A DNA stretch of 64,000 nucleotides from Flagellimonas maritima (GTDB lineage Bacteria > Bacteroidota > Bacteroidia > Flavobacteriales > Flavobacteriaceae): positions 1,545,501 to 1,609,500 of the forward strand of contig NZ_CP030104.1 of assembly GCF_003269425.1 (NCBI RefSeq), written 5' to 3'. Both the position numbers and the translations under genes were made by a program. Numbering within the stretch: position 1 is the first letter of the stretch; every line of letters begins with the position of its first letter. The notes beneath the pieces are model-generated. The model was not told where the DNA came from and did not search any database. It saw only the letters and a list, made by a program, of their open reading frames with translations. Of this stretch, positions 1 through 64,000 are shown in pieces.

Positions 1-290
1 ATGATTTTTCTGCTCGTCTCAACGGTTCAGGCTCTGTCCTGACGGGCGCGGAGGCAGAAAATGCGGTATTTACGACCATTTCCGGCGGACTCGAATACAA
101 TTTCTGGATCACCAAATCCTTCGGATTAATGGCAAAGGGCACCTATCCCGTCTGGGGCGATTATGAACTGAGGGATGGCGATAACGACACATCCTTCGAA
201 TTTGACACCTCCTTTTCGCAGCCTTTCTTTAGTGTTGGCATCAAGTTCAACCCTATCAGGTCTTTACAAAACAGTCTAAAACCTTTATAA
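1..290 (+). CDS. C-terminal end of an outer-membrane beta-barrel-like protein (5' partial)
   Basis: The frame is open from the window edge (first full codon at base 3) to a TAA at 288-290, about 95 residues. The peptide has alternating aromatic/polar beta-strand patterns (GGLEYNFWITKSFGLMAKG, then SFSQPFFSVGIKFNP) as in the last strands of an outer-membrane barrel. The true start lies outside the window, so the family cannot be named. The stop overlaps the next start (TAATG), suggesting translational coupling. Bases 1-1600 look richer in G+C than the rest of the window. Confidence 0.55.
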   Translation, partial: DFSARLNGSGSVLTGAEAENAVFTTISGGLEYNFWITKSFGLMAKGTYPVWGDYELRDGDNDTSFEFDTSFSQPFFSVGIKFNPIRSLQNSLKPL

Positions 291-685
291 TGATGACACA
301 GGCAAAAAAAAGTTTCTGTGGGAATGCTTTCTTAAAAGCGGCTCTCCCTTCCTATTTATTCCCCTTGCTCTCCTCTGCGATACCAGCTTATTTCTTGGAT
401 AAACCGGATTTATTGAAAGCCAGTTATACGACCATTGCGATGCCTTCATTATTCGCCACCGTAATCTGCTTTATCCTGTTATGGCAATTTCAAGAGCGGC
501 AGATTTTTATAATAAATCGTATTGTAATGGCACTTGTTCTGGGCATTACTATGGTGCTGCTAGCGTTAGGTGTCATCTATATTTTTAAATGGGAAACGGG
601 CATTTGGAACATTCTCATTTCTTCCTTCTTGGGTGCCGCCATCGTTGCGATGATGAAACCTTTGACCAAAACTACCATCGCCTAA
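290..685 (+). CDS. Small polytopic membrane protein, unknown function
   Basis: The protein has 131 residues and about four hydrophobic segments (roughly residues 15-36, 45-66, 75-98 and 104-122), so it should be an inner-membrane protein. I recognise no family motif. It starts with ATGATG, whose first A is the last base of the upstream stop, and its TAA overlaps the ATG of the SDR gene in the same way. The three genes therefore look like one translationally coupled unit. The role may be linked to the SDR protein, but that is inference from context only. Confidence 0.65.
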   Translation: MMTQAKKSFCGNAFLKAALPSYLFPLLSSAIPAYFLDKPDLLKASYTTIAMPSLFATVICFILLWQFQERQIFIINRIVMALVLGITMVLLALGVIYIFKWETGIWNILISSFLGAAIVAMMKPLTKTTIA

Positions 686-1596
686 TGGATGTATATAAAA
701 AAACGATCGTCGTCTTTGGCTGTACCGGAACGGTGGGAAAGCCTGTATTAGAAGGCCTGTTGAAAGCGGACTGTTATGTACGCGGTGTACTTCGGAGTCC
801 CGATAGAGCCTATCCCGTATCTCCGCGCGACAACTGCAAACTCACTTATGTAAGTGCTAATTTGGCGGTAGCCGAAGAGATCGAGGCCGCCTGCGCACAC
901 GCCGATGTGGTCTTTTTGCTTACTGCCACGCACCCCGATCAGGTCGCCACGGAAATCAGGATTATAGATGCCTCAAAAAAATGTGGCATACAGCGTATCG
1001 TAAAGCTCTCTGCCCCTATTGTAGAACCTTTGGCTCAGGTCGAAGTGGCGCGTTGGCACCGCAAGATCGAAGAACACCTTGACGAGTCCGCCCTTGAATA
1101 TTGCTGCCTTCGGCCCCGTGCCTTTATGCAGAACTGGGAGAGAAATACCCACACCATACGCAAATTCGGCACCTTCTATGGTGTTATGGAAGATGCCCGG
1201 CGCAACTATATCGATGCCCGGGACGTTGCCGATGTTGCCGTAAACGTACTGCTTCAGGAGGCACCTTTGCCGAGTAGCACCATTGCACTGGACGGCCCAG
1301 AGGCCTTGAGCCACTACGAGATGGCACAGCGTTTATCAAAGGTTACCGGAAGAACCATCACCTATAAAAATATAAGCCGAAGCGACTATTTCAAAATGCT
1401 GACTAAAAGAGCCAAATTACCGCAATGGCTGGCAACGCACATCATAGAACTCGATGAACTGGCCCTGAACATACCAGAGCCTCAAACACATTCCCTCGCC
1501 CCTTTACTGGATAGAAAACCGCGTATTATGGATGCCTATCTACAGGAAAACAAGGCGCTTTTTGCAAGGCAGGCCTTGTTCAAGATGTGGTCGTGA
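685..1596 (+). CDS. NmrA-like / atypical short-chain dehydrogenase (NAD(P)-binding)
   Basis: The protein has 303 residues. An N-terminal Rossmann motif (VVFGCTGTVGKPVLEG, about residues 8-23) is typical of NmrA/TMR-like atypical SDRs, which bind NAD(P)H as oxidoreductases or redox sensors. KLSAP and the YCCLRPRAFMQNW segment match the family core, and LDGPEALSHYEMA is the usual C-terminal block. I chose the ATG at 685 because it overlaps the previous stop (TAATG) and directly precedes the Rossmann strand; the frame is open 32 codons further upstream, but that would run inside the previous gene. The substrate is unknown. Codon use is G+C-rich compared with later genes, which may indicate transfer. 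Confidence 0.85.
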   Translation: MDVYKKTIVVFGCTGTVGKPVLEGLLKADCYVRGVLRSPDRAYPVSPRDNCKLTYVSANLAVAEEIEAACAHADVVFLLTATHPDQVATEIRIIDASKKCGIQRIVKLSAPIVEPLAQVEVARWHRKIEEHLDESALEYCCLRPRAFMQNWERNTHTIRKFGTFYGVMEDARRNYIDARDVADVAVNVLLQEAPLPSSTIALDGPEALSHYEMAQRLSKVTGRTITYKNISRSDYFKMLTKRAKLPQWLATHIIELDELALNIPEPQTHSLAPLLDRKPRIMDAYLQENKALFARQALFKMWS

Positions 1597-1753
1597 AATG
1601 AAATGAGAGATACCACTGTCAAGAAAGCTAGCACTATACTTCTTAAGATACGTCGGTAGCGTATGCATTTTAAAAGCTGTACGGTTTAAAATCATAGTCA
1701 TAGGATGGCTGACAGCTAAACTGAAAAGCACAGATTTTTACCCTCGTTCCTAC

Positions 1754-2773
1754 CTACATTAAGATGTGGTTTGTTGCTGCTATAGGCTCTGGCAAATTTT
1801 CTTCGTCTAGCATATCCCTCAAATCAATTTCTATGGTTCGGCTCAATGCCGCCATCGGGATGTCATTGGGACTGCCCTCAAAAGGGTTTTCTGTAATTTC
1901 GCCTATTTTTTCCATTGTATGGAATACCCAAGAAACCAGTAGGCTAAAGGGGATGGTCATCCACACGAAATTAGCGCCCAGTACATCAAATTCTTTCATC
2001 AAACCAAAAGGCACCAACAGGATAAAGAGCCATACGAAAAAAAGGTTCAACGTTGCGAACTGTCGCGGATACGGGAAGTTTTTAATACGTTCCGACTTGC
2101 CTTGATGACTGTACACATCTAACAATAATGCTTCCATTTCCATATGACGAAAGTCGTCCGTTAGGCCACGCTTTCGTAATTCTTTAAGTGCTTTAGATTG
2201 GTTGGCGATAAGTTGCGTTGCCCTATTCTTTTTGGAAAGAATGTAGCGCAGTTCAGCCGCTTCCAAAAGGGGTTTCAATTCGGCCTCAAGCGAGTTTTCA
2301 AATTCGTGTATCACATATTTTTTTCGATACTCAGCATTGTAATTCTTGTCTAGATTTTCCCATTCCTTTGGCACTCTTAATTGATAACGCAAACAGGTAA
2401 CCCACGCCAAGTGCCTGTAAATTAATTGGGTCTGAATTTTAATTAAAGTTTTGGCATCCACTTTTTCCTCACTATGTAGGTCAGAGATAAAGTCTTTGGA
2501 CATAATGCCCCAAGAACGGCTGGTATTTACAATCATACCCCAAATTTTTCTGGCTTCCCACATACGGTCATAGGTGGCATTATTTTTAAAGCCGATTAAG
2601 AATGCCACAGCTGTACCAATCAGAGCAACAGGCAACCACGGGATGACCATCCATTTCCAGTCCAATAATGCATAAATAGCAGTAGGTATGGTTGCTATGA
2701 CAAGAAACTTTAAAATGTCCCTTCGTGTCCATATCAATACCTCTTTTAATGAAAAGCTTTTTCCTGTATACAT
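1754..2773 (-). CDS. Bestrophin-like chloride channel (UPF0187/RFP-TM family)
   Basis: The protein has 339 residues. The N-terminal arrangement (basic residues, TM helices near 22-40 and 45-65, then GFKNNATYDRMWEARKIWG) is the diagnostic bestrophin pattern; two more membrane segments lie near 230-285. Bacterial homologues form pentameric anion or cation channels in the inner membrane. Its ATG directly abuts the stop of the zinc-finger gene upstream, so it is the last gene of the run that starts at 5124. Its co-transcription with a flavoprotein and a UBP zinc finger is unusual. Confidence 0.85.
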   Translation of the reverse strand: MYTGKSFSLKEVLIWTRRDILKFLVIATIPTAIYALLDWKWMVIPWLPVALIGTAVAFLIGFKNNATYDRMWEARKIWGMIVNTSRSWGIMSKDFISDLHSEEKVDAKTLIKIQTQLIYRHLAWVTCLRYQLRVPKEWENLDKNYNAEYRKKYVIHEFENSLEAELKPLLEAAELRYILSKKNRATQLIANQSKALKELRKRGLTDDFRHMEMEALLLDVYSHQGKSERIKNFPYPRQFATLNLFFVWLFILLVPFGLMKEFDVLGANFVWMTIPFSLLVSWVFHTMEKIGEITENPFEGSPNDIPMAALSRTIEIDLRDMLDEENLPEPIAATNHILM

Positions 2774-3058
2774 TTAGCGCGGTTGTTTGAGGTTCTTCTT
2801 TTGTTGGTGTTCGTAGCACCAAGCAAATTTTGACCAAGGCTTTGGCATATTCGAGATAACTACGGGATGACCGCTTTCGCGGAAGTGCGCACTTGCGTGT
2901 TTATTTTTAGAAGCATCACAGCATAAGACGATTCCGCAGGTCTGGCAGACCCTTAAATGCGTCCATTTATCTTTAGTTTTCACACATTCCTCACAATAGT
3001 CTTTTTTAGAACCCTTTGGCTCTAAGGATTCTAAATGTTTACATAATATTTCTTCCAT
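2774..3058 (-). CDS. UBP-type zinc-finger protein (ubiquitin C-terminus-binding fold)
   Basis: The protein has 94 residues and is a stand-alone ZnF-UBP domain. The full ligand set is visible: C6 and H8, C22/C25, C38/C41, C46/C47, H54, H58 and H64 followed by P, the order seen in the eukaryotic USP/HDAC6 domain that grips a free C-terminal Gly-Gly. Bacterial copies are known next to or fused with thioredoxin-reductase-like flavoproteins, as here. The stop touches the bestrophin start, and the start is 3 bp from the flavoprotein stop. The bacterial ligand is unknown; a role as a peptide-tail or partner-binding module is inference. Confidence 0.85.
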   Translation of the reverse strand: MEEILCKHLESLEPKGSKKDYCEECVKTKDKWTHLRVCQTCGIVLCCDASKNKHASAHFRESGHPVVISNMPKPWSKFAWCYEHQQKKNLKQPR

Positions 3059-3061
3059 CGT

Positions 3062-4333
3062 CTATTTGTGTAAGTTTTCTAAATATTTATGAACGAAAGT
3101 AACAGCCATTGCACCTTCACCAGCCGATGAGGCTACTCGTTTTACGGAACCGTGACGAACATCGCCTGCTGCGAATGAGCCTGGCACGCTAGTTTCCAAG
3201 AAAAATGGTTCGCGTTCCAATTTCCAACAATCCACAAATTTACCGTTGTTTGAAAGGTCTGCACCAGTCATTAAATAACCGCTTTTATCGCGGATGATGT
3301 CAGTATCCTTTGCCCATTCGGTATTCGGAATACCACCGATACAGATGAACAAGCGTTCGGTGTCGTACTCTTCAATGGTGTTTTCTTGAGTTCTTTTAAT
3401 GTGTATGCGTTTTAACTCATTTTCCCCAATGAGTTCTGATACTTCGGAATTATATAAGACTTCAATATTCGGTTTTTCCTCTATTCTTGTAAGCAGGTAA
3501 TGCGATAGGGATTCGGACAAGTTTCCGCTGCGCACGATAAGGGAAACTTTTTTTGCAAATTTTGAAAAATACATCGCTGCCTGTCCCGCCGAGTTCCCGC
3601 CACCCACGATAAATATGTGTTTGTCTTCACAGAGAAATGCTTCGCTCGCACCTGCACCGTAATAAACACCTTTGTTCAGGTATTTTGCTTCGTTTTCTAA
3701 ATTTAATTTGCGGTATTCCACGCCTGTGGCACAGATGTTTGCATTTGCAATCATCATTTCGCCATCTGCCATATTGACGTGAATTTGTTGATTCTTGAAC
3801 TGTGCCTTGACACCTTCTCTTAACATTAATATTTCGACTCCAAATTTAACCGCCTGCTGTCTGGCACGTTCTGCCAAATCTGCTCCTGCAATGCCGTTGG
3901 GAAATCCCATATAGTTTTCGATAAGCGAACTCGTTCCCGCTTGGCCACCTATGGCACTTTTTTCTATTAACACCGTGCGAAGTCCTTCCGAAGCCGCATA
4001 TACGGCAGCGCTTAATCCTGCAGGTCCAGCACCATAAATAGAAAGGTCATACTCCTTGTGTTTAGGTTTCGAAATCCATCCCAGATGTGTTGCCACTTTT
4101 TCAACGTTTGTTTTATACAATAGGGTACCGTCTGGTAATTCTACGATGGGTAAGCGTTCTGCGTCCTCTTTTTTAAGATGCGGTGCATTTTTTAAATCCT
4201 TTAGCGTGTTCAATTCTATCCACTTAAAGGCGACAACACTTCGATTAAGAAAGTCCCGAATTTCATATGCTTTTGCGGAATTTGATTTGCCGTATAGATG
4301 TACAATCTTTGTATTGGTTAAGTTTTCATTCAT
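3062..4333 (-). CDS. Thioredoxin-reductase-like FAD/NAD(P) oxidoreductase with N-terminal glutaredoxin-like domain, lacking redox cysteines
   Basis: The protein has 423 residues. Residues 1-85 look like a glutaredoxin/thioredoxin-fold domain in which the usual CxxC is replaced (GKSNSAKAY). Residues 95-423 follow thioredoxin reductase: FAD site GAGPAG (101-106), IGGQAGTSS, NAD(P) site VGGGNSA (243-249) and a C-terminal FAD motif with GDVRHGS. The TrxR active-site CxxC between the domains is absent (YYGAGASEAF, near 225-233). It should bind FAD and a pyridine nucleotide but cannot do classical dithiol exchange. The start ATG overlaps the dioxygenase stop (ATGA). Confidence 0.85.
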   Translation of the reverse strand: MNENLTNTKIVHLYGKSNSAKAYEIRDFLNRSVVAFKWIELNTLKDLKNAPHLKKEDAERLPIVELPDGTLLYKTNVEKVATHLGWISKPKHKEYDLSIYGAGPAGLSAAVYAASEGLRTVLIEKSAIGGQAGTSSLIENYMGFPNGIAGADLAERARQQAVKFGVEILMLREGVKAQFKNQQIHVNMADGEMMIANANICATGVEYRKLNLENEAKYLNKGVYYGAGASEAFLCEDKHIFIVGGGNSAGQAAMYFSKFAKKVSLIVRSGNLSESLSHYLLTRIEEKPNIEVLYNSEVSELIGENELKRIHIKRTQENTIEEYDTERLFICIGGIPNTEWAKDTDIIRDKSGYLMTGADLSNNGKFVDCWKLEREPFFLETSVPGSFAAGDVRHGSVKRVASSAGEGAMAVTFVHKYLENLHK

Positions 4334-5124
4334 ATTTTTCTGTTTAAGGTCAAGGTGCCTTCAACAGTCGTTCTGTGTAAGGTTCTTTCTTGGTTTGGGT
4401 CTGTTTCTGTGGCTTGATGAAATACCGAATAATTGTCTGAAACCATTAAATCGCCTTCGGCATATTTATGTCGGTACATCACTTCGGGATGGTCTAGAAT
4501 TGTCTGGAAGCTGCCTATCAGTTCCGTTACCTGAGCTTCCTCTTCTTTTTCAAAGCCCGTCAATGAACGTACCAATCCCATATTTAGGTACAGGGCTTTT
4601 TTACCCGTAACGGGATGCTCTATGACAAGGTCGTGCAGTATATTTCCCTCGTGAACCGTTTTTAGTTTATGGGCGATGGGTTTTAAGTGTTTAGGTATTT
4701 TTTTGTATGCTTCGTAGGCATTCGCAAAAAGCGTGTCGCCACCGGTTTTGGGAATTTTTACCAGATGAAACGCAGAAAGCGCGGTCGGCCTTTCCCTAAA
4801 AGACCCATCTTGATGCCAATAAAACCCAACGTTCGTGTAGCCTTGTTGTACATCTGTGGACAGTCTAAAGACCTCAGGATGTTTGGGAAGCTGCGTTGGC
4901 CTAAACGGAAAGGTTTCAAGACCGCCAAAGACTTGCGTAAACCGAACCTGATGCTCTGGTTTCAATGTTTTGCCTTTGACTAAGAGTAGTTGGTAATCCT
5001 TGAGTGCCTCCTTTAGTTCAGAAACCAAAATAGCATCGTAGGTTGCCGTTTCAAGATTGAGGTCTGTTATTATTGCACCGAGATGTGGTGTGAGTTCGGA
5101 AATTTTGAATTTCGTGTATGCCAT
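4330..5124 (-). CDS. TauD/TfdA-family Fe(II)/2-oxoglutarate-dependent dioxygenase
   Basis: The protein has 264 residues. The iron-binding facial triad is visible: H104 and D106 in YWHQDG, and H236 in SVFHQAT. T131 in GGDTLFANA and an Arg near 247-251 would bind 2-oxoglutarate. Family members hydroxylate taurine, alkylsulfates, aryloxyacids or other small substrates; the substrate cannot be read from sequence. It is the first gene of a four-gene minus-strand run and overlaps the flavoprotein gene by 4 bp (ATGA). An AraC regulator lies immediately upstream in the same orientation and is the likely controller. Confidence 0.9.
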   Translation of the reverse strand: MAYTKFKISELTPHLGAIITDLNLETATYDAILVSELKEALKDYQLLLVKGKTLKPEHQVRFTQVFGGLETFPFRPTQLPKHPEVFRLSTDVQQGYTNVGFYWHQDGSFRERPTALSAFHLVKIPKTGGDTLFANAYEAYKKIPKHLKPIAHKLKTVHEGNILHDLVIEHPVTGKKALYLNMGLVRSLTGFEKEEEAQVTELIGSFQTILDHPEVMYRHKYAEGDLMVSDNYSVFHQATETDPNQERTLHRTTVEGTLTLNRKI

Positions 5125-5155
5125 AATCGTCTTACTCTTATTGTTTTATCTTCAA

Positions 5156-5163
5156 CAAAGGTA
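5156..5163 (-). promoter_or_regulatory. Candidate -7 box for the TauD-to-bestrophin operon
   Basis: On the minus strand this reads TACCTTTG, a full match to the Bacteroidota -7 consensus TAnnTTTG, 31 bp before the dioxygenase ATG. No convincing -33 TTTG lies at the right distance, which would suit a promoter that needs an activator such as the adjacent AraC protein. Confidence 0.4.
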
Positions 5164-5215
5164 GTTCTCAAAGCAAGGTGTGGGCTGGCACGATTATTTG
5201 AAAATCCGGTACTTT

Positions 5216-6103
5216 TTACAGGTGTCGACTTCTTTCCTTTCGATATTCAAAAGGGGTCTTGCGGGTGTGCTTTTTGAAAAAGCGTCCAAAATAGGATGGG
5301 TCTTCAAAATTTAGATGATAGGCTACTTCCGAAACGTTTAGATTTGTTTGATATAATAGCACTTTTGCTTCCAGCAACATCATTTCTTGAATCAATGCCC
5401 CTGCCGTTTTGCCTATACTTTTTTTTACGGAGTCGTTCAAATGATTGGGCGTAACATTTAAAATTTCGGCATAGTCCTTTACCGAAAGATTTTGATGAAC
5501 ATGATGGCTTACCAAACATTGATAGGCATAGGCCAGCTGCCCCTTATTAAAGCGTGATCGTGCTTTGTTCGATTGTTTTTCATAAAGTCGTTCCAGTTTT
5601 ATGAGCAATGCCGTGATGTATGAATGAATCAGCAGGTTGCGGTGTTTTTTTTGAACTTCCTCCTCGATTTCAATAGCCTTGAACAATTCTGAAAGTGAAC
5701 GACTTTCGGATTGGGTAAGGGTAAGAAAATGTTGTGCATCCCATTCAAAAAAAGGAAGTTCGTTAAGCCTCAACATACTGCTACCATTGCGTTTGAAAAA
5801 TGCTGCCGTAAAGAATAAGGAAAACCCATCAATATCGCCTGTTGGTGCTGCCCAGTTATTGATAATTCCTGGGCTTGAAAAAATAAGGGTATGTTCTTTT
5901 GCTTCGAACGTCTCCAAATTGGAACTATGACGTACCGAACCTTCGGTGAGCAGCAGAAGGCAGTAGTAAGAACCTCGGTAAGGATGCAATAATTCGTTTT
6001 CGAACCTTGGTTTTTGAATTTTGAAATCAACCGCCTTCTCATCCAATTCTAAGATAGAAGCAATATCGTGGTATGGTGTTGTATTTAGGCTTTTCGAAGT
6101 CAT
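5216..6103 (-). CDS. AraC-family transcriptional regulator
   Basis: The protein has 295 residues. The N-terminal half is a cupin-like sensing domain (PYRGSYYCLLLLTEG). The C-terminal 100 residues form the double helix-turn-helix: first helix pair at LSVKDYAEILNVTPNHLNDSVKK, second at NVSEVAYHLNFEDPSYFGRFFKK, ending TPFEYRK. It binds DNA in the cytoplasm. It is 91 bp upstream of and co-oriented with the dioxygenase operon, so it probably activates that operon; the effector may be the dioxygenase substrate (inference). Confidence 0.9.
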   Translation of the reverse strand: MTSKSLNTTPYHDIASILELDEKAVDFKIQKPRFENELLHPYRGSYYCLLLLTEGSVRHSSNLETFEAKEHTLIFSSPGIINNWAAPTGDIDGFSLFFTAAFFKRNGSSMLRLNELPFFEWDAQHFLTLTQSESRSLSELFKAIEIEEEVQKKHRNLLIHSYITALLIKLERLYEKQSNKARSRFNKGQLAYAYQCLVSHHVHQNLSVKDYAEILNVTPNHLNDSVKKSIGKTAGALIQEMMLLEAKVLLYQTNLNVSEVAYHLNFEDPSYFGRFFKKHTRKTPFEYRKERSRHL

Positions 6104-6207
6104 TCATTATTTATCTCTTAAAAGGTAGCTTTAATTAATTGTTATCGTTTAGATTAAATGAATTAAATTAGAAATGTAGGTCTTAAGCCTTCGTAAGAAT
6201 TAATGAT

Positions 6208-6227
6208 GTATAGTTGTGCAACTACAC
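6208..6227. promoter_or_regulatory. Imperfect dyad, possible operator of the AraC gene
   Basis: GTATAGTTGTGCAACTACAC: arms TAGTTG/CAACTA with a 2-nt centre, extended by two more pairs after one mismatch. It lies about 105 bp upstream of the AraC start, where a regulator could bind. The function is not known. Confidence 0.3.
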
Positions 6228-6347
6228 CTTTATTAGTTAGTGCCTAGCATTTCAATAATCTCTTACACATAGAAATAAATTAACTTGAGACGTTTCTTTG
6301 ATATTAATTGTTCATATACTTAGACAATGAATTATTCGTTGTTAAAA

Positions 6348-6473
6348 TCAATTATTCATCTCAAATGCTGTAGTATCTAGTTCTGGGTTAAGGATAACTT
6401 CTTTTACGGTTATTGTGCCGCATCCCATAGTATGAGAAAAAGGAAAGACTTGGTATAAATTAAAATCACAATA
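6348..6473 (-). pseudogene. Possible 3' remnant of a lost gene
   Basis: A minus-strand frame is open from just after a TAG to a TGA at 6348-6350. Its peptide has natural-looking composition (QVFPFSHTMGCGTITVKEV then ILNPELDTTAFEMNN) unlike the surrounding AT-rich noise. An internal ATG at 6426-6428 would give only 26 residues. It is more likely a degraded gene end than a functional peptide. No family recognised. Confidence 0.25.
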
Positions 6474-6547
6474 CTACGCTGACTTAAATCTGCGAATTAT
6501 TAAAATTAAGCGATTCGTTTACTTATAAGCCTCCACATCTGTAAACC

Positions 6548-6567
6548 TTACCTAATCCGCCTCTTAA
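6548..6567 (+). repeat. 20-bp direct repeat, left copy
   Basis: TTACCTAATCCGCCTCTTAA. It differs by one base from the copy at 11218-11237 in the same orientation. The pair brackets the DUF5916/NTF2/LytS/LytTR module. Confidence 0.6.
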
Positions 6568-6611
6568 ACTACTTAAGAAACTCTTATTTTATCTCACTTT
6601 TACTAAATAAT

Positions 6612-8771
6612 TTAAAAATCCATCCTGTAGTTCATTTTAAACGCCACACCCCAGTTTGTTCTCTCAATGTCTTGAGTATAATTATCAGTAACAACCAGAT
6701 AAATATAGGATAGCGGCTTATATTCCCACTGCAGACGACTGTTGATATTAAAATTATCTGCCTGGGTATTGTATTGGATATAAGTGGTCCAGTTTAAGCG
6801 TGTATTAAAAAATACTTCGCCCGTAAACCGTGCCAAATGAAACGTTTCTTCACCAAGATTATCTAAATCGATGTTGTTTAAGTCGTATGAGAGTATAAAA
6901 TTAGCAAAAGGCAAAAACTGATAATTTGTATATAGACTCGCGGTCGTTCGTTTACCACTATAATATTCACCGTGCTGAAGACTGGCCTGATATATAAAAT
7001 TTTGATTATTTGCTGAGTTATATCCAACCTTTAAGCTTCCAAAATCATAGCGGTCGGGTTGTAATGGATTTCCGTTGCCCAATGGGTCAAAACCGTATTT
7101 TAAATCAATGTCGTCATAGCGTAAAACATAATAGATTGCCGATAAGTCTTTAAAAAATAATGCAGAATTCAAAAAATGAGAAGACTGGTTAAAATTCCCT
7201 TGTTCGTCAAGGTAAGTATCATTGCTGTAATTTAGTATCCTAAATGAGTTTAATGACTGTGATGAATCATAAAACTTTTCATATTCAAACCCAGCAGAAG
7301 CCTGTGTATAGCCTTCTCTAACCACCTCGTCATTTACTGCATCAAAGTTGAAAAGCCTTGGTGTAAAGCCAACATCAGCAATGTAGTTTTTCCCTATGTT
7401 TCGCACAGACGCATTCCAGCCCAGACCTCTTCGATTGTACCAGATTCCTGCATTATAAAAGCTGTTCTTATCAGTAATGCCGTCTGAAAAGCTTTTGGCG
7501 TAATTGGCCAATCCAATCCATTTGTTATCATTAGATTTATAGTTTATATTAAGGCCAGTTACCCTGTTGTAATCTTCCTTAAGTTCAAATCCATCAGTTT
7601 CTTGTCTATTAATCAAAAACCCGGTTGTAGAGAAATTATTGGTTAATTGCTGTTCTACAACCAAAGCGGCATAATTTTGAGATGGGATATCTTGCTCACT
7701 GTCGGTTTGTACATCAAGAAAACCTATTCTTGTCTTTTTTGTAAGGTTTCCAGACAGTTTTAAACCAAATTGAATATCCGTATCGGCCCCAATACGCCTA
7801 GAATAAAATGGATTTACGTCACCGACACCAAGATTAGAAAATAAATCGGCATTTTCTAAAAAGAAGTTACGCTGTTCAGGGAAAAATATGTCAAAACGCG
7901 TGAGATTAGTGACCTGCTGGTCCACATCAATTTGAGAAAAATCTGGGTTTATAGTAGCATCAAGTTTTAGCGATGATGTTAAGTTATACTGCACATCCAA
8001 GCTTGGTTGAAAAATTGTAGATTCTGAATCGTTTAAAACATCTTGAGAAGAATTAACCGTCACCGAAGGTGTTACCGCAAAACGAGATGGGGATATGTCT
8101 GGAAGCTGCTCAAAACGAAATGGTCTTGTAAATCTAAGGTCATACAATCTGTAGTTACGTTTTACATTGGTAAGTATTGACCAAGCATTCTTTTTAATAT
8201 CTCGCACATACATTTGTATGCCTATGGTTGGATTATCCACATCATAGTTTAGTGCCTTTAACGGAATTGCCATTTCATACATTTTTAGATTGCCATCTGC
8301 TGTTGCGGCAGCTTTCCATACTGCATTCCAACTTAAGCTAAAACCATAGCCTTCGTTTATACGTTCCACAAGACCATCTACCTGTGTTCCATATCCGTTG
8401 ACGGCAAAATAAAATGCACTTTGTTTTTGATTTTGTGTATCAAGAACTAATATAAAAGAATCACTAATACCAATACTTACATCGCGCTTTAAGGAGCTTG
8501 TTTGTATTTTGGGCTCAGTATCTTCATAAATAGCACTAACATAAAGAAACTCATCATCAGTAAACAGCCTTACCCGAGTTTGTTGTTCGGCCAGTCCTTC
8601 ATCAGTAGGCAAATAATTATAGAAACCTGTTATCTCTGGTAAGGTTTCCCAAATAGGTTCATTTGGTTTCCCATCAACATTAATTTCGCTTTCTGAATAG
8701 CCAATTATTTCTGTTTGTCCTTGTGAAAAAAAAGGTGCTAATAGCACAAAAGAAAAGAATACTCTTCTCAT
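6612..8771 (-). CDS. DUF5916 outer-membrane protein with N-terminal CBM9-like domain
   Basis: The protein has 719 residues. A signal peptide (about 1-19, ending FFSQGQ) precedes a carbohydrate-binding family-9-like domain (INVDGKPNEPIWETLP; DDEFLYVSAIYEDTEP; about 25-215). The rest (about 230-719) is a DUF5916 barrel, including FFPEQRNFFLENADLFS and many alternating beta strands, and ends MNYRMDF with a terminal aromatic typical of barrel proteins. It likely sits in the outer membrane; the function is unproven (sometimes called hydrolase). It overlaps the upstream NTF2-like gene by 4 bp (ATGA) and is divergent from a LytS/LytTR pair that may control it. Confidence 0.85.
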   Translation of the reverse strand: MRRVFFSFVLLAPFFSQGQTEIIGYSESEINVDGKPNEPIWETLPEITGFYNYLPTDEGLAEQQTRVRLFTDDEFLYVSAIYEDTEPKIQTSSLKRDVSIGISDSFILVLDTQNQKQSAFYFAVNGYGTQVDGLVERINEGYGFSLSWNAVWKAAATADGNLKMYEMAIPLKALNYDVDNPTIGIQMYVRDIKKNAWSILTNVKRNYRLYDLRFTRPFRFEQLPDISPSRFAVTPSVTVNSSQDVLNDSESTIFQPSLDVQYNLTSSLKLDATINPDFSQIDVDQQVTNLTRFDIFFPEQRNFFLENADLFSNLGVGDVNPFYSRRIGADTDIQFGLKLSGNLTKKTRIGFLDVQTDSEQDIPSQNYAALVVEQQLTNNFSTTGFLINRQETDGFELKEDYNRVTGLNINYKSNDNKWIGLANYAKSFSDGITDKNSFYNAGIWYNRRGLGWNASVRNIGKNYIADVGFTPRLFNFDAVNDEVVREGYTQASAGFEYEKFYDSSQSLNSFRILNYSNDTYLDEQGNFNQSSHFLNSALFFKDLSAIYYVLRYDDIDLKYGFDPLGNGNPLQPDRYDFGSLKVGYNSANNQNFIYQASLQHGEYYSGKRTTASLYTNYQFLPFANFILSYDLNNIDLDNLGEETFHLARFTGEVFFNTRLNWTTYIQYNTQADNFNINSRLQWEYKPLSYIYLVVTDNYTQDIERTNWGVAFKMNYRMDF

Positions 8772-9202
8772 TCGTTTTCCTCTTTTTTAACGAATGCGTA
8801 AACCTTACTTACAATCTTCCAGTTTCCATCAATTTTCAATAATGTAAAATAGTCTGCATTGAATCCTTTAGGGTATTCGGTTTCCAGTTTGGCCATGGCC
8901 GCGTTACCTGCAATATTTATAAAAGATATTCTGTGGTTTCGTTCTTTTTGTTGGTCAGCATTTTCTTGGGATTTAAATACATCAAGACAGTTATACTCTC
9001 GGTATTCGTTAGCTTTTAAGGAAAATGTTTTCATTGTAGTACCTTCGTGAAAGATACCTTCCAACATTTTGTAGTTTCTGGTATTATCACCTACCACATA
9101 GGTTTTTATAACGCTTTCAATAGTCTTGTAATCGGATTCCTGTGCTGTATTTTTTGTTGACCATAGCAATAAGAGGCTAAAAATTAAAATTCCTTTTTTC
9201 AT
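8768..9202 (-). CDS. Secreted NTF2-like / putative lumazine-binding-family protein
   Basis: The protein has 144 residues from the ATG at 9202, which begins a clear signal peptide (MKKGILIFSLLLLWSTKNTAQ); an upstream in-frame start eight codons earlier would spoil that signal. The mature part shows the NTF2-like cone fold: IESVIKTYVVGDNTRNYKML, FHEGTTMKTF, then GNAAMAKLETEYP and LLKIDGNWKIVSKVY. This matches the Lumazine_bd_2/SnoaL-like group, usually of unknown function. It is translationally coupled (ATGA) to the DUF5916 barrel gene, suggesting a shared envelope role. Confidence 0.8.
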   Translation of the reverse strand: MKKGILIFSLLLLWSTKNTAQESDYKTIESVIKTYVVGDNTRNYKMLEGIFHEGTTMKTFSLKANEYREYNCLDVFKSQENADQQKERNHRISFINIAGNAAMAKLETEYPKGFNADYFTLLKIDGNWKIVSKVYAFVKKEENE

Positions 9203-9261
9203 TGTTTTGAAGTTTTGATTTCCCACAAATCTATAGGAACAGAAAGTGCGTTTTTTGATAA

Positions 9262-9361
9262 GTAGACCAGAAGACTATTTGAGTCTATCAAATCTATTGT
9301 ACCCATTCGTCTACAAAAACACACTACTCGTTTGCTGTAAGATTATGTTTGGTAGACTATT
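9262..9361. promoter_or_regulatory. Cluster of GTAGAC/AGTCTA motifs in the divergent promoter region
   Basis: GTAGAC occurs at 9262-9267 and 9352-9357 and as its complement GTCTAC at 9309-9314. AGACT (9272-9276) pairs with AGTCT (9282-9286) as an inverted repeat, and AGACTATT occurs at 9272 and 9354. The region separates the DUF5916 operon from the LytS/LytTR operon. LytTR regulators bind short repeated sites, so these are candidate operators. Confidence 0.4.
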
Positions 9362-9385
9362 AAATTAAAGTGAATAGAATACTTT

Positions 9386-9393
9386 TATTTTTG
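9386..9393 (+). promoter_or_regulatory. Candidate -7 box upstream of the LytS kinase gene
   Basis: TATTTTTG matches TAnnTTTG. It ends 7 bp before the ATG at 9401, so the transcript would be nearly leaderless or translation would start at the ATG at 9404. No well-spaced -33 element is evident. Confidence 0.3.
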
Positions 9394-9400
9394 TGAATCT

Positions 9401-10480
9401 ATGATGGAGAAATTAAAACAACTTAAGAATACAAAAGCATTAAAACATCTACTCTTTTGGATAGGTGTATTGGCTTATTTTGTTTTTACCGCTAATATTG
9501 AGGTATATACTGGTTACCTTCAAGTTATTGAGTTTAATATAATGGTTGTATTTACTCAAATCATCACAGCATACACTTGTATATATGTTCTAATCCCAAG
9601 ATTCTTAGACAAGAAAAAGATTTCTCTTTTTATGATTTGGCTCTTAATACTGCTGATTGTGATGTTCGCGATTTACACCTTGTTTAAAACGTATTATTAT
9701 GACCCTAAATATTATGACTCATTCAGTGAAATTGCCAAGTTCTATGCTCAAAAGGATTTTTGGTATCGTATCTCAAACGTTCAGGTTTTTTTCAGCAAAG
9801 TCATTAAATTTTTAACGCCAACTGTCTTATTAATAATCGCTGGTTTTTATCAAAAACAAAAGGAATTTATACAATTAAAGGAGCAAAAAAAGGAGGCAGA
9901 GCTTTCTGCCCTAAAGAACCAATTAAACCCTCATTTTCTTTTCAATACATTGAATAATCTGTATTCACTTTCTTTAGAAAAATCTGATAGAGCACCAGAA
10001 GTAATAGAACGGTTGTCTGAAATATTAGACTACCTCTTGTACAGATGTCGTGACAAGTTTGTTCCGATAACTAAAGAAATTGCACTTATTGAAAATTACA
10101 TAGCCTTAGAAAAATTAAGATATGGTAAACGAGTGACTGTTAATTTTGAACATAAGGTTACCAACCATTTAAGCATTGCGCCATTAATTCTTTTGACTTT
10201 CCTGGAAAACGCCTTTAAACACGGCGTTGCACAGGCACTGGGGAATGCCAAAATTGAAATTTCACTAAATACTGACAATGGGAAAATTATATACATTGTA
10301 AAAAACACAAAACCTATTACCGAACATCCCGATATTGATAAAGTAAAAACAGAACCACTTGGCCTTGATAATGCCATAAAGCAGTTGGATTTAGTTTATG
10401 GCGAGCATTACGATTTACATATCGAGAATAAGGAAAACGACCATACAGTAACCTTAAAGCTTAACACAAATAATGTATAA
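9401..10480 (+). CDS. LytS-type sensor histidine kinase (His_kinase family)
   Basis: The protein has 359 residues. Four hydrophobic segments (about 15-32, 42-66, 76-97, 135-150) are followed by a coiled linker and the family phosphoacceptor block QLNPHFLFNTLNNL with H178. An ATPase domain follows (FLENAFKHG N-box; LGLDNAIKQLDLVYG). The inner-membrane kinase should phosphorylate the LytTR regulator encoded next. Its stop overlaps that gene by 8 bp. A second ATG directly follows the first, so the start could be 9404. Confidence 0.9.
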   Translation: MMEKLKQLKNTKALKHLLFWIGVLAYFVFTANIEVYTGYLQVIEFNIMVVFTQIITAYTCIYVLIPRFLDKKKISLFMIWLLILLIVMFAIYTLFKTYYYDPKYYDSFSEIAKFYAQKDFWYRISNVQVFFSKVIKFLTPTVLLIIAGFYQKQKEFIQLKEQKKEAELSALKNQLNPHFLFNTLNNLYSLSLEKSDRAPEVIERLSEILDYLLYRCRDKFVPITKEIALIENYIALEKLRYGKRVTVNFEHKVTNHLSIAPLILLTFLENAFKHGVAQALGNAKIEISLNTDNGKIIYIVKNTKPITEHPDIDKVKTEPLGLDNAIKQLDLVYGEHYDLHIENKENDHTVTLKLNTNNV

Positions 10481-11186
10481 GTGTATCATAGTAGATGACG
10501 AAGAGCTTGCAAGGAATCTTATCAAAAATCATCTAAAACAACTTAATGATTTTGAAATTGTTGCTATTTGCGAAAGTGCCATAGATGCAATCAATGTTTT
10601 GCTAGAGCACAAGGTAGACTTACTCTTTTTGGATATAGAAATGCCTGTTTTAAAAGGCACCGATTTCTTTAAAAACTTAGTGCAAAAACCACACGTAATC
10701 TTTACAACTGCTTATCGTGATTTTGCTCTGGATGGTTTTGAGCTAAACGCTATTGACTATCTACTTAAACCAATTACTTTTTCACGTTTTTTAAAAAGTA
10801 TTGAAAAATTTAAAGTTACCGTAGGTAGGAAAAGTAATTCTGAAGAAGATGAAAAAGTAAAATATAAAGAAACCAAAAAAGACCACATTTTTATTAGCGT
10901 AGAAAGGAAAAAGATAAAGTTAAACTTTGATGAAATCATTTATGTGAAAAGCGTGAAAGACTATGTGCATATTCATCTGCACGATACAAAATATCTCGTA
11001 AAATATAGTTTGTGTAGCTTCTTAGAAAATCTGGATGAGCGCTTTTATCAAATTCATCGTTCTTACGTCGTCAATACTTCCAAGATTACGGCATACACTA
11101 AAAACTATATTGAAATTGATGATAAGGAAATCTCTATTGGAGAAAGTTATAGAGCAACTCTTTTGGAATACTTGAGTAATCATTAA
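10473..11186 (+). CDS. LytTR-family response regulator
   Basis: The protein has 237 residues. The receiver domain has the acidic pair VDDEE, phosphoacceptor D54 in LFLDIEMP and the KP motif in DYLLKPITF. The LytTR DNA-binding domain covers about 130-237 (FISVERKKIKLNFDEIIYV, HIHLHD, YQIHRSYVVN). It overlaps the kinase gene by 8 bp. It probably controls its own operon and the divergent barrel gene through the repeats at 9262-9361 (inference). Confidence 0.92.
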   Translation: MYKCIIVDDEELARNLIKNHLKQLNDFEIVAICESAIDAINVLLEHKVDLLFLDIEMPVLKGTDFFKNLVQKPHVIFTTAYRDFALDGFELNAIDYLLKPITFSRFLKSIEKFKVTVGRKSNSEEDEKVKYKETKKDHIFISVERKKIKLNFDEIIYVKSVKDYVHIHLHDTKYLVKYSLCSFLENLDERFYQIHRSYVVNTSKITAYTKNYIEIDDKEISIGESYRATLLEYLSNH

Positions 11187-11217
11187 AAATAGCAATCTGG
11201 ATTTGAATTGAATGGGA

Positions 11218-11237
11218 TTACCCAATCCGCCTCTTAA
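11218..11237 (+). repeat. 20-bp direct repeat, right copy
   Basis: TTACCCAATCCGCCTCTTAA, identical to 6548-6567 except for one C/T change and in the same orientation, 32 bp after the LytTR stop. Confidence 0.6.
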
Positions 11238-11399
11238 TGAGAGTTTAGTTTACACACTCTAAAAGTCCTATAAAAGCTCGTTCGTTCAAGCAAACCTTTT
11301 ACTGGACGGATACCAAAAACAAATTCATCAGGTAGCTCGCAGACTTTCTTTAAATATTCTTAGAACCAGGTCACGTTTCAAAAACCATAAAAGAAAGAA

Positions 11400-11579
11400 T
11401 TATTTTGAATGAGACTTTAAAAAGTTTATTTCTAATTCAGGATTTATTTTTTGCCATCTTCCAGCTTTACCATCTTCTCGGTAAAACACACAGTTTTCAT
11501 TTCTGTATTTTTCATCGGAAACATCATCTTTACAAGAGCTAAAGATTACAAATAGAAGTAGTAAATATTATATTTTCAA
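11400..11579 (-). pseudogene. Broken small lipoprotein gene
   Basis: A minus-strand frame of 55 codons ends with TAA at 11400-11402 and begins with a lipoprotein signal core (YLLLLFVIFSSCKDD), the Cys being a good lipobox. Directly upstream comes an in-frame TAA (11568-11570), preceded by TTG AAA ATA. A single inserted base would restore a start, a lysine and a full signal peptide. No ATG begins the present frame. It is probably a recently frameshifted gene; the mature protein would be about 44 residues and of unknown family. Confidence 0.5.
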
Positions 11580-11713
11580 TTTGGCAGATTGGCTGCATTC
11601 AAATGTGGCCCAACAGTTGTATATAGTTACCAGCTACTATATTTCCATTACATCTTTAACCATGACGCTTAAACCTCTAAAGGTGGTTTAATTTATAAAT
11701 GTTACGGTACTAC

Positions 11714-11727
11714 AAAACGGCCGTTTT
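11714..11727. repeat. 14-bp perfect palindrome
   Basis: AAAACGGCCGTTTT, a perfect palindrome in otherwise AT-rich noncoding DNA about 300 bp from tRNA-Ala. It may be a protein-binding site or a relic; no adjacent gene explains it. Confidence 0.4.
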
Positions 11728-12030
11728 CTAGGAGAGGATAAAAGACAGAAAAACATTTCTTTAAAAGTTCCATTCGAGGTCTCTTTTAGTAGTTTCGTTA
11801 ATTGACCTCTTAGGGGGCTTAGATTACTTAATGTAATAGTGAAGTTAAAGCACCGAATAAATGTGATACTTTTTCGAAAATATACTTTGTAAAGGGTGAA
11901 GAAGTATTAAAATAGATCAATTTGTATCAAATAATACCAAGCTTAATTCAAAACAAGATTTGTGTGCAAATTGCTTGCAAATGAAAAAAGCTTCAAAAGT
12001 CAATAACTCTTGAAGCCCCTTGTTTACTGG

Positions 12031-12105
<75 letters not shown>

Positions 12106-12124
12106 TTATTATACTCTAATCCCT

Positions 12125-12190
12125 TTCTCGGCTGACCGGTGACCTTCCCGAACCCTTTCGGGACGCTCTAGACAGCTGAGTTAATCCCCC
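12125..12190 (-). pseudogene. Degenerate tRNA-Ala-like copy
   Basis: From 12190 leftward the minus strand reads GGGGGATTAACTCAGCTG, close to the intact tRNA start, then TCTAGAGCG as in its D-arm. The anticodon arm is replaced by a 7-bp hairpin (12146-12152 with 12157-12163, 4-nt loop), followed by AGGTCACCGG as in the intact variable and T-arm start. The T-arm and acceptor 3' side are lost. It is either a tandem duplicate in decay or a chimaeric relic. Confidence 0.6.
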
Positions 12191-12376
12191 GAATTTTAGA
12201 GAACCCAAAGGAAATACTTTTTGTAGAGGTATCAAAATCAAGACATAAAAAATCAACCACGAAATCTATATAGAATCTTCAAATTTATGTTTTCTAACTA
12301 CCTATCGATCTGCACAATACTTTTTATAAGGTTAATAATTAATAGTGTATTGGCACTTCATCTGTTTCAAACACGT

Positions 12377-12384
12377 TATTTTTG
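12377..12384 (+). promoter_or_regulatory. Candidate -7 box upstream of tamB
   Basis: TATTTTTG matches TAnnTTTG, 27 bp before the GTG start. A TTG at 12350-12352 is 24 bp upstream, slightly beyond the usual spacing. Confidence 0.35.
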
Positions 12385-12411
12385 AGCTCAATTTTGACTT
12401 TTTAGAGCACG

Positions 12412-15400
12412 GTGGCAAAAAAAAACAAAAAGTACAAATGGTTAAGACGTATGGCCAGAATTTTTCTTGTCGTACTTATATTCTTTTTTTGTCTTGTACT
12501 TTTTATCAGGAGCCCGTGGGGACAAGAAATCATTGTTGATAAGGTGGTAAACTATGTTTCTGATAAAACCAATACTAAGGTAGAGATTGACCGTTTGTTT
12601 ATCACCTTCTCAGGGAACATATTTTTAGAGGGCCTGTACTTGGAGGATTTACAGGGCGACACACTGATTTACTCAAAGGCATTGGAGGCAAATCTTCCTA
12701 TATCCCCTATTCTTTTCAAAAATGAAATCAATCTAAAATCATTGGAGTGGGATGGCTTGCGGGCCAACATCGAAAGGGGCAAAAATACGGAAAAGTTCAA
12801 TTTTAACTTTCTGTTGGAAGCTTTTGCACCATCAGACTCCACTACCACCTCACAAAGCAAACCCATGTCCTTTGATATTGGTACGTTGGACTTTTCAAAT
12901 TTTAATATTAAATACAATGACCAATTTCTAGGTCTCCAGAGCAAATTAAAATTAGGAGGGTTTTATTTGAGTATGGATTCTTTCAACTTGGAGAATATGC
13001 GTTTTAAGGCCACTGAATTCCAACTTGAAGATTCCCAGATATCCCACACCCAATATAAAGTTCTTCCAGTTCCCGAAGATACTACAGAAGTGGCACTGCC
13101 TTATTTTGAATTGGAGGATTTAAGAATATCGAAAGTGAAGGCACAATACAGTTCTGCACCAGATGACATTGAAACCTCTGTAAAAATCGGTGATTTTCAA
13201 TTGGAAGACCCTAAAATCGATTTAGCTAAAAATGATTTTAAAGTTGATGAGCTAGCACTAATAGATTCCAATGTATTTTTAAAAATTACGGAGTCAAAAA
13301 ATTCTGTTTCAGATTCCCTACAAAAACCCAATTCTACATCGTTTATATGGCCCGATTTTAAGATTGGTGCCAACGAAATAACAATGGAAAACAACATTTT
13401 TGATTATCGTTTGGGAAATTCACAGCGCAAAACCGGCGAGTTCAATCCCAACGCCATATTGGTTTCCAATTTGGATTTACAAGCGAGTGATTTGGTGTAC
13501 CGACCCAAAAAAGCCGAATTACAATTAAATGCGTTTTCCTTTAGAGAAAAAAGTGGCTTTAGAACAAGGAATCTCTCTTTTAAGGCATCAGTAGACAATA
13601 AAGCATCATATCTCAGAAATCTCAATCTTCAAACAAACAATAGTTCAATCACAGGAAAACTGAGCTTGAATTATATCTCTGTCGATGAATTTTTGGAGAA
13701 TCCTCAAACAACAAAAGTTTCATTAAGCTTTCCAAACATAAGTCTTGCACTGCAAGATGCTTATTACTTTCAGCCTGACTTGGCCAATAACATGTATATA
13801 GAAAAGGCTTCTGAAGATAAAATTACAGGACACTTAAAAGCGGATGGAACATTGGCCGATATTGAAATGCCGCTTCTAAATCTGGAATGGGGCAATACGA
13901 CCTCATTAGTGGCCAGTGGTCAATTAAAAAACGTGACAAAGCCAGACTCCCTTCTCTTTGATTTGGATACTATTCAGATTGTTTCGACAAAAAAAGATAT
14001 TGCAAAGTTCATTTCTGAAAATCAACTTGGAATTTCGCTGCCAGAGACCGTAAACATTAATGCAAATATTAGAGGTTCCTTAGAAAATATTTTGGCCGAT
14101 GCCTCGCTTAAAACACCGGATGGGTCTGCACAAATTGAAGGAAATTATGTAAATAAGAATCAAATAGCATTTGATGTAAACCTAACAACCAATAACATAA
14201 GGCTGGATAAACTATTAAAAAACGAACAACTGGGCGGTATTTCGTTTAATATGCAAGCAGCAGCCAAGGGTACCAGCCTCAACACTTTGGATGCAGAATT
14301 ACAATCAGAATTTTCGCAGCTTGAGTTTAAGGGCTATGATTTTTCAGGTCTTAGTCTAAATGGAAAAATAGTGGATGGCAATGGCGATATCAACTTTAGT
14401 TTTAAAGATGAAAATCTCAATTTTAAAGCAAAAAGCTTCGTAGAATTGGATTCCGTCGATACCAAAATCAATTTAAACCTAGATGTCATCGGAGCCGACC
14501 TATACGAATTGGGGCTGACACGTGAAAATATAAAAACTGGCCTAAATCTGAGAGCAGAATTTAATGGGGATACGGAGGACTTTTCCATCAATTCATCAAT
14601 TTCTGAAGCTATTGCCGTTTACGAAGGAAACCAGTATCAAGTTGGTGATATAGATTTACGGGCGAATATTGATAAGATTACAACAGAAGTTGATATAAAA
14701 AGTACATTCCTAGAAGGTAGTCTTGAATCAAACACATCGCCCAAAGGGCTTAATGAAGCCTTAAAAAAACAGTTGCAAAACTATTTTTTAGAGACTTCTT
14801 CCCAAAATGCTGTAACGGATACGGTCAAACTTAAGGTCAAAGCATTACTCCGCCCGGAGCCGATTCTCACGGATGTATTTTTTAGGGATATCGAACGTTT
14901 GGATTCAATTTCCATAGATGCTGATTTTGATGGTAAAAACAAAACGTTGTATGCAGAATTGCATATGCCTTCTGCAACCTATGCTGGTAGTTCTATTGAC
15001 AGTTTAAACGTACTTATTAAAGGAAACGCCACGGACTTAGCTTTTTCGGCAGGTATTTCCAAACTTGAATATAATCCTATTAAGATCAAGCAAACCTATT
15101 TTGAAGGAAACCTAAAAAACAAAAAGCTTTTATTGGATTTTATCTCTTTTGACGATCAAGAGAAACTGGCCCATATTGCCGCGGAGATGGTTCTGGCGAA
15201 GGACACCGTAAATCTAAAAATCGATCCTGAGGAACTAATTCTCAACAAAAAAGACTGGGCAATACCTTTGAACAACCAGATTTCCATTGCTAAGGGATTT
15301 CTAGAATTTCAGAATTTCAACTTAAGTAGAAACGCCCAACAGCTCACCATAAACAATCTAGCTGAAGAATCTGGAAAAGAGCGTATCGGTATTGATTTTT

Positions 15401-17406
15401 CAAATTTTAGGCTACAAGGCTTTTTGAGTTTGTTGAATCCAGACGAAGCATTGGCTTCGGGCAAGGTAAATGGTGATTTTGTTATAGAAAATCCTTTTGG
15501 GGCCACGGGAATTCTGGCGGACTTTGAAATTGATAATTTGAATGTCTTGGAAAATCCTTTGGGCAACCTCACTTTAGATGCAAAATCATTGGATATCAAC
15601 TCTTATGATTTTAACCTTGCGATTGATGGGGAAAATGTGGATTTAGACTTGACAGGAGATTATACCGCTGCCAAAACGGGGGCCAAGCTAAATCTAGATT
15701 TGAATCTTGACAAACTTGGCATGTCCACTATTCAAGAATTTTCAAATGGAGCCATAAAAGAATCAAGCGGATATATTTCCGGGAATTTCGATGTGTCGGG
15801 AACCACCAAAAATCCTGAGTACGAAGGGGAACTAAAATTTAACCAATCTAGGTTTAAAGTCTCAAAATTCAATTCCCTTTTTAAAATATCCAATGAATCC
15901 ATTTCACTGGACAATAAAGGCATTTATCTAAAATCTTTTGAAATTGCTGATGCCAACAATAATACCTTCAGCATGGACGGAAAGATAAACACAGAGGAAA
16001 TTATCAATCCAACATTCGATCTTAAATTAGTTGCCGAACAATTCATGTTATTGAATTCTACCAAAGAGGACAATGAACTATTTTATGGAATAGCCAGTTT
16101 TGATGCCGATGTAACTGTAAAAGGAGATATACAATTACCAAAGGTAGAAGGGAGATTGCGAATCCGTAAAATTACCGATATAACTTATGTTGTTCCAGAA
16201 TCACAATTGGATGTTGAAGAGAGGGATGGTGTTGTGATTTTTGTGAATCGAGAGAATCCAGATGCGATTCTAACACGCAATGACCAAGAAGAAAACGTTC
16301 CTGAGCTCTTTGAAGGAACCGATTTAGAGGCAATTTTAGAAATAGCCGATGATGCGGTCTTTAAAATTATTATTGATGAAAAGACAGGGGATAATTTACA
16401 GGTGTCCGGTGATGCAGAATTAAACCTGAATATAGATCCCAATGGAAGAATCAACCTTTCCGGACGTTACGAACTTAAGGACGGTCATTATGAAACCAGC
16501 CTTTACAACCTTGTAAATAGAAGGTTTGAAATCAATCCAGGCAGTACCGTTACATGGCAAGGCGAACCCACAAACGCAAAACTTGACGTTACTGCGATCT
16601 ACTCTGTTGAAACCTCTGCATCACCTTTAATGACATCCGTTACCTCTGGACAAGATCCCAGCGTAGTAGGAAAGTTTAGGCAAGTATTGCCATTTTTCGT
16701 CTATTTAAATGTAGAGGGAGAACTTTTACAACCTAAATTGTCTTTTAGATTGGATATGCCAGAAGATTCCCAAGGAGCTATTGGAGGAGCTGTTTATGGG
16801 AAGGTACAGCAATTGAATTCCCAAGAATCAGAACTTAATAAACAGGTTTTCTCACTATTGGCCTTAAACCGTTTTTTTCCAAATTCAGGCAGTGATGGGA
16901 GTAGTGGTGGTACCGCAGCAATTGCCAGAAACAATGTAAACAAAGTATTATCTGGAGAACTTAATGCCTTCTCTGATAAGATTTTTGGCAAGAGCGGATT
17001 TGAACTTGACTTTGATCTTGACAGTTTTACCGACTATCAAGGTGAAACTCCACAAGATAGAACCCAACTGAACATAAATGCCAAAAAAAGATTGTTCAAT
17101 GATAGATTGATTGTTACCGCGGGTAGCGCTGTTGATGTTGAAGGGAGTGCCCAAGCCGGACAATCGGAAACACCAATTATCGGGAATGTGAGCTTGGAAT
17201 ACCTTTTGACTAAAAACGGAATTTATCGTTTGCGGGGATTCCGAAAGAACGAATACCAAAATATTATTGACGGACAACTTTTTATAACAGGAATTGCACT
17301 CATATTTAATAAAGAATTCAATAGGTTTAGTGAACTTTTCAACCCTTTGAAGAACTCCCGGGAAAAAAGTGCGGATAAGAAGGATGATAAAAAAGAAAAG
17401 GAATAA
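12412..17406 (+). CDS. tamB: Translocation/assembly module protein TamB (DUF490)
   Basis: The protein has 1664 residues, a usual length for Bacteroidota TamB. A basic N-terminus and one membrane anchor (about 13-33) are followed by a very long repetitive beta-helical AsmA/TamB region and the conserved C-terminal DUF490 block (about 1290-1640). The protein bridges inner and outer membranes and, with TamA/TamL, supports barrel assembly or phospholipid transport. The start is GTG at 12412, chosen because the anchor follows at once (MAKKNKKYKWLRRMARIFLV). The tamL start lies 7 bp after the stop. The C-terminus is lysine/aspartate-rich. Confidence 0.92.
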   Translation: MAKKNKKYKWLRRMARIFLVVLIFFFCLVLFIRSPWGQEIIVDKVVNYVSDKTNTKVEIDRLFITFSGNIFLEGLYLEDLQGDTLIYSKALEANLPISPILFKNEINLKSLEWDGLRANIERGKNTEKFNFNFLLEAFAPSDSTTTSQSKPMSFDIGTLDFSNFNIKYNDQFLGLQSKLKLGGFYLSMDSFNLENMRFKATEFQLEDSQISHTQYKVLPVPEDTTEVALPYFELEDLRISKVKAQYSSAPDDIETSVKIGDFQLEDPKIDLAKNDFKVDELALIDSNVFLKITESKNSVSDSLQKPNSTSFIWPDFKIGANEITMENNIFDYRLGNSQRKTGEFNPNAILVSNLDLQASDLVYRPKKAELQLNAFSFREKSGFRTRNLSFKASVDNKASYLRNLNLQTNNSSITGKLSLNYISVDEFLENPQTTKVSLSFPNISLALQDAYYFQPDLANNMYIEKASEDKITGHLKADGTLADIEMPLLNLEWGNTTSLVASGQLKNVTKPDSLLFDLDTIQIVSTKKDIAKFISENQLGISLPETVNINANIRGSLENILADASLKTPDGSAQIEGNYVNKNQIAFDVNLTTNNIRLDKLLKNEQLGGISFNMQAAAKGTSLNTLDAELQSEFSQLEFKGYDFSGLSLNGKIVDGNGDINFSFKDENLNFKAKSFVELDSVDTKINLNLDVIGADLYELGLTRENIKTGLNLRAEFNGDTEDFSINSSISEAIAVYEGNQYQVGDIDLRANIDKITTEVDIKSTFLEGSLESNTSPKGLNEALKKQLQNYFLETSSQNAVTDTVKLKVKALLRPEPILTDVFFRDIERLDSISIDADFDGKNKTLYAELHMPSATYAGSSIDSLNVLIKGNATDLAFSAGISKLEYNPIKIKQTYFEGNLKNKKLLLDFISFDDQEKLAHIAAEMVLAKDTVNLKIDPEELILNKKDWAIPLNNQISIAKGFLEFQNFNLSRNAQQLTINNLAEESGKERIGIDFSNFRLQGFLSLLNPDEALASGKVNGDFVIENPFGATGILADFEIDNLNVLENPLGNLTLDAKSLDINSYDFNLAIDGENVDLDLTGDYTAAKTGAKLNLDLNLDKLGMSTIQEFSNGAIKESSGYISGNFDVSGTTKNPEYEGELKFNQSRFKVSKFNSLFKISNESISLDNKGIYLKSFEIADANNNTFSMDGKINTEEIINPTFDLKLVAEQFMLLNSTKEDNELFYGIASFDADVTVKGDIQLPKVEGRLRIRKITDITYVVPESQLDVEERDGVVIFVNRENPDAILTRNDQEENVPELFEGTDLEAILEIADDAVFKIIIDEKTGDNLQVSGDAELNLNIDPNGRINLSGRYELKDGHYETSLYNLVNRRFEINPGSTVTWQGEPTNAKLDVTAIYSVETSASPLMTSVTSGQDPSVVGKFRQVLPFFVYLNVEGELLQPKLSFRLDMPEDSQGAIGGAVYGKVQQLNSQESELNKQVFSLLALNRFFPNSGSDGSSGGTAAIARNNVNKVLSGELNAFSDKIFGKSGFELDFDLDSFTDYQGETPQDRTQLNINAKKRLFNDRLIVTAGSAVDVEGSAQAGQSETPIIGNVSLEYLLTKNGIYRLRGFRKNEYQNIIDGQLFITGIALIFNKEFNRFSELFNPLKNSREKSADKKDDKKEKE

Positions 17407-17413
17407 TGTAGCT

Positions 17414-19726
17414 ATGTTGAAAAAAAGTCAAACATACTTTCTATTTGCCTTAGTTATGTCAATCGGGATTTATTCTTGTAGTGTACAAAAACTTATTCCC
17501 GAGTCCGAAGTTCTGTATACTGGTGCCGATTTAAAAACAGTTTCGGATACCAACATCAGAAATATAAAAAAGGTCAACGAAGAATTAAGCTTGATACTAA
17601 GGCCAAAACCGAATACAAAATTTTTGGGAATGCGATTGGGGCTATACTATCATTATAAAGCCCAAAAGGAAAATCCAGGCTTTATCAACAAATGGATGAA
17701 TAAAAAATTTGGGGAAGAGCCAGTATATCTTTCAGACGTGGACCCTTTGCGGGTAGAAACGTTAATGCGCAACCGTTTGGACAATCGTGGTTTCTTTTAC
17801 AGCAAAGTAACTTCAGAAATTGATAGTACCAGCAAATATGCAAGTATCGATTACACTGCATCTTTAGCAAGGCCCTATCTACTCGAAAAATTTAAGCTAG
17901 ATTCAGATTCTTTGCCCATCTATGACGACATTAAAACTACACTATCAAACACAGAAATAAAAGAAGGCAACAGATTTGATCTTGAATTGATGAAATTTGA
18001 ACGTGAGCGCATAGATGAACAGCTCAAACGTAAAGGATATTATAATTTCAATTCAGACTTTTTAATTTTTGAGGCAGATACGAATCAATACGACAATAAA
18101 AGATTTGATTTGTTTCTACGGCTAAAAAAGGATACTCCCAAAAAAGCCATTGTTCCCTATGTGATAGATTCCATAACCGTCTTCCCTAAATACTCCATAG
18201 AAAGCGATACGATACGCCCAAAAGCTACGTCGGTCAACGGAATCAATTTTGTTCAAGACGATGAATTTTTCAAACCAGAACGTTTGGAACCCTATATATT
18301 ATTTGAGAAAGGCCAAAAATATAATCCTGAGACCGCGCGACTGACCAGTAACCGATTGTCTTCTATTGGTAGCTATAAATATGTGAACATTAGATTTACT
18401 GAGCGTGATTCCATTACAGCAGATAGCATTTCTAGACTTAGCGCAGATATTTATTTATCACCGCTAACAAAACGGTCAATACGTACCGAGTTGCAGGCCG
18501 TTACCAAATCCAATGGTTTTACAGGACCTGGAATAGCCGTTACCTATAGCAATAGAAACCTTTTTCGTGGTGGAGAAACATTGAGTATTACAGGAAGTTT
18601 TGCTTATGAGACACAAATATCGGGTGGTGATAATAGAGGCTTGAGCAGTATTGCGGGCGGTCTTAGCACCCGTTTGACCATACCTAGATTGGTCCCCTTT
18701 TCACCAAGCAGATTTAAATATGCAGTACCAAAGACAAATATAGGTTTGGGTGCAGAAATACTGAACCGTAGTCAACTGTATACATTAACATCCTTTAATA
18801 CCTCTTTTGGCTATACTTGGAACGCAAACAGATTTGTTTACCACGAATTGAATCCTATCAGTATAAGCTATGTCAACCTTTTTGATACCACTGAAGAATT
18901 TGAAGAGATATTGGATGAAAATCCTGCACTCCGGAATAGCTTTGAGCAACAGTTCATTGCAGGTCTTAATTACACATTCACATATAATGAACTTGTAGAT
19001 GAGAATAAAGATTTGCCTATTTTTCTATCCACAAGTTTTGACATAGCTGGCAACGCGCTTAACCTGTTGAGCGGCGGTCAGGAAGAAATTTTTGGATTGG
19101 AGTATGCCCAGTACGTTAAAGCAGATATTGATTTTCGGTACTATTTTAAATTTGGAAGGGAACAGGCATTGGTCACAAGACTTTATGCAGGAATAGGTGT
19201 TCCCTACGGAAACTCGAACACTTTGCCTTTTGTGAAGCAATTTTTCGCTGGCGGGCCGTATAGCGTACGAGCCTTTAGAATACGTTCTTTGGGACCCGGT
19301 AGGTTCACATCGGAAAATGATGGTACTACATCATTTTTTGATCAATCAGGAAATCTTCGTCTAGAAGGAAATTTGGAATACCGATTCCCGATTTTTTCAT
19401 ATTTAAAAGGCGCTCTTTTTGCTGATGCGGGAAATGTTTGGTTGACATATGATCCAGAAGTATCCGAAGATGAATCCGAAGAGGGCATCGCATTCAATGA
19501 AAGGTTGCGTACAGAAGGTAAATTTGGAAAGGATTGGGCCAAAGAATTGGGAATCGGTGTAGGTTTTGGACTAAGAGTGGATATTCAAAGTTTTGTTATC
19601 CGACTGGATTTAGCATCACCACTTCAAACACCTTTTTTACCCGAAGGGCAGCGCACAAGAATTCCATTCTTTGACGGGGGGAGCAACAATCTTGTTCTTA
19701 ATTTTGCTATTGGATACCCTTTTTAA
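17414..19726 (+). CDS. tamL: TamA/BamA-family outer-membrane protein with lipoprotein signal (TamL-like)
   Basis: The protein has 770 residues from the ATG at 17414, which gives a lipoprotein signal (MLKKSQTYFLFALVMSIGIY then SC); the frame stays open upstream but only inside tamB. POTRA-like segments span about 30-350 and a 16-stranded Omp85 barrel about 370-770, with the L6-type motif VRAFRIRSLGPG and a C-terminal FAIGYPF strand. Lipidated TamA homologues (TamL) are characteristic of Bacteroidota. It probably forms the TAM complex with the TamB encoded 7 bp upstream. The last 4 bp overlap the convergent uspA-like gene. Confidence 0.88.
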   Translation: MLKKSQTYFLFALVMSIGIYSCSVQKLIPESEVLYTGADLKTVSDTNIRNIKKVNEELSLILRPKPNTKFLGMRLGLYYHYKAQKENPGFINKWMNKKFGEEPVYLSDVDPLRVETLMRNRLDNRGFFYSKVTSEIDSTSKYASIDYTASLARPYLLEKFKLDSDSLPIYDDIKTTLSNTEIKEGNRFDLELMKFERERIDEQLKRKGYYNFNSDFLIFEADTNQYDNKRFDLFLRLKKDTPKKAIVPYVIDSITVFPKYSIESDTIRPKATSVNGINFVQDDEFFKPERLEPYILFEKGQKYNPETARLTSNRLSSIGSYKYVNIRFTERDSITADSISRLSADIYLSPLTKRSIRTELQAVTKSNGFTGPGIAVTYSNRNLFRGGETLSITGSFAYETQISGGDNRGLSSIAGGLSTRLTIPRLVPFSPSRFKYAVPKTNIGLGAEILNRSQLYTLTSFNTSFGYTWNANRFVYHELNPISISYVNLFDTTEEFEEILDENPALRNSFEQQFIAGLNYTFTYNELVDENKDLPIFLSTSFDIAGNALNLLSGGQEEIFGLEYAQYVKADIDFRYYFKFGREQALVTRLYAGIGVPYGNSNTLPFVKQFFAGGPYSVRAFRIRSLGPGRFTSENDGTTSFFDQSGNLRLEGNLEYRFPIFSYLKGALFADAGNVWLTYDPEVSEDESEEGIAFNERLRTEGKFGKDWAKELGIGVGFGLRVDIQSFVIRLDLASPLQTPFLPEGQRTRIPFFDGGSNNLVLNFAIGYPF

Positions 19727-20520
19727 TCCTTTTTCACACTTAGGATCAGTACCGGTATCGGTACAAAGAACTCTGATTTAAGTACGGTATTCTTCTCCCA
19801 TAACTTTTTAAAGAAACCTCGTTTTCTTCTGAATACACAAAGTAAATCGGGGTTTTGGGACTGAAAATGTTCCAGTACACCTAAATATGTATTGGCATGT
19901 GAGGTCATGGTCAAATTTTGGCTTAGGTCAAGAAGCGCGGTATTGACCTGTAGGTCTTCCTCAGAATAACCAGGTCGTTTGACCAAGAGTAGATTTATAC
20001 TAGCTCTAAATTTATCCTTGATTGCTATTAGTGGATTCAGGGTTCTACTCCTCTTGACAATTCCAGAACCAAAAGCAGTCATTATTTTCTTTATAGGCTT
20101 AAATTCCGTTCCCTTGGGAACGATTAAGGTAGGAATATTGGTTTGTTTTACTATTCTACCTGTGGTATTGCCCAAATAAAGCTCCTCCTCTATTGCATTG
20201 CTTCTTGGAGCTATAATAATCAGATCTATGCCCTCCGCCTTATTGATTTCTTTAAGGCCGTCTATGATATCACCATTATAGGTGGCTATTTTCAACTCTA
20301 CGTTATTAGTGTTGACTTTATCTATAACCTCCCTTAACTGTTCTTTACTGCTCTTGGCCACCTTTTCTTTAACGTTCGCCAAACTCCCCGTTCCAGATGT
20401 AACAGTAAATACATCCATCACAAAAACCTTCGCTCCAAAGTTTGAGGCAAAGTTTATTGCATATTGAAGCGTATCCGATGAATTGGGGGAGGTTCCTATA
20501 GGTACCAGTATATTATTCAT
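19723..20520 (-). CDS. Universal stress protein (UspA family), two-domain
   Basis: The protein has 265 residues. Residues 1-143 form a UspA domain: ILVPIGTSPNSSDTLQYA at the start and the nucleotide-binding end LGNTTGRIVKQTNIPTLIVP. Residues 145-265 form a more divergent second copy without an obvious ATP motif. It is cytoplasmic, usually induced by stress or energy limitation. It is convergent with tamL (4-bp overlap) and divergent from the GNAT gene across 53 bp. Confidence 0.85.
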   Translation of the reverse strand: MNNILVPIGTSPNSSDTLQYAINFASNFGAKVFVMDVFTVTSGTGSLANVKEKVAKSSKEQLREVIDKVNTNNVELKIATYNGDIIDGLKEINKAEGIDLIIIAPRSNAIEEELYLGNTTGRIVKQTNIPTLIVPKGTEFKPIKKIMTAFGSGIVKRSRTLNPLIAIKDKFRASINLLLVKRPGYSEEDLQVNTALLDLSQNLTMTSHANTYLGVLEHFQSQNPDLLCVFRRKRGFFKKLWEKNTVLKSEFFVPIPVLILSVKKD

Positions 20521-20573
20521 TGTATGGTGGTTATGATTATAGCTTAAATTTACGATTTAATTAAAACGAATCC

Positions 20574-21074
20574 ATGATAAGACATGCAAAGATATCTGAA
20601 ATTAAGGATATATTGAATCTAGCAAAGGTATGTGCCGAAAAAATGATAGCCAATGGAATTTATCAATGGAACGAACATTATCCCACCAAAAGCATATTTC
20701 TAAATGATATTGAAAGAAACGAACTCTACGTAAAAGAATACGATAAGAGAATAATAGGTACCATTGTTGTTTCTACATATATGGATAAAGAATATGTCCC
20801 TGTACAATGGTTGACCCCAAATGGTAAAAGTACTTACATTCACCGTTTAAGTGTCCATCCAAGTTTTCAAGGTCAAGGATTTGCCCAAGAAATGATGAGC
20901 TTTGCAGAAGAATATTCCAATCGTAAAAATTTTAAATCCGTTCGTTTGGATACATTTTCACAAAATAAAAGAAACCAGCAATTTTATGAAAAGAGAGGCT
21001 ACGTAAGATTGGGGGATATTTTCTTTCCAAAACAAAGTACCCATCCTTTTCACTGTTATGAATTAGTGCTGTAA
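20574..21074 (+). CDS. GNAT-family N-acetyltransferase
   Basis: The protein has 166 residues. The acetyl-CoA site is clear: IHRLSVHPSFQGQGFAQEMM (motif A, QGQGFA) followed by SVRLDTFSQNKRNQQFYEKR and GYVRLGD, the classic C-terminal GNAT blocks. The substrate may be a small molecule or protein N-terminus. It is followed after 12 bp by the MATE gene, so the two may be co-transcribed. Confidence 0.9.
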   Translation: MIRHAKISEIKDILNLAKVCAEKMIANGIYQWNEHYPTKSIFLNDIERNELYVKEYDKRIIGTIVVSTYMDKEYVPVQWLTPNGKSTYIHRLSVHPSFQGQGFAQEMMSFAEEYSNRKNFKSVRLDTFSQNKRNQQFYEKRGYVRLGDIFFPKQSTHPFHCYELVL

Positions 21075-21086
21075 CTTGCGGCAATC

Positions 21087-22421
21087 TTGAAAACAGCAGT
21101 CAATTTTAGAACCATAAACCAACTGGCAATTCCTGCAACTATTTCTGGAATCGCCGAACCCATACTTTCCATTACCGATACCGCAATTGTAGGGAATATC
21201 CCTGTTGATGGACTGGAATCACTGGCTGCGGCAGGAATCGTAGGTTCTTTCTTGTCCATGCTCATTTGGGTACTGGGACAGACACGAAGCGCCATTTCAG
21301 CCATAATATCTCAATATCTTGGTGCAGGAAAACTGGACCAAGTCAGGGATTTGCCGGCCCAGGCCATATTTTTAAATATTCTTTTGAGCATTGTACTGCT
21401 TCTATCTACAATTTTTGTTGTGGAAGAGATTTTTAGTTTATTTGAGGCAACGGGCAAAATATTGGAATACTGTGTTTCATATTACTCCATACGTGTTTGG
21501 GGATTTCCACTCACATTGTTCACCTTTGCGGTCTTCGGAATATTTAGAGGTCTCCAGAACACTTACTATCCAATGATAATTGCCCTGATCGGAGCGGTGC
21601 TGAATATTATTTTGGATTTTATTTTTGTTTACGGTATAGAAGATATTGTTCCGGCAATGTATTTGGAAGGAGCCGCGTGGGCCAGTTTAATTTCCCAAGC
21701 TGTTATGGCCGTTTTGGTGTTCATCCTACTGATAAAAAAAACCAAGATAAGCTTACGGTTGATTTTTCCGTTCAATAAAGAGATAAAACGCCTTATTATA
21801 ATGAGTTTGAATCTGTTTGTTAGGGCTTTGGCACTGAACACGGCACTTATTTTAGCTGTTCGTGAAGCAACGGCACTTGGTGACAAATACATTGGCGCAC
21901 ATACCATTGCCATAAACCTTTGGCTGTTCGCAGCATTTTTTATAGATGGTTATGGTGCTGCAGGTAACAGTATGGGCGGAAAATTGTTAGGTGCTAAAAA
22001 CTATAAAGGTCTCTGGAAACTTGCCAAAAAGATCATTACCTATGGTTTATTGATAAGTCTGCTCTTAATGTTGGCAGGATTTATTTTTTATAGACCTATC
22101 GGGCATATTTTTTCAAACGAACCGATTGTGCTCGAAACATTTTATGGTATCTTTTTTATAGTGATTCTGGGACTGCCCATGAATACCCTGGCCTTTGTTT
22201 TTGATGGACTCTTTAAAGGCTTGGGTGAAATGAAATACCTCAGAAACGTATTGCTTTCTGCCACATTTCTTGGATTTGTTCCTGCCCTTTACTTGGGTAA
22301 ATATTTGGGATGGGGCTTCTACGCCATTTGGATAGCTTTTGTAGTTTGGATGGCCATTCGCGGATTTTCATTGGTGTGGAAGTTTAGAAAGAAGTTTAAG
22401 CCGTTATTGGGAAATATGTAA
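21087..22421 (+). CDS. MATE-family efflux transporter (DinF-like)
   Basis: The protein has 444 residues and 12 predicted membrane helices. The N-terminus QLAIPATISGIAEPILSITD with DTAIVGNIPVDGLE is the MATE signature, and the second half repeats it (MSLNLFVRALALNTALILAV). It should export drugs or metabolites by Na+ or H+ antiport across the inner membrane. The start is TTG at 21087: the first in-frame ATG is far inside the conserved first helix. It lies 12 bp after the GNAT gene. Confidence 0.9.
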   Translation: MKTAVNFRTINQLAIPATISGIAEPILSITDTAIVGNIPVDGLESLAAAGIVGSFLSMLIWVLGQTRSAISAIISQYLGAGKLDQVRDLPAQAIFLNILLSIVLLLSTIFVVEEIFSLFEATGKILEYCVSYYSIRVWGFPLTLFTFAVFGIFRGLQNTYYPMIIALIGAVLNIILDFIFVYGIEDIVPAMYLEGAAWASLISQAVMAVLVFILLIKKTKISLRLIFPFNKEIKRLIIMSLNLFVRALALNTALILAVREATALGDKYIGAHTIAINLWLFAAFFIDGYGAAGNSMGGKLLGAKNYKGLWKLAKKIITYGLLISLLLMLAGFIFYRPIGHIFSNEPIVLETFYGIFFIVILGLPMNTLAFVFDGLFKGLGEMKYLRNVLLSATFLGFVPALYLGKYLGWGFYAIWIAFVVWMAIRGFSLVWKFRKKFKPLLGNM

Positions 22422-22433
22422 TTTTGGATGAAT

Positions 22434-22549
22434 GTTCAGAGTTCAGGGTTCAGAGTTCAGAAATGTACGAATCCAATTAACAAAACCAACAACGAACAAC
22501 CAACATCTGTCATCTGTCATCTGTCATCTGTCATCTGTCATCTGTCATC
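22434..22549 (+). repeat. Two 7-bp tandem arrays
   Basis: GTTCAGA/GTTCAGG occurs four times in a row at 22434-22461, and CATCTGT occurs six times plus a partial unit at 22504-22549. They fill most of the 152-bp gap between the MATE and enoyl-CoA hydratase genes. Both have a 7-bp period. They are probably slippage-prone microsatellites. Confidence 0.85.
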
Positions 22550-22573
22550 AATTAACCAATAATAAAAATAAGT

Positions 22574-23341
22574 ATGTCAACGACCCGACCCAACGGAAGC
22601 CTCTATACAAAAATTGAAAATCGAATAGCCACTGTTGAGTTTGGGCATCCTGCCAGTAATTCCTTTGTTTCTGAACTACTGGAGCGACTGTCGAACGAAT
22701 TCAGAAAACTTTCGGACCACAAGGATGTATCCGTTATCGTTTTGAAGTCCGAGGGGGACCGAGCATTTTGTGCAGGAGCATCATTTGATGAATTGGTAGC
22801 CATTTCAAATCTAGAAGAAGGAAAGGCATTCTTTAGTGGTTTCGCCAATGTAATCAATGCCATGCGAGCGTGTCGCAAACCTATTGTTGGTCGTATACAG
22901 GGGAAAACAGTAGGCGGTGGCGTGGGCCTGGCCGCTACCTGCGATTATGTATTCGCCACAGAAGCGGCATCTATTAAGCTTTCTGAAATTTCCATAGGAA
23001 TTGCGCCATTGGTCATCGCTCCCGCAGTAGAACGAAAGCTGGGCAAATCTGGCTTGGCAGAACTTTCATTATATCCAACTGAATGGAAAAATGCATATTG
23101 GGCCAAAGAAAAAGGATTGTTTTCCAAAGTCTATGATTCTATTGCAGAAATGGACAAAGAGTTGGATTTCCATACACAAAAACTGGCTTCCTATAATCCA
23201 GAAGCTTTGGTGAAAATGAAGCAGATTCTCTGGGAAGGCACAGAACATTGGGACGATTTGCTACTTGAAAGAGCGGAAGCTTCGGGAAAATTGGCACTCT
23301 CCCCAAATACTAAAAAAGCATTGGCGAAGTTTAAGAAATAG
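22574..23341 (+). CDS. Enoyl-CoA hydratase/isomerase family protein
   Basis: The protein has 255 residues, the usual crotonase length. Both oxyanion-hole segments are present: AFCAGASFDEL (about 65-75) and GKTVGGGVGLAATCDYV (about 110-126). E140-type position in ISEISIGIAP lies where a catalytic acid is often found. It would hydrate or isomerise a CoA-linked substrate; methylglutaconyl-CoA or enoyl-CoA hydratase are both plausible. The start ATG follows the 7-bp repeat array. Confidence 0.85.
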   Translation: MSTTRPNGSLYTKIENRIATVEFGHPASNSFVSELLERLSNEFRKLSDHKDVSVIVLKSEGDRAFCAGASFDELVAISNLEEGKAFFSGFANVINAMRACRKPIVGRIQGKTVGGGVGLAATCDYVFATEAASIKLSEISIGIAPLVIAPAVERKLGKSGLAELSLYPTEWKNAYWAKEKGLFSKVYDSIAEMDKELDFHTQKLASYNPEALVKMKQILWEGTEHWDDLLLERAEASGKLALSPNTKKALAKFKK

Positions 23342-23342
23342 T

Positions 23343-23456
23343 ATGGATATTCTTTCTTTCTTAAATAGTGATGTTATATTGCCATTGGTCGCGTTCACGG
23401 CAATCGTTATTTATTTGGTGACTCGATTTCGAAATAGAAAAAAATTTAAAAGATAG
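23343..23456 (+). CDS. Small single-pass membrane protein (37 residues)
   Basis: ATG at 23343 to TAG at 23456, 1 bp after the hydratase stop and 6 bp before the DUF3592 gene. The peptide has one hydrophobic helix (ILPLVAFTAIVIYLV) and a basic tail (RFRNRKKFKR), consistent with an inner-membrane microprotein with cytoplasmic C-terminus. Tight spacing on both sides supports a real gene. No family recognised. Confidence 0.55.
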   Translation: MDILSFLNSDVILPLVAFTAIVIYLVTRFRNRKKFKR

Positions 23457-23462
23457 CCGAAT

Positions 23463-23891
23463 ATGGCCACAAACAAATATAGCATGTGGTTAATAATATA
23501 CAGTATGTTTTTTGGTTTAGGGTTGGTGTTGCTCTATTTTTCGATACAGCAATATCAAAAAACCCAAAATTTAATATTGGATGGGATAAAGACCACCGCC
23601 ATAGTTTCAGATGTGTTGACAAAACATGGCAGTGATGGTAATACGTATACCCCAATCTTTGAATTCAAGGACAGAAAAAATAAGTTAATGTTCTACAAAA
23701 GTCCAATAAGCTCCAATCCACCAGCGTACAAACGCGGTGAAAAGGTAAAGATCATTTATGACAAAACTGATAGTTCAACTGTTAAGACCATCTCATTTTG
23801 GGGACTTTACAGAACAAGTGTTATTTTGTTAATGGTAGCTGCGCCACTATTGATCATTGGTTCTTGCTATTTGTTGTACACCCTAAGGTAG
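23463..23891 (+). CDS. DUF3592 membrane protein
   Basis: The protein has 142 residues. Two membrane helices (about 8-28 and 115-138) flank a soluble beta-rich domain (TPIFEFKDRKNK; YKRGEKVKIIYDKTDSST), the organisation of DUF3592 proteins. The function is unknown. It follows the 37-residue membrane protein by 6 bp. Confidence 0.8.
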   Translation: MATNKYSMWLIIYSMFFGLGLVLLYFSIQQYQKTQNLILDGIKTTAIVSDVLTKHGSDGNTYTPIFEFKDRKNKLMFYKSPISSNPPAYKRGEKVKIIYDKTDSSTVKTISFWGLYRTSVILLMVAAPLLIIGSCYLLYTLR

Positions 23892-23938
23892 GTTCATCAC
23901 ACAAATGCGTAACGGTTAATGATTATCTTTAAACACTC

Positions 23939-24706
23939 ATGAAAAACATCATTTTACCAAAAGACAAAAAAATTTATTTTGCAAGTGACAATCATTTGGG
24001 TGCGCCCACTTCAAAAGAAAGCCTACCTCGTGAAAAGAAATTTGTGGCTTGGTTGGATTCCATTAAGCACGATGCTGCCGTAATCTTTTTAATGGGGGAT
24101 TTGTTCGATTTTTGGTTTGAATACAAAACCGTTGTTCCCAAAGGATTTACCCGAACATTGGGGAAGCTGGCCGAACTCACGGATTCTGGTATTGAAATCA
24201 ATTATTTTGTTGGGAATCATGATTTGTGGATGGATGGTTATTTTGAAGAGGAACTGAATATACCCGTTTACCATAAACCACAACAGTATCTAATTAATAA
24301 TACTTCTTTTTTTGTTGGTCATGGTGATGGTTTGGGACCTTACGACAAGGGCTTTAAATGTATGAAAAAAGTGTTTACCAATCCTGTTGCCAAGTGGTTT
24401 TTTAGATGGTTGCATCCTGATTTGGGAGTTCGTTTGGCACAACATCTATCTGTAAACAACCGAATCATCTCAGGTGAGGCAGATGCTACTTTTCTTGGTG
24501 AAGACAAAGAATGGTTGATTCTATATTCCAAACGAAAACTGGAAAGCCAACATTATGATCACTTTATTTTCGGGCACCGCCACCTTCCCCTGGAAATTCA
24601 ACTCAATGAAAAATCAAAGTATACCAATCTTGGCGATTGGATTTCCTATTTTACCTACGCTGTTTTTGATGGGGAAAAATTATCGCTTGAAAAATTGGAA
24701 GACTAG
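23939..24706 (+). CDS. lpxH: Metallophosphoesterase, UDP-2,3-diacylglucosamine diphosphatase-like
   Basis: The protein has 255 residues. Calcineurin-type motifs appear in order: SDNHLGAP (16-23), GDLFDFWFE, GNHDLWMDG, FVGHGDGLGP and FGHRHLP. The FDFWFEY and CMKKVF...HPDLG context matches LpxH, which cleaves UDP-2,3-diacylglucosamine to lipid X in lipid A synthesis at the inner membrane. Other phosphoesterases share the fold, so the symbol is probable, not certain. It overlaps the convergent MFS gene by 4 bp. Confidence 0.75.
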   Translation: MKNIILPKDKKIYFASDNHLGAPTSKESLPREKKFVAWLDSIKHDAAVIFLMGDLFDFWFEYKTVVPKGFTRTLGKLAELTDSGIEINYFVGNHDLWMDGYFEEELNIPVYHKPQQYLINNTSFFVGHGDGLGPYDKGFKCMKKVFTNPVAKWFFRWLHPDLGVRLAQHLSVNNRIISGEADATFLGEDKEWLILYSKRKLESQHYDHFIFGHRHLPLEIQLNEKSKYTNLGDWISYFTYAVFDGEKLSLEKLED

Positions 24707-25959
24707 TCTTTCTCATGTTCTTCAACATCCTTGGATAAATCCAACCTTCTAAATGTTGGGGAAACCAATGCTGTGGTGGTCACGGTCAAAAGGGTCATGC
24801 AACCTCCAAAAACTACTGCCGATACTGTTCCCAGAAGTTTTGCGGCCAATCCGCTTTCAAAAGCGCCCAGTTCATTTGATGAACCTACAAAAATGGAGTT
24901 TACAGAGGCTACCCTGCCGCGCATATGGTCTGGCGTTTTTAATTGTAGAATGGTTTGGCGAATAATCATGGAAACCCCGTCTACGGCACCACTTAAAAAT
25001 AAAGCCACAACGGAAAGCCAGAAGGATGTGGATATCCCAAAGACGATAATACAAACACCGAAAGCGAAGACGGCCAAAAGCAGTTTCTTTCCTGCGTATT
25101 TGTGTAATGGAAATCGGGTTGAGCCCAACATGGTAATGGATGCGCCTACTGCAGGTGCGGCCCTCAAGATACCGAAACCTTCAGAACCTACATGGAGAAT
25201 ATCCTGTGCATAAATGGGCAAAAGCGCCACGGCACCTCCAAAGAGAACCGCAATCATATCCAAGGTCAAAGCGCCAAAAATAGCTTTACTATTAAAGACG
25301 AATTTTAATCCGTCCTTCAAACTCTGAAAAACAGGCTCTCCAATTTTTGGATTTAGAATCGGTTTTCGGGAAATCTTGAAGAGCAGCAACAAGGCCATTA
25401 AAGAAAAGGCAAAAATTACACACATGGACCAGTGAACACCAATCCAGCTAATGCTAAATCCCGCCAAAGCTGGACCCAAGACAGATGCCATTTGCCAAGT
25501 AGAACTACTCCAAGTAGCAGCATTGGGATAAATTTTCTTTGGAACAATAAGTGCTATCAACGAAAAAATGGTAGGCCCTAAAAACGCCCTTACCAATCCT
25601 CCCAGAAAAACCAAGAAATAAATAGCGTACAGAATATTTGTTGGAGAGAAGCTTGTTTCCAAAGATGGATCGCTCAAAAAAAAGAGCCCTAAGCTAATGA
25701 CCGAAAATCCAAGAATACACTTTATCAGTAGGTTTCGTTTTTCTTTCTGATCTACGATATGGCCCGCAAAGAGTGCCATCCCTACTGCAGGAATCACTTC
25801 CATTAATCCTATGATACCCAAGGACAGTGGATCTTTGGTCAAGGAATACACCTGCCACTCAATGACAATAAATTGCATGGACCACGCAAACACCATGGCA
25901 AAACGCACACCTAAAAAAATATTGAATTCCTTGTAACGTAATGCTGCGTAGGGGTCCAT
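24703..25959 (-). CDS. MFS transporter (EntS/MFS_3-like)
   Basis: The protein has 418 residues and about 12 membrane helices. The pattern ALRYKEFNIFLGVRFAMVFA at the start and DHMRGRVASVNSIFVGSSNE near helix 10 match the MFS_3 (enterobactin-exporter-like) group. It probably exports a small molecule. The charged C-tail (DLSKDVEEHEKD) is cytoplasmic. It starts 7 bp after the recJ stop on the same strand, so it may share its transcript. Confidence 0.85.
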   Translation of the reverse strand: MDPYAALRYKEFNIFLGVRFAMVFAWSMQFIVIEWQVYSLTKDPLSLGIIGLMEVIPAVGMALFAGHIVDQKEKRNLLIKCILGFSVISLGLFFLSDPSLETSFSPTNILYAIYFLVFLGGLVRAFLGPTIFSLIALIVPKKIYPNAATWSSSTWQMASVLGPALAGFSISWIGVHWSMCVIFAFSLMALLLLFKISRKPILNPKIGEPVFQSLKDGLKFVFNSKAIFGALTLDMIAVLFGGAVALLPIYAQDILHVGSEGFGILRAAPAVGASITMLGSTRFPLHKYAGKKLLLAVFAFGVCIIVFGISTSFWLSVVALFLSGAVDGVSMIIRQTILQLKTPDHMRGRVASVNSIFVGSSNELGAFESGLAAKLLGTVSAVVFGGCMTLLTVTTTALVSPTFRRLDLSKDVEEHEKD

Positions 25960-25966
25960 ACTTACT

Positions 25967-27655
25967 TTACCGAATATCTCTAAGTTTTAGCTGAATACTG
26001 GTCTTTCCGTTCCACTCATTTTCATCCAAGGAAAAAACAGCATCGAACGAGTTTTTGTTTTTGATCCTATCCAGCCTGTCGCCTAAGTTAAAGCCAATTG
26101 CTCCAAAAGCAGGTGCCCCTTTTTGAAAAACCGATAATTTTATATGCTTTTCGTCTTCACCTACCCCTTTTCCATATCCCGTATCCTGAAGCTTTTCCGC
26201 CATAAAAACAGGAGTCATATTTCCTGGGCCAAAAGGAGCAAATTGGTTTATAATACGCAATAATTTATCATCAATTTGATGCAATTCAATTTTGGCATCG
26301 ATTGCCAGGTCAGGTTCCAATAAGCTGGGGTCTATACTTTCGGAAACTACTTTTTCAAATTGTGCTTTAAATGTTTCGTATTGGTTTTCGAGAAGTGTCA
26401 GTCCCGCAGCGTATTTGTGCCCTCCAAATTGTTCCAAACAATTGGAACAGCCCTCCAAGGCATTGTATACATCAAAACCTTTTACGGAACGCGCCGAAGC
26501 AGCCAGCTTTTCTCCACTTTTTGTAAAGACCAAAGTGGGCCTATAGTACGTTTCCGTAAGTCGGGAAGCTACAATGCCTATAACGCCTTTATGCCAATTT
26601 TCATCATAGACTACAGATGTAAATCGGTTTTCCTCTTCGTTTTCTTGGATTTGCACTAAGGCCTCCTCTGTAATTTGTTGATCAAGATTCCTTCTATCCA
26701 AATTGAACTGCTCAATGGCAGCCGCAAATTTTTCAGCACTGTTAAAATCAGTTTCCACCAATAAGTTCACGGCATGTTGGCCATGCTCCATTCTTCCTGC
26801 TGCATTTATTCTTGGTGCTATAATAAAAACAACATCCGTAATGGTAAGCGATTTTTTCTTTATTTGATTAATGATTGCCTTAAACCCAATCCTTGGATTA
26901 GAATTGATCACGTGCAGTCCATAGTAGGCCAGAACCCGATTTTCCCCTGTTATCGGCACAATATCCGCTCCAATTGCGGTTGCCACTAAATCCAAATATG
27001 GAATAAGTTCATCAATATCTCCCCCATGTTTTAAAGTGAGCGCTTGTATCAATTTAAACCCTACGCCACAGCCACAGATTTCTTTATAGGGATACTGGCA
27101 ATCTTCTCGTTTAGGGTCGAGAATTGCGACCGCATCAGGAAGCATTTTCCCTGGCCTATGGTGGTCACAGATAATAAAATCGATTCCATTTTCTTTTGCA
27201 TATGCAACTTGTTCAATAGCTTTTACACCACAGTCCAAAGCAATAATCAACGTAAAATCATTGTCCGAGGCAAAATTGATTCCTTGTATCGATACCCCGT
27301 ACCCTTCTGTATAACGGTCAGGTATATAGGTAGCAACATTGGGGTATTGTTCCAAAAGATAGGATGATAGCAATGCGACTGATGTTGTCCCGTCCACATC
27401 ATAATCTCCATAAACCAAAATGTTTTCATTGTTAGCCATGGCCGATTCAATCCGTGCTACCGCTTTATCCATATCCTTCATCAAAAATGGGTCGTGCAGA
27501 TGGGAAAGTTGTGGGCGAAAGAATGATTTCGCTTCATCGTAGGTAGTTATTCCTCTTTGTAGTAACAATTGTGCCACCAATCCATCAACCTTCAAATCTT
27601 TGGAAAGTTGGTCAATGTTTTTTTGAGCAGGTTTGGGCTTTATGGTCCAGCGCAT
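25967..27655 (-). CDS. recJ: Single-stranded-DNA-specific 5'-3' exonuclease RecJ
   Basis: The protein has 562 residues from the ATG at 27655 (MRWTIKPKPAQ), the usual RecJ start; an upstream in-frame ATG adds seven atypical residues. DHH-family motifs are complete: VYGDYDVDGTTS, ALDCGVKAI, IICDHHRPG, then the DHHA1 domain with GVIGIVASRL and SVKGFDVYNAL and GGHKYAAGL. It degrades single-stranded DNA in recombination and mismatch repair, with Mn2+/Mg2+. Confidence 0.95.
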   Translation of the reverse strand: MRWTIKPKPAQKNIDQLSKDLKVDGLVAQLLLQRGITTYDEAKSFFRPQLSHLHDPFLMKDMDKAVARIESAMANNENILVYGDYDVDGTTSVALLSSYLLEQYPNVATYIPDRYTEGYGVSIQGINFASDNDFTLIIALDCGVKAIEQVAYAKENGIDFIICDHHRPGKMLPDAVAILDPKREDCQYPYKEICGCGVGFKLIQALTLKHGGDIDELIPYLDLVATAIGADIVPITGENRVLAYYGLHVINSNPRIGFKAIINQIKKKSLTITDVVFIIAPRINAAGRMEHGQHAVNLLVETDFNSAEKFAAAIEQFNLDRRNLDQQITEEALVQIQENEEENRFTSVVYDENWHKGVIGIVASRLTETYYRPTLVFTKSGEKLAASARSVKGFDVYNALEGCSNCLEQFGGHKYAAGLTLLENQYETFKAQFEKVVSESIDPSLLEPDLAIDAKIELHQIDDKLLRIINQFAPFGPGNMTPVFMAEKLQDTGYGKGVGEDEKHIKLSVFQKGAPAFGAIGFNLGDRLDRIKNKNSFDAVFSLDENEWNGKTSIQLKLRDIR

Positions 27656-27662
27656 GGTTCTA

Positions 27663-27695
27663 AAGTTCAAGTGCAAGTTTTAAGTTCAAACTCAA
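27663..27695 (+). repeat. Left arm of a 33-nt inverted repeat around the four-helix-bundle gene
   Basis: Begins AAGTTCAAGTGCAAG and ends TTCAAACTCAA. Its complement recurs at 28228-28260 with 30 of 33 bases identical. It lies between recJ and the end of the four-helix-bundle gene. Confidence 0.65.
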
Positions 27696-27704
27696 GGCTA
27701 AAGT

Positions 27705-28061
27705 TCAAAATTTACTTTTGTTTTTAATGATGGTTGCAAAAATCTTAATTAATTGTTCTATCTCGTCGAGTAATTTTATCCGTACTTCCTCGGAGCCATA
27801 ATGAATTTTACTCATAATTCTTAGGTTTACCCTCGACTCTTTTAGTTCTTTTAGTGCTAGTGAAAGCTTATAAATATAGTCTCTATCCGAGTTTGTTCCT
27901 TGCGCCTCACCAAAATTAAGTGCTGAGCTACCACCAGACCTTAACAATTGGTTTCCATAGTATTGACCCATAAAATCATTGGGTAATTCTTTACAAAAAA
28001 GGGCTATATCTGCCGCAAACGATACTAATCTATCTTCTAGGTCAAACTTTCTATTTTTCAT
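27705..28061 (-). CDS. Four-helix-bundle protein (23S rRNA intervening-sequence-protein-like)
   Basis: The protein has 118 residues from the ATG at 28061 (MKNRKFDLEDRLVSFA); an earlier TTG/ATG frame adds six atypical residues. The motifs LVSFAADIALFCKELP, QLLRSGGSSALNFGEAQG and FIYKLS-like helix followed by ELKESRVNLRI are diagnostic of the IVP-type four-helix bundle. Family members are found inside 23S rRNA intervening sequences or free in genomes; the function is unproven. The gene is bracketed by inverted copies of a low-complexity repeat, suggesting insertion as a unit. Confidence 0.9.
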   Translation of the reverse strand: MKNRKFDLEDRLVSFAADIALFCKELPNDFMGQYYGNQLLRSGGSSALNFGEAQGTNSDRDYIYKLSLALKELKESRVNLRIMSKIHYGSEEVRIKLLDEIEQLIKIFATIIKNKSKF

Positions 28062-28078
28062 ATGTTCTACGAAAAACA

Positions 28079-28141
28079 AGCTTGGGTTTGAGCTTGAACT
28101 TGAACTTGTATTTAGGTTTTCAGCTTGGGTTTGAGCTTGAA
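28079..28141 (+). repeat. Tandem 20-nt direct repeat
   Basis: AGCTTGGGTTTGAGCTTGAA is present identically at 28079-28098 and 28122-28141, with related CTTGAACTTGAACTTG between. It belongs to the same low-complexity family as the 33-nt arms on both sides of the four-helix-bundle gene. Confidence 0.85.
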
Positions 28142-28227
28142 AAATATATTTGAATAGTTACAAAGCTTATAAATATTTATGAATCTGCATAGTTTCTAAA
28201 CTTGCGCTTTGAAATTGTACTTGAAAT

Positions 28228-28260
28228 TTGAGCTTGAACTTAAAACTTGTATTTGAACTT
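28228..28260 (-). repeat. Right arm of the 33-nt inverted repeat
   Basis: On the minus strand it begins AAGTTCAAATACAAG and ends TTCAAGCTCAA, 30 of 33 identical to the plus strand at 27663-27695. Confidence 0.65.
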
Positions 28261-28277
28261 TGAGTTTGTATTTGTGT

Positions 28278-28697
28278 TTATCCATGAAAAACCGTCTTAA
28301 TCTCCAACTCCGCGAACTGTCTGAACATTTCCATAACACCACAATATTTTTCTACGGATAGGTCAATAGCTTTTTGTAATTTCTCTTGATTCAGATTTGC
28401 ACCGTGAAAGTGGTATTCTATAGTTACGGTATCATAATACTTAGGGTGCTCATCAGTTAAGTTGGCGATAGTTTCAATATGAAACCCGTCCACTTCCAAT
28501 TTCATTTTTTTAATGAGCGAGGCAACATCCAAACCCGAGCAACCGGCCAAAGAAGATAGCATCAGTGCCTTTGGACGATAGCCATCACCCTTTCCCCCGT
28601 CTTCTGGGCTTGCGTCGATTCTCAATGTTTGGCCCGAAGGATTATTACTTTCGAAGGCCATTTCCCCCAGCCATTTGGTAGTGATATGATTTGTCAT
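28278..28697 (-). CDS. OsmC/Ohr-family peroxiredoxin-like protein
   Basis: The protein has 139 residues from the ATG at 28697. C53 in LAGCSGLDV and C119 in EKYCGVMEMF are the catalytic pair of OsmC/YhfA-type proteins, which reduce organic hydroperoxides in the cytoplasm. The frame remains open far upstream, but that part overlaps the divergent AhpD-like gene and has no family similarity. It is divergent from that gene across 55 bp, so both peroxide-defence genes may respond together. Confidence 0.9.
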   Translation of the reverse strand: MTNHITTKWLGEMAFESNNPSGQTLRIDASPEDGGKGDGYRPKALMLSSLAGCSGLDVASLIKKMKLEVDGFHIETIANLTDEHPKYYDTVTIEYHFHGANLNQEKLQKAIDLSVEKYCGVMEMFRQFAELEIKTVFHG

Positions 28698-28726
28698 GAT
28701 GTCAAATTTTTGTTTCTTGTAGCTTC

Positions 28727-28734
28727 CAAAAATA
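28727..28734 (-). promoter_or_regulatory. Candidate -7 box for the OsmC gene
   Basis: The minus strand reads TATTTTTG, matching TAnnTTTG, 29 bp before the OsmC ATG inside the divergent 55-bp gap. No good -33 TTTG was found. Confidence 0.4.
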
Positions 28735-28752
28735 CAATTAATACATACATCT

Positions 28753-29355
28753 ATGGCATTGGTAAACCCGCTTGATCCCAAACATGATTTAGAGACTAAA
28801 AAATTGGCCGAATTCTTTAATGAGACGTTGGGCTTTTGTCCTAACTCCATCTTAACGATGCAACACAGGCCCGCTATTTCTAAGGGATTTATCAATCTCA
28901 ATAAGGCAGTCATGGCCAATGAAGGTAGGGTTACCTCAGCGTTAAAGCGCATGATTGCATGGGTAAGCAGCAATGCCACGGGATGTCGTTATTGCCAAGC
29001 ACATGCCATTAGGGCTGCAGAGCGCTATGGCGCAGAGCAGGAACAGTTGGACAACATTTGGGAGTACCGAACCCACCCTGCTTTCTCTGAAGCTGAACGT
29101 GCAGCTTTGGATTTTTCCCTCGCCGCCTCCCAAGTTCCAAATGCTGTGGATACAGAAATCAAAGCAAGACTCTACGAATATTGGAACGAAGGTGAAATTG
29201 TGGAGATGCTCGGTGTAATTTCCTTGTTTGGTTATTTAAACCGCTGGAACGATTCTATGGGTACCTCTATCGAGGAAGGTGCCATAGAAAGTGGAGTACA
29301 GTATTTGGGAAAACATGGTTGGGAAGAAGGGAAACATGATGGGAGTAGCTATTAG
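28753..29355 (+). CDS. Carboxymuconolactone decarboxylase / AhpD-like alkylhydroperoxidase
   Basis: The protein has 200 residues. The AhpD core NATGCRYCQAHAIRAAE supplies C78 and C81 with H84, the redox pair and proton relay. LTMQHRPAISKGFINLNKAV and ERAALDFSLAASQVP fit the CMD family. It probably reduces peroxides or participates in an unknown thiol reaction. It diverges from the OsmC gene. Confidence 0.88.
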   Translation: MALVNPLDPKHDLETKKLAEFFNETLGFCPNSILTMQHRPAISKGFINLNKAVMANEGRVTSALKRMIAWVSSNATGCRYCQAHAIRAAERYGAEQEQLDNIWEYRTHPAFSEAERAALDFSLAASQVPNAVDTEIKARLYEYWNEGEIVEMLGVISLFGYLNRWNDSMGTSIEEGAIESGVQYLGKHGWEEGKHDGSSY

Positions 29356-29457
29356 ATTATAGACGTTAGACCGCTTCGCTTTTAGATTTTTCGATTTCTT
29401 GATCTACATCAAGTTTTGTTGCAATGCTAACCGTGAACTTTGCCAAAAAACAAACAT

Positions 29458-30027
29458 ATGGCAGCATTGGTGCTCACATCGGAAAATCAAATTCAGCGAT
29501 TAAATCATATTCTAAACACTGTAAAAAAGCATCAAACCTTAGATTTAACTACGCTAAAAACACCCCCTAACCCACAAGCCTGGAACATTGTTGAAGTTAT
29601 TGCACACCTTAATATTGCCTATGGCAAGTATGTTGAGAAAATAAATGATGCCCTGGCGAAGTCGGCAGATATTGAAAAAGAATCTGAAGGGTTTAAGGCA
29701 AGGCGTTGGCAAAAGTTTGTTTTTGAAGGACAACGACCTAAAAATGGAGTCAGAAAAATGAAAATGAAAACGATGAAACGTTTTGAGCCTTTATTGGATA
29801 AGACTGAATTGACGGAAGAAAAAATAGATGAGGTATTCGATGAATTTTTTGACCTGCACAACCATTTTAAGCAATCTATCTTAAAAAGCAGGAACAAAGA
29901 TGTGACCAAAATCAAGATTACATCGGCAATTGGTCCCATTGTAAAATTCTATCTTCCCGAAGCTTTTGAATTTTTGCTCTGTCATTTGGAGCGGCACATG
30001 GTACAGATCGATGAAATTCTGGCGTAA
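29458..30027 (+). CDS. DinB-family protein
   Basis: The protein has 189 residues from the ATG at 29458; a TTG six codons earlier is possible. The four-helix DinB fold is suggested by NPQAWNIVEVIAHLNIAYGKY at the start and LLCHLERHMVQIDEI at the end, with histidines (HLN, HLERH) placed as metal ligands. Members are metal-dependent thiol transferases or uncharacterised. The middle part is rich in Lys/Met. Confidence 0.78.
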   Translation: MAALVLTSENQIQRLNHILNTVKKHQTLDLTTLKTPPNPQAWNIVEVIAHLNIAYGKYVEKINDALAKSADIEKESEGFKARRWQKFVFEGQRPKNGVRKMKMKTMKRFEPLLDKTELTEEKIDEVFDEFFDLHNHFKQSILKSRNKDVTKIKITSAIGPIVKFYLPEAFEFLLCHLERHMVQIDEILA

Positions 30028-30060
30028 TACGTTTTCATTTTTCTACTTTCAGTTTTCATT

Positions 30061-30101
30061 GACTATAGTCGATATTAGCTATTTTTAGATACCCTATAGT
30101 C
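30061..30101 (+). promoter_or_regulatory. Repeated CTATAGTC motif upstream of the Crp/Fnr gene
   Basis: GACTATAGTC (30061-30070) is a perfect 10-bp palindrome; its CTATAGTC half recurs at 30094-30101, 31 bp away and 8 bp before the ATG. Such spacing (about three helical turns) suits a regulator site, perhaps autoregulation. Confidence 0.35.
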
Positions 30102-30108
30102 TGAGTCC

Positions 30109-30693
30109 ATGAATGATGAAACTTTTCTTCGCTTAAAGTGTTTTTTTTCAGCTGTTACGTTTACGCAAGAACAAGAAAATTATTTTAGGTCACTTTGGTC
30201 TTGCAAGACATTTGACCAATATGATTTAATTACCGAGGCGGGCAATACCGAACGCTACTTTTATTTTGTGCTCGAAGGGGTGCAGGCCATCTATATTCTA
30301 AATGAAAAAGGAGAGAAAGTTGTTTTGGGATTTTCCTATTCTGGAAGCCCTTCCGGAGTTTTTGATTCTTTTATTTCCAAGCAACAGTCCTCTACTTTTT
30401 TGGAAGCGCTAAAACCTTCAAAATTGCTTGGTATCACATTGACCGATTATCAGGGGTTATTTGAAAAGATTCCCGACTTCAACATCTGGGGGCGTTTGTT
30501 TTTTCAAAATATATTATTTGGGCGTTTACATCGGGAAGTGGAACTTTTGACCCTATCCGCCGAGCAGCGTTATGTCGCTTTCATGCAACGTTGTCCAGAA
30601 GAATTGAAAGTAATTCCCCAAAAATATTTGGCCTCTTATTTAAATATGAAACCAGAAACATTTAGCAGACTTCGCGCTTCAATAAATTACTAA
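30109..30693 (+). CDS. Crp/Fnr-family transcriptional regulator
   Basis: The protein has 194 residues. The cyclic-nucleotide-binding-like beta roll (DLITEAGNTERYFYFVLEG; EKVVLGFSY) precedes a long dimer helix (AEQRYVAFMQRCPEE) and a short winged helix (YLASYLNMKPETFSRLRASI). No Fnr cysteine cluster is present, so it is not an Fe-S sensor. The effector is unknown; flavobacterial proteins of this type often act near stress genes. Confidence 0.9.
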   Translation: MNDETFLRLKCFFSAVTFTQEQENYFRSLWSCKTFDQYDLITEAGNTERYFYFVLEGVQAIYILNEKGEKVVLGFSYSGSPSGVFDSFISKQQSSTFLEALKPSKLLGITLTDYQGLFEKIPDFNIWGRLFFQNILFGRLHREVELLTLSAEQRYVAFMQRCPEELKVIPQKYLASYLNMKPETFSRLRASINY

Positions 30694-30809
30694 TTTAATG
30701 GAACTTCTTGGACAGCTATTGTTGAACTAGGTTAATATTGACATAGATTAAAGTACGTGAGTGCGTTAAAAAACCCCTACTTTGTAGTCATATTTGTATT
30801 TTGTCCAGT

Positions 30810-32102
30810 ATGAAAATCATTCTTAAGCTTTTAAAAAATATATACAAAAATGCTCTTAAGAGCATTGCTTTCTACCCTATTCTAATAAGTGCCTGCTTTT
30901 TCTTTTTTGCCATTTTTTGTCTATCCATTGAAAACTGGGATGTTGTAATTTCCATAAAGGAAGAGGTTCCTTTTCTATTTATTCAAGATTATGAGACTGC
31001 ACGATTAATATTGTCAACTTTTATAGGGGGGATTATTTCCTTGACCGTTTTTAGCTTTTCAATGGTCATGGTGGTTTTGGGTCAAGCCTCATCAAATTTC
31101 TCGCCTAGGCTTCTACCAGGACTGGTTTCCAATAAGAAAAACCAGATGATTTTGGGCGTATATATCGGTACGCTCTTGTATTGTATCATTATTCTTATTT
31201 CTTTAGGGGCTTATGGGGTAGATTCCAATTCACTTGGGCTTTCCACTATGTTCTCGGCCATTTTTGGTGTGGTTTGTATCGTTCTTTTTGTGTATTTCAT
31301 TCATCATATTTCAAAAGCCATACAAATTCACAATATCATAGATCGCATATTTAAAAGGAGTGAAACAATATTGCAGTTGGAACACGCAGAATTTAAAGGA
31401 AATAAAACTGGGTTGAAATATATAAATGTGGAGGGTTCTTCGGAAATAAAAAGCGAACGTTCAGGTTATTTTCGTGGTTTTGATATCGATTTGATGGAAG
31501 AATCAATCAAAAAACAAAACAATCAGATTACTATTGTTCCTTATGTCAATCAACATATTTGGGAGGGAATGACCATTTTAAAGTTAAAGAACCCAACCTC
31601 AGATGAAGAATTGGAAAACCTGATGCTCTGTATTCATATATCTTCCAATAGACATGCAGGAAATAATGCAATTGGTGGATTGATTGAATTGATGGAAATT
31701 GCGGTCAAAGCTATGTCTCCTGGAATAAACGATCCCGGAACAGCAATAGATGCCATAAACAAACTTGGTATTTTACTGGCTAAATTAATGCAACTTCCCC
31801 CGCACACCTCTGAACTCATTGCCAGTGGGCATTGTACTCTTTTACAAAACAATATTCCCGCAAAGGAGCTTATGCGAATTTTGATCCAACCGATACGTTT
31901 GTACAGCAAGCACGATAATGCGGTTGTTCTTGAACTGATCGGGGCCCTAAAATTTGCAAAAAACGGTACTGGGGTTTCTTCGGAAAATTCAGGTGCGATA
32001 GTCTCAGAATTGAAAGCTCTTAAAATGGACGTTAAAAAAAGCATTGAAAATAGACTCGATAGAAAAAGATTGCTTTCTCTTTTGGATGAAGAGCTTGCCT
32101 AA
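30810..32102 (+). CDS. DUF2254 membrane protein
   Basis: The protein has 430 residues from the ATG at 30810; a TTG three codons earlier is less likely. Four membrane segments lie in the first 170 residues (for example FYPILISACFFFFAIFCLSI and TFIGGIISLTVFSFSMVMVV). The block ASSNFSPRLLPGLVSNKKNQ and GLIELMEIAVKAMSPGINDP are diagnostic for DUF2254. The function is unknown. Confidence 0.88.
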   Translation: MKIILKLLKNIYKNALKSIAFYPILISACFFFFAIFCLSIENWDVVISIKEEVPFLFIQDYETARLILSTFIGGIISLTVFSFSMVMVVLGQASSNFSPRLLPGLVSNKKNQMILGVYIGTLLYCIIILISLGAYGVDSNSLGLSTMFSAIFGVVCIVLFVYFIHHISKAIQIHNIIDRIFKRSETILQLEHAEFKGNKTGLKYINVEGSSEIKSERSGYFRGFDIDLMEESIKKQNNQITIVPYVNQHIWEGMTILKLKNPTSDEELENLMLCIHISSNRHAGNNAIGGLIELMEIAVKAMSPGINDPGTAIDAINKLGILLAKLMQLPPHTSELIASGHCTLLQNNIPAKELMRILIQPIRLYSKHDNAVVLELIGALKFAKNGTGVSSENSGAIVSELKALKMDVKKSIENRLDRKRLLSLLDEELA

Positions 32103-32123
32103 AACTCGATTGCTGAATGTTTC

Positions 32124-32711
32124 CTAAACATCTTGGCCAGTAACCAGTATTTTTGAAATCTGTTCTTTCAATTTGGGTAAAACCTCAATCTCGAACCAAG
32201 GATTTTTTGAGCGCCAAAACCGATTTACTGGTGAAGGATGTGGTAAAGGAAAATAATTGGGCAAAAATTCTTGATGGTTTGCCACGTTTTCAGTTAGATT
32301 CTTCTTTGAGCTTTTTTTTAAGTAAGCATCTTGGGCATACTTTCCAATTAAAAGTATAATCTGCACTTCTTTCAACTGTGACCAAACTAAATTATGCCAA
32401 AGCGGCGCACATTCTTTTCGCGGTGGCAAATCCCCTGTTTTTCCCTTTCCTGGATAGCAGAAGCCCATAGGAAGAATGGCGAAATTATCTTCATCATAAA
32501 ATTCCTTTTCATCGACACCAAGCCAATCCCGAAGGGCTCTTCCACTTGGGTCGTCCCAAGGTTTATGGTGAACGTGCGCCAATCGACCTGGAGCTTGGCT
32601 CAATAGAACAATTTTAGACTTTGCAGAAAAAGAAACTATGGGTCTAGGTCCTAAGGGAAGGTGTTCTTTGCAGACTTCACATTTTCTAATATTGGTTAAA
32701 AGTTCCTGCAT
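32124..32711 (-). CDS. Uracil-DNA glycosylase superfamily protein with Fe-S-type cysteines
   Basis: The protein has 195 residues from the ATG at 32711, 2 bp after the stop of the DUF819 gene; a longer frame upstream would lie inside that gene. Four cysteines, C11, C14, C85 and C101, follow the CxxC...C-x15-C spacing of Fe-S family-4 uracil-DNA glycosylases. Motif 1 reads SQAPGRLA instead of GEAPG, and PLPHPSPVNRFW carries the HPSP-type catalytic motif (H158). It should excise uracil or related bases, or be a divergent superfamily member. Confidence 0.82.
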   Translation of the reverse strand: MQELLTNIRKCEVCKEHLPLGPRPIVSFSAKSKIVLLSQAPGRLAHVHHKPWDDPSGRALRDWLGVDEKEFYDEDNFAILPMGFCYPGKGKTGDLPPRKECAPLWHNLVWSQLKEVQIILLIGKYAQDAYLKKSSKKNLTENVANHQEFLPNYFPLPHPSPVNRFWRSKNPWFEIEVLPKLKEQISKILVTGQDV

Positions 32712-32713
32712 AG

Positions 32714-33847
32714 CTAGGTGGTTACAATTGTTTTTAAGAGGTATATAGTGAGCATTCCCCAAAAAGTCCCCGTAGCCATGCTCAAAATAGCCAAGACAAT
32801 GGCATGCGGCATCCATTTTTTTTGATAAGCTGCTGTTACCGCAGGTGCTGTTGCTATTCCGCCAACATTTGCCATACTGGCTATGGGAACCCAGGCCATA
32901 TGTATATTCATAAGTTTAGCTACCAACATCATAAAAACAAAATGACCCAAAAGCCAAATAATTAAAAAACCAAAAAATGACATATCGAAGCCCAAGGTTT
33001 CAAAACGGAGTTTTAATCCCAAAATGGCCATTACCCCTAAAATTAAGATTCCGCCTGCCTTTAGTGAAAATTTAAAATTCCATTTTGGAACAAAGTTTCC
33101 CAAAGCCAACCCAAAAACAGAAAGCAAAACAACCTGCGCTACAAAACTTTCAATTATCCAATTTGCCAAAAAGACAACTGCCAATAAAATAAGTATTGTC
33201 AACCCTTTTGAAATTGGTTTTTTTGTATCTGTCCGTATTTCCTCCGGCAGTTCTTTATCAGTGATCTTAAAAAAGGTGTTTATTCGATTGCTTTTTTTGA
33301 TAAATTGAAACATAAGAATTGTCCAGATATTCACAAGAATATTATCCATTACCAAAACGGAAAGAAAGATTGATTCAGGACATTCCACCAATTCCTTTAA
33401 TACCAATTGACTAGTGCTGCCTCCTATCCAACTGCCAACAATGGGCGGAATCCCCTTCCAAAAACCATTGGCCGTAAGCGTCTCCGATACCAAAACCGTT
33501 TCTGAAAAGCCAAACAAAAAGACCACTGGAAAAAGAGCTATGAAAATTGACCCAGAGACAAAAAGAAGAATCGGCTTGTACCCTATGGCCTTCAATTGCC
33601 CCAAAGATAGACTCGCCATGACCGAAATAATGGTCAATGGGATAAAGAAGCTCTTACTGTATTCATGTATGCCAGCTTGAGAAAAGTCATGGTTCAATAA
33701 AAATGATGTTACCGCTGGAATCAAATATGCCAAAAGAATTGCCGGCACCCAATCAAAAACAGACTTTATGTATTTGTTTTCCCAACGGTCGAGAAAGTAA
33801 ACCAATGTTACTGTAAAGAGCGTAATCAACCACGGAATCAAGGTCAT
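32714..33847 (-). CDS. DUF819 family integral membrane protein
   Basis: The protein has 377 residues and about 10-12 membrane helices. Glycine-rich helices (GIPPIVGSWIGGSTSQLVLKE; ASMANVGGIATAPAVTAAYQ) match the DUF819 family, which resembles sodium/substrate carriers. The substrate is unknown. It is followed 2 bp later by the glycosylase gene. Confidence 0.85.
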   Translation of the reverse strand: MTLIPWLITLFTVTLVYFLDRWENKYIKSVFDWVPAILLAYLIPAVTSFLLNHDFSQAGIHEYSKSFFIPLTIISVMASLSLGQLKAIGYKPILLFVSGSIFIALFPVVFLFGFSETVLVSETLTANGFWKGIPPIVGSWIGGSTSQLVLKELVECPESIFLSVLVMDNILVNIWTILMFQFIKKSNRINTFFKITDKELPEEIRTDTKKPISKGLTILILLAVVFLANWIIESFVAQVVLLSVFGLALGNFVPKWNFKFSLKAGGILILGVMAILGLKLRFETLGFDMSFFGFLIIWLLGHFVFMMLVAKLMNIHMAWVPIASMANVGGIATAPAVTAAYQKKWMPHAIVLAILSMATGTFWGMLTIYLLKTIVTT

Positions 33848-33877
33848 AATATTGGATTGGCGAACTAAATATAGCTT

Positions 33878-34549
33878 TTATTTATTTCCGCCTACCACAA
33901 TTACAAATTCCCCTTTTGGAGGTTTTTCTTCAAAATATTGCAGTACTTCGGCAACGGTTCCCCTCATGTTTTCTTCATATAACTTGGTCAATTCGCGAGA
34001 CACTGAAATTGGTCGGTCCTGTCCAAAATATTCTGCAAAGTGCGTAAGGGTCTTAATTAATTTATGCGGGGATTCATAAAATACCATCGTCTTTGTTTCT
34101 TCCGCCAATGATTGTAATCTTGTTTGCCTACCTTTTTTTAAGGGTAAAAATCCTTCAAATACAAAACGGTCATTTGGAAGTCCACTATTGACGAGCGCGG
34201 GAACAAAGGCAGTGGCGCCCGGAAGGCATTCCACCTCAATATTGCTTTCAATACAAGCTCTTGTCAACAAGAACCCTGGATCTGAGATTGCAGGTGTTCC
34301 TGCATCCGAAATTAATGCAAAAATGCTGCCTCCCAGTAATTTTCTTACGAGCGAATCTATTTGTTGGTGCTCATTGTGCATATGGTGGCTTTGTAGTGGT
34401 GTTGTTATTTCATAATGCTTTAAAAGCTTCCCACTATTTCGCGTGTCTTCTGCAAGAATTAAATCAACTTCTTTCAGGGTTTTGATTGCCCTAAAGGTGA
34501 TATCATCAAGATTTCCTATTGGAGTAGGTACCAAAAATAATTTTCCCAT
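33878..34549 (-). CDS. rsmI: 16S rRNA (cytidine1402-2'-O)-methyltransferase
   Basis: The protein has 223 residues, shorter than E. coli RsmI because the C-terminal extension is absent, as usual in Bacteroidota. Tetrapyrrole-methylase motifs are clear: LVPTPIGNLDDITFRA, LAEDTRNSGKLLKHY, ALISDAGTPAISDPG, CLPGATAFVPAL and YESPHKLIKTL. It uses S-adenosylmethionine to methylate C1402 in the ribosomal P site. Confidence 0.93.
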   Translation of the reverse strand: MGKLFLVPTPIGNLDDITFRAIKTLKEVDLILAEDTRNSGKLLKHYEITTPLQSHHMHNEHQQIDSLVRKLLGGSIFALISDAGTPAISDPGFLLTRACIESNIEVECLPGATAFVPALVNSGLPNDRFVFEGFLPLKKGRQTRLQSLAEETKTMVFYESPHKLIKTLTHFAEYFGQDRPISVSRELTKLYEENMRGTVAEVLQYFEEKPPKGEFVIVVGGNK

Positions 34550-34558
34550 AAACCAAAG

Positions 34559-34915
34559 TTACGGTCTTACTTCTTTACCTGAGAAGTAGGATGTCAACAC
34601 AAAAAGGATTGCTAGCACAGCTCCCATGTGTTCCCCATCGCTTATCATGTAATGCGCAAAAAATGCTAGCAAAGAGTTAAAGAAAAATCCTGCGTAGGCC
34701 CACTCTTTCAGCCATTTGGAAAAATTTCCCCAAATAGTAATCAATCCTAGAATTTTGGCTGTCGCCATTGGATAAATCAGATACGTTGGATATCCCATAT
34801 TTTCAAAAAATCCTCGTATCATTTCATGGTTGAAAAGGTAATTATAAACGGAGAAAAGCATGATGGCCGTCAATAGAACCGTTGATACCCAAAAAAGAAT
34901 TTTTTTCAGTTTCAT
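34559..34915 (-). CDS. DoxX-like membrane protein
   Basis: The protein has 118 residues and four membrane helices. MGYPTYLIYPMATAKILGLI and AHYMISDGEHMGAV match the DoxX-like family. The function is unknown; related proteins are linked to redox stress. It is 9 bp upstream of rsmI on the same strand, so the two may be co-transcribed. Confidence 0.82.
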   Translation of the reverse strand: MKLKKILFWVSTVLLTAIMLFSVYNYLFNHEMIRGFFENMGYPTYLIYPMATAKILGLITIWGNFSKWLKEWAYAGFFFNSLLAFFAHYMISDGEHMGAVLAILFVLTSYFSGKEVRP

Positions 34916-34976
34916 ACTTGCTCTTTAAGGTTGTTGTAACCTTAAAAGTATAAAAAGTAATTGGGATGTGTATTAA

Positions 34977-35663
34977 TCATGCAAACCTGCGTTCTACCAA
35001 AGCCATAAAACGTGCTTCATATTCTTCCTTGCCTTCCCAATTTTTATATTCCGGTTTTACCATATTTTCAATAAAGGCAATGGACCGTTCTTCCGTGTCA
35101 ATACCATTTAATTGTGAAAGAACACGGGCATATTCTTCCATATTGCCATTGAACAGATGTTTTACAAAAGCAAGTTTATCGTTGAGACCGATTTGAAGAT
35201 CCTTGACGTATTTATCATTCAAGGATTTTGGTCCATTTTTCGTCTGCGTATCTGTTTCCCTGGAAGGAGAAAGTATTTCCCTATCATTCTTTACGAATTC
35301 AGGTTGTGCCACAAATTCTTTAAAAACATGTTCCACCGCAATATCGGCTGGCATTTCAGAAATCATATCCTTGATCGTATCCATACCAGGTATGATAATA
35401 TCCTCTTCGTGCGGATTACTTTCGGGTACGGTAATATTTTCATTGAGTACCGCATTTGCCATTTTCTCAAATCGTGATGCAATTACATTTTTCGATACAT
35501 CAACTTCAACGTCGCTCAATTTTTCGTCTATGAATTTTAATACCGCCAATTTTTCATAGATTTCCCTTGCATTGTTATAAAGCTTTGTCAGATCCTTGTC
35601 TTCTCTTGTTGTAATGATGTCCGTGGACAATTTTATCAACTCCTCCCTTAATTTTCTTATCAT
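34977..35663 (-). CDS. Conserved hypothetical protein, mainly helical
   Basis: The protein has 228 residues, no signal peptide and no membrane segment. The first 65 residues are helical and charged (KLREELIKLSTDIITTREDK), the middle is acidic and probably disordered, and the C-terminal 75 residues form a compact block (LNDKLAFVKHLFNGNMEEYA; KPEYKNWEGKEEYEARFM). I recognise this block as recurring in flavobacterial proteins but know no function. It diverges from tdk across 158 bp. Confidence 0.75.
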   Translation of the reverse strand: MIRKLREELIKLSTDIITTREDKDLTKLYNNAREIYEKLAVLKFIDEKLSDVEVDVSKNVIASRFEKMANAVLNENITVPESNPHEEDIIIPGMDTIKDMISEMPADIAVEHVFKEFVAQPEFVKNDREILSPSRETDTQTKNGPKSLNDKYVKDLQIGLNDKLAFVKHLFNGNMEEYARVLSQLNGIDTEERSIAFIENMVKPEYKNWEGKEEYEARFMALVERRFA

Positions 35664-35760
35664 CGCTATAAATCTTTACAATAAAAATAAAATCAATTTT
35701 TGTATGCCACTACGAACAAAAGGTTAAATTTTAATCGTAAATCAAGGCATATTTTTTTAG

Positions 35761-35768
35761 TAGTTTTG
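35761..35768 (+). promoter_or_regulatory. Candidate -7 box upstream of tdk
   Basis: TAGTTTTG matches TAnnTTTG, 53 bp before the tdk ATG. No clear -33 element is seen. Confidence 0.4.
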
Positions 35769-35821
35769 TGCTTTCTTTTAATCAAACGAGAAAACTACAC
35801 AATTTCGTTTAAAAATACGGT

Positions 35822-36466
35822 ATGTTTCTTGAAAACACGGTAAATCCTAAAGAACAATTTGGCTGGATAGAAGTTATCTGTGGCTCTATGTTCTCTGGAA
35901 AGACCGAAGAACTTATCAGAAGGTTAAAGCGCGCCCAGTTTGCAAAGCAAAAAGTAGAAATTTTTAAACCTATTGTCGACACTCGCTATCATGAAGACAT
36001 GGTTGTCTCCCACGATGCCAACGAAATCAGGTCAACACCTGTTCCCGCTGCGGCGAACATTAGGTTGCTTGCAGATGATTGTGATGTAATTGGGATTGAC
36101 GAGGCACAGTTTTTTGATGATGAAATCGTTACGGTCTGCAACGATTTGGCCAATCGCGGAATTCGTGTGCTGGTCGCAGGGCTCGATATGGATTTTAAAG
36201 GAAACCCCTTTGGACCAATGCCAGCATTGATGGCTACAGCAGAATATGTTACCAAAGTGCATGCTGTATGCACTCGAACAGGCAATCTGGCCAATTACAG
36301 TTTTAGAAAATCCGACGATGATAAATTGGTTTTACTTGGCGAAACTGAAGAATACGAACCTTTGAGCAGAGCGGCATTCTATAAAGCCATGCTCAAGGAT
36401 AAAGTAAGCCAAATGGATGTGGATGCAGAGGAAGTAGATGGCGAAAATAAAGCGACCAATGGATAA
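35822..36466 (+). CDS. tdk: Thymidine kinase
   Basis: The protein has 214 residues. P-loop [15 protein letters not shown] (21-28 core), lid and thymidine-site segments [14 protein letters not shown] and [14 protein letters not shown] match type-II thymidine kinase, which salvages thymidine to TMP. The usual two CxxC zinc ligands are missing: [15 protein letters not shown] replaces the zinc loop, a Bacteroidota variant. The 3' end overlaps the alanine racemase gene. Confidence 0.93.
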
Positions 36467-37568
36467 GATTGGCGAAACCACCTTGCTGATCGATTTGGCG
36501 GCATTAGAACATAACTACCGCTTTTTAAAAACCAAATTAGCAGCCCAAACCAAATTCTTGGCAGTCGTAAAAGCTTTTGCCTATGGTAATGATATGGTTG
36601 TCATTGCAAAAAAAATGCAGGCTTTAGGAACTGATTATTTTGCTGTAGCATATGTTAAAGAAGGTATTTTGTTAAGAGAAGCTGGCATTACAGCACCTAT
36701 TCTAATATTACACCCACAACCTGTAAATTTTAGTGAAACCATTGAGCACTGTTTGGAACCCAGTTTGTATTCACCAAAAATCCTTCACAGTTTTTTAAAA
36801 GTTGCCGAAGAAAAAAATCAAACCGATTATCCCGTTCATATCAAATTCAATACGGGGTTGAACCGTTTGGGTTTTTTGAAAAACGATATTGATTTTATTG
36901 CGGACAAATTGAAAAATACAAAAGCGTTGAAGGTTGCTTCAATTTTCTCACATCTGGCTGCTTCTGAAGACCTTTCCGAAAAAGCATTTAGTCAAAAGCA
37001 GATAGCCGGTTTCAATAACATCAGTAACAAACTGAAGCAAAAGTTAGGGTATTCCCCATTCCGGCATATTTTAAATACATCAGGAATCTTAAATTATCCT
37101 GAAGCTCAATTTGAAATGGTTCGAAGCGGTATTGGACTATACGGTTATGGTAACGACAAAATATTTGAAGAACAACTTAAGCCAGTGGCCTCTTTAAAAA
37201 CCATTATTTCACAAATCCATGAGATAGCGCCGAACGAAAGTGTTGGTTATAACAGGGCCTTTACATCCAAAAACTATAGGAGAACTGCAACCTTGCCTCT
37301 TGGCCATGCCGATGGTATCGGCCGACAATATGGAAATAAAAGAGGCCATGTTAACATCAATGGAAAATCAGCTCCTATTATTGGCAACGTTTGCATGGAT
37401 ATGATTATGATAGATGTTACAGGCATTGATTGTGAGGAGGGCGACGAGGTCTTGATTTTCGGACCAAATAAATCGGCAGAAGATTTTGCTGCTTCTGCGA
37501 ATACTATTTCATACGAAATCCTGACCGCAATTTCACCAAGAGTCAAAAGAGTTGTTACGAACCTGTAA
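36459..37568 (+). CDS. alr: Alanine racemase
   Basis: The protein has 369 residues from the ATG at 36459, which overlaps the tdk stop by 8 bp; an ATG at 36438 in the same frame is the alternative. The PLP lysine lies in [11 protein letters not shown], the substrate tyrosine in [10 protein letters not shown], and NTGLNRLGF and [11 protein letters not shown] are family blocks. It makes D-alanine for peptidoglycan. The Asn of the usual KANAYGHG motif is replaced by Phe here. Confidence 0.93.
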
Positions 37569-37642
37569 TTTTACAGTTTCTATTGGCGTCAATCCCTTTT
37601 TTAATTAAATTGTAGCACATTAACCAGTTAAACTATAAAACT

Positions 37643-38050
37643 ATGTTGAAAGAATTCAAAGAATTCGCAATGAAAGGAAACTTGGTGGATATCGCCGTAG
37701 GTTTCGTTATGGGTGCCGCATTTAACAAGGTCGTTGCATCATTTACAGGAGGAATAGTTTCTCCGTTGATAGGTCTTCTTTTCAATGCGGACTTTAAAGA
37801 TTTGAAATATGTGATAAAAGAAGGAACAATGAACGACGCTGGTGAAAAAGTGGGCGAAGTTGCTGTACTATATGGCGATTTTTTGACCAATGTCATTGAT
37901 TTCATCATTGTAGCGTTTGTAATGTTCATGATTGTAAAGGGCGTGAACAGAATGAAGAAAAAAGAGGAGCCTGCTCCCGAAGCTCCAGCTGGTCCAACAC
38001 AAGAAGAATTACTTGCCGATATAAGAGATCTATTGAGGCAACAAAAATAG
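37643..38050 (+). CDS. mscL: Large-conductance mechanosensitive channel MscL
   Basis: The protein has 135 residues. The N-terminal amphipathic helix and TM1 (FAMKGNLVDIAVGFVMGAAF) with the pore glycines, TM2 (FIIVAFVMFMIVKGVNRMKK) and the C-terminal helical bundle after a proline-rich linker (EEPAPEAPAGP) are standard. It releases solutes at hypo-osmotic shock. A terminator hairpin follows 48 bp later. Confidence 0.95.
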   Translation: MLKEFKEFAMKGNLVDIAVGFVMGAAFNKVVASFTGGIVSPLIGLLFNADFKDLKYVIKEGTMNDAGEKVGEVAVLYGDFLTNVIDFIIVAFVMFMIVKGVNRMKKKEEPAPEAPAGPTQEELLADIRDLLRQQK

Positions 38051-38098
38051 TAGGTCTATAAAATTGGGCTACCGCTACATCATAATTTAATTTTAAAG

Positions 38099-38141
38099 AC
38101 CGTCATTCCGTTTCGCTAAAGGATTGACGGTTGTTTTATTT
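38099..38141 (+). terminator. Intrinsic terminator after mscL
   Basis: ACCGTCA (38099-38105) pairs with TGACGGT (38125-38131) around a 19-nt loop and is followed by TGTTTTATTT. The loop is long but the stem and T-run are convincing. Confidence 0.65.
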
Positions 38142-38182
38142 ACAACAATTTGTTGTATTTTAATTTTGATGATTGTTTTTGC

Positions 38183-38212
38183 TTGTCAGTTTAAAATTGA
38201 GAATTACCTTTG
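38183..38212 (+). promoter_or_regulatory. Promoter of asd (Bacteroidota consensus)
   Basis: TTG at 38183-38185 and TACCTTTG at 38205-38212 with 19 bp between them match the Bacteroidota sigma consensus (TTTG-N17-23-TAnnTTTG). The -7 box ends 19 bp before the ATG. Confidence 0.6.
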
Positions 38213-38231
38213 AGGCTTCAAACAAAATTAA

Positions 38232-39245
38232 ATGAAAGTAGCAGTTGTTGGGGCCACAGGAATGGTAGGTGAGGTAATGTTAAAGATTTTGACTGAGCGT
38301 AATTTTCCAATTACGGATTTGTTGTTGGTTGCTTCTGAGCGTTCCGTTGGTAAAAAACTAATTTTTAAAGACAAGGAGCATACGGTAATTAGCCTTGCTG
38401 ATGCCGTAGCTGCCCTACCGGATATTGCTATTTTTTCTGCAGGAGGTGACACTTCGTTGGAGTGGGCTCCCAAATTTGCAGAAGCTGGTGCTACAGTAAT
38501 CGACAATTCATCCGCTTGGCGAATGGATTCAACTAAAAAATTGGTTGTCCCAGAAATCAATGCCAATCAATTAACAGCTGATGATAAAATTATTGCTAAC
38601 CCAAATTGTTCTACCATTCAAATGGTGTTGGCGTTGCATCCACTGCATAAAAAATACCAAATGAAGCGTGTGGTGGTTTCTACCTACCAGTCTGTCTCAG
38701 GAACAGGTGTAAAAGCAGTTCAACAGTTGGAAAACGAAATAGCTGGCATTCAGGGTGAAATGGCCTATCCATACCCTATTGGAAAAAATGCATTGCCGCA
38801 CTGTGATGTGTTTTTGGAAAATGGTTATACCAAAGAAGAGATGAAATTGGCTCGAGAACCACAAAAAATATTGGATGACCGTACTTTTTCAGTCTCGGCG
38901 ACCGCAGTTCGAATTCCAACCGCTGGTGGTCATTCAGAAGCCGTAAATGTTGAATTTCATAATGATTTCGATTTGAGCGAAGTAAGAAAGTTGCTGAGTG
39001 AAACTCCCGGTATCACTGTACAGGACAATCCAGATACCAATACCTATCCCATGCCTATGTATGCACACGGTAAAGATGATGTTTTTGTAGGTCGTATCCG
39101 TAGAGACGAGACCCAACCAAATACCTTGAATATGTGGGTCGTTTCAGATAATCTCAGAAAAGGAGCCGCTACCAATGCCGTTCAGATTGCAGAATATTTG
39201 GTGGAAAACAATCTTATTAAAAACAACAAACCCGCAATTTCTTAA
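38232..39245 (+). CDS. asd: Aspartate-semialdehyde dehydrogenase
   Basis: The protein has 337 residues. NADP site VVGATGMVGEVML (4-16), active-site Cys in IIANPNCSTIQM, and RIPTAGGHSEAVNV with the catalytic His. It reduces aspartyl phosphate to aspartate semialdehyde for lysine, threonine, methionine and diaminopimelate synthesis. It is a single gene between a terminator and the S9 peptidase. Confidence 0.95.
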   Translation: MKVAVVGATGMVGEVMLKILTERNFPITDLLLVASERSVGKKLIFKDKEHTVISLADAVAALPDIAIFSAGGDTSLEWAPKFAEAGATVIDNSSAWRMDSTKKLVVPEINANQLTADDKIIANPNCSTIQMVLALHPLHKKYQMKRVVVSTYQSVSGTGVKAVQQLENEIAGIQGEMAYPYPIGKNALPHCDVFLENGYTKEEMKLAREPQKILDDRTFSVSATAVRIPTAGGHSEAVNVEFHNDFDLSEVRKLLSETPGITVQDNPDTNTYPMPMYAHGKDDVFVGRIRRDETQPNTLNMWVVSDNLRKGAATNAVQIAEYLVENNLIKNNKPAIS

Positions 39246-39321
39246 AATACGTTAAAGCTTTTGTTATATCCTAGAAATCACTGGTTTTTGCACTATTTTT
39301 AACAAAATCAATCTGGAAAAA

Positions 39322-41475
39322 ATGCAAAAATTAAGTCTTTTCGCGGCCGTACTGGTTATCGCCGCCTGTGAAACTACCACTAAAAGAGAACCCATTGTTG
39401 TGAACTATCCCGTTACCGAAAAAGTTGATACCATTGATACCTATTTTGGGACTGAGGTCAAAGATTCCTATCGCTGGTTGGAAGATGACCGAAGTACAGA
39501 AACCGAAGCTTGGGTAAAAGAGCAAAACGCCACTACGTTCGGCTACCTTGATAAAATCCCTTTCAGAGAGGATTTAAAAAATAGACTGGAAAAACTTTGG
39601 AACTACGAAAAATTAGGATCTCCATTTGTAGAAGGGGACTACACCTATTTTTATAAAAACAACGGATTACAAAACCAATATGTAGTCTATAGAAAAAAAG
39701 AAGGCGAAGAGGAAACGATTTTTCTTGACCCCAATACTTTTTCTGATGATGGCACCACATCTTTGATGGGATTGCGATTCACCAAAGATGGCTCAAAAGC
39801 GGCTTATTTGATTTCTGAAGGAGGGAGCGATTGGCGCAAAGGCATTGTAATCAACACAGAGGACATGGAGATTGTAGAAGACACTTTGGTGGATATTAAA
39901 TTTAGTGGGGTTTCATGGAAAGGAAATGATGGTTTCTTCTATTCCAGTTATGACAAACCTGAAGGGAGCGAACTTTCTGCCAAAACAGACCAGCATAAAC
40001 TATACTATCATGAACTGGGAACACCTCAATCAGAAGATAAATTAATTTTTGGTGGAACGCCAGAAGAAAAACACCGTTATGTTCAAGGTTATGTCTCAGA
40101 AGATGAAGGATATTTGTTCATCTCTGCTTCTACCTCAACTTCGGGCAACAAATTGTTCTTAAAAGACCTTACGCGACCAGATAGCGATTTGGTCATTATT
40201 CTGGACGATACCGATTCGGACACTTACGTGATTGACAATGAGGGTTCCAAACTGTTTTTGGTTACCAACAGGGACGCGCCCAACAAGAAAATCGTTGTAA
40301 CGGATGCTGCCAACCCAACATCTGACAACTGGAAGGATTTAATACCGGAAACTGAAAATGTATTAACGGCAGGAACCGGCGGAGGTTACTTTTTTACGGA
40401 GTATATGGTAGATGCCATTTCCAAAGTTTTACAATACGATTATGATGGCAAATTGGTGCGCGAAGTACAATTGCCCGGAGTAGGAAGTGCCAACGGTTTT
40501 GGGGGCAAAAAAGATGAAAACGAATTTTATTTCTCATTTACCAACTACAATACTCCCGGCTCTTCTTATAAATATAATGTAGAGACAGGTGAATACAAAC
40601 AATACTGGAAACCTGAAATTGATTTTAATCCAGAAGATTACGAATCAAACCAAGTATTTTATAATTCTAAGGACGGTACAAAAATCCCTATGATCATAAC
40701 CCATAAAAAGGGTGTTGAACTCAATGGTAAGAATCCTACCATTCTTTATGGTTATGGAGGATTCAATATTAGTCTTACCCCATCATTCAGTATTGTGAAT
40801 GCCGTTTGGATGGAACAAGGAGGAATTTATGCTGTACCTAACTTAAGAGGTGGTGGCGAGTATGGTAAAAAATGGCATATTGCGGGAACTAAGCTTCAAA
40901 AACAAAATGTCTTTGATGATTTTATCGCTGCCGCGGAATATCTTATTGATAAAAATTACACTTCCAAAGAATATCTAGCCATTCGAGGAGGATCTAACGG
41001 CGGCCTTCTTGTTGGGGCGACCATGACCCAACGCCCCGATCTTATGCAAGTTGCACTGCCCGCCGTAGGCGTATTGGATATGCTTCGCTACCACACCTTC
41101 ACCGCAGGGGCCGGTTGGGCATACGATTATGGAACCTCTGAAGATGATGAAGAAATGTTCAATTATATCAAGGGCTATTCCCCCGTTCACAATGTAAAAG
41201 AAGGAACTGAATATCCAGCTACATTGGTAACTACTGGGGATCATGACGATCGTGTAGTACCCGCACACAGTTTTAAATTTGCTGCGGAATTACAAGAAAA
41301 ACAGACAGGGGACAATCCCACTTTGATTCGAATTGAGACCAATGCAGGTCATGGCGCAGGAACACCCGTAAGCAAAACGATTGAACAGTATGCCGATATT
41401 TTTGGTTTTACCCTTTTTAATATGGGTTTTGGTAAACTGCCAAATCAAGCTGTTTTAAAAGAAATCAAGGGCTGA
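39322..41475 (+). CDS. Prolyl oligopeptidase family (S9) serine peptidase, lipoprotein
   Basis: The protein has 717 residues. The N-terminus is a lipoprotein signal ([11 protein letters not shown], Cys 15). A seven-bladed propeller follows (about 70-430), then the hydrolase domain with catalytic S558 in [12 protein letters not shown], the Asp in GDHDDRVVP and H677 in AGHGAGTP. It should cleave short proline-containing peptides in the periplasm or at the cell surface. A REP-like inverted repeat follows. Confidence 0.92.
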
Positions 41476-41515
41476 GGTTCTTTATGAACTATAGAAAAGT
41501 GTATTATTACTAGAA

Positions 41516-41586
41516 TGTCACATTAAGCGCAGTCAAAATGGATTGATCGTGAAGATTTCCAGTATTCGACTGCGCTCAAACTGGCA
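41516..41586. repeat. REP-like inverted repeat (Bacteroidota intergenic element)
   Basis: AGCGCAGTC (41526-41534) and GACTGCGCT (41568-41576) form a perfect 9-bp inverted pair, extended imperfectly by TGTCACATTA and CAAACTGGCA. The core TGACATTGAGCGCAGTC is a dispersed intergenic repeat that I recall from flavobacterial genomes. It may end the S9 peptidase transcript. Confidence 0.65.
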
Positions 41587-41618
41587 GTTGTTCGGCACTT
41601 TTTGTTACTTTTTATGCT

Positions 41619-42596
41619 ATGCTAAAAGTTCAAATCGATTCCTTCGGCTACGGAGACGAAACTATTTTGGAAAATATCTCCTTTAAAGTTAAGCAAGGGG
41701 TTCACTTGGCGTTGATGGGAGAAAGCGGTTCTGGCAAAAGCACGCTTTTAAAGATTATTTACGGACTTCTTCACGTAGAAAATGGTTCTATATTTTGGGA
41801 AGGCAAACAGGCACTGGGCCCAAACTATAATTTGGTTCCTGGGGAACCTTATATGAAATATCTTTCACAGGATTTTGACCTGATGCCCTTTATATCCGTA
41901 GCGGAAAATATTGGACAGTATCTTTCTGTTTTTGAGCAAGATACACATCAGCAAAGAATTGAAGAATTGTTACAACTCATCGAGCTAGAAGCCTACGCCA
42001 ATACCAAAGTGAAGAATTTAAGTGGAGGACAACAACAGCGAGTAGCCTTAGCAAGAGTTTTGGCACAAGAACCCGAAGTCCTATTGTTGGACGAACCTTT
42101 TGGACATATTGATAATTTTAAAAGAAATTCGCTTCGGAAAAAATTGTTCCCCTATTTGAGCAAAAAAGGCATTACAGTCCTTACCGCCAGTCACGATCCC
42201 AATGATGTTCTACCCTTTGCCGAACGAACATTGATATTGGAAAAGGGCAGAATAGTTGCTGACAAGAAAACAAAAGCCCTCTACAAAACTCCACCAAATT
42301 ATTATATAGCTTCACTTTTCGGAGAGGTTAACATTCTTCCCATCAGACTATTGAAAACTTATTCGGAAATTGAAAAATCAATTCTTATTTACCCCCATGA
42401 ATTCATGGTTTCAAAAACTTCAGGACTGAAGGTTACCGTGCAAAACTCTTTCTTTAAAGGAAGTCATTATTTGAATGAGGGCAGAACAGAGGATGGCCCT
42501 ATTCTTTATTTTAACACCCCTAAAAAATTTGATCTTGGGGATGCTATTTTCCTCAACGTATCTTTGAAAACAATCAATAAACGTCTACAGGGTTGA
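41619..42596 (+). CDS. ABC transporter ATP-binding protein (orphan)
   Basis: The protein has 325 residues. Walker A GESGSGKST (34-42), Q-loop YLSQDFDLMP, signature LSGGQQQRVALARVLAQ, Walker B VLLLDEPFGHID and the H-loop TASHDP are all intact. A C-terminal extension of about 90 residues (IYPHEFMVS; ILYFNTPKKFDLGD) resembles the TOBE-like regulatory tails of PotA-type importers. No permease or binding protein gene is adjacent. The stop overlaps the arfB start (TTGA). Confidence 0.9.
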   Translation: MLKVQIDSFGYGDETILENISFKVKQGVHLALMGESGSGKSTLLKIIYGLLHVENGSIFWEGKQALGPNYNLVPGEPYMKYLSQDFDLMPFISVAENIGQYLSVFEQDTHQQRIEELLQLIELEAYANTKVKNLSGGQQQRVALARVLAQEPEVLLLDEPFGHIDNFKRNSLRKKLFPYLSKKGITVLTASHDPNDVLPFAERTLILEKGRIVADKKTKALYKTPPNYYIASLFGEVNILPIRLLKTYSEIEKSILIYPHEFMVSKTSGLKVTVQNSFFKGSHYLNEGRTEDGPILYFNTPKKFDLGDAIFLNVSLKTINKRLQG

Positions 42597-42997
42597 AAAA
42601 GGAACAAATACTTAGAGAATTAAATTTTAAGGCTGTTCGTAGTAGTGGTGCTGGCGGGCAGCATGTAAATAAGGTCTCTTCAAAGGTAGAACTGTCTTTT
42701 TCTTTGGATTCTTCTTTGGGATTATCAATGGAAGAGAAACAACGCATCTCTAAGAAACTGGGGACGCGATTGACCAAGAACCAGGTTTTGATTCTACAAT
42801 GCGATGAGGCCCGTAGTCAGCATAAAAATAAAGAAATCGTTATAAAGCGTTTTTTTCAATTATTAAAAAAAGCCTTGGAGATTCCAAAAAACAGAAAAAC
42901 AACAAAACCCTCCAAGTCTTCCATTGAAAAGCGATTAAAAGCAAAAAAAATAGATGCCTCTAAAAAGGTAAATCGAAAAAAACCCAGTTTGGATTAA
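42593..42997 (+). CDS. arfB: Alternative ribosome-rescue peptidyl-tRNA hydrolase (ArfB/YaeJ)
   Basis: The protein has 134 residues. The peptide-release motif GAGGQHVNKVSSKVEL (G21-G22-Q23) and a basic C-terminal tail (IEKRLKAKKIDASKKVNRKK) that enters the mRNA channel are typical of ArfB, which frees stalled ribosomes. The start is TTG overlapping the ATPase stop; no ATG lies near. Its stop is followed by 116 bp of noncoding DNA. Confidence 0.92.
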   Translation: MKKEQILRELNFKAVRSSGAGGQHVNKVSSKVELSFSLDSSLGLSMEEKQRISKKLGTRLTKNQVLILQCDEARSQHKNKEIVIKRFFQLLKKALEIPKNRKTTKPSKSSIEKRLKAKKIDASKKVNRKKPSLD

Positions 42998-43113
42998 CCC
43001 ATTGACCAAACTTTATAGTGGTACAAAACTTTTGTTTACTGTTCTTAAGAATAGCTGACCCAACCGCATTATTGTTTTAATAAATAGTCGAAATCGATTA
43101 ATTATGAACAAAT

Positions 43114-43563
43114 TTAAGATACATCCAGTATTTTTTTTTGCACACTATTGAACATAAAGACATTATCCGTTTCTTTTCCCAATAAAGCTTTGGAAATGGG
43201 TGAACTTGGAGAAACGCAAAAAATAGATGTATCGTTAGTTTTAAATTCTCCAGCCGAAATTGAAATAAAGTAATTTGCAGAACTCGTTTTTACTAAACTG
43301 CCCAGTGCAATTTTGTGGGGGTTTTTTGTAATATCAACTTTTTGAAGAAGTCTTTTCATGTCTTCAAGGTCATAAAGTTGTCTCCCTAATTTTTCCTGTT
43401 CCAATTGAACCATGGCCCTACCGGTTTCATGCTTATCCCCAGCACTGCTCTTTGTTTCGGAGTTGAGTGATTCTTGCAAGGCTGAACTTCTTTTTTGGAG
43501 GTTTTCCATTTTTTCGTTTACATGGTCCCAGCAAAACTGCAAAAGTTTGTCTTTTATGGTCAT
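43114..43563 (-). CDS. GreA/GreB-like transcription factor relative
   Basis: The protein has 149 residues from the ATG at 43563; a TTG seven codons earlier would overlap the kinase stop. The N-terminal half is a coiled coil (ENLQKRSSALQESLNSETK; EQEKLGRQLYDLEDMKRLL) and the C-terminal half ends in SPISKALLGKETDNV, close to the GreA/B FKBP-like tail. Such proteins are sometimes labelled 3-oxoacyl-ACP synthase in databases, wrongly. It likely binds RNA polymerase. It follows the kinase gene on the same strand. Confidence 0.75.
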   Translation of the reverse strand: MTIKDKLLQFCWDHVNEKMENLQKRSSALQESLNSETKSSAGDKHETGRAMVQLEQEKLGRQLYDLEDMKRLLQKVDITKNPHKIALGSLVKTSSANYFISISAGEFKTNDTSIFCVSPSSPISKALLGKETDNVFMFNSVQKKILDVS

Positions 43564-43576
43564 AGGAGATTGGCCG

Positions 43577-44929
43577 TTATGCAAAATTTAATCTAAAAAT
43601 GGTTTCACCATAAGGAACAGAATGAACCTTTAAGCTTCCCCCGTGCAGTTGCATGACCTGTTTGGAAAGACTGAGCCCTATTCCTGTTCCTTCATTTTTG
43701 GTAGTGAAAAATGGAACAAAAATCTCGTCCAATAAGTCTGGTGGAATGCCAGGTCCATTGTCCATAATTTCAATATATTTTCTTCCATCATTGTCAATAC
43801 CGGCCTTCATTTGTACTTGCCCGCTTTCAACTTCTTTTACGGATTGCAGTGCATTTTTGCAGAGATTTATCAATACTTGGGTCAATTGCTTTTCATCAAT
43901 AAAGAATTCCAAATCTTCTGGAGAACATCTTACTGTAAAATTTGTTTGTTCTTCCTCAAGTCTTGTCGACATTAAAACATCTATTTTACCTAAAAACTCT
44001 TTTCCCTTGACAATTGTTCGGTTCGGCTCGGGAACGCTTAAAAGACTTCGGTAAGATTGTACAAATTCCATGAGGTTACCACCTTGCTCCTTGATTACTT
44101 CCAATCCTTTTAGCGTATTTTTTATTTTATGATCATCCAAATCCTTTAGGGAAGCTATTTCACCATCTTTACTATAGTATTTTATAATAGAGTCTGAAAT
44201 TGAAGTGATCGGAGTAATGGAGTTCATGATTTCGTGCGTGAGCACCCTGATTAGGCGTATCCAAGATTCTATCTCTTTTTCATCCAATTCTGCATTAATG
44301 TCTTGCACTACCACCAGTGTAAGTGATTTACCATCTAAGGTCAATGGTGTGGATTTAAGGGACAACTGCGTTTGCTCGCGTTCGTTGGTCAACTGGAACA
44401 ACTTCCTTTCAAAAGGCTTAAGGTTCTTGAAAATGCTATACAAGTTTTCATCTATTTGTTCAATTTGCTTAATATGGTTGAGCGGACTATGGTTTAGCAA
44501 TTTTTCAAGGGTTGGGTTAGCGAAGAGAATATGGCCTTTCTCATTGATGGTCATAATTCCTATACTGGCCTGCTTTAGAATTTCTTGATAATACTTTTCC
44601 CTTACCTGCATTTCAAGGTGTATTTCTTGAATGAGGCTATTGACCCTATTTAAGCTTTGATTGAGCTCCTTGAACGATTTTATGGAAACCTTTTCTGGAA
44701 AACGTAATGTAAAATCCTCATTTCGTATGGCATCAAAAAAGTAGGCAATTTTTCGATTGGTACTGTTAATAAAAGTAATTAGCGAATACACTTGTCCTAC
44801 AAGAAATATAAGCGAAAACACTATTGAAAAATACCATAGTTCAATCGCCGAAAAAGCAAAGGCCAACGCTGTCAATGCCATGAGGACTACCCTGAAGATA
44901 AGCTGCACATAAAAATTTCTACTGGCCAT
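43577..44929 (-). CDS. NtrY-like sensor histidine kinase
   Basis: The protein has 450 residues. Two N-terminal membrane helices (about 10-50), a HAMP-like linker, a PAS domain (EILKQASIGIMTINEKGHILF), the H-box VLTHEIMNSITPI with H232, and the ATPase motifs INLCKNALQS (N), DNGPGIPPDLLDEIF (G1) and GTGIGLSLSKQVM (G2). It should phosphorylate the sigma54 regulator encoded just upstream. The two genes overlap by 1 bp (TAATG). Confidence 0.92.
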   Translation of the reverse strand: MASRNFYVQLIFRVVLMALTALAFAFSAIELWYFSIVFSLIFLVGQVYSLITFINSTNRKIAYFFDAIRNEDFTLRFPEKVSIKSFKELNQSLNRVNSLIQEIHLEMQVREKYYQEILKQASIGIMTINEKGHILFANPTLEKLLNHSPLNHIKQIEQIDENLYSIFKNLKPFERKLFQLTNEREQTQLSLKSTPLTLDGKSLTLVVVQDINAELDEKEIESWIRLIRVLTHEIMNSITPITSISDSIIKYYSKDGEIASLKDLDDHKIKNTLKGLEVIKEQGGNLMEFVQSYRSLLSVPEPNRTIVKGKEFLGKIDVLMSTRLEEEQTNFTVRCSPEDLEFFIDEKQLTQVLINLCKNALQSVKEVESGQVQMKAGIDNDGRKYIEIMDNGPGIPPDLLDEIFVPFFTTKNEGTGIGLSLSKQVMQLHGGSLKVHSVPYGETIFRLNFA

Positions 44930-46293
44930 TATTTATTTCTTTTCTTCAATTTGTTGTATAGTGTTTGTCGGGAAATCCCAAGTTGGTCGGCCGCTGCACT
45001 GTAATTTCCCTCATGTTGTTCTAAAGCCTTTGAAATCATTTTTTGCTCCATTTCATCCAAGGTTTCAAGGTCATTGTCAAAAGACTGTGAAGGCTTGGAA
45101 TGCAATAGAAAATCTGTCGGTTTCAATACATTTCCTTCGGAAAGGATTACGGCGCGTTCCATGGTATGCTGAAGTTCTCTAATATTCCCGGGCCACGCAT
45201 ATTCCATCAACTTTTCTTGTGCCAAATTATTCATCCGTAAGCCTGGCTTATCATATTTATTTGCGAATCTCTTTAAGAAAAAATCGGATAAAATCAATAT
45301 ATCCCCTTCACGTTCCCGTAGTGGCGGTACTTGAATATGGATTGTATTGATTCGATAAAGTAAATCTTCCCTAAAAAGTCCGTCCGCTACCATTTGTTCC
45401 AAATTACAGTTTGTGGCACAAATCAATCGGATATCCACATTGACAGTTTTATTTGATCCAACCCTTACTATCGATTTATTTTGGATGGCTGATAACAACT
45501 TAGCCTGCATTTGTAACGAGAGATTTCCCATTTCATCCAAAAACAAGGATCCTTGGTGGGCGGCCTCGAACTTACCGGCACGATCTTCCTTGGCATCGGT
45601 AAAGGAGCCCTTTAGATGGCCAAATAATTCACTTTCGAATAAGTTCTCGGCAATAGAACCCATATCAACACCAATAAAAACCTCTTCTTTTCTGGCAGAT
45701 AAACGATGTACTTCACGGGCTATCAATTCTTTTCCTGTTCCATTTTCGCCAGTAATCAATACATTGACATCGGTTTTTGCCACTTTGCGTACCAAATTCA
45801 AGACTGAGTTAAGTGCTTTTGAGTTGCCAATGATTAAATTCTTGTCGTCATTTATCAACTGTTTTAAGTTAGTTTCTTTCTTTTTAAGTTGATGTATTTC
45901 TTGTTTAGACTGCCTTAGTTCAAACGCCGATTTTACTGTAGTTAATAGCCTTTCATTGTTCCATGGCTTTAAAATAAAGTCTGATGCCCCTAATTTTAGG
46001 GCTTTTACGGCTAAATCCACCGCTCCGTAAGCTGTCATCATAATTATGGAGGTGTTCGGAGATTTCTTCTTTATCTCTCCCAACCAAAAGAGACCTTCAT
46101 TGCCCGTGTTCACCCCAGCAGAAAAATTCATATCCAACAAAACAATATCAATTCCCTCCATATTTTGAAAGGAAGAGATTTGGTTTGGGTTGAAAAGCGT
46201 TTGAACGCTCTTATATTCAAACTGGAGCAAAATCTCCAGTGCGCTCAACACACTTTTATTATCATCAATAACTAAAATCTTGGCATCTGTCAT
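44929..46293 (-). CDS. Sigma54-dependent response regulator (NtrC family)
   Basis: The protein has 454 residues. The receiver domain has D54 in VLLDMNFSAG and KP in ILKPWNNER. The AAA+ domain has Walker A GENGTGKELI (182-191), FLDEMGNL (Walker B), and the loop that contacts sigma54, which reads GSFTDA (229-234) instead of GAFTGA. A Fis-type HTH ends it (YSAAADQLGISRQTLYNKLK). It is divergent from the efflux operon and should activate it through the inverted repeat at 46350-46394 (inference). Confidence 0.92.
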   Translation of the reverse strand: MTDAKILVIDDNKSVLSALEILLQFEYKSVQTLFNPNQISSFQNMEGIDIVLLDMNFSAGVNTGNEGLFWLGEIKKKSPNTSIIMMTAYGAVDLAVKALKLGASDFILKPWNNERLLTTVKSAFELRQSKQEIHQLKKKETNLKQLINDDKNLIIGNSKALNSVLNLVRKVAKTDVNVLITGENGTGKELIAREVHRLSARKEEVFIGVDMGSIAENLFESELFGHLKGSFTDAKEDRAGKFEAAHQGSLFLDEMGNLSLQMQAKLLSAIQNKSIVRVGSNKTVNVDIRLICATNCNLEQMVADGLFREDLLYRINTIHIQVPPLREREGDILILSDFFLKRFANKYDKPGLRMNNLAQEKLMEYAWPGNIRELQHTMERAVILSEGNVLKPTDFLLHSKPSQSFDNDLETLDEMEQKMISKALEQHEGNYSAAADQLGISRQTLYNKLKKRNK

Positions 46294-46349
46294 AAACCCA
46301 CGTTTCTTAACTGGTCAAAACTACTGATTGAAAACATCAATATAATTTA

Positions 46350-46394
46350 AGTGTAAAAATATTGGACATTTTTTGTATAAAAATTTTACACTTC
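46350..46394. promoter_or_regulatory. Inverted repeat, candidate enhancer of the efflux operon
   Basis: AAGTGTAAAA (46350-46359) and TTTTACACTT (46385-46394) are a perfect 10-bp inverted pair with 25 bp between. It lies about 100 bp upstream of the TolC start and 56 bp upstream of the sigma54 regulator start, a usual position for an NtrC-type activator site. Confidence 0.45.
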
Positions 46395-46451
46395 CATTTA
46401 ATGATTAATTATAAATAATCTGTATGTATTTGAAAATCAAATGCTTGATTC

Positions 46452-46483
46452 TTTGGCACAAGAATAGTAACTAGTTTGGCACA
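46452..46483 (+). promoter_or_regulatory. Two TTTGGCACA boxes, possible sigma54-type promoter
   Basis: TTTGGCACA occurs at 46452-46460 and 46475-46483, 23 bp apart, just before the TolC ATG. The first resembles the -24 element (TTGGCAC); the downstream -12 region reads TAGTA rather than TTGCW, so the match is partial. Confidence 0.35.
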
Positions 46484-46493
46484 GTAACAAATT

Positions 46494-47834
46494 ATGACTT
46501 TCAAAATACACATTACAATTTTAGTTCTTTTGGTCTCGCTTACAGGGCTTGGCCAAAAGACATGGACCTTGGATGAATGTGTCGCTTATGCCATTGACCA
46601 TAACCTTCAAGTAAAGAACACAACCTTTAACGAAGACGCCAGCAAGGAAAGCTATAGACAATCTATACGTAACCTGTTGCCCAATGTAACTGGTTTTTCA
46701 GATTATAGGTTTAGCACTGGTTTGTCAGAAGATCCTACAACAGGTGTTCTTGTAAACAATGAGTTTTACAGCACCAACTATAGTATAAACGCCAATATAG
46801 ATTTATTCCAAGGGTTCCAGAAATTAAATAATATTAAAGCCTCCAAGTATATTTACCGAGCAACACAAGAGGATGTTCTGCAAGAAAAATTCTTATTGGC
46901 TTTTAGGGTAATGAGTGCTTTTTATGATATCAAGTTCAATGAAGGCCTGGTAGCTAATTCAAAGGAACAACTAAGAATTTCGCAATCCAATTTTGATTTG
47001 GTCAAAAGGCAAGTGGAATTGGGGCTCATGGCCAAGGCCGATTTGTACGAAGCAGAATCAAATTTACTGGGAGATGAGCTTTTGGTAACGCAGAACCAGA
47101 ATTTACTGGCCTTGTCTAAACTCACGTTACTACAGGAAATGAACCTAACTGAAGAAGAAAGTATCGAACTTCAGGATACTTTTGACCCAATATCCGAGGA
47201 ACTCACGTACGGATTTTCGGTGGATTCGGTCTACGGTGTAGCCAGAAGCTTTGTGCCTTTGGTGAAAGCTCAAAACTTGCGTGTAAAAGCAGCAAAAAAA
47301 CAGCTACAGGCAACAAGAGGTGGTTTGTATCCTTCTATTTCCCTCATCGCGGGCATGGGCACAAGATTTTCGGAGACCAATGTGGATGACAACGATGAAA
47401 TCATTTCTTTTAGAGATCAACTTAATGATAATCTTGCACGGTTTGTTGGCGCGGAGCTTAGGATTCCCTTGAGTTTGGGATGGGCTAACCGATCAAATGT
47501 AAAGCAACAAAAAATTGCCTTCCAACAAGCCCAGAACAATCTTGAAATTCAGGAGCAGGTATTATTTCAGCTTTTACAACAACTTGTTCAGACCAACAAT
47601 GCCTTGATTGCGGAATATGAACAAAGCAACAAAAGAATGGAAGCACAGGAACTTGCGTTCAGTATTGCACAAAAAAGGTATGAAAAGGGCTTAATAAATG
47701 CCATTGACCTTTTTCAGGCGAAAAATTTATATGGCGTGGCACAAAACGAAAATTTACAAGTAGGGCTTCGATTAAAAGTTAATAAAAGCACCTTGGATTT
47801 TTATAACGGCCTACCCGTTTTTAATCTTAATTAA
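46494..47834 (+). CDS. TolC-family outer-membrane efflux protein
   Basis: The protein has 446 residues. A signal peptide (about 1-20, ending LTGLGQ) precedes WTLDECVAYAIDHNLQVKN, the TolC-family start. Two repeats of long helices plus barrel strands follow, with RQVELGLMAKADLYEAE in the first and KRYEKGLINAIDLFQAKNL in the second. It forms the outer-membrane channel of the tripartite export system whose adaptor is encoded 8 bp later. Confidence 0.92.
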   Translation: MTFKIHITILVLLVSLTGLGQKTWTLDECVAYAIDHNLQVKNTTFNEDASKESYRQSIRNLLPNVTGFSDYRFSTGLSEDPTTGVLVNNEFYSTNYSINANIDLFQGFQKLNNIKASKYIYRATQEDVLQEKFLLAFRVMSAFYDIKFNEGLVANSKEQLRISQSNFDLVKRQVELGLMAKADLYEAESNLLGDELLVTQNQNLLALSKLTLLQEMNLTEEESIELQDTFDPISEELTYGFSVDSVYGVARSFVPLVKAQNLRVKAAKKQLQATRGGLYPSISLIAGMGTRFSETNVDDNDEIISFRDQLNDNLARFVGAELRIPLSLGWANRSNVKQQKIAFQQAQNNLEIQEQVLFQLLQQLVQTNNALIAEYEQSNKRMEAQELAFSIAQKRYEKGLINAIDLFQAKNLYGVAQNENLQVGLRLKVNKSTLDFYNGLPVFNLN

Positions 47835-47842
47835 CCAAAGTA

Positions 47843-49093
47843 ATGGATATACAATTAGAAAAAAAGAGAGGACTAAGACCAAAACATTACGGATACATAG
47901 CATTGGGTGTATTGGTCTTATTTACGGGGTGGAAATTGCTTTTTGCAAACTCAGTATCCACCTATAGAACGGAAAAAGAAAGGCTGTCCATAGCACAAGT
48001 TACAGAAGGTAAGTTTGATGATTATATCACAATAAACGGATCTGTTGCCCCAATCGCAACTATTTACATGGATGCTTATGAGGGCGGAAGAGTTTCCGAA
48101 AAATTGATAGAAGAGGGAACCATGGTCAAAAAAGGTGACATCATCCTTAAGCTGGAGAACATGGGATTGTACGAACAGATATTGGCAAGTGAAAGTAATC
48201 TTGCTCTTAAACAGAATGACCTACGCTCCACAAAACTGACTTTTGATTCTAGACAAGTAGAAGGGAAAAGATCTCTGGCCACTGCGGAGTACGACCTTCA
48301 GCGCTTAAAGAGAAATTATGAGCAGAATGAAGCACTCTATAATGATGAGTTGGTATCCAAAGAGGTGTATCTGCTTGCAAAAGAGAATTATGAACTATCG
48401 AAAAAGCAACATGATATTGTAAAATTACAAACCGTACAGGACGATGAGCTACGAGAAACTTCATTAACAGGACTGGATGCAGACCTTCAGCGTATGCGCA
48501 AAACCTTATCCATGGTCTATGAACGTTTAGATCATCTCAACGTAAGGGCCCCCGCAGACGGACAACTGGGTTTTCTTGATGCAGAGATAGGACAAAGCAT
48601 TGCTCAAGGACAGCGAATTGGACAGGTGAATGTATTGACAGATTTTAAGATAGAAGCGGAAATAGACGAACATTATATAGACCGCGTTAAAAGAGACCTG
48701 TCCGCAACACTTGAACGAAACGAAAAGGAATTTGGCCTTAGGTTAAGAAAAGTATATCCGGAAGTGAGAAACGGAAGATTTAAGGTTGATTTGGTTTTTA
48801 CAGATGAGAAACCAGCAACGATACGGGCAGGACAGAGTTACAATATCAAATTGCAGCTGGGTGCATCAAATGATGCATTGCTATTACCAAAAGGAGGGTT
48901 TTTCCAAAGTACGGGGGGACAATGGGTTTTTGTTGTAGGCACAAATGGGGATGAAGCTTTAAAGCGCAACATTAGAATTGGAAAACAAAATTCCAGATAC
49001 TACGAAGTACTTGAAGGGCTGGAAAAAGGAGAACGTGTAATTACCAGCAATTACGACAGTTTTGGAACTGCTGAAAGAATCATATTAAAATAA
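47843..49093 (+). CDS. HlyD/MacA-like periplasmic adaptor subunit
   Basis: The protein has 416 residues. One N-terminal membrane helix (about 17-36) precedes a lipoyl half (IYMDAYEGGRVSEKLIEEGTM), a long alpha-helical hairpin (about 110-215), the second lipoyl half (VRAPADGQLGFLDAEIGQSI) and beta-barrel domain (KVYPEVRNGRFKVDLVFTDE). It links an inner-membrane ABC permease with TolC. It is 8 bp after the TolC gene. Confidence 0.92.
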   Translation: MDIQLEKKRGLRPKHYGYIALGVLVLFTGWKLLFANSVSTYRTEKERLSIAQVTEGKFDDYITINGSVAPIATIYMDAYEGGRVSEKLIEEGTMVKKGDIILKLENMGLYEQILASESNLALKQNDLRSTKLTFDSRQVEGKRSLATAEYDLQRLKRNYEQNEALYNDELVSKEVYLLAKENYELSKKQHDIVKLQTVQDDELRETSLTGLDADLQRMRKTLSMVYERLDHLNVRAPADGQLGFLDAEIGQSIAQGQRIGQVNVLTDFKIEAEIDEHYIDRVKRDLSATLERNEKEFGLRLRKVYPEVRNGRFKVDLVFTDEKPATIRAGQSYNIKLQLGASNDALLLPKGGFFQSTGGQWVFVVGTNGDEALKRNIRIGKQNSRYYEVLEGLEKGERVITSNYDSFGTAERIILK

Positions 49094-49120
49094 AATATCA
49101 ATCAAAAAATTCAATCAAAA

Positions 49121-49684
49121 ATGAAACAGTTATTAATGATTTATGGATGTGTACTCATTGCCAGTACTGCCGTAGCCGAAAACCAACAAAGTGTTGACAG
49201 ATTTATAGAAGTAAGCCACAACATTACGGCAAAAGATTCAAAAGATGTTGAAACAAGAGATGGTTTGCACGAATTAAAAATAAGTGAAATTCAGTTCATA
49301 GAGGAAGAACCAGTAGTTATTTTGGGTTTCAATCCCGAGGATTATCTTCCTGAAGATTTTAACCCATATAAAATTTATTTCGATTTAAATTCAGTGGTTT
49401 ATATAGAAGATGAAAATGCATTACAACTCGATTTTGATTCTGCGTATAACTTGCCTGAAGGATTTGATGCCTATTCAGAAGACGTGAGCATACGCTCGAT
49501 TAATTATGTTGAGGACGAAGCTTTGGAACTCGGTTTTGATACCAAGGACTATTTGCCGGAAAATTTCTCTCCTCATAAAGTCTATTTCAATTTAAATACT
49601 GTTCAATTTATAGAGGACGATGAAGATTACGAAATAGAGCTGGGACCATATAATCTTTGCCAAACTCTTGCAAAGAGTAAATAA
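49121..49684 (+). CDS. Secreted repeat protein, unknown function
   Basis: The protein has 187 residues. A signal peptide (1-19, ASTAVA) precedes an acidic protein made of about three 35-residue repeats: start points near residues 57, 92 and 127. Each contains an (I/V)EDE turn, LGFxxxDYLPExF and (V/I)YFxLN, for example GFNPEDYLPEDFNPYKIYFD and GFDTKDYLPENFSPHKVYFN. No known family. Conserved position between the adaptor and ATPase genes suggests a periplasmic accessory of this exporter. Confidence 0.75.
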   Translation: MKQLLMIYGCVLIASTAVAENQQSVDRFIEVSHNITAKDSKDVETRDGLHELKISEIQFIEEEPVVILGFNPEDYLPEDFNPYKIYFDLNSVVYIEDENALQLDFDSAYNLPEGFDAYSEDVSIRSINYVEDEALELGFDTKDYLPENFSPHKVYFNLNTVQFIEDDEDYEIELGPYNLCQTLAKSK

Positions 49685-49760
49685 AACTGAAACTAAAATC
49701 AAAATAGCAGGTCTTTAATACAAAGGCTTTCAAAAAACTTTAAATACTAACACTAAAATA

Positions 49761-50456
49761 ATGATACAAATACAAAATCTGAAAAAGAGCTTTAGAACGG
49801 AGGAGGTAGAAACACTGGCATTGAACAATGTGACTTTAAAGGTCGCTGAAGGAGAATTCGTTGCTATCATGGGCCCATCGGGATGTGGTAAATCCACGCT
49901 CCTAAATATCATAGGAATGCTCGACAATCCAACTGAGGGAAGCTATCAGTTTGCCGGACACGAAGTTGGAGGCCTTAGAGAGAGCCAACGTACCCAATTA
50001 CGTAAAGGAAACCTTGGTTTTGTTTTTCAGAGTTTTAATCTCATTGATGAGCTTACTGTTTTTGAAAATGTGGAATTACCGCTTATTTATTTAAAAATGA
50101 ACAAAGCCGAACGTAAAGAGAAGGTTACAAAAGTGTTGGAACGGATGAAAATTGCCCATCGTAAAAAGCATTTTCCACAACAACTTTCCGGGGGTCAACA
50201 ACAAAGGGTTGCCATTGCAAGGGCAGTTGTTACCAATCCAAAATTAATCTTGGCAGATGAGCCTACGGGTAATCTGGATTCCAAAAACGGTATCGAAGTT
50301 ATGAACCTGCTTACAGAGCTAAACCAAGAGGGCACTACCATAGTTATGGTGACGCACTCGGACAGGGATTCACATTATGCCCATAGAGTCATCAATTTAT
50401 TCGACGGTCAAATAGTAACCGAAAGCCAGAACAAACCTATGGGTGCTATGATCTAA
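49761..50456 (+). CDS. MacB/LolD-type ABC transporter ATP-binding protein
   Basis: The protein has 231 residues. Walker A GPSGCGKST (38-46), Q-loop VFQSFNLIDELT, signature LSGGQQQRVAIARAVV, Walker B LILADEPTGNLDS and H-loop VTHSDRDS are all canonical for the MacB/LolD group that powers FtsX-type permeases by mechanotransmission. It is followed by the first permease gene after 78 bp. Confidence 0.92.
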   Translation: MIQIQNLKKSFRTEEVETLALNNVTLKVAEGEFVAIMGPSGCGKSTLLNIIGMLDNPTEGSYQFAGHEVGGLRESQRTQLRKGNLGFVFQSFNLIDELTVFENVELPLIYLKMNKAERKEKVTKVLERMKIAHRKKHFPQQLSGGQQQRVAIARAVVTNPKLILADEPTGNLDSKNGIEVMNLLTELNQEGTTIVMVTHSDRDSHYAHRVINLFDGQIVTESQNKPMGAMI

Positions 50457-50533
50457 AAAAGAGGAGTTTATTCATCAATCAAATATGCCACCAACTGGTA
50501 ACAGAGTAAGGGGCCAATCAAAAAACAATCATC

Positions 50534-52918
50534 ATGCTTAGGAACTATATAAGAATTGCTTGGAGAAATCTCTTAAAAAGAAAGGTCTTTACTGCCATAA
50601 ATATTTTGGGCCTTGCCATTGGTTTTGGCAGTAGCATCTTAATTTACCTGTTCTTGAGCTATCATTTATCGTTTGACAATTTCCACGACAATTCTGACCG
50701 AATTTATAGAATGGTCACCGAGGAGATGTCAGATGAAATTGAGTATGACGCAAGCGTTCCTCCAGCGTTCGCAAAAACCTTTAGGGAGGATTATGATTAT
50801 GCCGAAAAAGTCGCAAAAATTGTGACCCGATACGGTATGGTGCTTGACGTTGAAAAAAATGGCAAAACCAATAAGTTTAAAGAGGATGTTTATTTTGTAG
50901 AAGAGGACTTCTTTAAAATCTTCAACTTTCCTTTACTGAACAATAATAACAACGTCTCCCTATCCGCTCCAAATACAGCTGTTATTACTGAATCCGGGGC
51001 AAACAAAATTTACGGCACTGTAGATGTAATCGGCAAGACCTTCGTTTTGGAAAATGACAAAACTATAGAGATAACAGGTATTTTAAAAAATATCCCAGAA
51101 ACTACTTTTCTCGAAAATGAGGTTTTCATTTCCTTCGAGAACCTAGTGGATTTCTTTGAGTTTGCTGCAAATGAAAGTTGGGGCGGTATCACCAGCAACT
51201 TGGAGTGTTATGCCCTCCTTAAACCAAATCAGGATATCTCCAGTATTGAAAACGTATTATTGGAACTTCCTAAAATGCATCGGCCAAAAAGCAAAAATAA
51301 GCATACGTACAAACTACAACCGCTTTCAGATATGCATTTTAATCCTCTTTATGGCGGGCTTGACCCGGTACTTTTATGGGTCTTTGCCATTATTGGATTA
51401 TTCCTATTAACAATAGCCTGTATCAATTTTATCAATATATCCACAGCACAAGCTTTTTATCGTTCAAAAGAAATAGGGGTACGTAAAGTGCTCGGGAGTT
51501 TTAAACAACATTTGTTCTGGCAGTTTTTATCCGAAACATTCGTGATCAGCTTGTTTGCTATACTTTTAGGAATTGGATTGGCGATACTCTTTCTTCCTTC
51601 ATTAAATTCACTTTTTGAATTGGAATTGTCATGGAGAAGCTTGTTGGATTATAAATTCATAGGTTTTTTACTCCTCGTGTTGATTACGGTGTCCTTTCTC
51701 TCAGGAAGTTATCCAGGAATACTAATGTCCCGTATTGTTCCGGTACTTGCACTAAAGGGAAAACTGAACCATAACGATACAGGCGGAACAAAAACAAGAA
51801 AAGTTCTGGTCGTTGCTCAATTTGCCATATCCATTACCCTTATTGCCGCTACATTGATTATTTCCAGGCAAATCGACTATGCCGTAAATACCGATTTGGG
51901 GTTCGATAAGGAATCCATTGTTATGGTAGAAATCCCTGCAGATTTGGAAAACATAAAACTCAACAGTTTAAAAGAACGTTTGGCGGAAATCCCAGGGGTT
52001 AAAAACGTTACTGCCTGCTTGGGGAGTCCAGGTGCTGCAGACAGTAATTGGGGAACCAATGTAAAATACAATAATAGATCGGAGAATGAAGAATTTGGAA
52101 TACAAGTAAAAGTTGGGGATGAAAACTATTTGAATACGTTTGATATCCCTTTGGTTGCTGGCAGGAATTTCTTTAGGGCCGATACAATAACGGAAGTTCT
52201 GGTCAACGAAAAATTTGGAGAAAAACTAGGATTGGCATCTCCTGAAGAATTGTTGGGAAAACCCTTTGAGGCAAATGGAGGCGATGTTAAGGGAACTATA
52301 GTAGGTGTCGTTCGCAATTTTCACAATGCCAGTTTTACGGAACAGATAGAACCTGTTTTTATAGCTCCAAGAACAGATTGGTACGGAGAGATTGCACTAA
52401 AAATAAATCATCAAAGTACAAATTTAACTTTAGAACAAATAGGCCATGAATGGTCCCAAGCCTTCCCTGGGTATATTTATGAACATCACTTTTTGGATGA
52501 AAGGGTTGCCGAACAATACCAAACGGAACAACGTTATCTTTCACTTTCCAAAGCGTTTTCCGGATTGGCAATTTTAGTTGGTTGTCTCGGCCTCTATGGG
52601 CTCATACTGTTTTTTGTGGGGCAGCGAACCAAGGAAATTGGGATACGGAAAGTATTGGGAAGTAATATTACTAATATCCTGGCCTTGTTTAGCGTGGATT
52701 TCTTCAAACTTATTCTTGTAGCAGGTATTCTTGCCACTCCCATAGCATGGTATTTAATGGAACAATGGCTTCAAGGATATACGTACAGGACAGAGATACA
52801 TTGGTGGTTTTTTGCCATCGCTATTGTTGCCATAATGGTTGTCACGTTGATTACCATAGGCTATCAAACATTAAAAGTAGCCGTTTCAAGTCCCGTAAAA
52901 AGCTTAAGAACAGAATAA
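50534..52918 (+). CDS. FtsX/MacB-type ABC transporter permease (paralogue 1)
   Basis: The protein has 794 residues with eight predicted membrane helices. The N-terminal helix (about 20-42, AINILGLAIGFGSSILIYLF) is followed by a periplasmic core domain, a three-helix FtsX domain with the coupling segment RSKEIGVRKVLGS, a second core domain and a second FtsX domain (QRTKEIGIRKVLGS). It ends SPVKSLRTE, shared by all four paralogues. It probably works with the ATPase encoded just upstream. Confidence 0.9.
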   Translation: MLRNYIRIAWRNLLKRKVFTAINILGLAIGFGSSILIYLFLSYHLSFDNFHDNSDRIYRMVTEEMSDEIEYDASVPPAFAKTFREDYDYAEKVAKIVTRYGMVLDVEKNGKTNKFKEDVYFVEEDFFKIFNFPLLNNNNNVSLSAPNTAVITESGANKIYGTVDVIGKTFVLENDKTIEITGILKNIPETTFLENEVFISFENLVDFFEFAANESWGGITSNLECYALLKPNQDISSIENVLLELPKMHRPKSKNKHTYKLQPLSDMHFNPLYGGLDPVLLWVFAIIGLFLLTIACINFINISTAQAFYRSKEIGVRKVLGSFKQHLFWQFLSETFVISLFAILLGIGLAILFLPSLNSLFELELSWRSLLDYKFIGFLLLVLITVSFLSGSYPGILMSRIVPVLALKGKLNHNDTGGTKTRKVLVVAQFAISITLIAATLIISRQIDYAVNTDLGFDKESIVMVEIPADLENIKLNSLKERLAEIPGVKNVTACLGSPGAADSNWGTNVKYNNRSENEEFGIQVKVGDENYLNTFDIPLVAGRNFFRADTITEVLVNEKFGEKLGLASPEELLGKPFEANGGDVKGTIVGVVRNFHNASFTEQIEPVFIAPRTDWYGEIALKINHQSTNLTLEQIGHEWSQAFPGYIYEHHFLDERVAEQYQTEQRYLSLSKAFSGLAILVGCLGLYGLILFFVGQRTKEIGIRKVLGSNITNILALFSVDFFKLILVAGILATPIAWYLMEQWLQGYTYRTEIHWWFFAIAIVAIMVVTLITIGYQTLKVAVSSPVKSLRTE

Positions 52919-52941
52919 ATTCATCAAAAAAACGAAATCCC

Positions 52942-55371
52942 ATGTTTAAAAACTATATTAAAATCGCTTGGAGAAATCTTACAAAACATAAACAGCAAAC
53001 GGTCATAAATCTATTGGGACTTACCATTGGAACAATCAGTTGTCTTTCCATCCTGTTATATATCTTTTCACAATTGGGATATGATGAGCACCATGAGGAT
53101 GCAGCATCCATCTATAGGGTCGAGACTATTATAGAAAGAGACGGAAAGGAGAGTTTTGACACTGCTGCTGCATCACCACCTATAGCTTTTGCCCTAAAAG
53201 AGGATTTTCCAGAAGTTCAAGAAGCTACACGTGTTGTATTAACCGATGTTTTCTACAGTAATTTAATAAGTGCAGCGGATAGCGAAGATGCTTATTATGA
53301 ACCTAGGGTTTATATGGCCGATTCTACTTTTTTCAAAATTTTTACTTATAAATTCATAGAAGGAAATAAAGAAACCGCCCTAAAAGAACCAAACACATTA
53401 GTACTCTCTTCATACTTAGCGAATAAATTGTTCGGTAATCAGAAAGCTTTGGGCAAAGCTGTTCTATGGGGAAGTGGTGAGGATGCTCAAACGTTAACAG
53501 TTAAAGGGGTTTTTGATGAATCGTATGCGAAATCCCACTTAGACCCAAATTATATCGTAAGCATGAGTACCCCGGGAATGGGAACCTTTGTCCAAAACTT
53601 TGAAAGTTTTGCGACAAATAACTTTGTTTATAGCTATGTGAAAATCGCTAAAAATAGTAGTGGCCAAAATTTACAGGACAAACTGCAAGATTTTATTCAT
53701 GAAAGGGGAGCAAAAGACCTCTCCAATGCAGGAATGACCAATAAACAATTATTGCTAAAGAACGTTCGTGACATCAACTTGCATTCCAAGGGGCGAAAAA
53801 ATCAGATTCATGAGGTCTCCAACATTAAATACCTCTATTTTTTATTGACCTTGGCAATTTTCATTCAACTGGTAGCATGCATCAACTTTATTAATTTAAG
53901 TACTGCCAGAGCAGGAAAAAGAGCTAAGGAGATAGGGGTTCGCAAAGTTGTGGGTGCCGGTAAAAATAGTTTAATGCGACAATTCTTGGGGGAATCATTA
54001 CTTCTATCCCTTTTTTCCGTGCTGATAAGCATTCCGGTCACAATTTTATTGCTTCCCTTATTAAATGAGCTTACACAAGCAAGCTTGGGGTATCAAGATG
54101 TATTCAACTGGAAAATTATTACCCTATTATTAGGAATAGGAATATTAACTGGATTGGTTGCTGGAATATATCCTGCAATTGTGCTTTCTTCTATTAAACC
54201 TATAAGGGCTTTAAAAAATATGACCCTATTACAATCAGGTAGCGGAACATTTAGAAAAGCGCTGGTCGTGTTCCAGTTTATTGTTTCCATAAGTCTAGTT
54301 GCGGCCGTTATCATCATTACCCAACAGTTTAGGTTTGCCCAAAGCAAGGATTTGGGTTTTAAGAAAGATAACCTACTTGCATTACGGATTGGTACGGATG
54401 CGGCATCCAGTAAGTTTGAGTCCTTAAAATCCGCTTTCCTGAACATTCCTGGAGTGTTGCATGTATCCAGCGGAAATTATGCCCCTTCAGAAGTGGTTTT
54501 GTCCGATAATGGATTATATCTACCAGGAGGAAATCGTGAAAACAATACCATTGTAAAACGCAATGGGGTCAGCGATGGCTATTTTGAAACCATGAACATA
54601 CCATTTGTAAAAGGAAGGGATTTTACACCAGCTGACACTATAGATCAAATTATAGTAAACCAAGCCACATTGAGGGCCTTTAATATTGAGGAAGAAAATG
54701 CCTTGAGCTCAAGACTTGTACAAAGTTTTGGTGATGAAACTTCTGAAATGCGGATTATCGGTGTGGTCAAAGACTATCATTTTGCATCTTTGAAGCAGAA
54801 AATCGCACCACTTTTTCTATACAAGGAAGAGTCGCCAAATTGGTTGTTTCTAAAAACCCAAAGCGACAATTATGAAGTTTTGTTGGCAGGTTTGGAAAAG
54901 CAATGGAAAGCTACCGTACAAAATGTTCCTTTTGATTATGTGTTTGTAGACAAAGAAGTAGAAAAGCTTTATAACGAAGAAAAGCGCTTGGGCCAAATCT
55001 CTGTAGTCTTTACCATACTGGCCATATTGATCAGCTGCTTAGGTCTTTTTGGCCTTGTATCCTATGTAGCCGAACAAAAAAGAAAAGAAATCGGTATTAG
55101 GAAAGTACTTGGGGCCAGCATCAATTCAGTAGTACAATTACTGACCAAAGACTTTATAAAATTGGTAGGCATCGCCTTTTTAATTGCTTCTCCCATTGCT
55201 TATTATTTTATGCAAGATTGGCTGGAAGATTTTACTTACCGTATCGAGATTAAATGGTGGGTATTTGTACTCGCTGGAGGATTTGCAGTTATAATAACAT
55301 TTCTAACGGTCGGTTTCCAATCATTGAAATCGGCCGTAGCCAATCCCGTAAAAAGTTTACGGACCGAGTAA
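52942..55371 (+). CDS. FtsX/MacB-type ABC transporter permease (paralogue 2)
   Basis: The protein has 809 residues from the ATG at 52942 (MFKNYIKIAWRNLTKHKQQ), chosen because paralogues 1, 3 and 4 start with the same N(Y)xKIAWRNL motif; the frame is open far upstream but inside paralogue 1. The layout is the same: one helix, core domain, FtsX block with KRAKEIGVRKVVGA, second core, second FtsX block (EQKRKEIGIRKVLGA), end NPVKSLRTE. Confidence 0.9.
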   Translation: MFKNYIKIAWRNLTKHKQQTVINLLGLTIGTISCLSILLYIFSQLGYDEHHEDAASIYRVETIIERDGKESFDTAAASPPIAFALKEDFPEVQEATRVVLTDVFYSNLISAADSEDAYYEPRVYMADSTFFKIFTYKFIEGNKETALKEPNTLVLSSYLANKLFGNQKALGKAVLWGSGEDAQTLTVKGVFDESYAKSHLDPNYIVSMSTPGMGTFVQNFESFATNNFVYSYVKIAKNSSGQNLQDKLQDFIHERGAKDLSNAGMTNKQLLLKNVRDINLHSKGRKNQIHEVSNIKYLYFLLTLAIFIQLVACINFINLSTARAGKRAKEIGVRKVVGAGKNSLMRQFLGESLLLSLFSVLISIPVTILLLPLLNELTQASLGYQDVFNWKIITLLLGIGILTGLVAGIYPAIVLSSIKPIRALKNMTLLQSGSGTFRKALVVFQFIVSISLVAAVIIITQQFRFAQSKDLGFKKDNLLALRIGTDAASSKFESLKSAFLNIPGVLHVSSGNYAPSEVVLSDNGLYLPGGNRENNTIVKRNGVSDGYFETMNIPFVKGRDFTPADTIDQIIVNQATLRAFNIEEENALSSRLVQSFGDETSEMRIIGVVKDYHFASLKQKIAPLFLYKEESPNWLFLKTQSDNYEVLLAGLEKQWKATVQNVPFDYVFVDKEVEKLYNEEKRLGQISVVFTILAILISCLGLFGLVSYVAEQKRKEIGIRKVLGASINSVVQLLTKDFIKLVGIAFLIASPIAYYFMQDWLEDFTYRIEIKWWVFVLAGGFAVIITFLTVGFQSLKSAVANPVKSLRTE

Positions 55372-55420
55372 AATCATCAACCTGAGCTGAAACAATCTTG
55401 GCACAAGTAAAACGAGAATC

Positions 55421-57835
55421 ATGTATAAGAACTATTTAAAAATCGCTTGGAGAAACTTAGCGAAAGATAAGGTCTTCACACTATTGAACGTTGTCGGACT
55501 TTCTATCGCTTTTGCTGTGGTAATTTTACTGGCTATGGCCGCTTTCTTTGAACTTTCATACGACAGCTTTCATGAGAATGGAAATCGACTTTATCAAACA
55601 TATTGGACGGAGCAAGTCCCAAAAGGAACTGAAGCGGGAACGAGTCAGCCAGCACCCTTTACCAATGCTTTAAGAACAGAAGTTCCAGGGGTGGAAAAGA
55701 TTACACGTTTTCTTGAACAAGAAGCTTTGACCACTTATGGTGAAAAGGAAATAAATCTTGATGCGGTATGGGTCGACAGCGATTTCTTCGAGATGTTTAC
55801 CTTTCCTGTTTTAAGGGGCAATAAGAACAATCCATTGGAAGAGAAGTCCTTAGTGGTCGTTACTGAGAGTACTGCGAATAAACTTTTCGGTAGTTCCGAA
55901 GCAATAGGTCGAACAATTCATATTCTAATCGATGGAAAAGAAGAACCTTTTACCGTAGCATCCGTAGTAGGAAATCACGACACTCGGAACAGTTTGGAGT
56001 TTGAAATTGCTATTCCGTTTGAGAACCATGTGGGCTATGCCGAAAATAAAGAAGCTTGGAGCGCCCGTTACCATCAAGTTTATCTACTACTTCAAAACGG
56101 GGTATCGCCAAAACAGTTTGAGCAAAGTACCCACACTTTCATGAACTCACATTATAAGGAGTCCATAGAAAATCTAAAGCGCGATGGTGCTGTAGCCAAT
56201 GAGGATGGATTATTCAGGCAATTAAAATTATTACCTTTTAAGGACGTTCACTTTACAAGTTTTAAAAAAGGCTACGCTGACGTTATTAGAATTGTTCCCT
56301 ATCTTATCTTAGGGGTGGCCTTTCTCATTTTGTTCATTGCTTGTGTAAACTTCATCAATATGAGTATTGCAAAAAGTTCGCAACGCCTCAGGGAAATTGG
56401 TATGCGAAAGACTTTGGGAGCAAAGAAAAAACACTTGTTCTTTCAGTTTTGGAGCGAAAGTCTATTCGTTTTCTTAGTCTCGGTGGCTATTGGTGTTCTT
56501 ATTAGTATGTTATTGGTCGATACTTTTAAGACGATGTTCCAAACAAATATTTCATTAAATATGTTGACATCGCCTTTGGTTATTTTAGGAAGTTTGGCAT
56601 TTGTGTTTTTTATAACATTATTAGTAGGTGGGTATCCTGCGCTCTTATTAAGTAGATTGGGTACCATTCAATCCCTAAAAGGGAAATTGGAAACTTCGGG
56701 CAGTAATCGTGTTCGGAACGTATTGATGATCTTTCAGTTCAGTATTGCCATTCTACTTATTAGCGGAACGTTCGTATTATGGGGACAAGTAGAATTTATG
56801 CGGAACAAAAATCTGGGATTTGATAAAGAACACGTACTTTCTTTTCCATTGGATGGTAAAAAAAATCCATATGAAGCCGTTCAGTTGTTACGGGGCGAAC
56901 TTTCGGGCAATCCGGATATTTTGAAAGTCACCGCTTCTGACAATAATTTGGGCAGGGGAAAAGACGGAAGCCAGTCCACCAGCATTTGGGGTTTTGATTA
57001 TAAAGGTAGGGGGGTCAGCACCCATGCTTTGGCGGTTGATTATGATTATTTTGAAACCTTAGGGTTGGAATTCGTACAAGGTCGCAGCTTTGATAAAAAC
57101 TATTCAGGTGATACACAAAGTGTAGTGATTAATGAAAGTATGGCAAAAGAAATGGGGGAATCCGACCCGTTAACAGGTTATTTCCCCATGAGCGATAGCC
57201 TTCGCTATTCGGTTATCGGTGTTGTAAAAGATTATAATTTTCAGGACATTTCAAAATCGATCAAACCCTTGACTTTTTTCTTGAATAAAGATTCAAGCCT
57301 GTCTTATGCTTTTGTGAAAGTGGCACCAGTAAATATGGCAAATACATTTGAAGCCGTTGAGAAGGCATGGAAAAAAATAGAGCCGAATGCTGAGTTTCTA
57401 GGCTCATTTTTAGACGAAAATATCGATAATACCTTCCACAAGGAAAAAACTATGGCAAACATGATAACCAGTGGTTCAATTATCGCAATAGCCCTAAGCT
57501 GTATCGGACTTTTTGCAATGTCATTTTTAATAGTATCCCAACGTACTAAAGAAATCGGCGTACGCAAAGTATTGGGGGCGAGCATCTCTTCAATCGCCGT
57601 ACTGTTAACCAAAGAGTTTTTGATATTAGTGTTGATTTCATTTTTAATTGCTTCACCGATTGCTTGGTGGTTTTTGCGACAATTCCTTGATATTTATGCA
57701 TACAAGATAGATTTAGGTATATGGTTCTTTGTTGCGGCAGGGTTTTTGGCAATGGCCATAGCAATTCTGACAGTGGGATCAAGAACGATAAAGGCGGCTA
57801 TGCAGAACCCTGTAAAGTGTTTACGGACAGAATAA
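55421..57835 (+). CDS. FtsX/MacB-type ABC transporter permease (paralogue 3)
   Basis: The protein has 804 residues. N-terminal MYKNYLKIAWRNLAKDKVF, first helix near 20-43, coupling segments QRLREIGMRKTLGA and QRTKEIGVRKVLGA, end NPVKCLRTE (Cys replaces Ser of the other paralogues). The two core domains differ strongly from paralogues 1, 2 and 4, so it probably recognises something else. Preceded by 49 bp of noncoding sequence that contains a TTGGCACAAG box. Confidence 0.9.
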   Translation: MYKNYLKIAWRNLAKDKVFTLLNVVGLSIAFAVVILLAMAAFFELSYDSFHENGNRLYQTYWTEQVPKGTEAGTSQPAPFTNALRTEVPGVEKITRFLEQEALTTYGEKEINLDAVWVDSDFFEMFTFPVLRGNKNNPLEEKSLVVVTESTANKLFGSSEAIGRTIHILIDGKEEPFTVASVVGNHDTRNSLEFEIAIPFENHVGYAENKEAWSARYHQVYLLLQNGVSPKQFEQSTHTFMNSHYKESIENLKRDGAVANEDGLFRQLKLLPFKDVHFTSFKKGYADVIRIVPYLILGVAFLILFIACVNFINMSIAKSSQRLREIGMRKTLGAKKKHLFFQFWSESLFVFLVSVAIGVLISMLLVDTFKTMFQTNISLNMLTSPLVILGSLAFVFFITLLVGGYPALLLSRLGTIQSLKGKLETSGSNRVRNVLMIFQFSIAILLISGTFVLWGQVEFMRNKNLGFDKEHVLSFPLDGKKNPYEAVQLLRGELSGNPDILKVTASDNNLGRGKDGSQSTSIWGFDYKGRGVSTHALAVDYDYFETLGLEFVQGRSFDKNYSGDTQSVVINESMAKEMGESDPLTGYFPMSDSLRYSVIGVVKDYNFQDISKSIKPLTFFLNKDSSLSYAFVKVAPVNMANTFEAVEKAWKKIEPNAEFLGSFLDENIDNTFHKEKTMANMITSGSIIAIALSCIGLFAMSFLIVSQRTKEIGVRKVLGASISSIAVLLTKEFLILVLISFLIASPIAWWFLRQFLDIYAYKIDLGIWFFVAAGFLAMAIAILTVGSRTIKAAMQNPVKCLRTE

Positions 57836-57859
57836 AATCATCATCAAAAAGATACAATC

Positions 57860-60259
57860 ATGTTTAAAAACTATTTAAAAATAGCGTGGAGAAATCTAAC
57901 AAAAAATAAAGGTTACACTATTATCAATGTTGGTGGTCTGGCCTTGGGTATGGCAGTTACACTCATAATTGGTCTCTGGATTAACGATGAACTTAGCCAT
58001 AACAACTATTTTAAAAACAAGCATAAGATCGCTCAAGTCTTCCAATCGCAGACCTTCAATAACAATACAGGTACCGGGCCCGCTATTCCACTCCCATTAG
58101 AACCGACCTTAAGAGAAAAATACAACGATAACTTTGAGCTATTGGTAATGTCCTCTTGGACCAACCAGCAATATTTGGAATACAAAGAAACCAATATTGC
58201 ACGCTTTGGCAATTTCATGCAAGTTGATGCGCCAGAATTGTTGGAACTCAAAATTATAAAGGGAGAAAAAGATGGGCTTAGAGAAGTCAATGCCATTATG
58301 CTCAGTGCATCTACGGCAAGTGCGCTTTTTGGTTCAGAAAATCCCATTGGAAAAGTTATTAAGGTGAACAGCGAGCATGATATGATGATTTCCGCTGTCT
58401 ATGAAGATATGCCCTACAATAGCTCCTTTAACGAATTACAGTTCATAATGCCATGGAAACACTACGTTGCAACAAACGAGTGGATTGAAAACTCGTTGGA
58501 TAATTGGGGCAACAACTCTTTTCAGCTTTTTGCAAAAATTGCGGACAATACTACAATGGAAAGGGTAACTAATACCATCATAGATGTAAAGAAAAATTCA
58601 AATGAGGATACTGCAGAATTTAATCCACAGATTTTCTTATTGCCCATGGATGACTGGCATCTCCGCAACAATTTTGAGAATGGCAAACAGGTGGGCGGGC
58701 GAATAAAATACGTTTGGCTTTTTGGAATTATTGGAGTTTTTGTATTGCTCTTGGCCTGTATCAATTTTATGAACCTCAGTACCGCTAGGTCCGAAAAACG
58801 TGCTAAGGAAGTTGGTATTAGAAAATCAATTGGGTCGCAAAGAGGACAATTGATCAACCAGTTTTTAAGTGAATCATTTTTGGTAGTGGCTTTTGCATTT
58901 GTTATCTCGGTTTTGATTGTATTACTTTCCTTAAATGGATTTAATGAACTGGCAAGAAAAGAAATTGAATTTCCATGGGGAAATCCTATGTTTTGGATAA
59001 TATCTATTTTATTTATTTTGCTTACTGCCTTATTGGCCGGTAGTTACCCTGCGCTTTATCTTTCTTCGTTCAAGCCTGTCGATGTTTTGAAAGGAACTTT
59101 TAAAGCAGGCAAATATTCCGGGTTGCCAAGAAAAATCTTGGTCGTGCTTCAATTTACGGTTTCTGTGGCATTTATTATTGGAACAGTTATCGTAATGCAG
59201 CAAATCAATCATGCAAAAAACAGACCGATCGGTTATGATAAAGAAGGCTTGATTCAAGTACCGACATTCAGCGAGGATTTTACGGGTAAATATCAATTGA
59301 TGCGCGAGCAGTTTATAGCTTCCGGTGCAGTAGTGGAAATGTCATCTTCTAGCAGTCCCACAACAAGAATATGGTCTAACAGAAGTGGTTTTGACTGGGA
59401 AGGAAAACCGGAAGGCTTTCAAGAAGATTTGGCTTGGACCGAAGTATCTCCCGAATACGCTAAATCCTTGAATTTAAAAATTGTACAAGGAAGAGATTTT
59501 AATAGGGATATGGCAACCGATTCCCTCGGCGTCCTTATCAATGAGACCGCCGTTAAATATATGGGCTTTGAAAATCCTATTGGACAACTTATTCGGGATA
59601 GTGATGAAGAAAACCCCGACCCGCCACTCAAAATAATTGGAGTGGTCGAGGATATGATTGCCCAATCACCCTATGAACCTGTAAAACAGGGCATGTATGT
59701 ATTTGATAGGGAAAATGAATCGAGCTATTACAATATGCGTCTAAATCCCGATCAAAGCGCAAACCAAAACATTGCCATAATTGAACGTGTATTTAAGGAT
59801 AACTTTCCCGCAATTCCATTTCAATATGATTTTATCGATGAAGAATACAGTGAAAAATTCGCTGCGGAACAGCGGATTGGAACATTATCAGGAATTTTTA
59901 CGGCACTAGCCATTTTAATTAGTTGTCTTGGACTGTTCGGTCTTACTTCTTTTGTGGCAGAACAGCGCACCAAAGAAATTGGGGTAAGAAAAGTATTGGG
60001 AGCTTCGGTATTCAATGTATGGAACATGTTATCCAAAGACTTTTTAAAGTTGGTCATAATTTCTTGCTTTATCGCTGTGCCCATTGCGTATTATGTGATG
60101 AATGGTTGGTTACAAGAATACCCGTACAGGGTCATCCTAAAATGGTGGATTTTCGCATTGGCCATGTTGGGTGCTATGGCAGTAACAGTTTTAACGGTAA
60201 GCTTTCAAGCTATAAAAGCCGCTAAATCCAATCCAATAAAAAGTTTACGGACAGAATAA
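57860..60259 (+). CDS. FtsX/MacB-type ABC transporter permease (paralogue 4)
   Basis: The protein has 799 residues. N-terminal MFKNYLKIAWRNLTKNKGY, first helix near 21-42, FtsX coupling segments KRAKEVGIRKSIGS and QRTKEIGVRKVLGA, end NPIKSLRTE. It is followed by the second ATPase gene after 10 bp. The four permeases are 794-809 residues and clearly arose by duplication. Confidence 0.9.
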   Translation: MFKNYLKIAWRNLTKNKGYTIINVGGLALGMAVTLIIGLWINDELSHNNYFKNKHKIAQVFQSQTFNNNTGTGPAIPLPLEPTLREKYNDNFELLVMSSWTNQQYLEYKETNIARFGNFMQVDAPELLELKIIKGEKDGLREVNAIMLSASTASALFGSENPIGKVIKVNSEHDMMISAVYEDMPYNSSFNELQFIMPWKHYVATNEWIENSLDNWGNNSFQLFAKIADNTTMERVTNTIIDVKKNSNEDTAEFNPQIFLLPMDDWHLRNNFENGKQVGGRIKYVWLFGIIGVFVLLLACINFMNLSTARSEKRAKEVGIRKSIGSQRGQLINQFLSESFLVVAFAFVISVLIVLLSLNGFNELARKEIEFPWGNPMFWIISILFILLTALLAGSYPALYLSSFKPVDVLKGTFKAGKYSGLPRKILVVLQFTVSVAFIIGTVIVMQQINHAKNRPIGYDKEGLIQVPTFSEDFTGKYQLMREQFIASGAVVEMSSSSSPTTRIWSNRSGFDWEGKPEGFQEDLAWTEVSPEYAKSLNLKIVQGRDFNRDMATDSLGVLINETAVKYMGFENPIGQLIRDSDEENPDPPLKIIGVVEDMIAQSPYEPVKQGMYVFDRENESSYYNMRLNPDQSANQNIAIIERVFKDNFPAIPFQYDFIDEEYSEKFAAEQRIGTLSGIFTALAILISCLGLFGLTSFVAEQRTKEIGVRKVLGASVFNVWNMLSKDFLKLVIISCFIAVPIAYYVMNGWLQEYPYRVILKWWIFALAMLGAMAVTVLTVSFQAIKAAKSNPIKSLRTE

Positions 60260-60269
60260 ATTGAACACT

Positions 60270-60932
60270 ATGCTTTTACAATTGAACAATGTTTTTAAGT
60301 GGGTAAACTCCGGTGGCCAACGTATATTTTTATTGAAAGATATCAATCTCAAAATCGAAGAAGGAGAATTCATATCCATTATGGGGCCCTCCGGTTCCGG
60401 AAAATCCACATTATTGAACGTCATCGGAATGTTGGATGGCTTTGACGAAGGAGAATATCATTTTTTGGAAGATTCTGTACATACATTAAAAGAAAAAGAC
60501 CGTGCCAAACTTTATAAGGAGTATATAGGGTTCGTTTTTCAGTCGTACCATCTATTGGATGAATTAACGGTCAAAGAAAATTTAGAGATGCCTTTATTAT
60601 ACAAAAAAATTAAAGGCTCCGAGCGTAAAGCCATGGTTGCCGATATGTTGGACCGATTTAATATTGTGGGTAAAAAAGACCTTTTCCCAGCCCAGTTAAG
60701 TGGAGGGCAGCAGCAGTTGGTAGGGGTTGCACGCGCATTGATTTCAAGTCCGAAATTAATTCTGGCCGATGAGCCTACAGGTAACCTGAATTCCAAACAA
60801 GGAGAAGAGATCATGGATTTGTTCAAACAGCTCAATAATGAAGGTGTTACCATTATCCAGGTCACACATTCAGAAATTAATGCGAAATATGGTTCGCGTA
60901 TCATCAACTTGTTGGACGGAAGAATGATTTAG
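60270..60932 (+). CDS. Second MacB/LolD-type ABC ATPase with altered signature
   Basis: The protein has 220 residues from the ATG at 60270; a TTG at 60261, 1 bp after the permease stop, is the alternative. Walker A GPSGSGKST (39-47) and Walker B LILADEPTGN are intact. Two usually conserved residues differ: LSGGQQQLVGVARALI has Leu where Arg is usual after GGQQQ, and the D-loop reads NLNSKQ where NLDS is usual. H-loop VTHSE is intact. It may be a weaker or regulatory partner of the first ATPase (inference). Confidence 0.9.
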   Translation: MLLQLNNVFKWVNSGGQRIFLLKDINLKIEEGEFISIMGPSGSGKSTLLNVIGMLDGFDEGEYHFLEDSVHTLKEKDRAKLYKEYIGFVFQSYHLLDELTVKENLEMPLLYKKIKGSERKAMVADMLDRFNIVGKKDLFPAQLSGGQQQLVGVARALISSPKLILADEPTGNLNSKQGEEIMDLFKQLNNEGVTIIQVTHSEINAKYGSRIINLLDGRMI

Positions 60933-60993
60933 TCTCTCTGGGCTTGATTTGCTATAGCTTGTCGACTATTGTGTTTGGATCGCTGCACATATA

Positions 60994-61010
60994 TTGGCAC
61001 GAATTTTTCA
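60994..61010 (+). promoter_or_regulatory. Sigma54-like box downstream of the efflux operon
   Basis: TTGGCACG-aatt-TTTCA matches TTGGCACG-N4-TTGCW with one mismatch in the -12 part. It points into the 3' end of the opposite-strand FAD gene, so it could start an antisense transcript or be a chance match. Confidence 0.25.
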
Positions 61011-61047
61011 GCGAATTTTAATATTAGTGAATTTGTCCCAAGGATGA

Positions 61048-62166
61048 TTACTCCACTAGCTCCGCGAGTTCTTTGCCAACAAGGCTACCCAAAGCAATGC
61101 CCATTCCTCCCAGACGGATGCCGCAATAAACGTTGTTGGATAATTGTTCAACGATTGGGGTCTTTTGTGGTCCAACTCCCATTATTCCGCTCCATCTTTG
61201 GTCTATTTCAAAATTCTGGTTTGGTATGATTACTTCTTTAAGAAATGTTTCAAGTTTATTTTGAACAATGGATGTTTCTCCAAAAGAAGCGGTTGTCTCA
61301 GTCTTAAAATCGAGATTGCGGCCACCACCTAAAAGAATTCTATTATCAATATTCCTGAAATAATAATACCCTTCATCAAAGTGAAAAGTTCCTTTAATTT
61401 TGAGATTTTCAATAGGTTTTGTAATTAAAACCTGTGCTCTGGCGGGCTTAATTCTTTTGGTTTTTAAAAGCTTTGAAGAAAAACCATTGGTTGCAACAAA
61501 CGTCTTTTTGGATTTAAATTCAAAAAAATTAGTCTTTAAAGTGGTGAAATTTTCGGAATCTTCTAGGCTTTCAATTTCTATCCCGTTCAATATAGTTATT
61601 TCTTTTTCTTGACATTTTCGTATCAATGCCGACATCATTTTTCCTGTATCCAATTGCCCTTCAAATTGATGCGTGATATAGTGCTCTTTAATCTTTTCAA
61701 ACTGAAAAAGATTGTTATTCTTCACAAAGGGGCTTTGTCCAAATATTGGCTTGAGCAAGGTGTTTAGCTCTTGGATTTTATCCAAGCACTCCTCATATCG
61801 TTCAAAATCCATGGTCAGAAAAAGTTCATGGCCTCCATTCTTTTCAAACCCTATAGCCTTGTCTCCCAAGGTTTGTCTTAAAAGTAGAATGCCATCCCAC
61901 CGTTTTTGAACTAAACCAACAACTTCTTGCTCTGTATGGGTTTTTAAGTCCGATAAAATTTCGGAAATACTTCCAAAGCAAGCGAAACCAGCATTTTTGG
62001 TGCTGGCACCGTTTGGCAACATTCCCTTTTCCAGCACTAAAATCTTACTTGTAGGATATTTATCTCTAAGGTTCAATGCACAATTGAGACCAACAATCCC
62101 GCTTCCAATGATTGTAAAGTCAACGTTGGAAAACCATGTTTTTTGCTCCCAATAGCTAAAATCCAT
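61048..62166 (-). CDS. FAD-dependent oxidoreductase (DAO/glycine-oxidase-like)
   Basis: The protein has 372 residues. N-terminal dinucleotide motif FTIIGSGIVGLNCALNL (18-34) and LVLEKGMLPNGASTKNAGFA (FAD and substrate side) match the DAO family; the end WSGIMGVGPQKTPIVEQLSN is typical too. It likely oxidises an amine or amino acid; the substrate is unknown. It is convergent with the efflux operon. Confidence 0.88.
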   Translation of the reverse strand: MDFSYWEQKTWFSNVDFTIIGSGIVGLNCALNLRDKYPTSKILVLEKGMLPNGASTKNAGFACFGSISEILSDLKTHTEQEVVGLVQKRWDGILLLRQTLGDKAIGFEKNGGHELFLTMDFERYEECLDKIQELNTLLKPIFGQSPFVKNNNLFQFEKIKEHYITHQFEGQLDTGKMMSALIRKCQEKEITILNGIEIESLEDSENFTTLKTNFFEFKSKKTFVATNGFSSKLLKTKRIKPARAQVLITKPIENLKIKGTFHFDEGYYYFRNIDNRILLGGGRNLDFKTETTASFGETSIVQNKLETFLKEVIIPNQNFEIDQRWSGIMGVGPQKTPIVEQLSNNVYCGIRLGGMGIALGSLVGKELAELVE

Positions 62167-62222
62167 GTTTTAAAAATTACTTTTCCCTAAGTTGGTAATC
62201 ATCTAGGTATCAAAATCAATGA

Positions 62223-62264
62223 TCAAGAGCCAAAAAAATAATAATCTAGTTTCTTAGCTCTTGA
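62223..62264. other. 8-bp inverted repeat in the gap between accC and the FAD gene
   Basis: TCAAGAGC (62223-62230) and GCTCTTGA (62257-62264) can pair around a 26-nt loop. It may be part of the accC transcript end but no clear T-run follows the stem in that direction. Confidence 0.35.
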
Positions 62265-62320
62265 GATGTAGTAATTATCTGAATACTGAACCTAAGGTAG
62301 CGTCTCCAGAAATTCTGTGA

Positions 62321-63673
62321 TCAATCTTGATATTTGGTGTCTATCTCAAAATCATCCATAAAGGCAGTTGTGTAATTTCCTGCCAGATAATCAGGATTGT
62401 CCATTAATTGCCGATGGAACGGTATGGTCGTTTTAATTCCCTCTATCACAAATTCATCAAGTGCCCTACGCATTTTATTTATCGCCTCTTCCCTTGTTTG
62501 GGCCGTAGTTATCAGTTTTGCAATCATGGAATCATAATTTGGAGGGATTCTGTAGCCACTGTATACGTGTGTATCCAAGCGAATCCCATGTCCGCCAGGA
62601 GTATGCAACGTCGTGATCACTCCTGGAGACGGTCTAAAGTGGTTATACGGATCTTCCGCATTGATTCGGCATTCGATGGAATGCAACTTGGGGAAATAGT
62701 TCTTTCCTGAAATGGGTACGCCTCCTGCGACCAATATCTGCTCACGTATCAAATCATAATCCACAACCTGTTCGGTAATTGGATGTTCTACCTGAATTCT
62801 AGTATTCATCTCCATGAAGTAGAAATTCCTGTGTTTGTCCACTAAAAATTCCACGGTACCGGCCCCTTCATATTGTATAAACTCGGCAGCTTTAACCGCG
62901 GCTTTTCCCATAGCATCACGGAGTTTATCCGTCATAAACGGGGATGGTGTCTCTTCCGTAAGTTTCTGGTGCCTACGCTGCACTGAGCAGTCCCTTTCCG
63001 AAAGGTGACAGGCCTTTCCATATTGGTCTCCAACTACTTGAATTTCAATATGTCTGGGCTCTTCGATAAGTTTTTCCATGTACATACCACCATTGCCAAA
63101 AGCTGCTGTGGCTTCTTGAACTGCACTTTCAAAATTACTTTCTATTTGATCTTCGGACCATATGGCACGCATTCCTTTTCCCCCTCCACCAGCAGTAGCT
63201 TTTATCATTACGGGATAGCCCATTTTCTTGGCTATTTTTTTTGCGTCGGCAACATCCTTCAACAATCCTTCTGATCCAGGAATGGTTGGTACACCTGCTT
63301 TTTTCATGGTTTCCTTGGCCGTTGCCTTGTCACCCATTTTATCGATTTGATCTCCAGAGGCCCCTATAAATTTAATTTCGTGTTCTGCGCAAATTTTCGA
63401 AAATTTGGAGTTTTCCGAAAGAAATCCGTAACCTGGGTGAATGGCATCGGCATTGGTTATTTCTGCCGCGGCTATGATATTTGGTATTTTTAAATAGGAC
63501 TCATGGCTTGGTGCAGGTCCTATACAAACAGCTTCGTCCGCAAATCTAACGTGTAGGCTTTCTTCATCAGCTTTAGAATAAACGGCAACTGTTTTTATGC
63601 CCATCTCTTTACAGGTCCGTATGATACGAAGTGCTATCTCTCCCCTATTTGCAATCAATATTTTTTTGAACAT
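62321..63673 (-). CDS. accC: Acetyl-CoA carboxylase, biotin carboxylase subunit
   Basis: The protein has 450 residues. Motifs in order: [36 protein letters not shown]-grasp [47 protein letters not shown] and [16 protein letters not shown]. It carboxylates the biotin of AccB in the first step of fatty-acid synthesis. It follows accB after a 90-bp gap of low-complexity sequence. Confidence 0.97.
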
Positions 63674-63763
63674 ACTTTTTAGTTTAAGAGTTTATGGTTT
63701 AGTAACTTTTCAGTTCAGTGGCATACGCCCTAAACTTAAAGCTCAAAACTTCTAAACTTAAGG

Positions 63764-64000
63764 TTATGAAGGATCTACCAAAAAGAGTGGTTGGTCAAAC
63801 TCTACAGGAGAGGAATCGTCTACCAATACCTTGACAATTTTACCAGCAACCTCCGATTCGATATCATTGAACAATTTCATGGCCTCAATCACGCAAAGTA
63901 CATCCCCGGGATTGATTGTGCTGCCCACCTCAACAAATACAGGTTTGTCCGGTGACGGTTTTCTGTAAAAAGTTCCTATGATGGGAGATTTGATGGTAAT
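63764..64000 (-). CDS. accB: Acetyl-CoA carboxylase biotin carboxyl carrier protein (5' partial)
   Basis: The C-terminal 78 residues are in the window; the start lies beyond its edge. The biotin lysine is in VIEAMKLFNDIESEVAG, and SPIIGTFYRKPSPDK is the preceding conserved segment. The stop TAA is at 63764-63766. It carries biotin between AccC and the carboxyltransferase. Confidence 0.95.
   Translation of the reverse strand: MTIKSPIIGTFYRKPSPDKPVFVEVGSTINPGDVLCVIEAMKLFNDIESEVAGKIVKVLVDDSSPVEFDQPLFLVDPS

Follow-up and report, generated by a model that had tools for sequence, protein, structure and literature searches.

A UBP-type zinc finger recurs with a cysteine-less thioredoxin reductase-like flavoprotein and ion-flux proteins in bacteria, suggesting a possible redox-responsive transporter module

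Introduction

What could hold together, in a single bacterial gene cluster, an iron oxygenase, a flavoprotein, a UBP-type zinc finger and a bestrophin channel? The combination occurs in the 64,000-nucleotide stretch of the Flagellimonas maritima genome analyzed here (NZ_CP030104.1, positions 1,545,501–1,609,500; hereafter the window, with coordinates counted from its first letter). Eukaryotic UBP fingers are known readers of ubiquitin tails, and the initial annotation of the locus had proposed a redox or stress response unit in which the finger has a partner with a Gly-Gly tail. Among titles and abstracts in the open-licence PMC literature, we found none on a bacterial unit of UBP finger, thioredoxin reductase-like flavoprotein (TrxRL) and transporter.

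Results

As initially annotated, an AraC gene followed by four near-gapless genes lies on the minus strand, and all five reading frames were recovered. The AraC-family protein (295 aa; 5216–6103; PF12833 [HTH_18], 6.5e-20), probably the local regulator of the cluster, is encoded 91 bp upstream of a TauD/TfdA-family Fe(II)/2-oxoglutarate dioxygenase (264 aa; 4330–5124; PF02668, 1.9e-45), and the latter gene shares an ATGA overlap with that of TrxRL (3062–4333; PF07992 [Pyr_redox_2], 1e-34). A gap of 3 bp separates TrxRL from the zf-UBP finger (94 aa; 2774–3058; Pfam zf-UBP, 1.1e-10, 42.0 bits against a cut-off of 22.7), which in turn abuts the bestrophin-family channel (339 aa; 1754–2773; PF25539 [Bestrophin_2], 1.2e-49) at a TAAATG junction with 0 bp between them. 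The Bacteroidetes-type promoter pattern TTTG-N17-23-TANNTTTG had no match in the cluster and was not enriched across the window (5 matches, 5.7 expected); between 1500 and 6700, neither sigma-70-like promoters (8 compared with 12.4 in shuffled sequence) nor terminators (5 compared with 4.6) rose above shuffles. The GC content of the cluster (0.413) exceeds the window mean (0.381, sd 0.018, across 4350-bp stretches), but it is indecisive as to horizontal acquisition, since a 16-kb stretch lying mostly upstream (L199) itself has a value of 0.443.

The flavoprotein had been described as free of redox cysteines, and the alignment bears this out: the CxxC site of thioredoxin reductase is replaced by YYGAGASEA in the window protein and is absent from all 53 aligned TrxRL sequences, a CxxC occurring elsewhere in 1 of 89 TrxRL frames (L075, residue 426 of 553). 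TrxRL has the FAD/NAD(P) Rossmann core in common with thioredoxin reductase (about residues 90–423), without the CxxC of the NADPH domain. AhpF carries redox cysteines both in its N-terminal Trx-fold region and in its core; the window protein lacks them in both places, its N-terminal motif, GKSNSAKA, being devoid of Cys. In an AlphaFold2 model (pLDDT 76.8, with stretches below 50), residues 1–85 or thereabouts may form a Trx/Grx-fold domain, an assignment based on the order of secondary structure elements and on a poorly superposed Foldseek alignment, the VIA rows covering only residues 89–423. The best Foldseek E-value was to intact AhpF (1hyu; 435 columns), but the two structures superpose poorly overall (TMq 0.37, rmsd 17.7). 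The window protein is a short form without a receiver or cNMP domain, but 80 of the 89 TrxRL frames have either a receiver or a cNMP-like domain; a histidine kinase is found at 43/51 loci of the receiver type compared with 0/31 of the cNMP type.

The zinc finger has the full ligand set ascribed to it initially: the Cys/His ligands are invariant in 40/40 aligned UBPs, and fold and ligands match the ubiquitin-binding fingers of HDAC6 and USPs. Trp32 is likewise invariant, and Trp80 (33/40) and Tyr82 (35/40) are mostly kept. In HDAC6, R1155 is described as contacting the C-terminal carboxylate of ubiquitin (PMC10424181); by sequence alignment, none of the 40 bacterial UBPs has Arg at the corresponding position (S 27, A 7, D 4, F 1, N 1). 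An invariant His34-Leu35-Arg36 could nevertheless bind a carboxylate of some kind. Genome-wide, the ubiquitin (PF00240) and Prok-JAB models had no match at E ≤ 0.01, and the only ThiS-family match is a MoaD-like protein that ends in GG and is encoded at an unrelated locus; at the fetched loci, no GG C terminus was seen among 89 TrxRL, 14 bestrophin, 27 Kef, 43 kinase and 120 UBP frames, some of them partial. The proposed Gly-Gly partner is weakened by these results. A Protein Data Bank entry for a bacterial UBP-type zinc finger, 2ida (RPA1320), is a structural-genomics hypothetical protein with no function stated. The bestrophin C-terminal tail NILY was considered as a docking site for the finger and discarded, as it is also present in bestrophins with no UBP nearby.

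That UBP fingers accompany such flavoproteins, as had been stated in the initial annotation, is borne out by gene neighborhoods. TrxRL lies within 500 bp of the UBP gene at 42/81 UBP genes and is present in 12 of the 13 UBP-bearing genomes of a 299-genome family sample, in which six further genomes have TrxRL at threshold without UBP. These counts place the pairing beyond chance, although many of the genomes are related and the counts are not independent. Within 4 kb of UBP in the phylum sample, TrxRL is found at 22/31 UBP genes and a histidine kinase at 19/31. The finger has other contexts too, since 36/81 UBP genes have no TrxRL, Kef, bestrophin or histidine kinase within 4 kb, Kef being found at only 6/81 and bestrophin at only 5/81. 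The seven full short-form TrxRL loci outside the window have neither bestrophin nor Kef within 5 kb (0/7), and two of the seven lack UBP. Also within 4 kb of UBP are genes for EgtB-like (6/81), EgtD-like (8/81) and OsmC (6/81) proteins, with EgtB/EgtD Pfam-checked at L159 and OsmC at L046 and L149; the EgtB/EgtD-like neighbors are ergothioneine-type genes.

Ion-flux proteins are a recurring third partner of UBP-TrxRL that was overlooked initially. In the phylum sample, a Kef-type antiporter lies within 4 kb at 20/31 UBP genes when the match threshold is lowered (an earlier tally missed adjacent antiporters); of these 20 calls, three adjacent antiporters (L140, L151, L153) and four fused ones are Pfam-checked, and the other 13 rest on profiles from this analysis. 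Seven fusions of UBP to Na+/H+-exchanger-type antiporters were Pfam-checked: in L139, L052, L142, L144 and L150, UBP is the C-terminal domain of a Na_H_Exchanger+TrkA_N protein, and in L064 and L078, which have Na_H_Exchanger without a TrkA_N match, it occupies the place of TrkA_N. Long UBP frames that contain no second domain, at L095 (6387–8270, overlapping the TrxRL frame 6304–7971), L054 (844–2523, overlapping a frame of another recurrent family) and L137, were taken as frame artefacts and not as fusions.

In the family sample, 7 of 14 UBP genes have a bestrophin no more than 300 bp away among the HMM matches listed, and both of the differently arranged UBP-bestrophin copies of this genome are among the seven. 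The window bestrophin matches solved bacterial bestrophins (e.g., 5x87, 8.9e-23), and the bestrophins near UBP come from three lineages distant from one another, of which this genome has two (window protein 42% identical to L169 and 25% to L039). At 20 hand-picked bestrophin loci, an abhydrolase gene was present at 14 and UBP at 1; bestrophin and abhydrolase thus form a flavobacterial pair found without UBP too, so the divergent bestrophin-UBP neighborhood could go back to a single insertion in an ancestor and have been inherited since.

The dioxygenase and the regulator lie outside the recurrent unit: the neighborhood survey upheld a recurrent link for UBP, TrxRL and bestrophin and not for TauD and AraC. 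TauD retains an HxD motif (His104-x-Asp106) and a later His236, presumably the third metal ligand. At E ≤ 1e-50, it has no match in the other 298 family-sample and 246 class-sample genomes (the samples partly overlap); relatives exist outside them, for example in Aquimarina algiphila (52%) and Winogradskyella (48%). Equal-sized contigs, the sole basis here, suggest that TauD and TrxRL(-UBP) are linked in two further organisms as well (48305 for P0001, P0012 and P0133; 5734 for P0016 and P0134).

Discussion

From the observed gene order, protein families, cysteine loss, recurrent linkage and fusions, we propose that UBP, TrxRL and bestrophin form a module through which redox or stress input controls a transporter, in a manner analogous to KefF and KefC; this is the reading we prefer, at somewhat less than an even chance. 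The core would have three parts: TrxRL, zf-UBP and an ion-flux protein, here bestrophin. TrxRL is of the NAD(P)H/FAD type, presumably binds these cofactors and lacks the cysteines for thioredoxin reductase dithiol chemistry; it would report redox or electrophile stress, and in other genomes may also take a phospho-receiver or cNMP-type signal. The finger would serve as a coupling or docking piece in physical contact with its partners, and the output would be altered bestrophin gating and ion conductance, and hence a change in membrane potential or cytoplasmic pH. In this genome, AraC and the TauD-type oxygenase accompany a second, rearranged copy of the unit, in which the oxygenase may have a role; the four genes from TauD to bestrophin would be co-transcribed.

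The model for such gating is the action of the oxidoreductase KefF on the K+/H+ antiporter KefC. KefF is described as an ancillary subunit whose gene adjoins that of KefC, and zinc is placed at the KefF-KefC interface (PMC10224563). In KefC/KefF and KefB/KefG, the oxidoreductase gene adjoins that of the transporter it activates, and elsewhere Kef-type antiporters either neighbor UBP-TrxRL or carry a fused UBP. The cluster described here, by contrast, has a bestrophin as its flux protein, a flavoprotein resembling TrxR/AhpF instead of a KefF-type quinone reductase, and an additional zf-UBP. The cluster contains no CPA2 antiporter with a KTN domain, Kef-type proteins having been observed only at the loci of relatives. 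Physical control of the transporter by the oxidoreductase is accordingly put forward as a likeness in working only.

A looser arrangement, in which flavoprotein, finger, oxygenase and channel share regulation because each is useful under one oxidative or electrophile stress, without forming a single machine, seems to us possible, if on the unlikely side. It draws on a Rhodococcus plasmid island (dnaK-grpE-J domain-cbpM-clpB-trxA-UBP-TrxRL), on a Paraburkholderia plasmid where TrxRL-UBP adjoins Clp ATPase, Hsp20 and HdeD (with a second similar order for which fewer genes are named) and on the EgtB/EgtD-like and OsmC neighbors; these islands and neighbors uphold the redox or stress flavor that had been ascribed to the locus. 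The Paraburkholderia order recalls the tLST/LHR islands; the tLST includes a KefB, and the main text of the tLST review does not contain the word zinc (PMC8290217). As for the dna-hsp20-clpG core of tLST/LHR, none of nine proteins scanned between 290 and 9226 of the window matched Clp or Hsp20. Against mere co-regulation, the UBP-antiporter fusions and the match of kinases to receiver-type TrxRL point to a wired signaling unit.

The ATGA overlap of TauD and TrxRL, the intact HxD motif and the suggested linkage in two other organisms would also suit a small-molecule pathway in which the two enzymes act in turn on a substrate such as a sulfonate, bestrophin exports the anionic product and AraC senses the substrate; yet TrxRL-UBP is widespread while TauD, at E ≤ 1e-50, has no match in the other sampled genomes, and the zinc finger is left without a role, so that we regard this pathway as improbable. 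Least credible, and by a wide margin doubtful, is recruitment of a ubiquitin-like Gly-Gly protein to the flavoprotein by the finger: the intact fold and ligands and the retained aromatic residues speak for it, but the R1155 position is uniformly non-Arg the genome offers no ubiquitin or Prok-JAB match, and the one GG tail seen is that of the unlinked MoaD-like protein.

The module reading can be extended, speculatively and with distinctly less confidence than we place in the module itself, to an ion-flux switch, redox- or signal-gated and widespread among bacteria, whereby a cysteine-less TrxRL with receiver, cNMP-type or no input would act through UBP on an exchangeable Kef or bestrophin protein, and UBP would read a non-ubiquitin carboxylate, for example that of a small thiol-peptide or a protein C terminus. 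If a bacterial group of UBP fingers is indeed coupled to ion transporters and to a changed flavoprotein, the fold gains another role, and a new coupling of redox state to membrane ion flow would be suggested. The unit also provides a testable context for many proteins whose sole designation at present is "UBP-type zinc finger" or "FAD-dependent oxidoreductase."

Sequence and domain types of the flavoprotein

The thioredoxin reductase-like flavoprotein of the cluster (TrxRL) aligns with thioredoxin reductases over residues about 90–423 and reads YYGAGASEA at the site of their CxxC, a motif missing from this site in 53 of 53 aligned TrxRL sequences, short forms of cyanobacteria, Burkholderiaceae and Rhodococcus included. 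Residues 1–85, in the order beta-alpha-beta-alpha-beta-beta-alpha, would in our reading of the model form a Trx/Grx fold minus its cysteines; in Foldseek, intact AhpF gave the lowest E-value (435 columns), but global superposition was poor. Typing in phmmer with one or two example sequences divided the 89 TrxRL frames of 89 fetched loci into 49 receiver-type, 31 cNMP-type (at locus L082 the cNMP domain's Pfam match lies slightly under the cut-off) and 9 short frames, 2 of these partial. A single frame among the 89 carries a CxxC, which falls at residue 426 of 553, away from the TrxR site. A cNMP-type histidine kinase is found at 43 of 51 receiver-type loci (two with partial TrxRL frames included), as against none of the 31 cNMP-type loci. 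TrxRL therefore looks like a regulated signaling protein, not a housekeeping reductase.

Gene neighborhoods

In the named set (the top 80 loci out of 596 or more, holding 81 genes for the UBP zinc finger), TrxRL lies within 500 bp of UBP at 42 of the 81 genes; within 4 kb we counted TrxRL at 43, a histidine kinase at 20, EgtD-like genes at 8, and EgtB-like genes, OsmC and Kef-type antiporters at 6 each, with bestrophin at 5. UBP occurs in 33 of 296 phylum-sample genomes at 35 places, 32 of which were fetched (leaving aside the window's copy and two sub-cut-off matches); around the 31 genes that passed the UBP profile, the 4-kb counts are 22 for TrxRL, 20 for Kef-type antiporters (4 fused), 19 for kinases and 1 for bestrophin, and 6 of the 31 lack all four. 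The family sample (299 genomes, taken as Flavobacteriaceae from the named loci most like its members) has TrxRL in 18 genomes (E ≤ 1e-80), UBP in 13 and both in 12 (hypergeometric 2.8e-16, relatedness ignored).

By Pfam, UBP is a C-terminal fusion on Na_H_Exchanger proteins, with TrkA_N at L139, L052, L142, L144 and L150 and with no TrkA_N match at L064 and L078. Kef-UBP-kinase-TrxRL is the usual gene order in another family (f23), where Pfam confirmed the antiporters of L140, L151 and L153.

Bestrophin is divergent from UBP-TrxRL at eight flavobacterial loci (L037, L047, L079, L083, L169, L176, L178, L179); at the flavobacterial bestrophin locus L184, TrxRL and UBP are on opposite strands, and L215 has bestrophin and UBP in a stretch without TrxRL. 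For 7 of 14 UBP genes of the family sample, the matches listed include a bestrophin no more than 300 bp away by HMM bounds; 119 of 299 genomes have any bestrophin (E ≤ 1e-10). The window's genome holds two bestrophin-UBP-TrxRL units, the window's and L169 (cNMP-type TrxRL); the sole unit of a congener (G513) is L169-type. The window bestrophin is 52% identical to that of L084 (Flavihumibacter) and 42% to that of L169, and belongs to a lineage other than L169's in a tree without support values; in that tree the Fulvivirga aurantia bestrophin (L039; 25%), whose frame overlaps the UBP frame, is a third lineage.

Several counts speak against a coupled unit. None of TrxRL, histidine kinase, Kef-type antiporter or bestrophin lies within 4 kb at 36 of 81 named-set UBP genes; 6 of the 18 TrxRL-bearing family-sample genomes gave no UBP match; and among the seven full short-form TrxRL loci outside the window, UBP is missing at two and bestrophin or Kef within 5 kb at all seven. 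Of 20 bestrophin loci picked by hand, L215 included, 14 have a bestrophin-abhydrolase pair and 1 has UBP, so the divergent bestrophin/UBP arrangement may be a single insertion retained by descent.

The window TauD carries the HxD motif; at E ≤ 1e-50 nothing matched it in the 298 remaining family-sample genomes or in 246 class-sample genomes. Its relatives at 76–78% are on contigs of the same length as those of TrxRL and UBP relatives (48305) or of a TrxRL relative (5734), a hint of linkage that falls short of proof; more distant relatives (48–52%) occur in Aquimarina, Saonia and Winogradskyella. By Pfam, a DUF5916/CBM9-type and a lumazine-binding-like (PF12893) protein (6612–9226) lie upstream of AraC on its strand, and an NmrA-like NAD(P)-binding protein (589–1596) is convergent with the cluster. 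On a Gloeocapsa conjugative plasmid (L131, 4700–9668), a short TrxRL comes after genes for thioredoxin-domain and DsbA proteins and is followed downstream by a short gene annotated as AraC; no UBP turned up in this stretch. Two long frames have UBP close to their C-terminal end (L048, 7020–8264, with no other Pfam domain; L102, 3915–8198); both may be artefacts of GC-rich sequence, the apparent explanation for the long frames of L095 and L054.

Stress context

UBP-TrxRL lies in plasmid chaperone/stress islands of Rhodococcus (L138, 1–7357) and Paraburkholderia (L135, 3766–12649). Rhodococcus pDK2 has the order dnaK-grpE-J domain-cbpM-clpB-trxA-UBP-TrxRL; on Paraburkholderia dioscoreae pI, a Clp ATPase adjoins TrxRL-UBP, and genes for Hsp20, HdeD and a PsiE-family protein are close by; a similar order, with fewer genes named, was also seen. 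PMC8290217 states that tLST confers heat and chlorine tolerance and that its KefB is protective with chlorine at alkaline pH. Ergothioneine-type EgtB/EgtD-like genes are close to UBP at L159 (Pfam PF10017, histidine-specific methyltransferase, and DinB_2+FGE-sulfatase) and, by our own profile, at L040, L053, L086, L096 and L103. An OsmC-family gene adjoins or is near UBP at L046, L088, L091, L105 and L149 (four Hymenobacter, one phylum-sample genome; assigned by Pfam for L046 and L149).

Tail-binding hypothesis and proposed mechanism

The initial annotation had proposed a tail-binding partner. HDAC6 R1155 touches the carboxylate of ubiquitin-mimicking ligands, according to PMC10424181; the aligned position in 40 bacterial UBPs is S in 27, A in 7, D in 4, F in 1 and N in 1, and W32 and H34-L35-R36 are invariant. 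The genome search gave zero matches to PF00240 and PF14464 at E ≤ 0.01; one ThiS-family protein with a GG end adjoins, in our reading of the sequence, a MoaA-like gene.

The component families are already known; the TrxRL-UBP-transporter unit was not found in the literature searched, namely open-licence PMC papers. According to PMC10224563, full KefC activity requires the oxidoreductase KefF, zinc sits at the KefF-KefC interface, and the two genes adjoin. Beyond gene linkage and fusion, we infer and favor a KefF-like arrangement, in which TrxRL would be the sensor, UBP would couple it to the transporter, and the transporter would respond.
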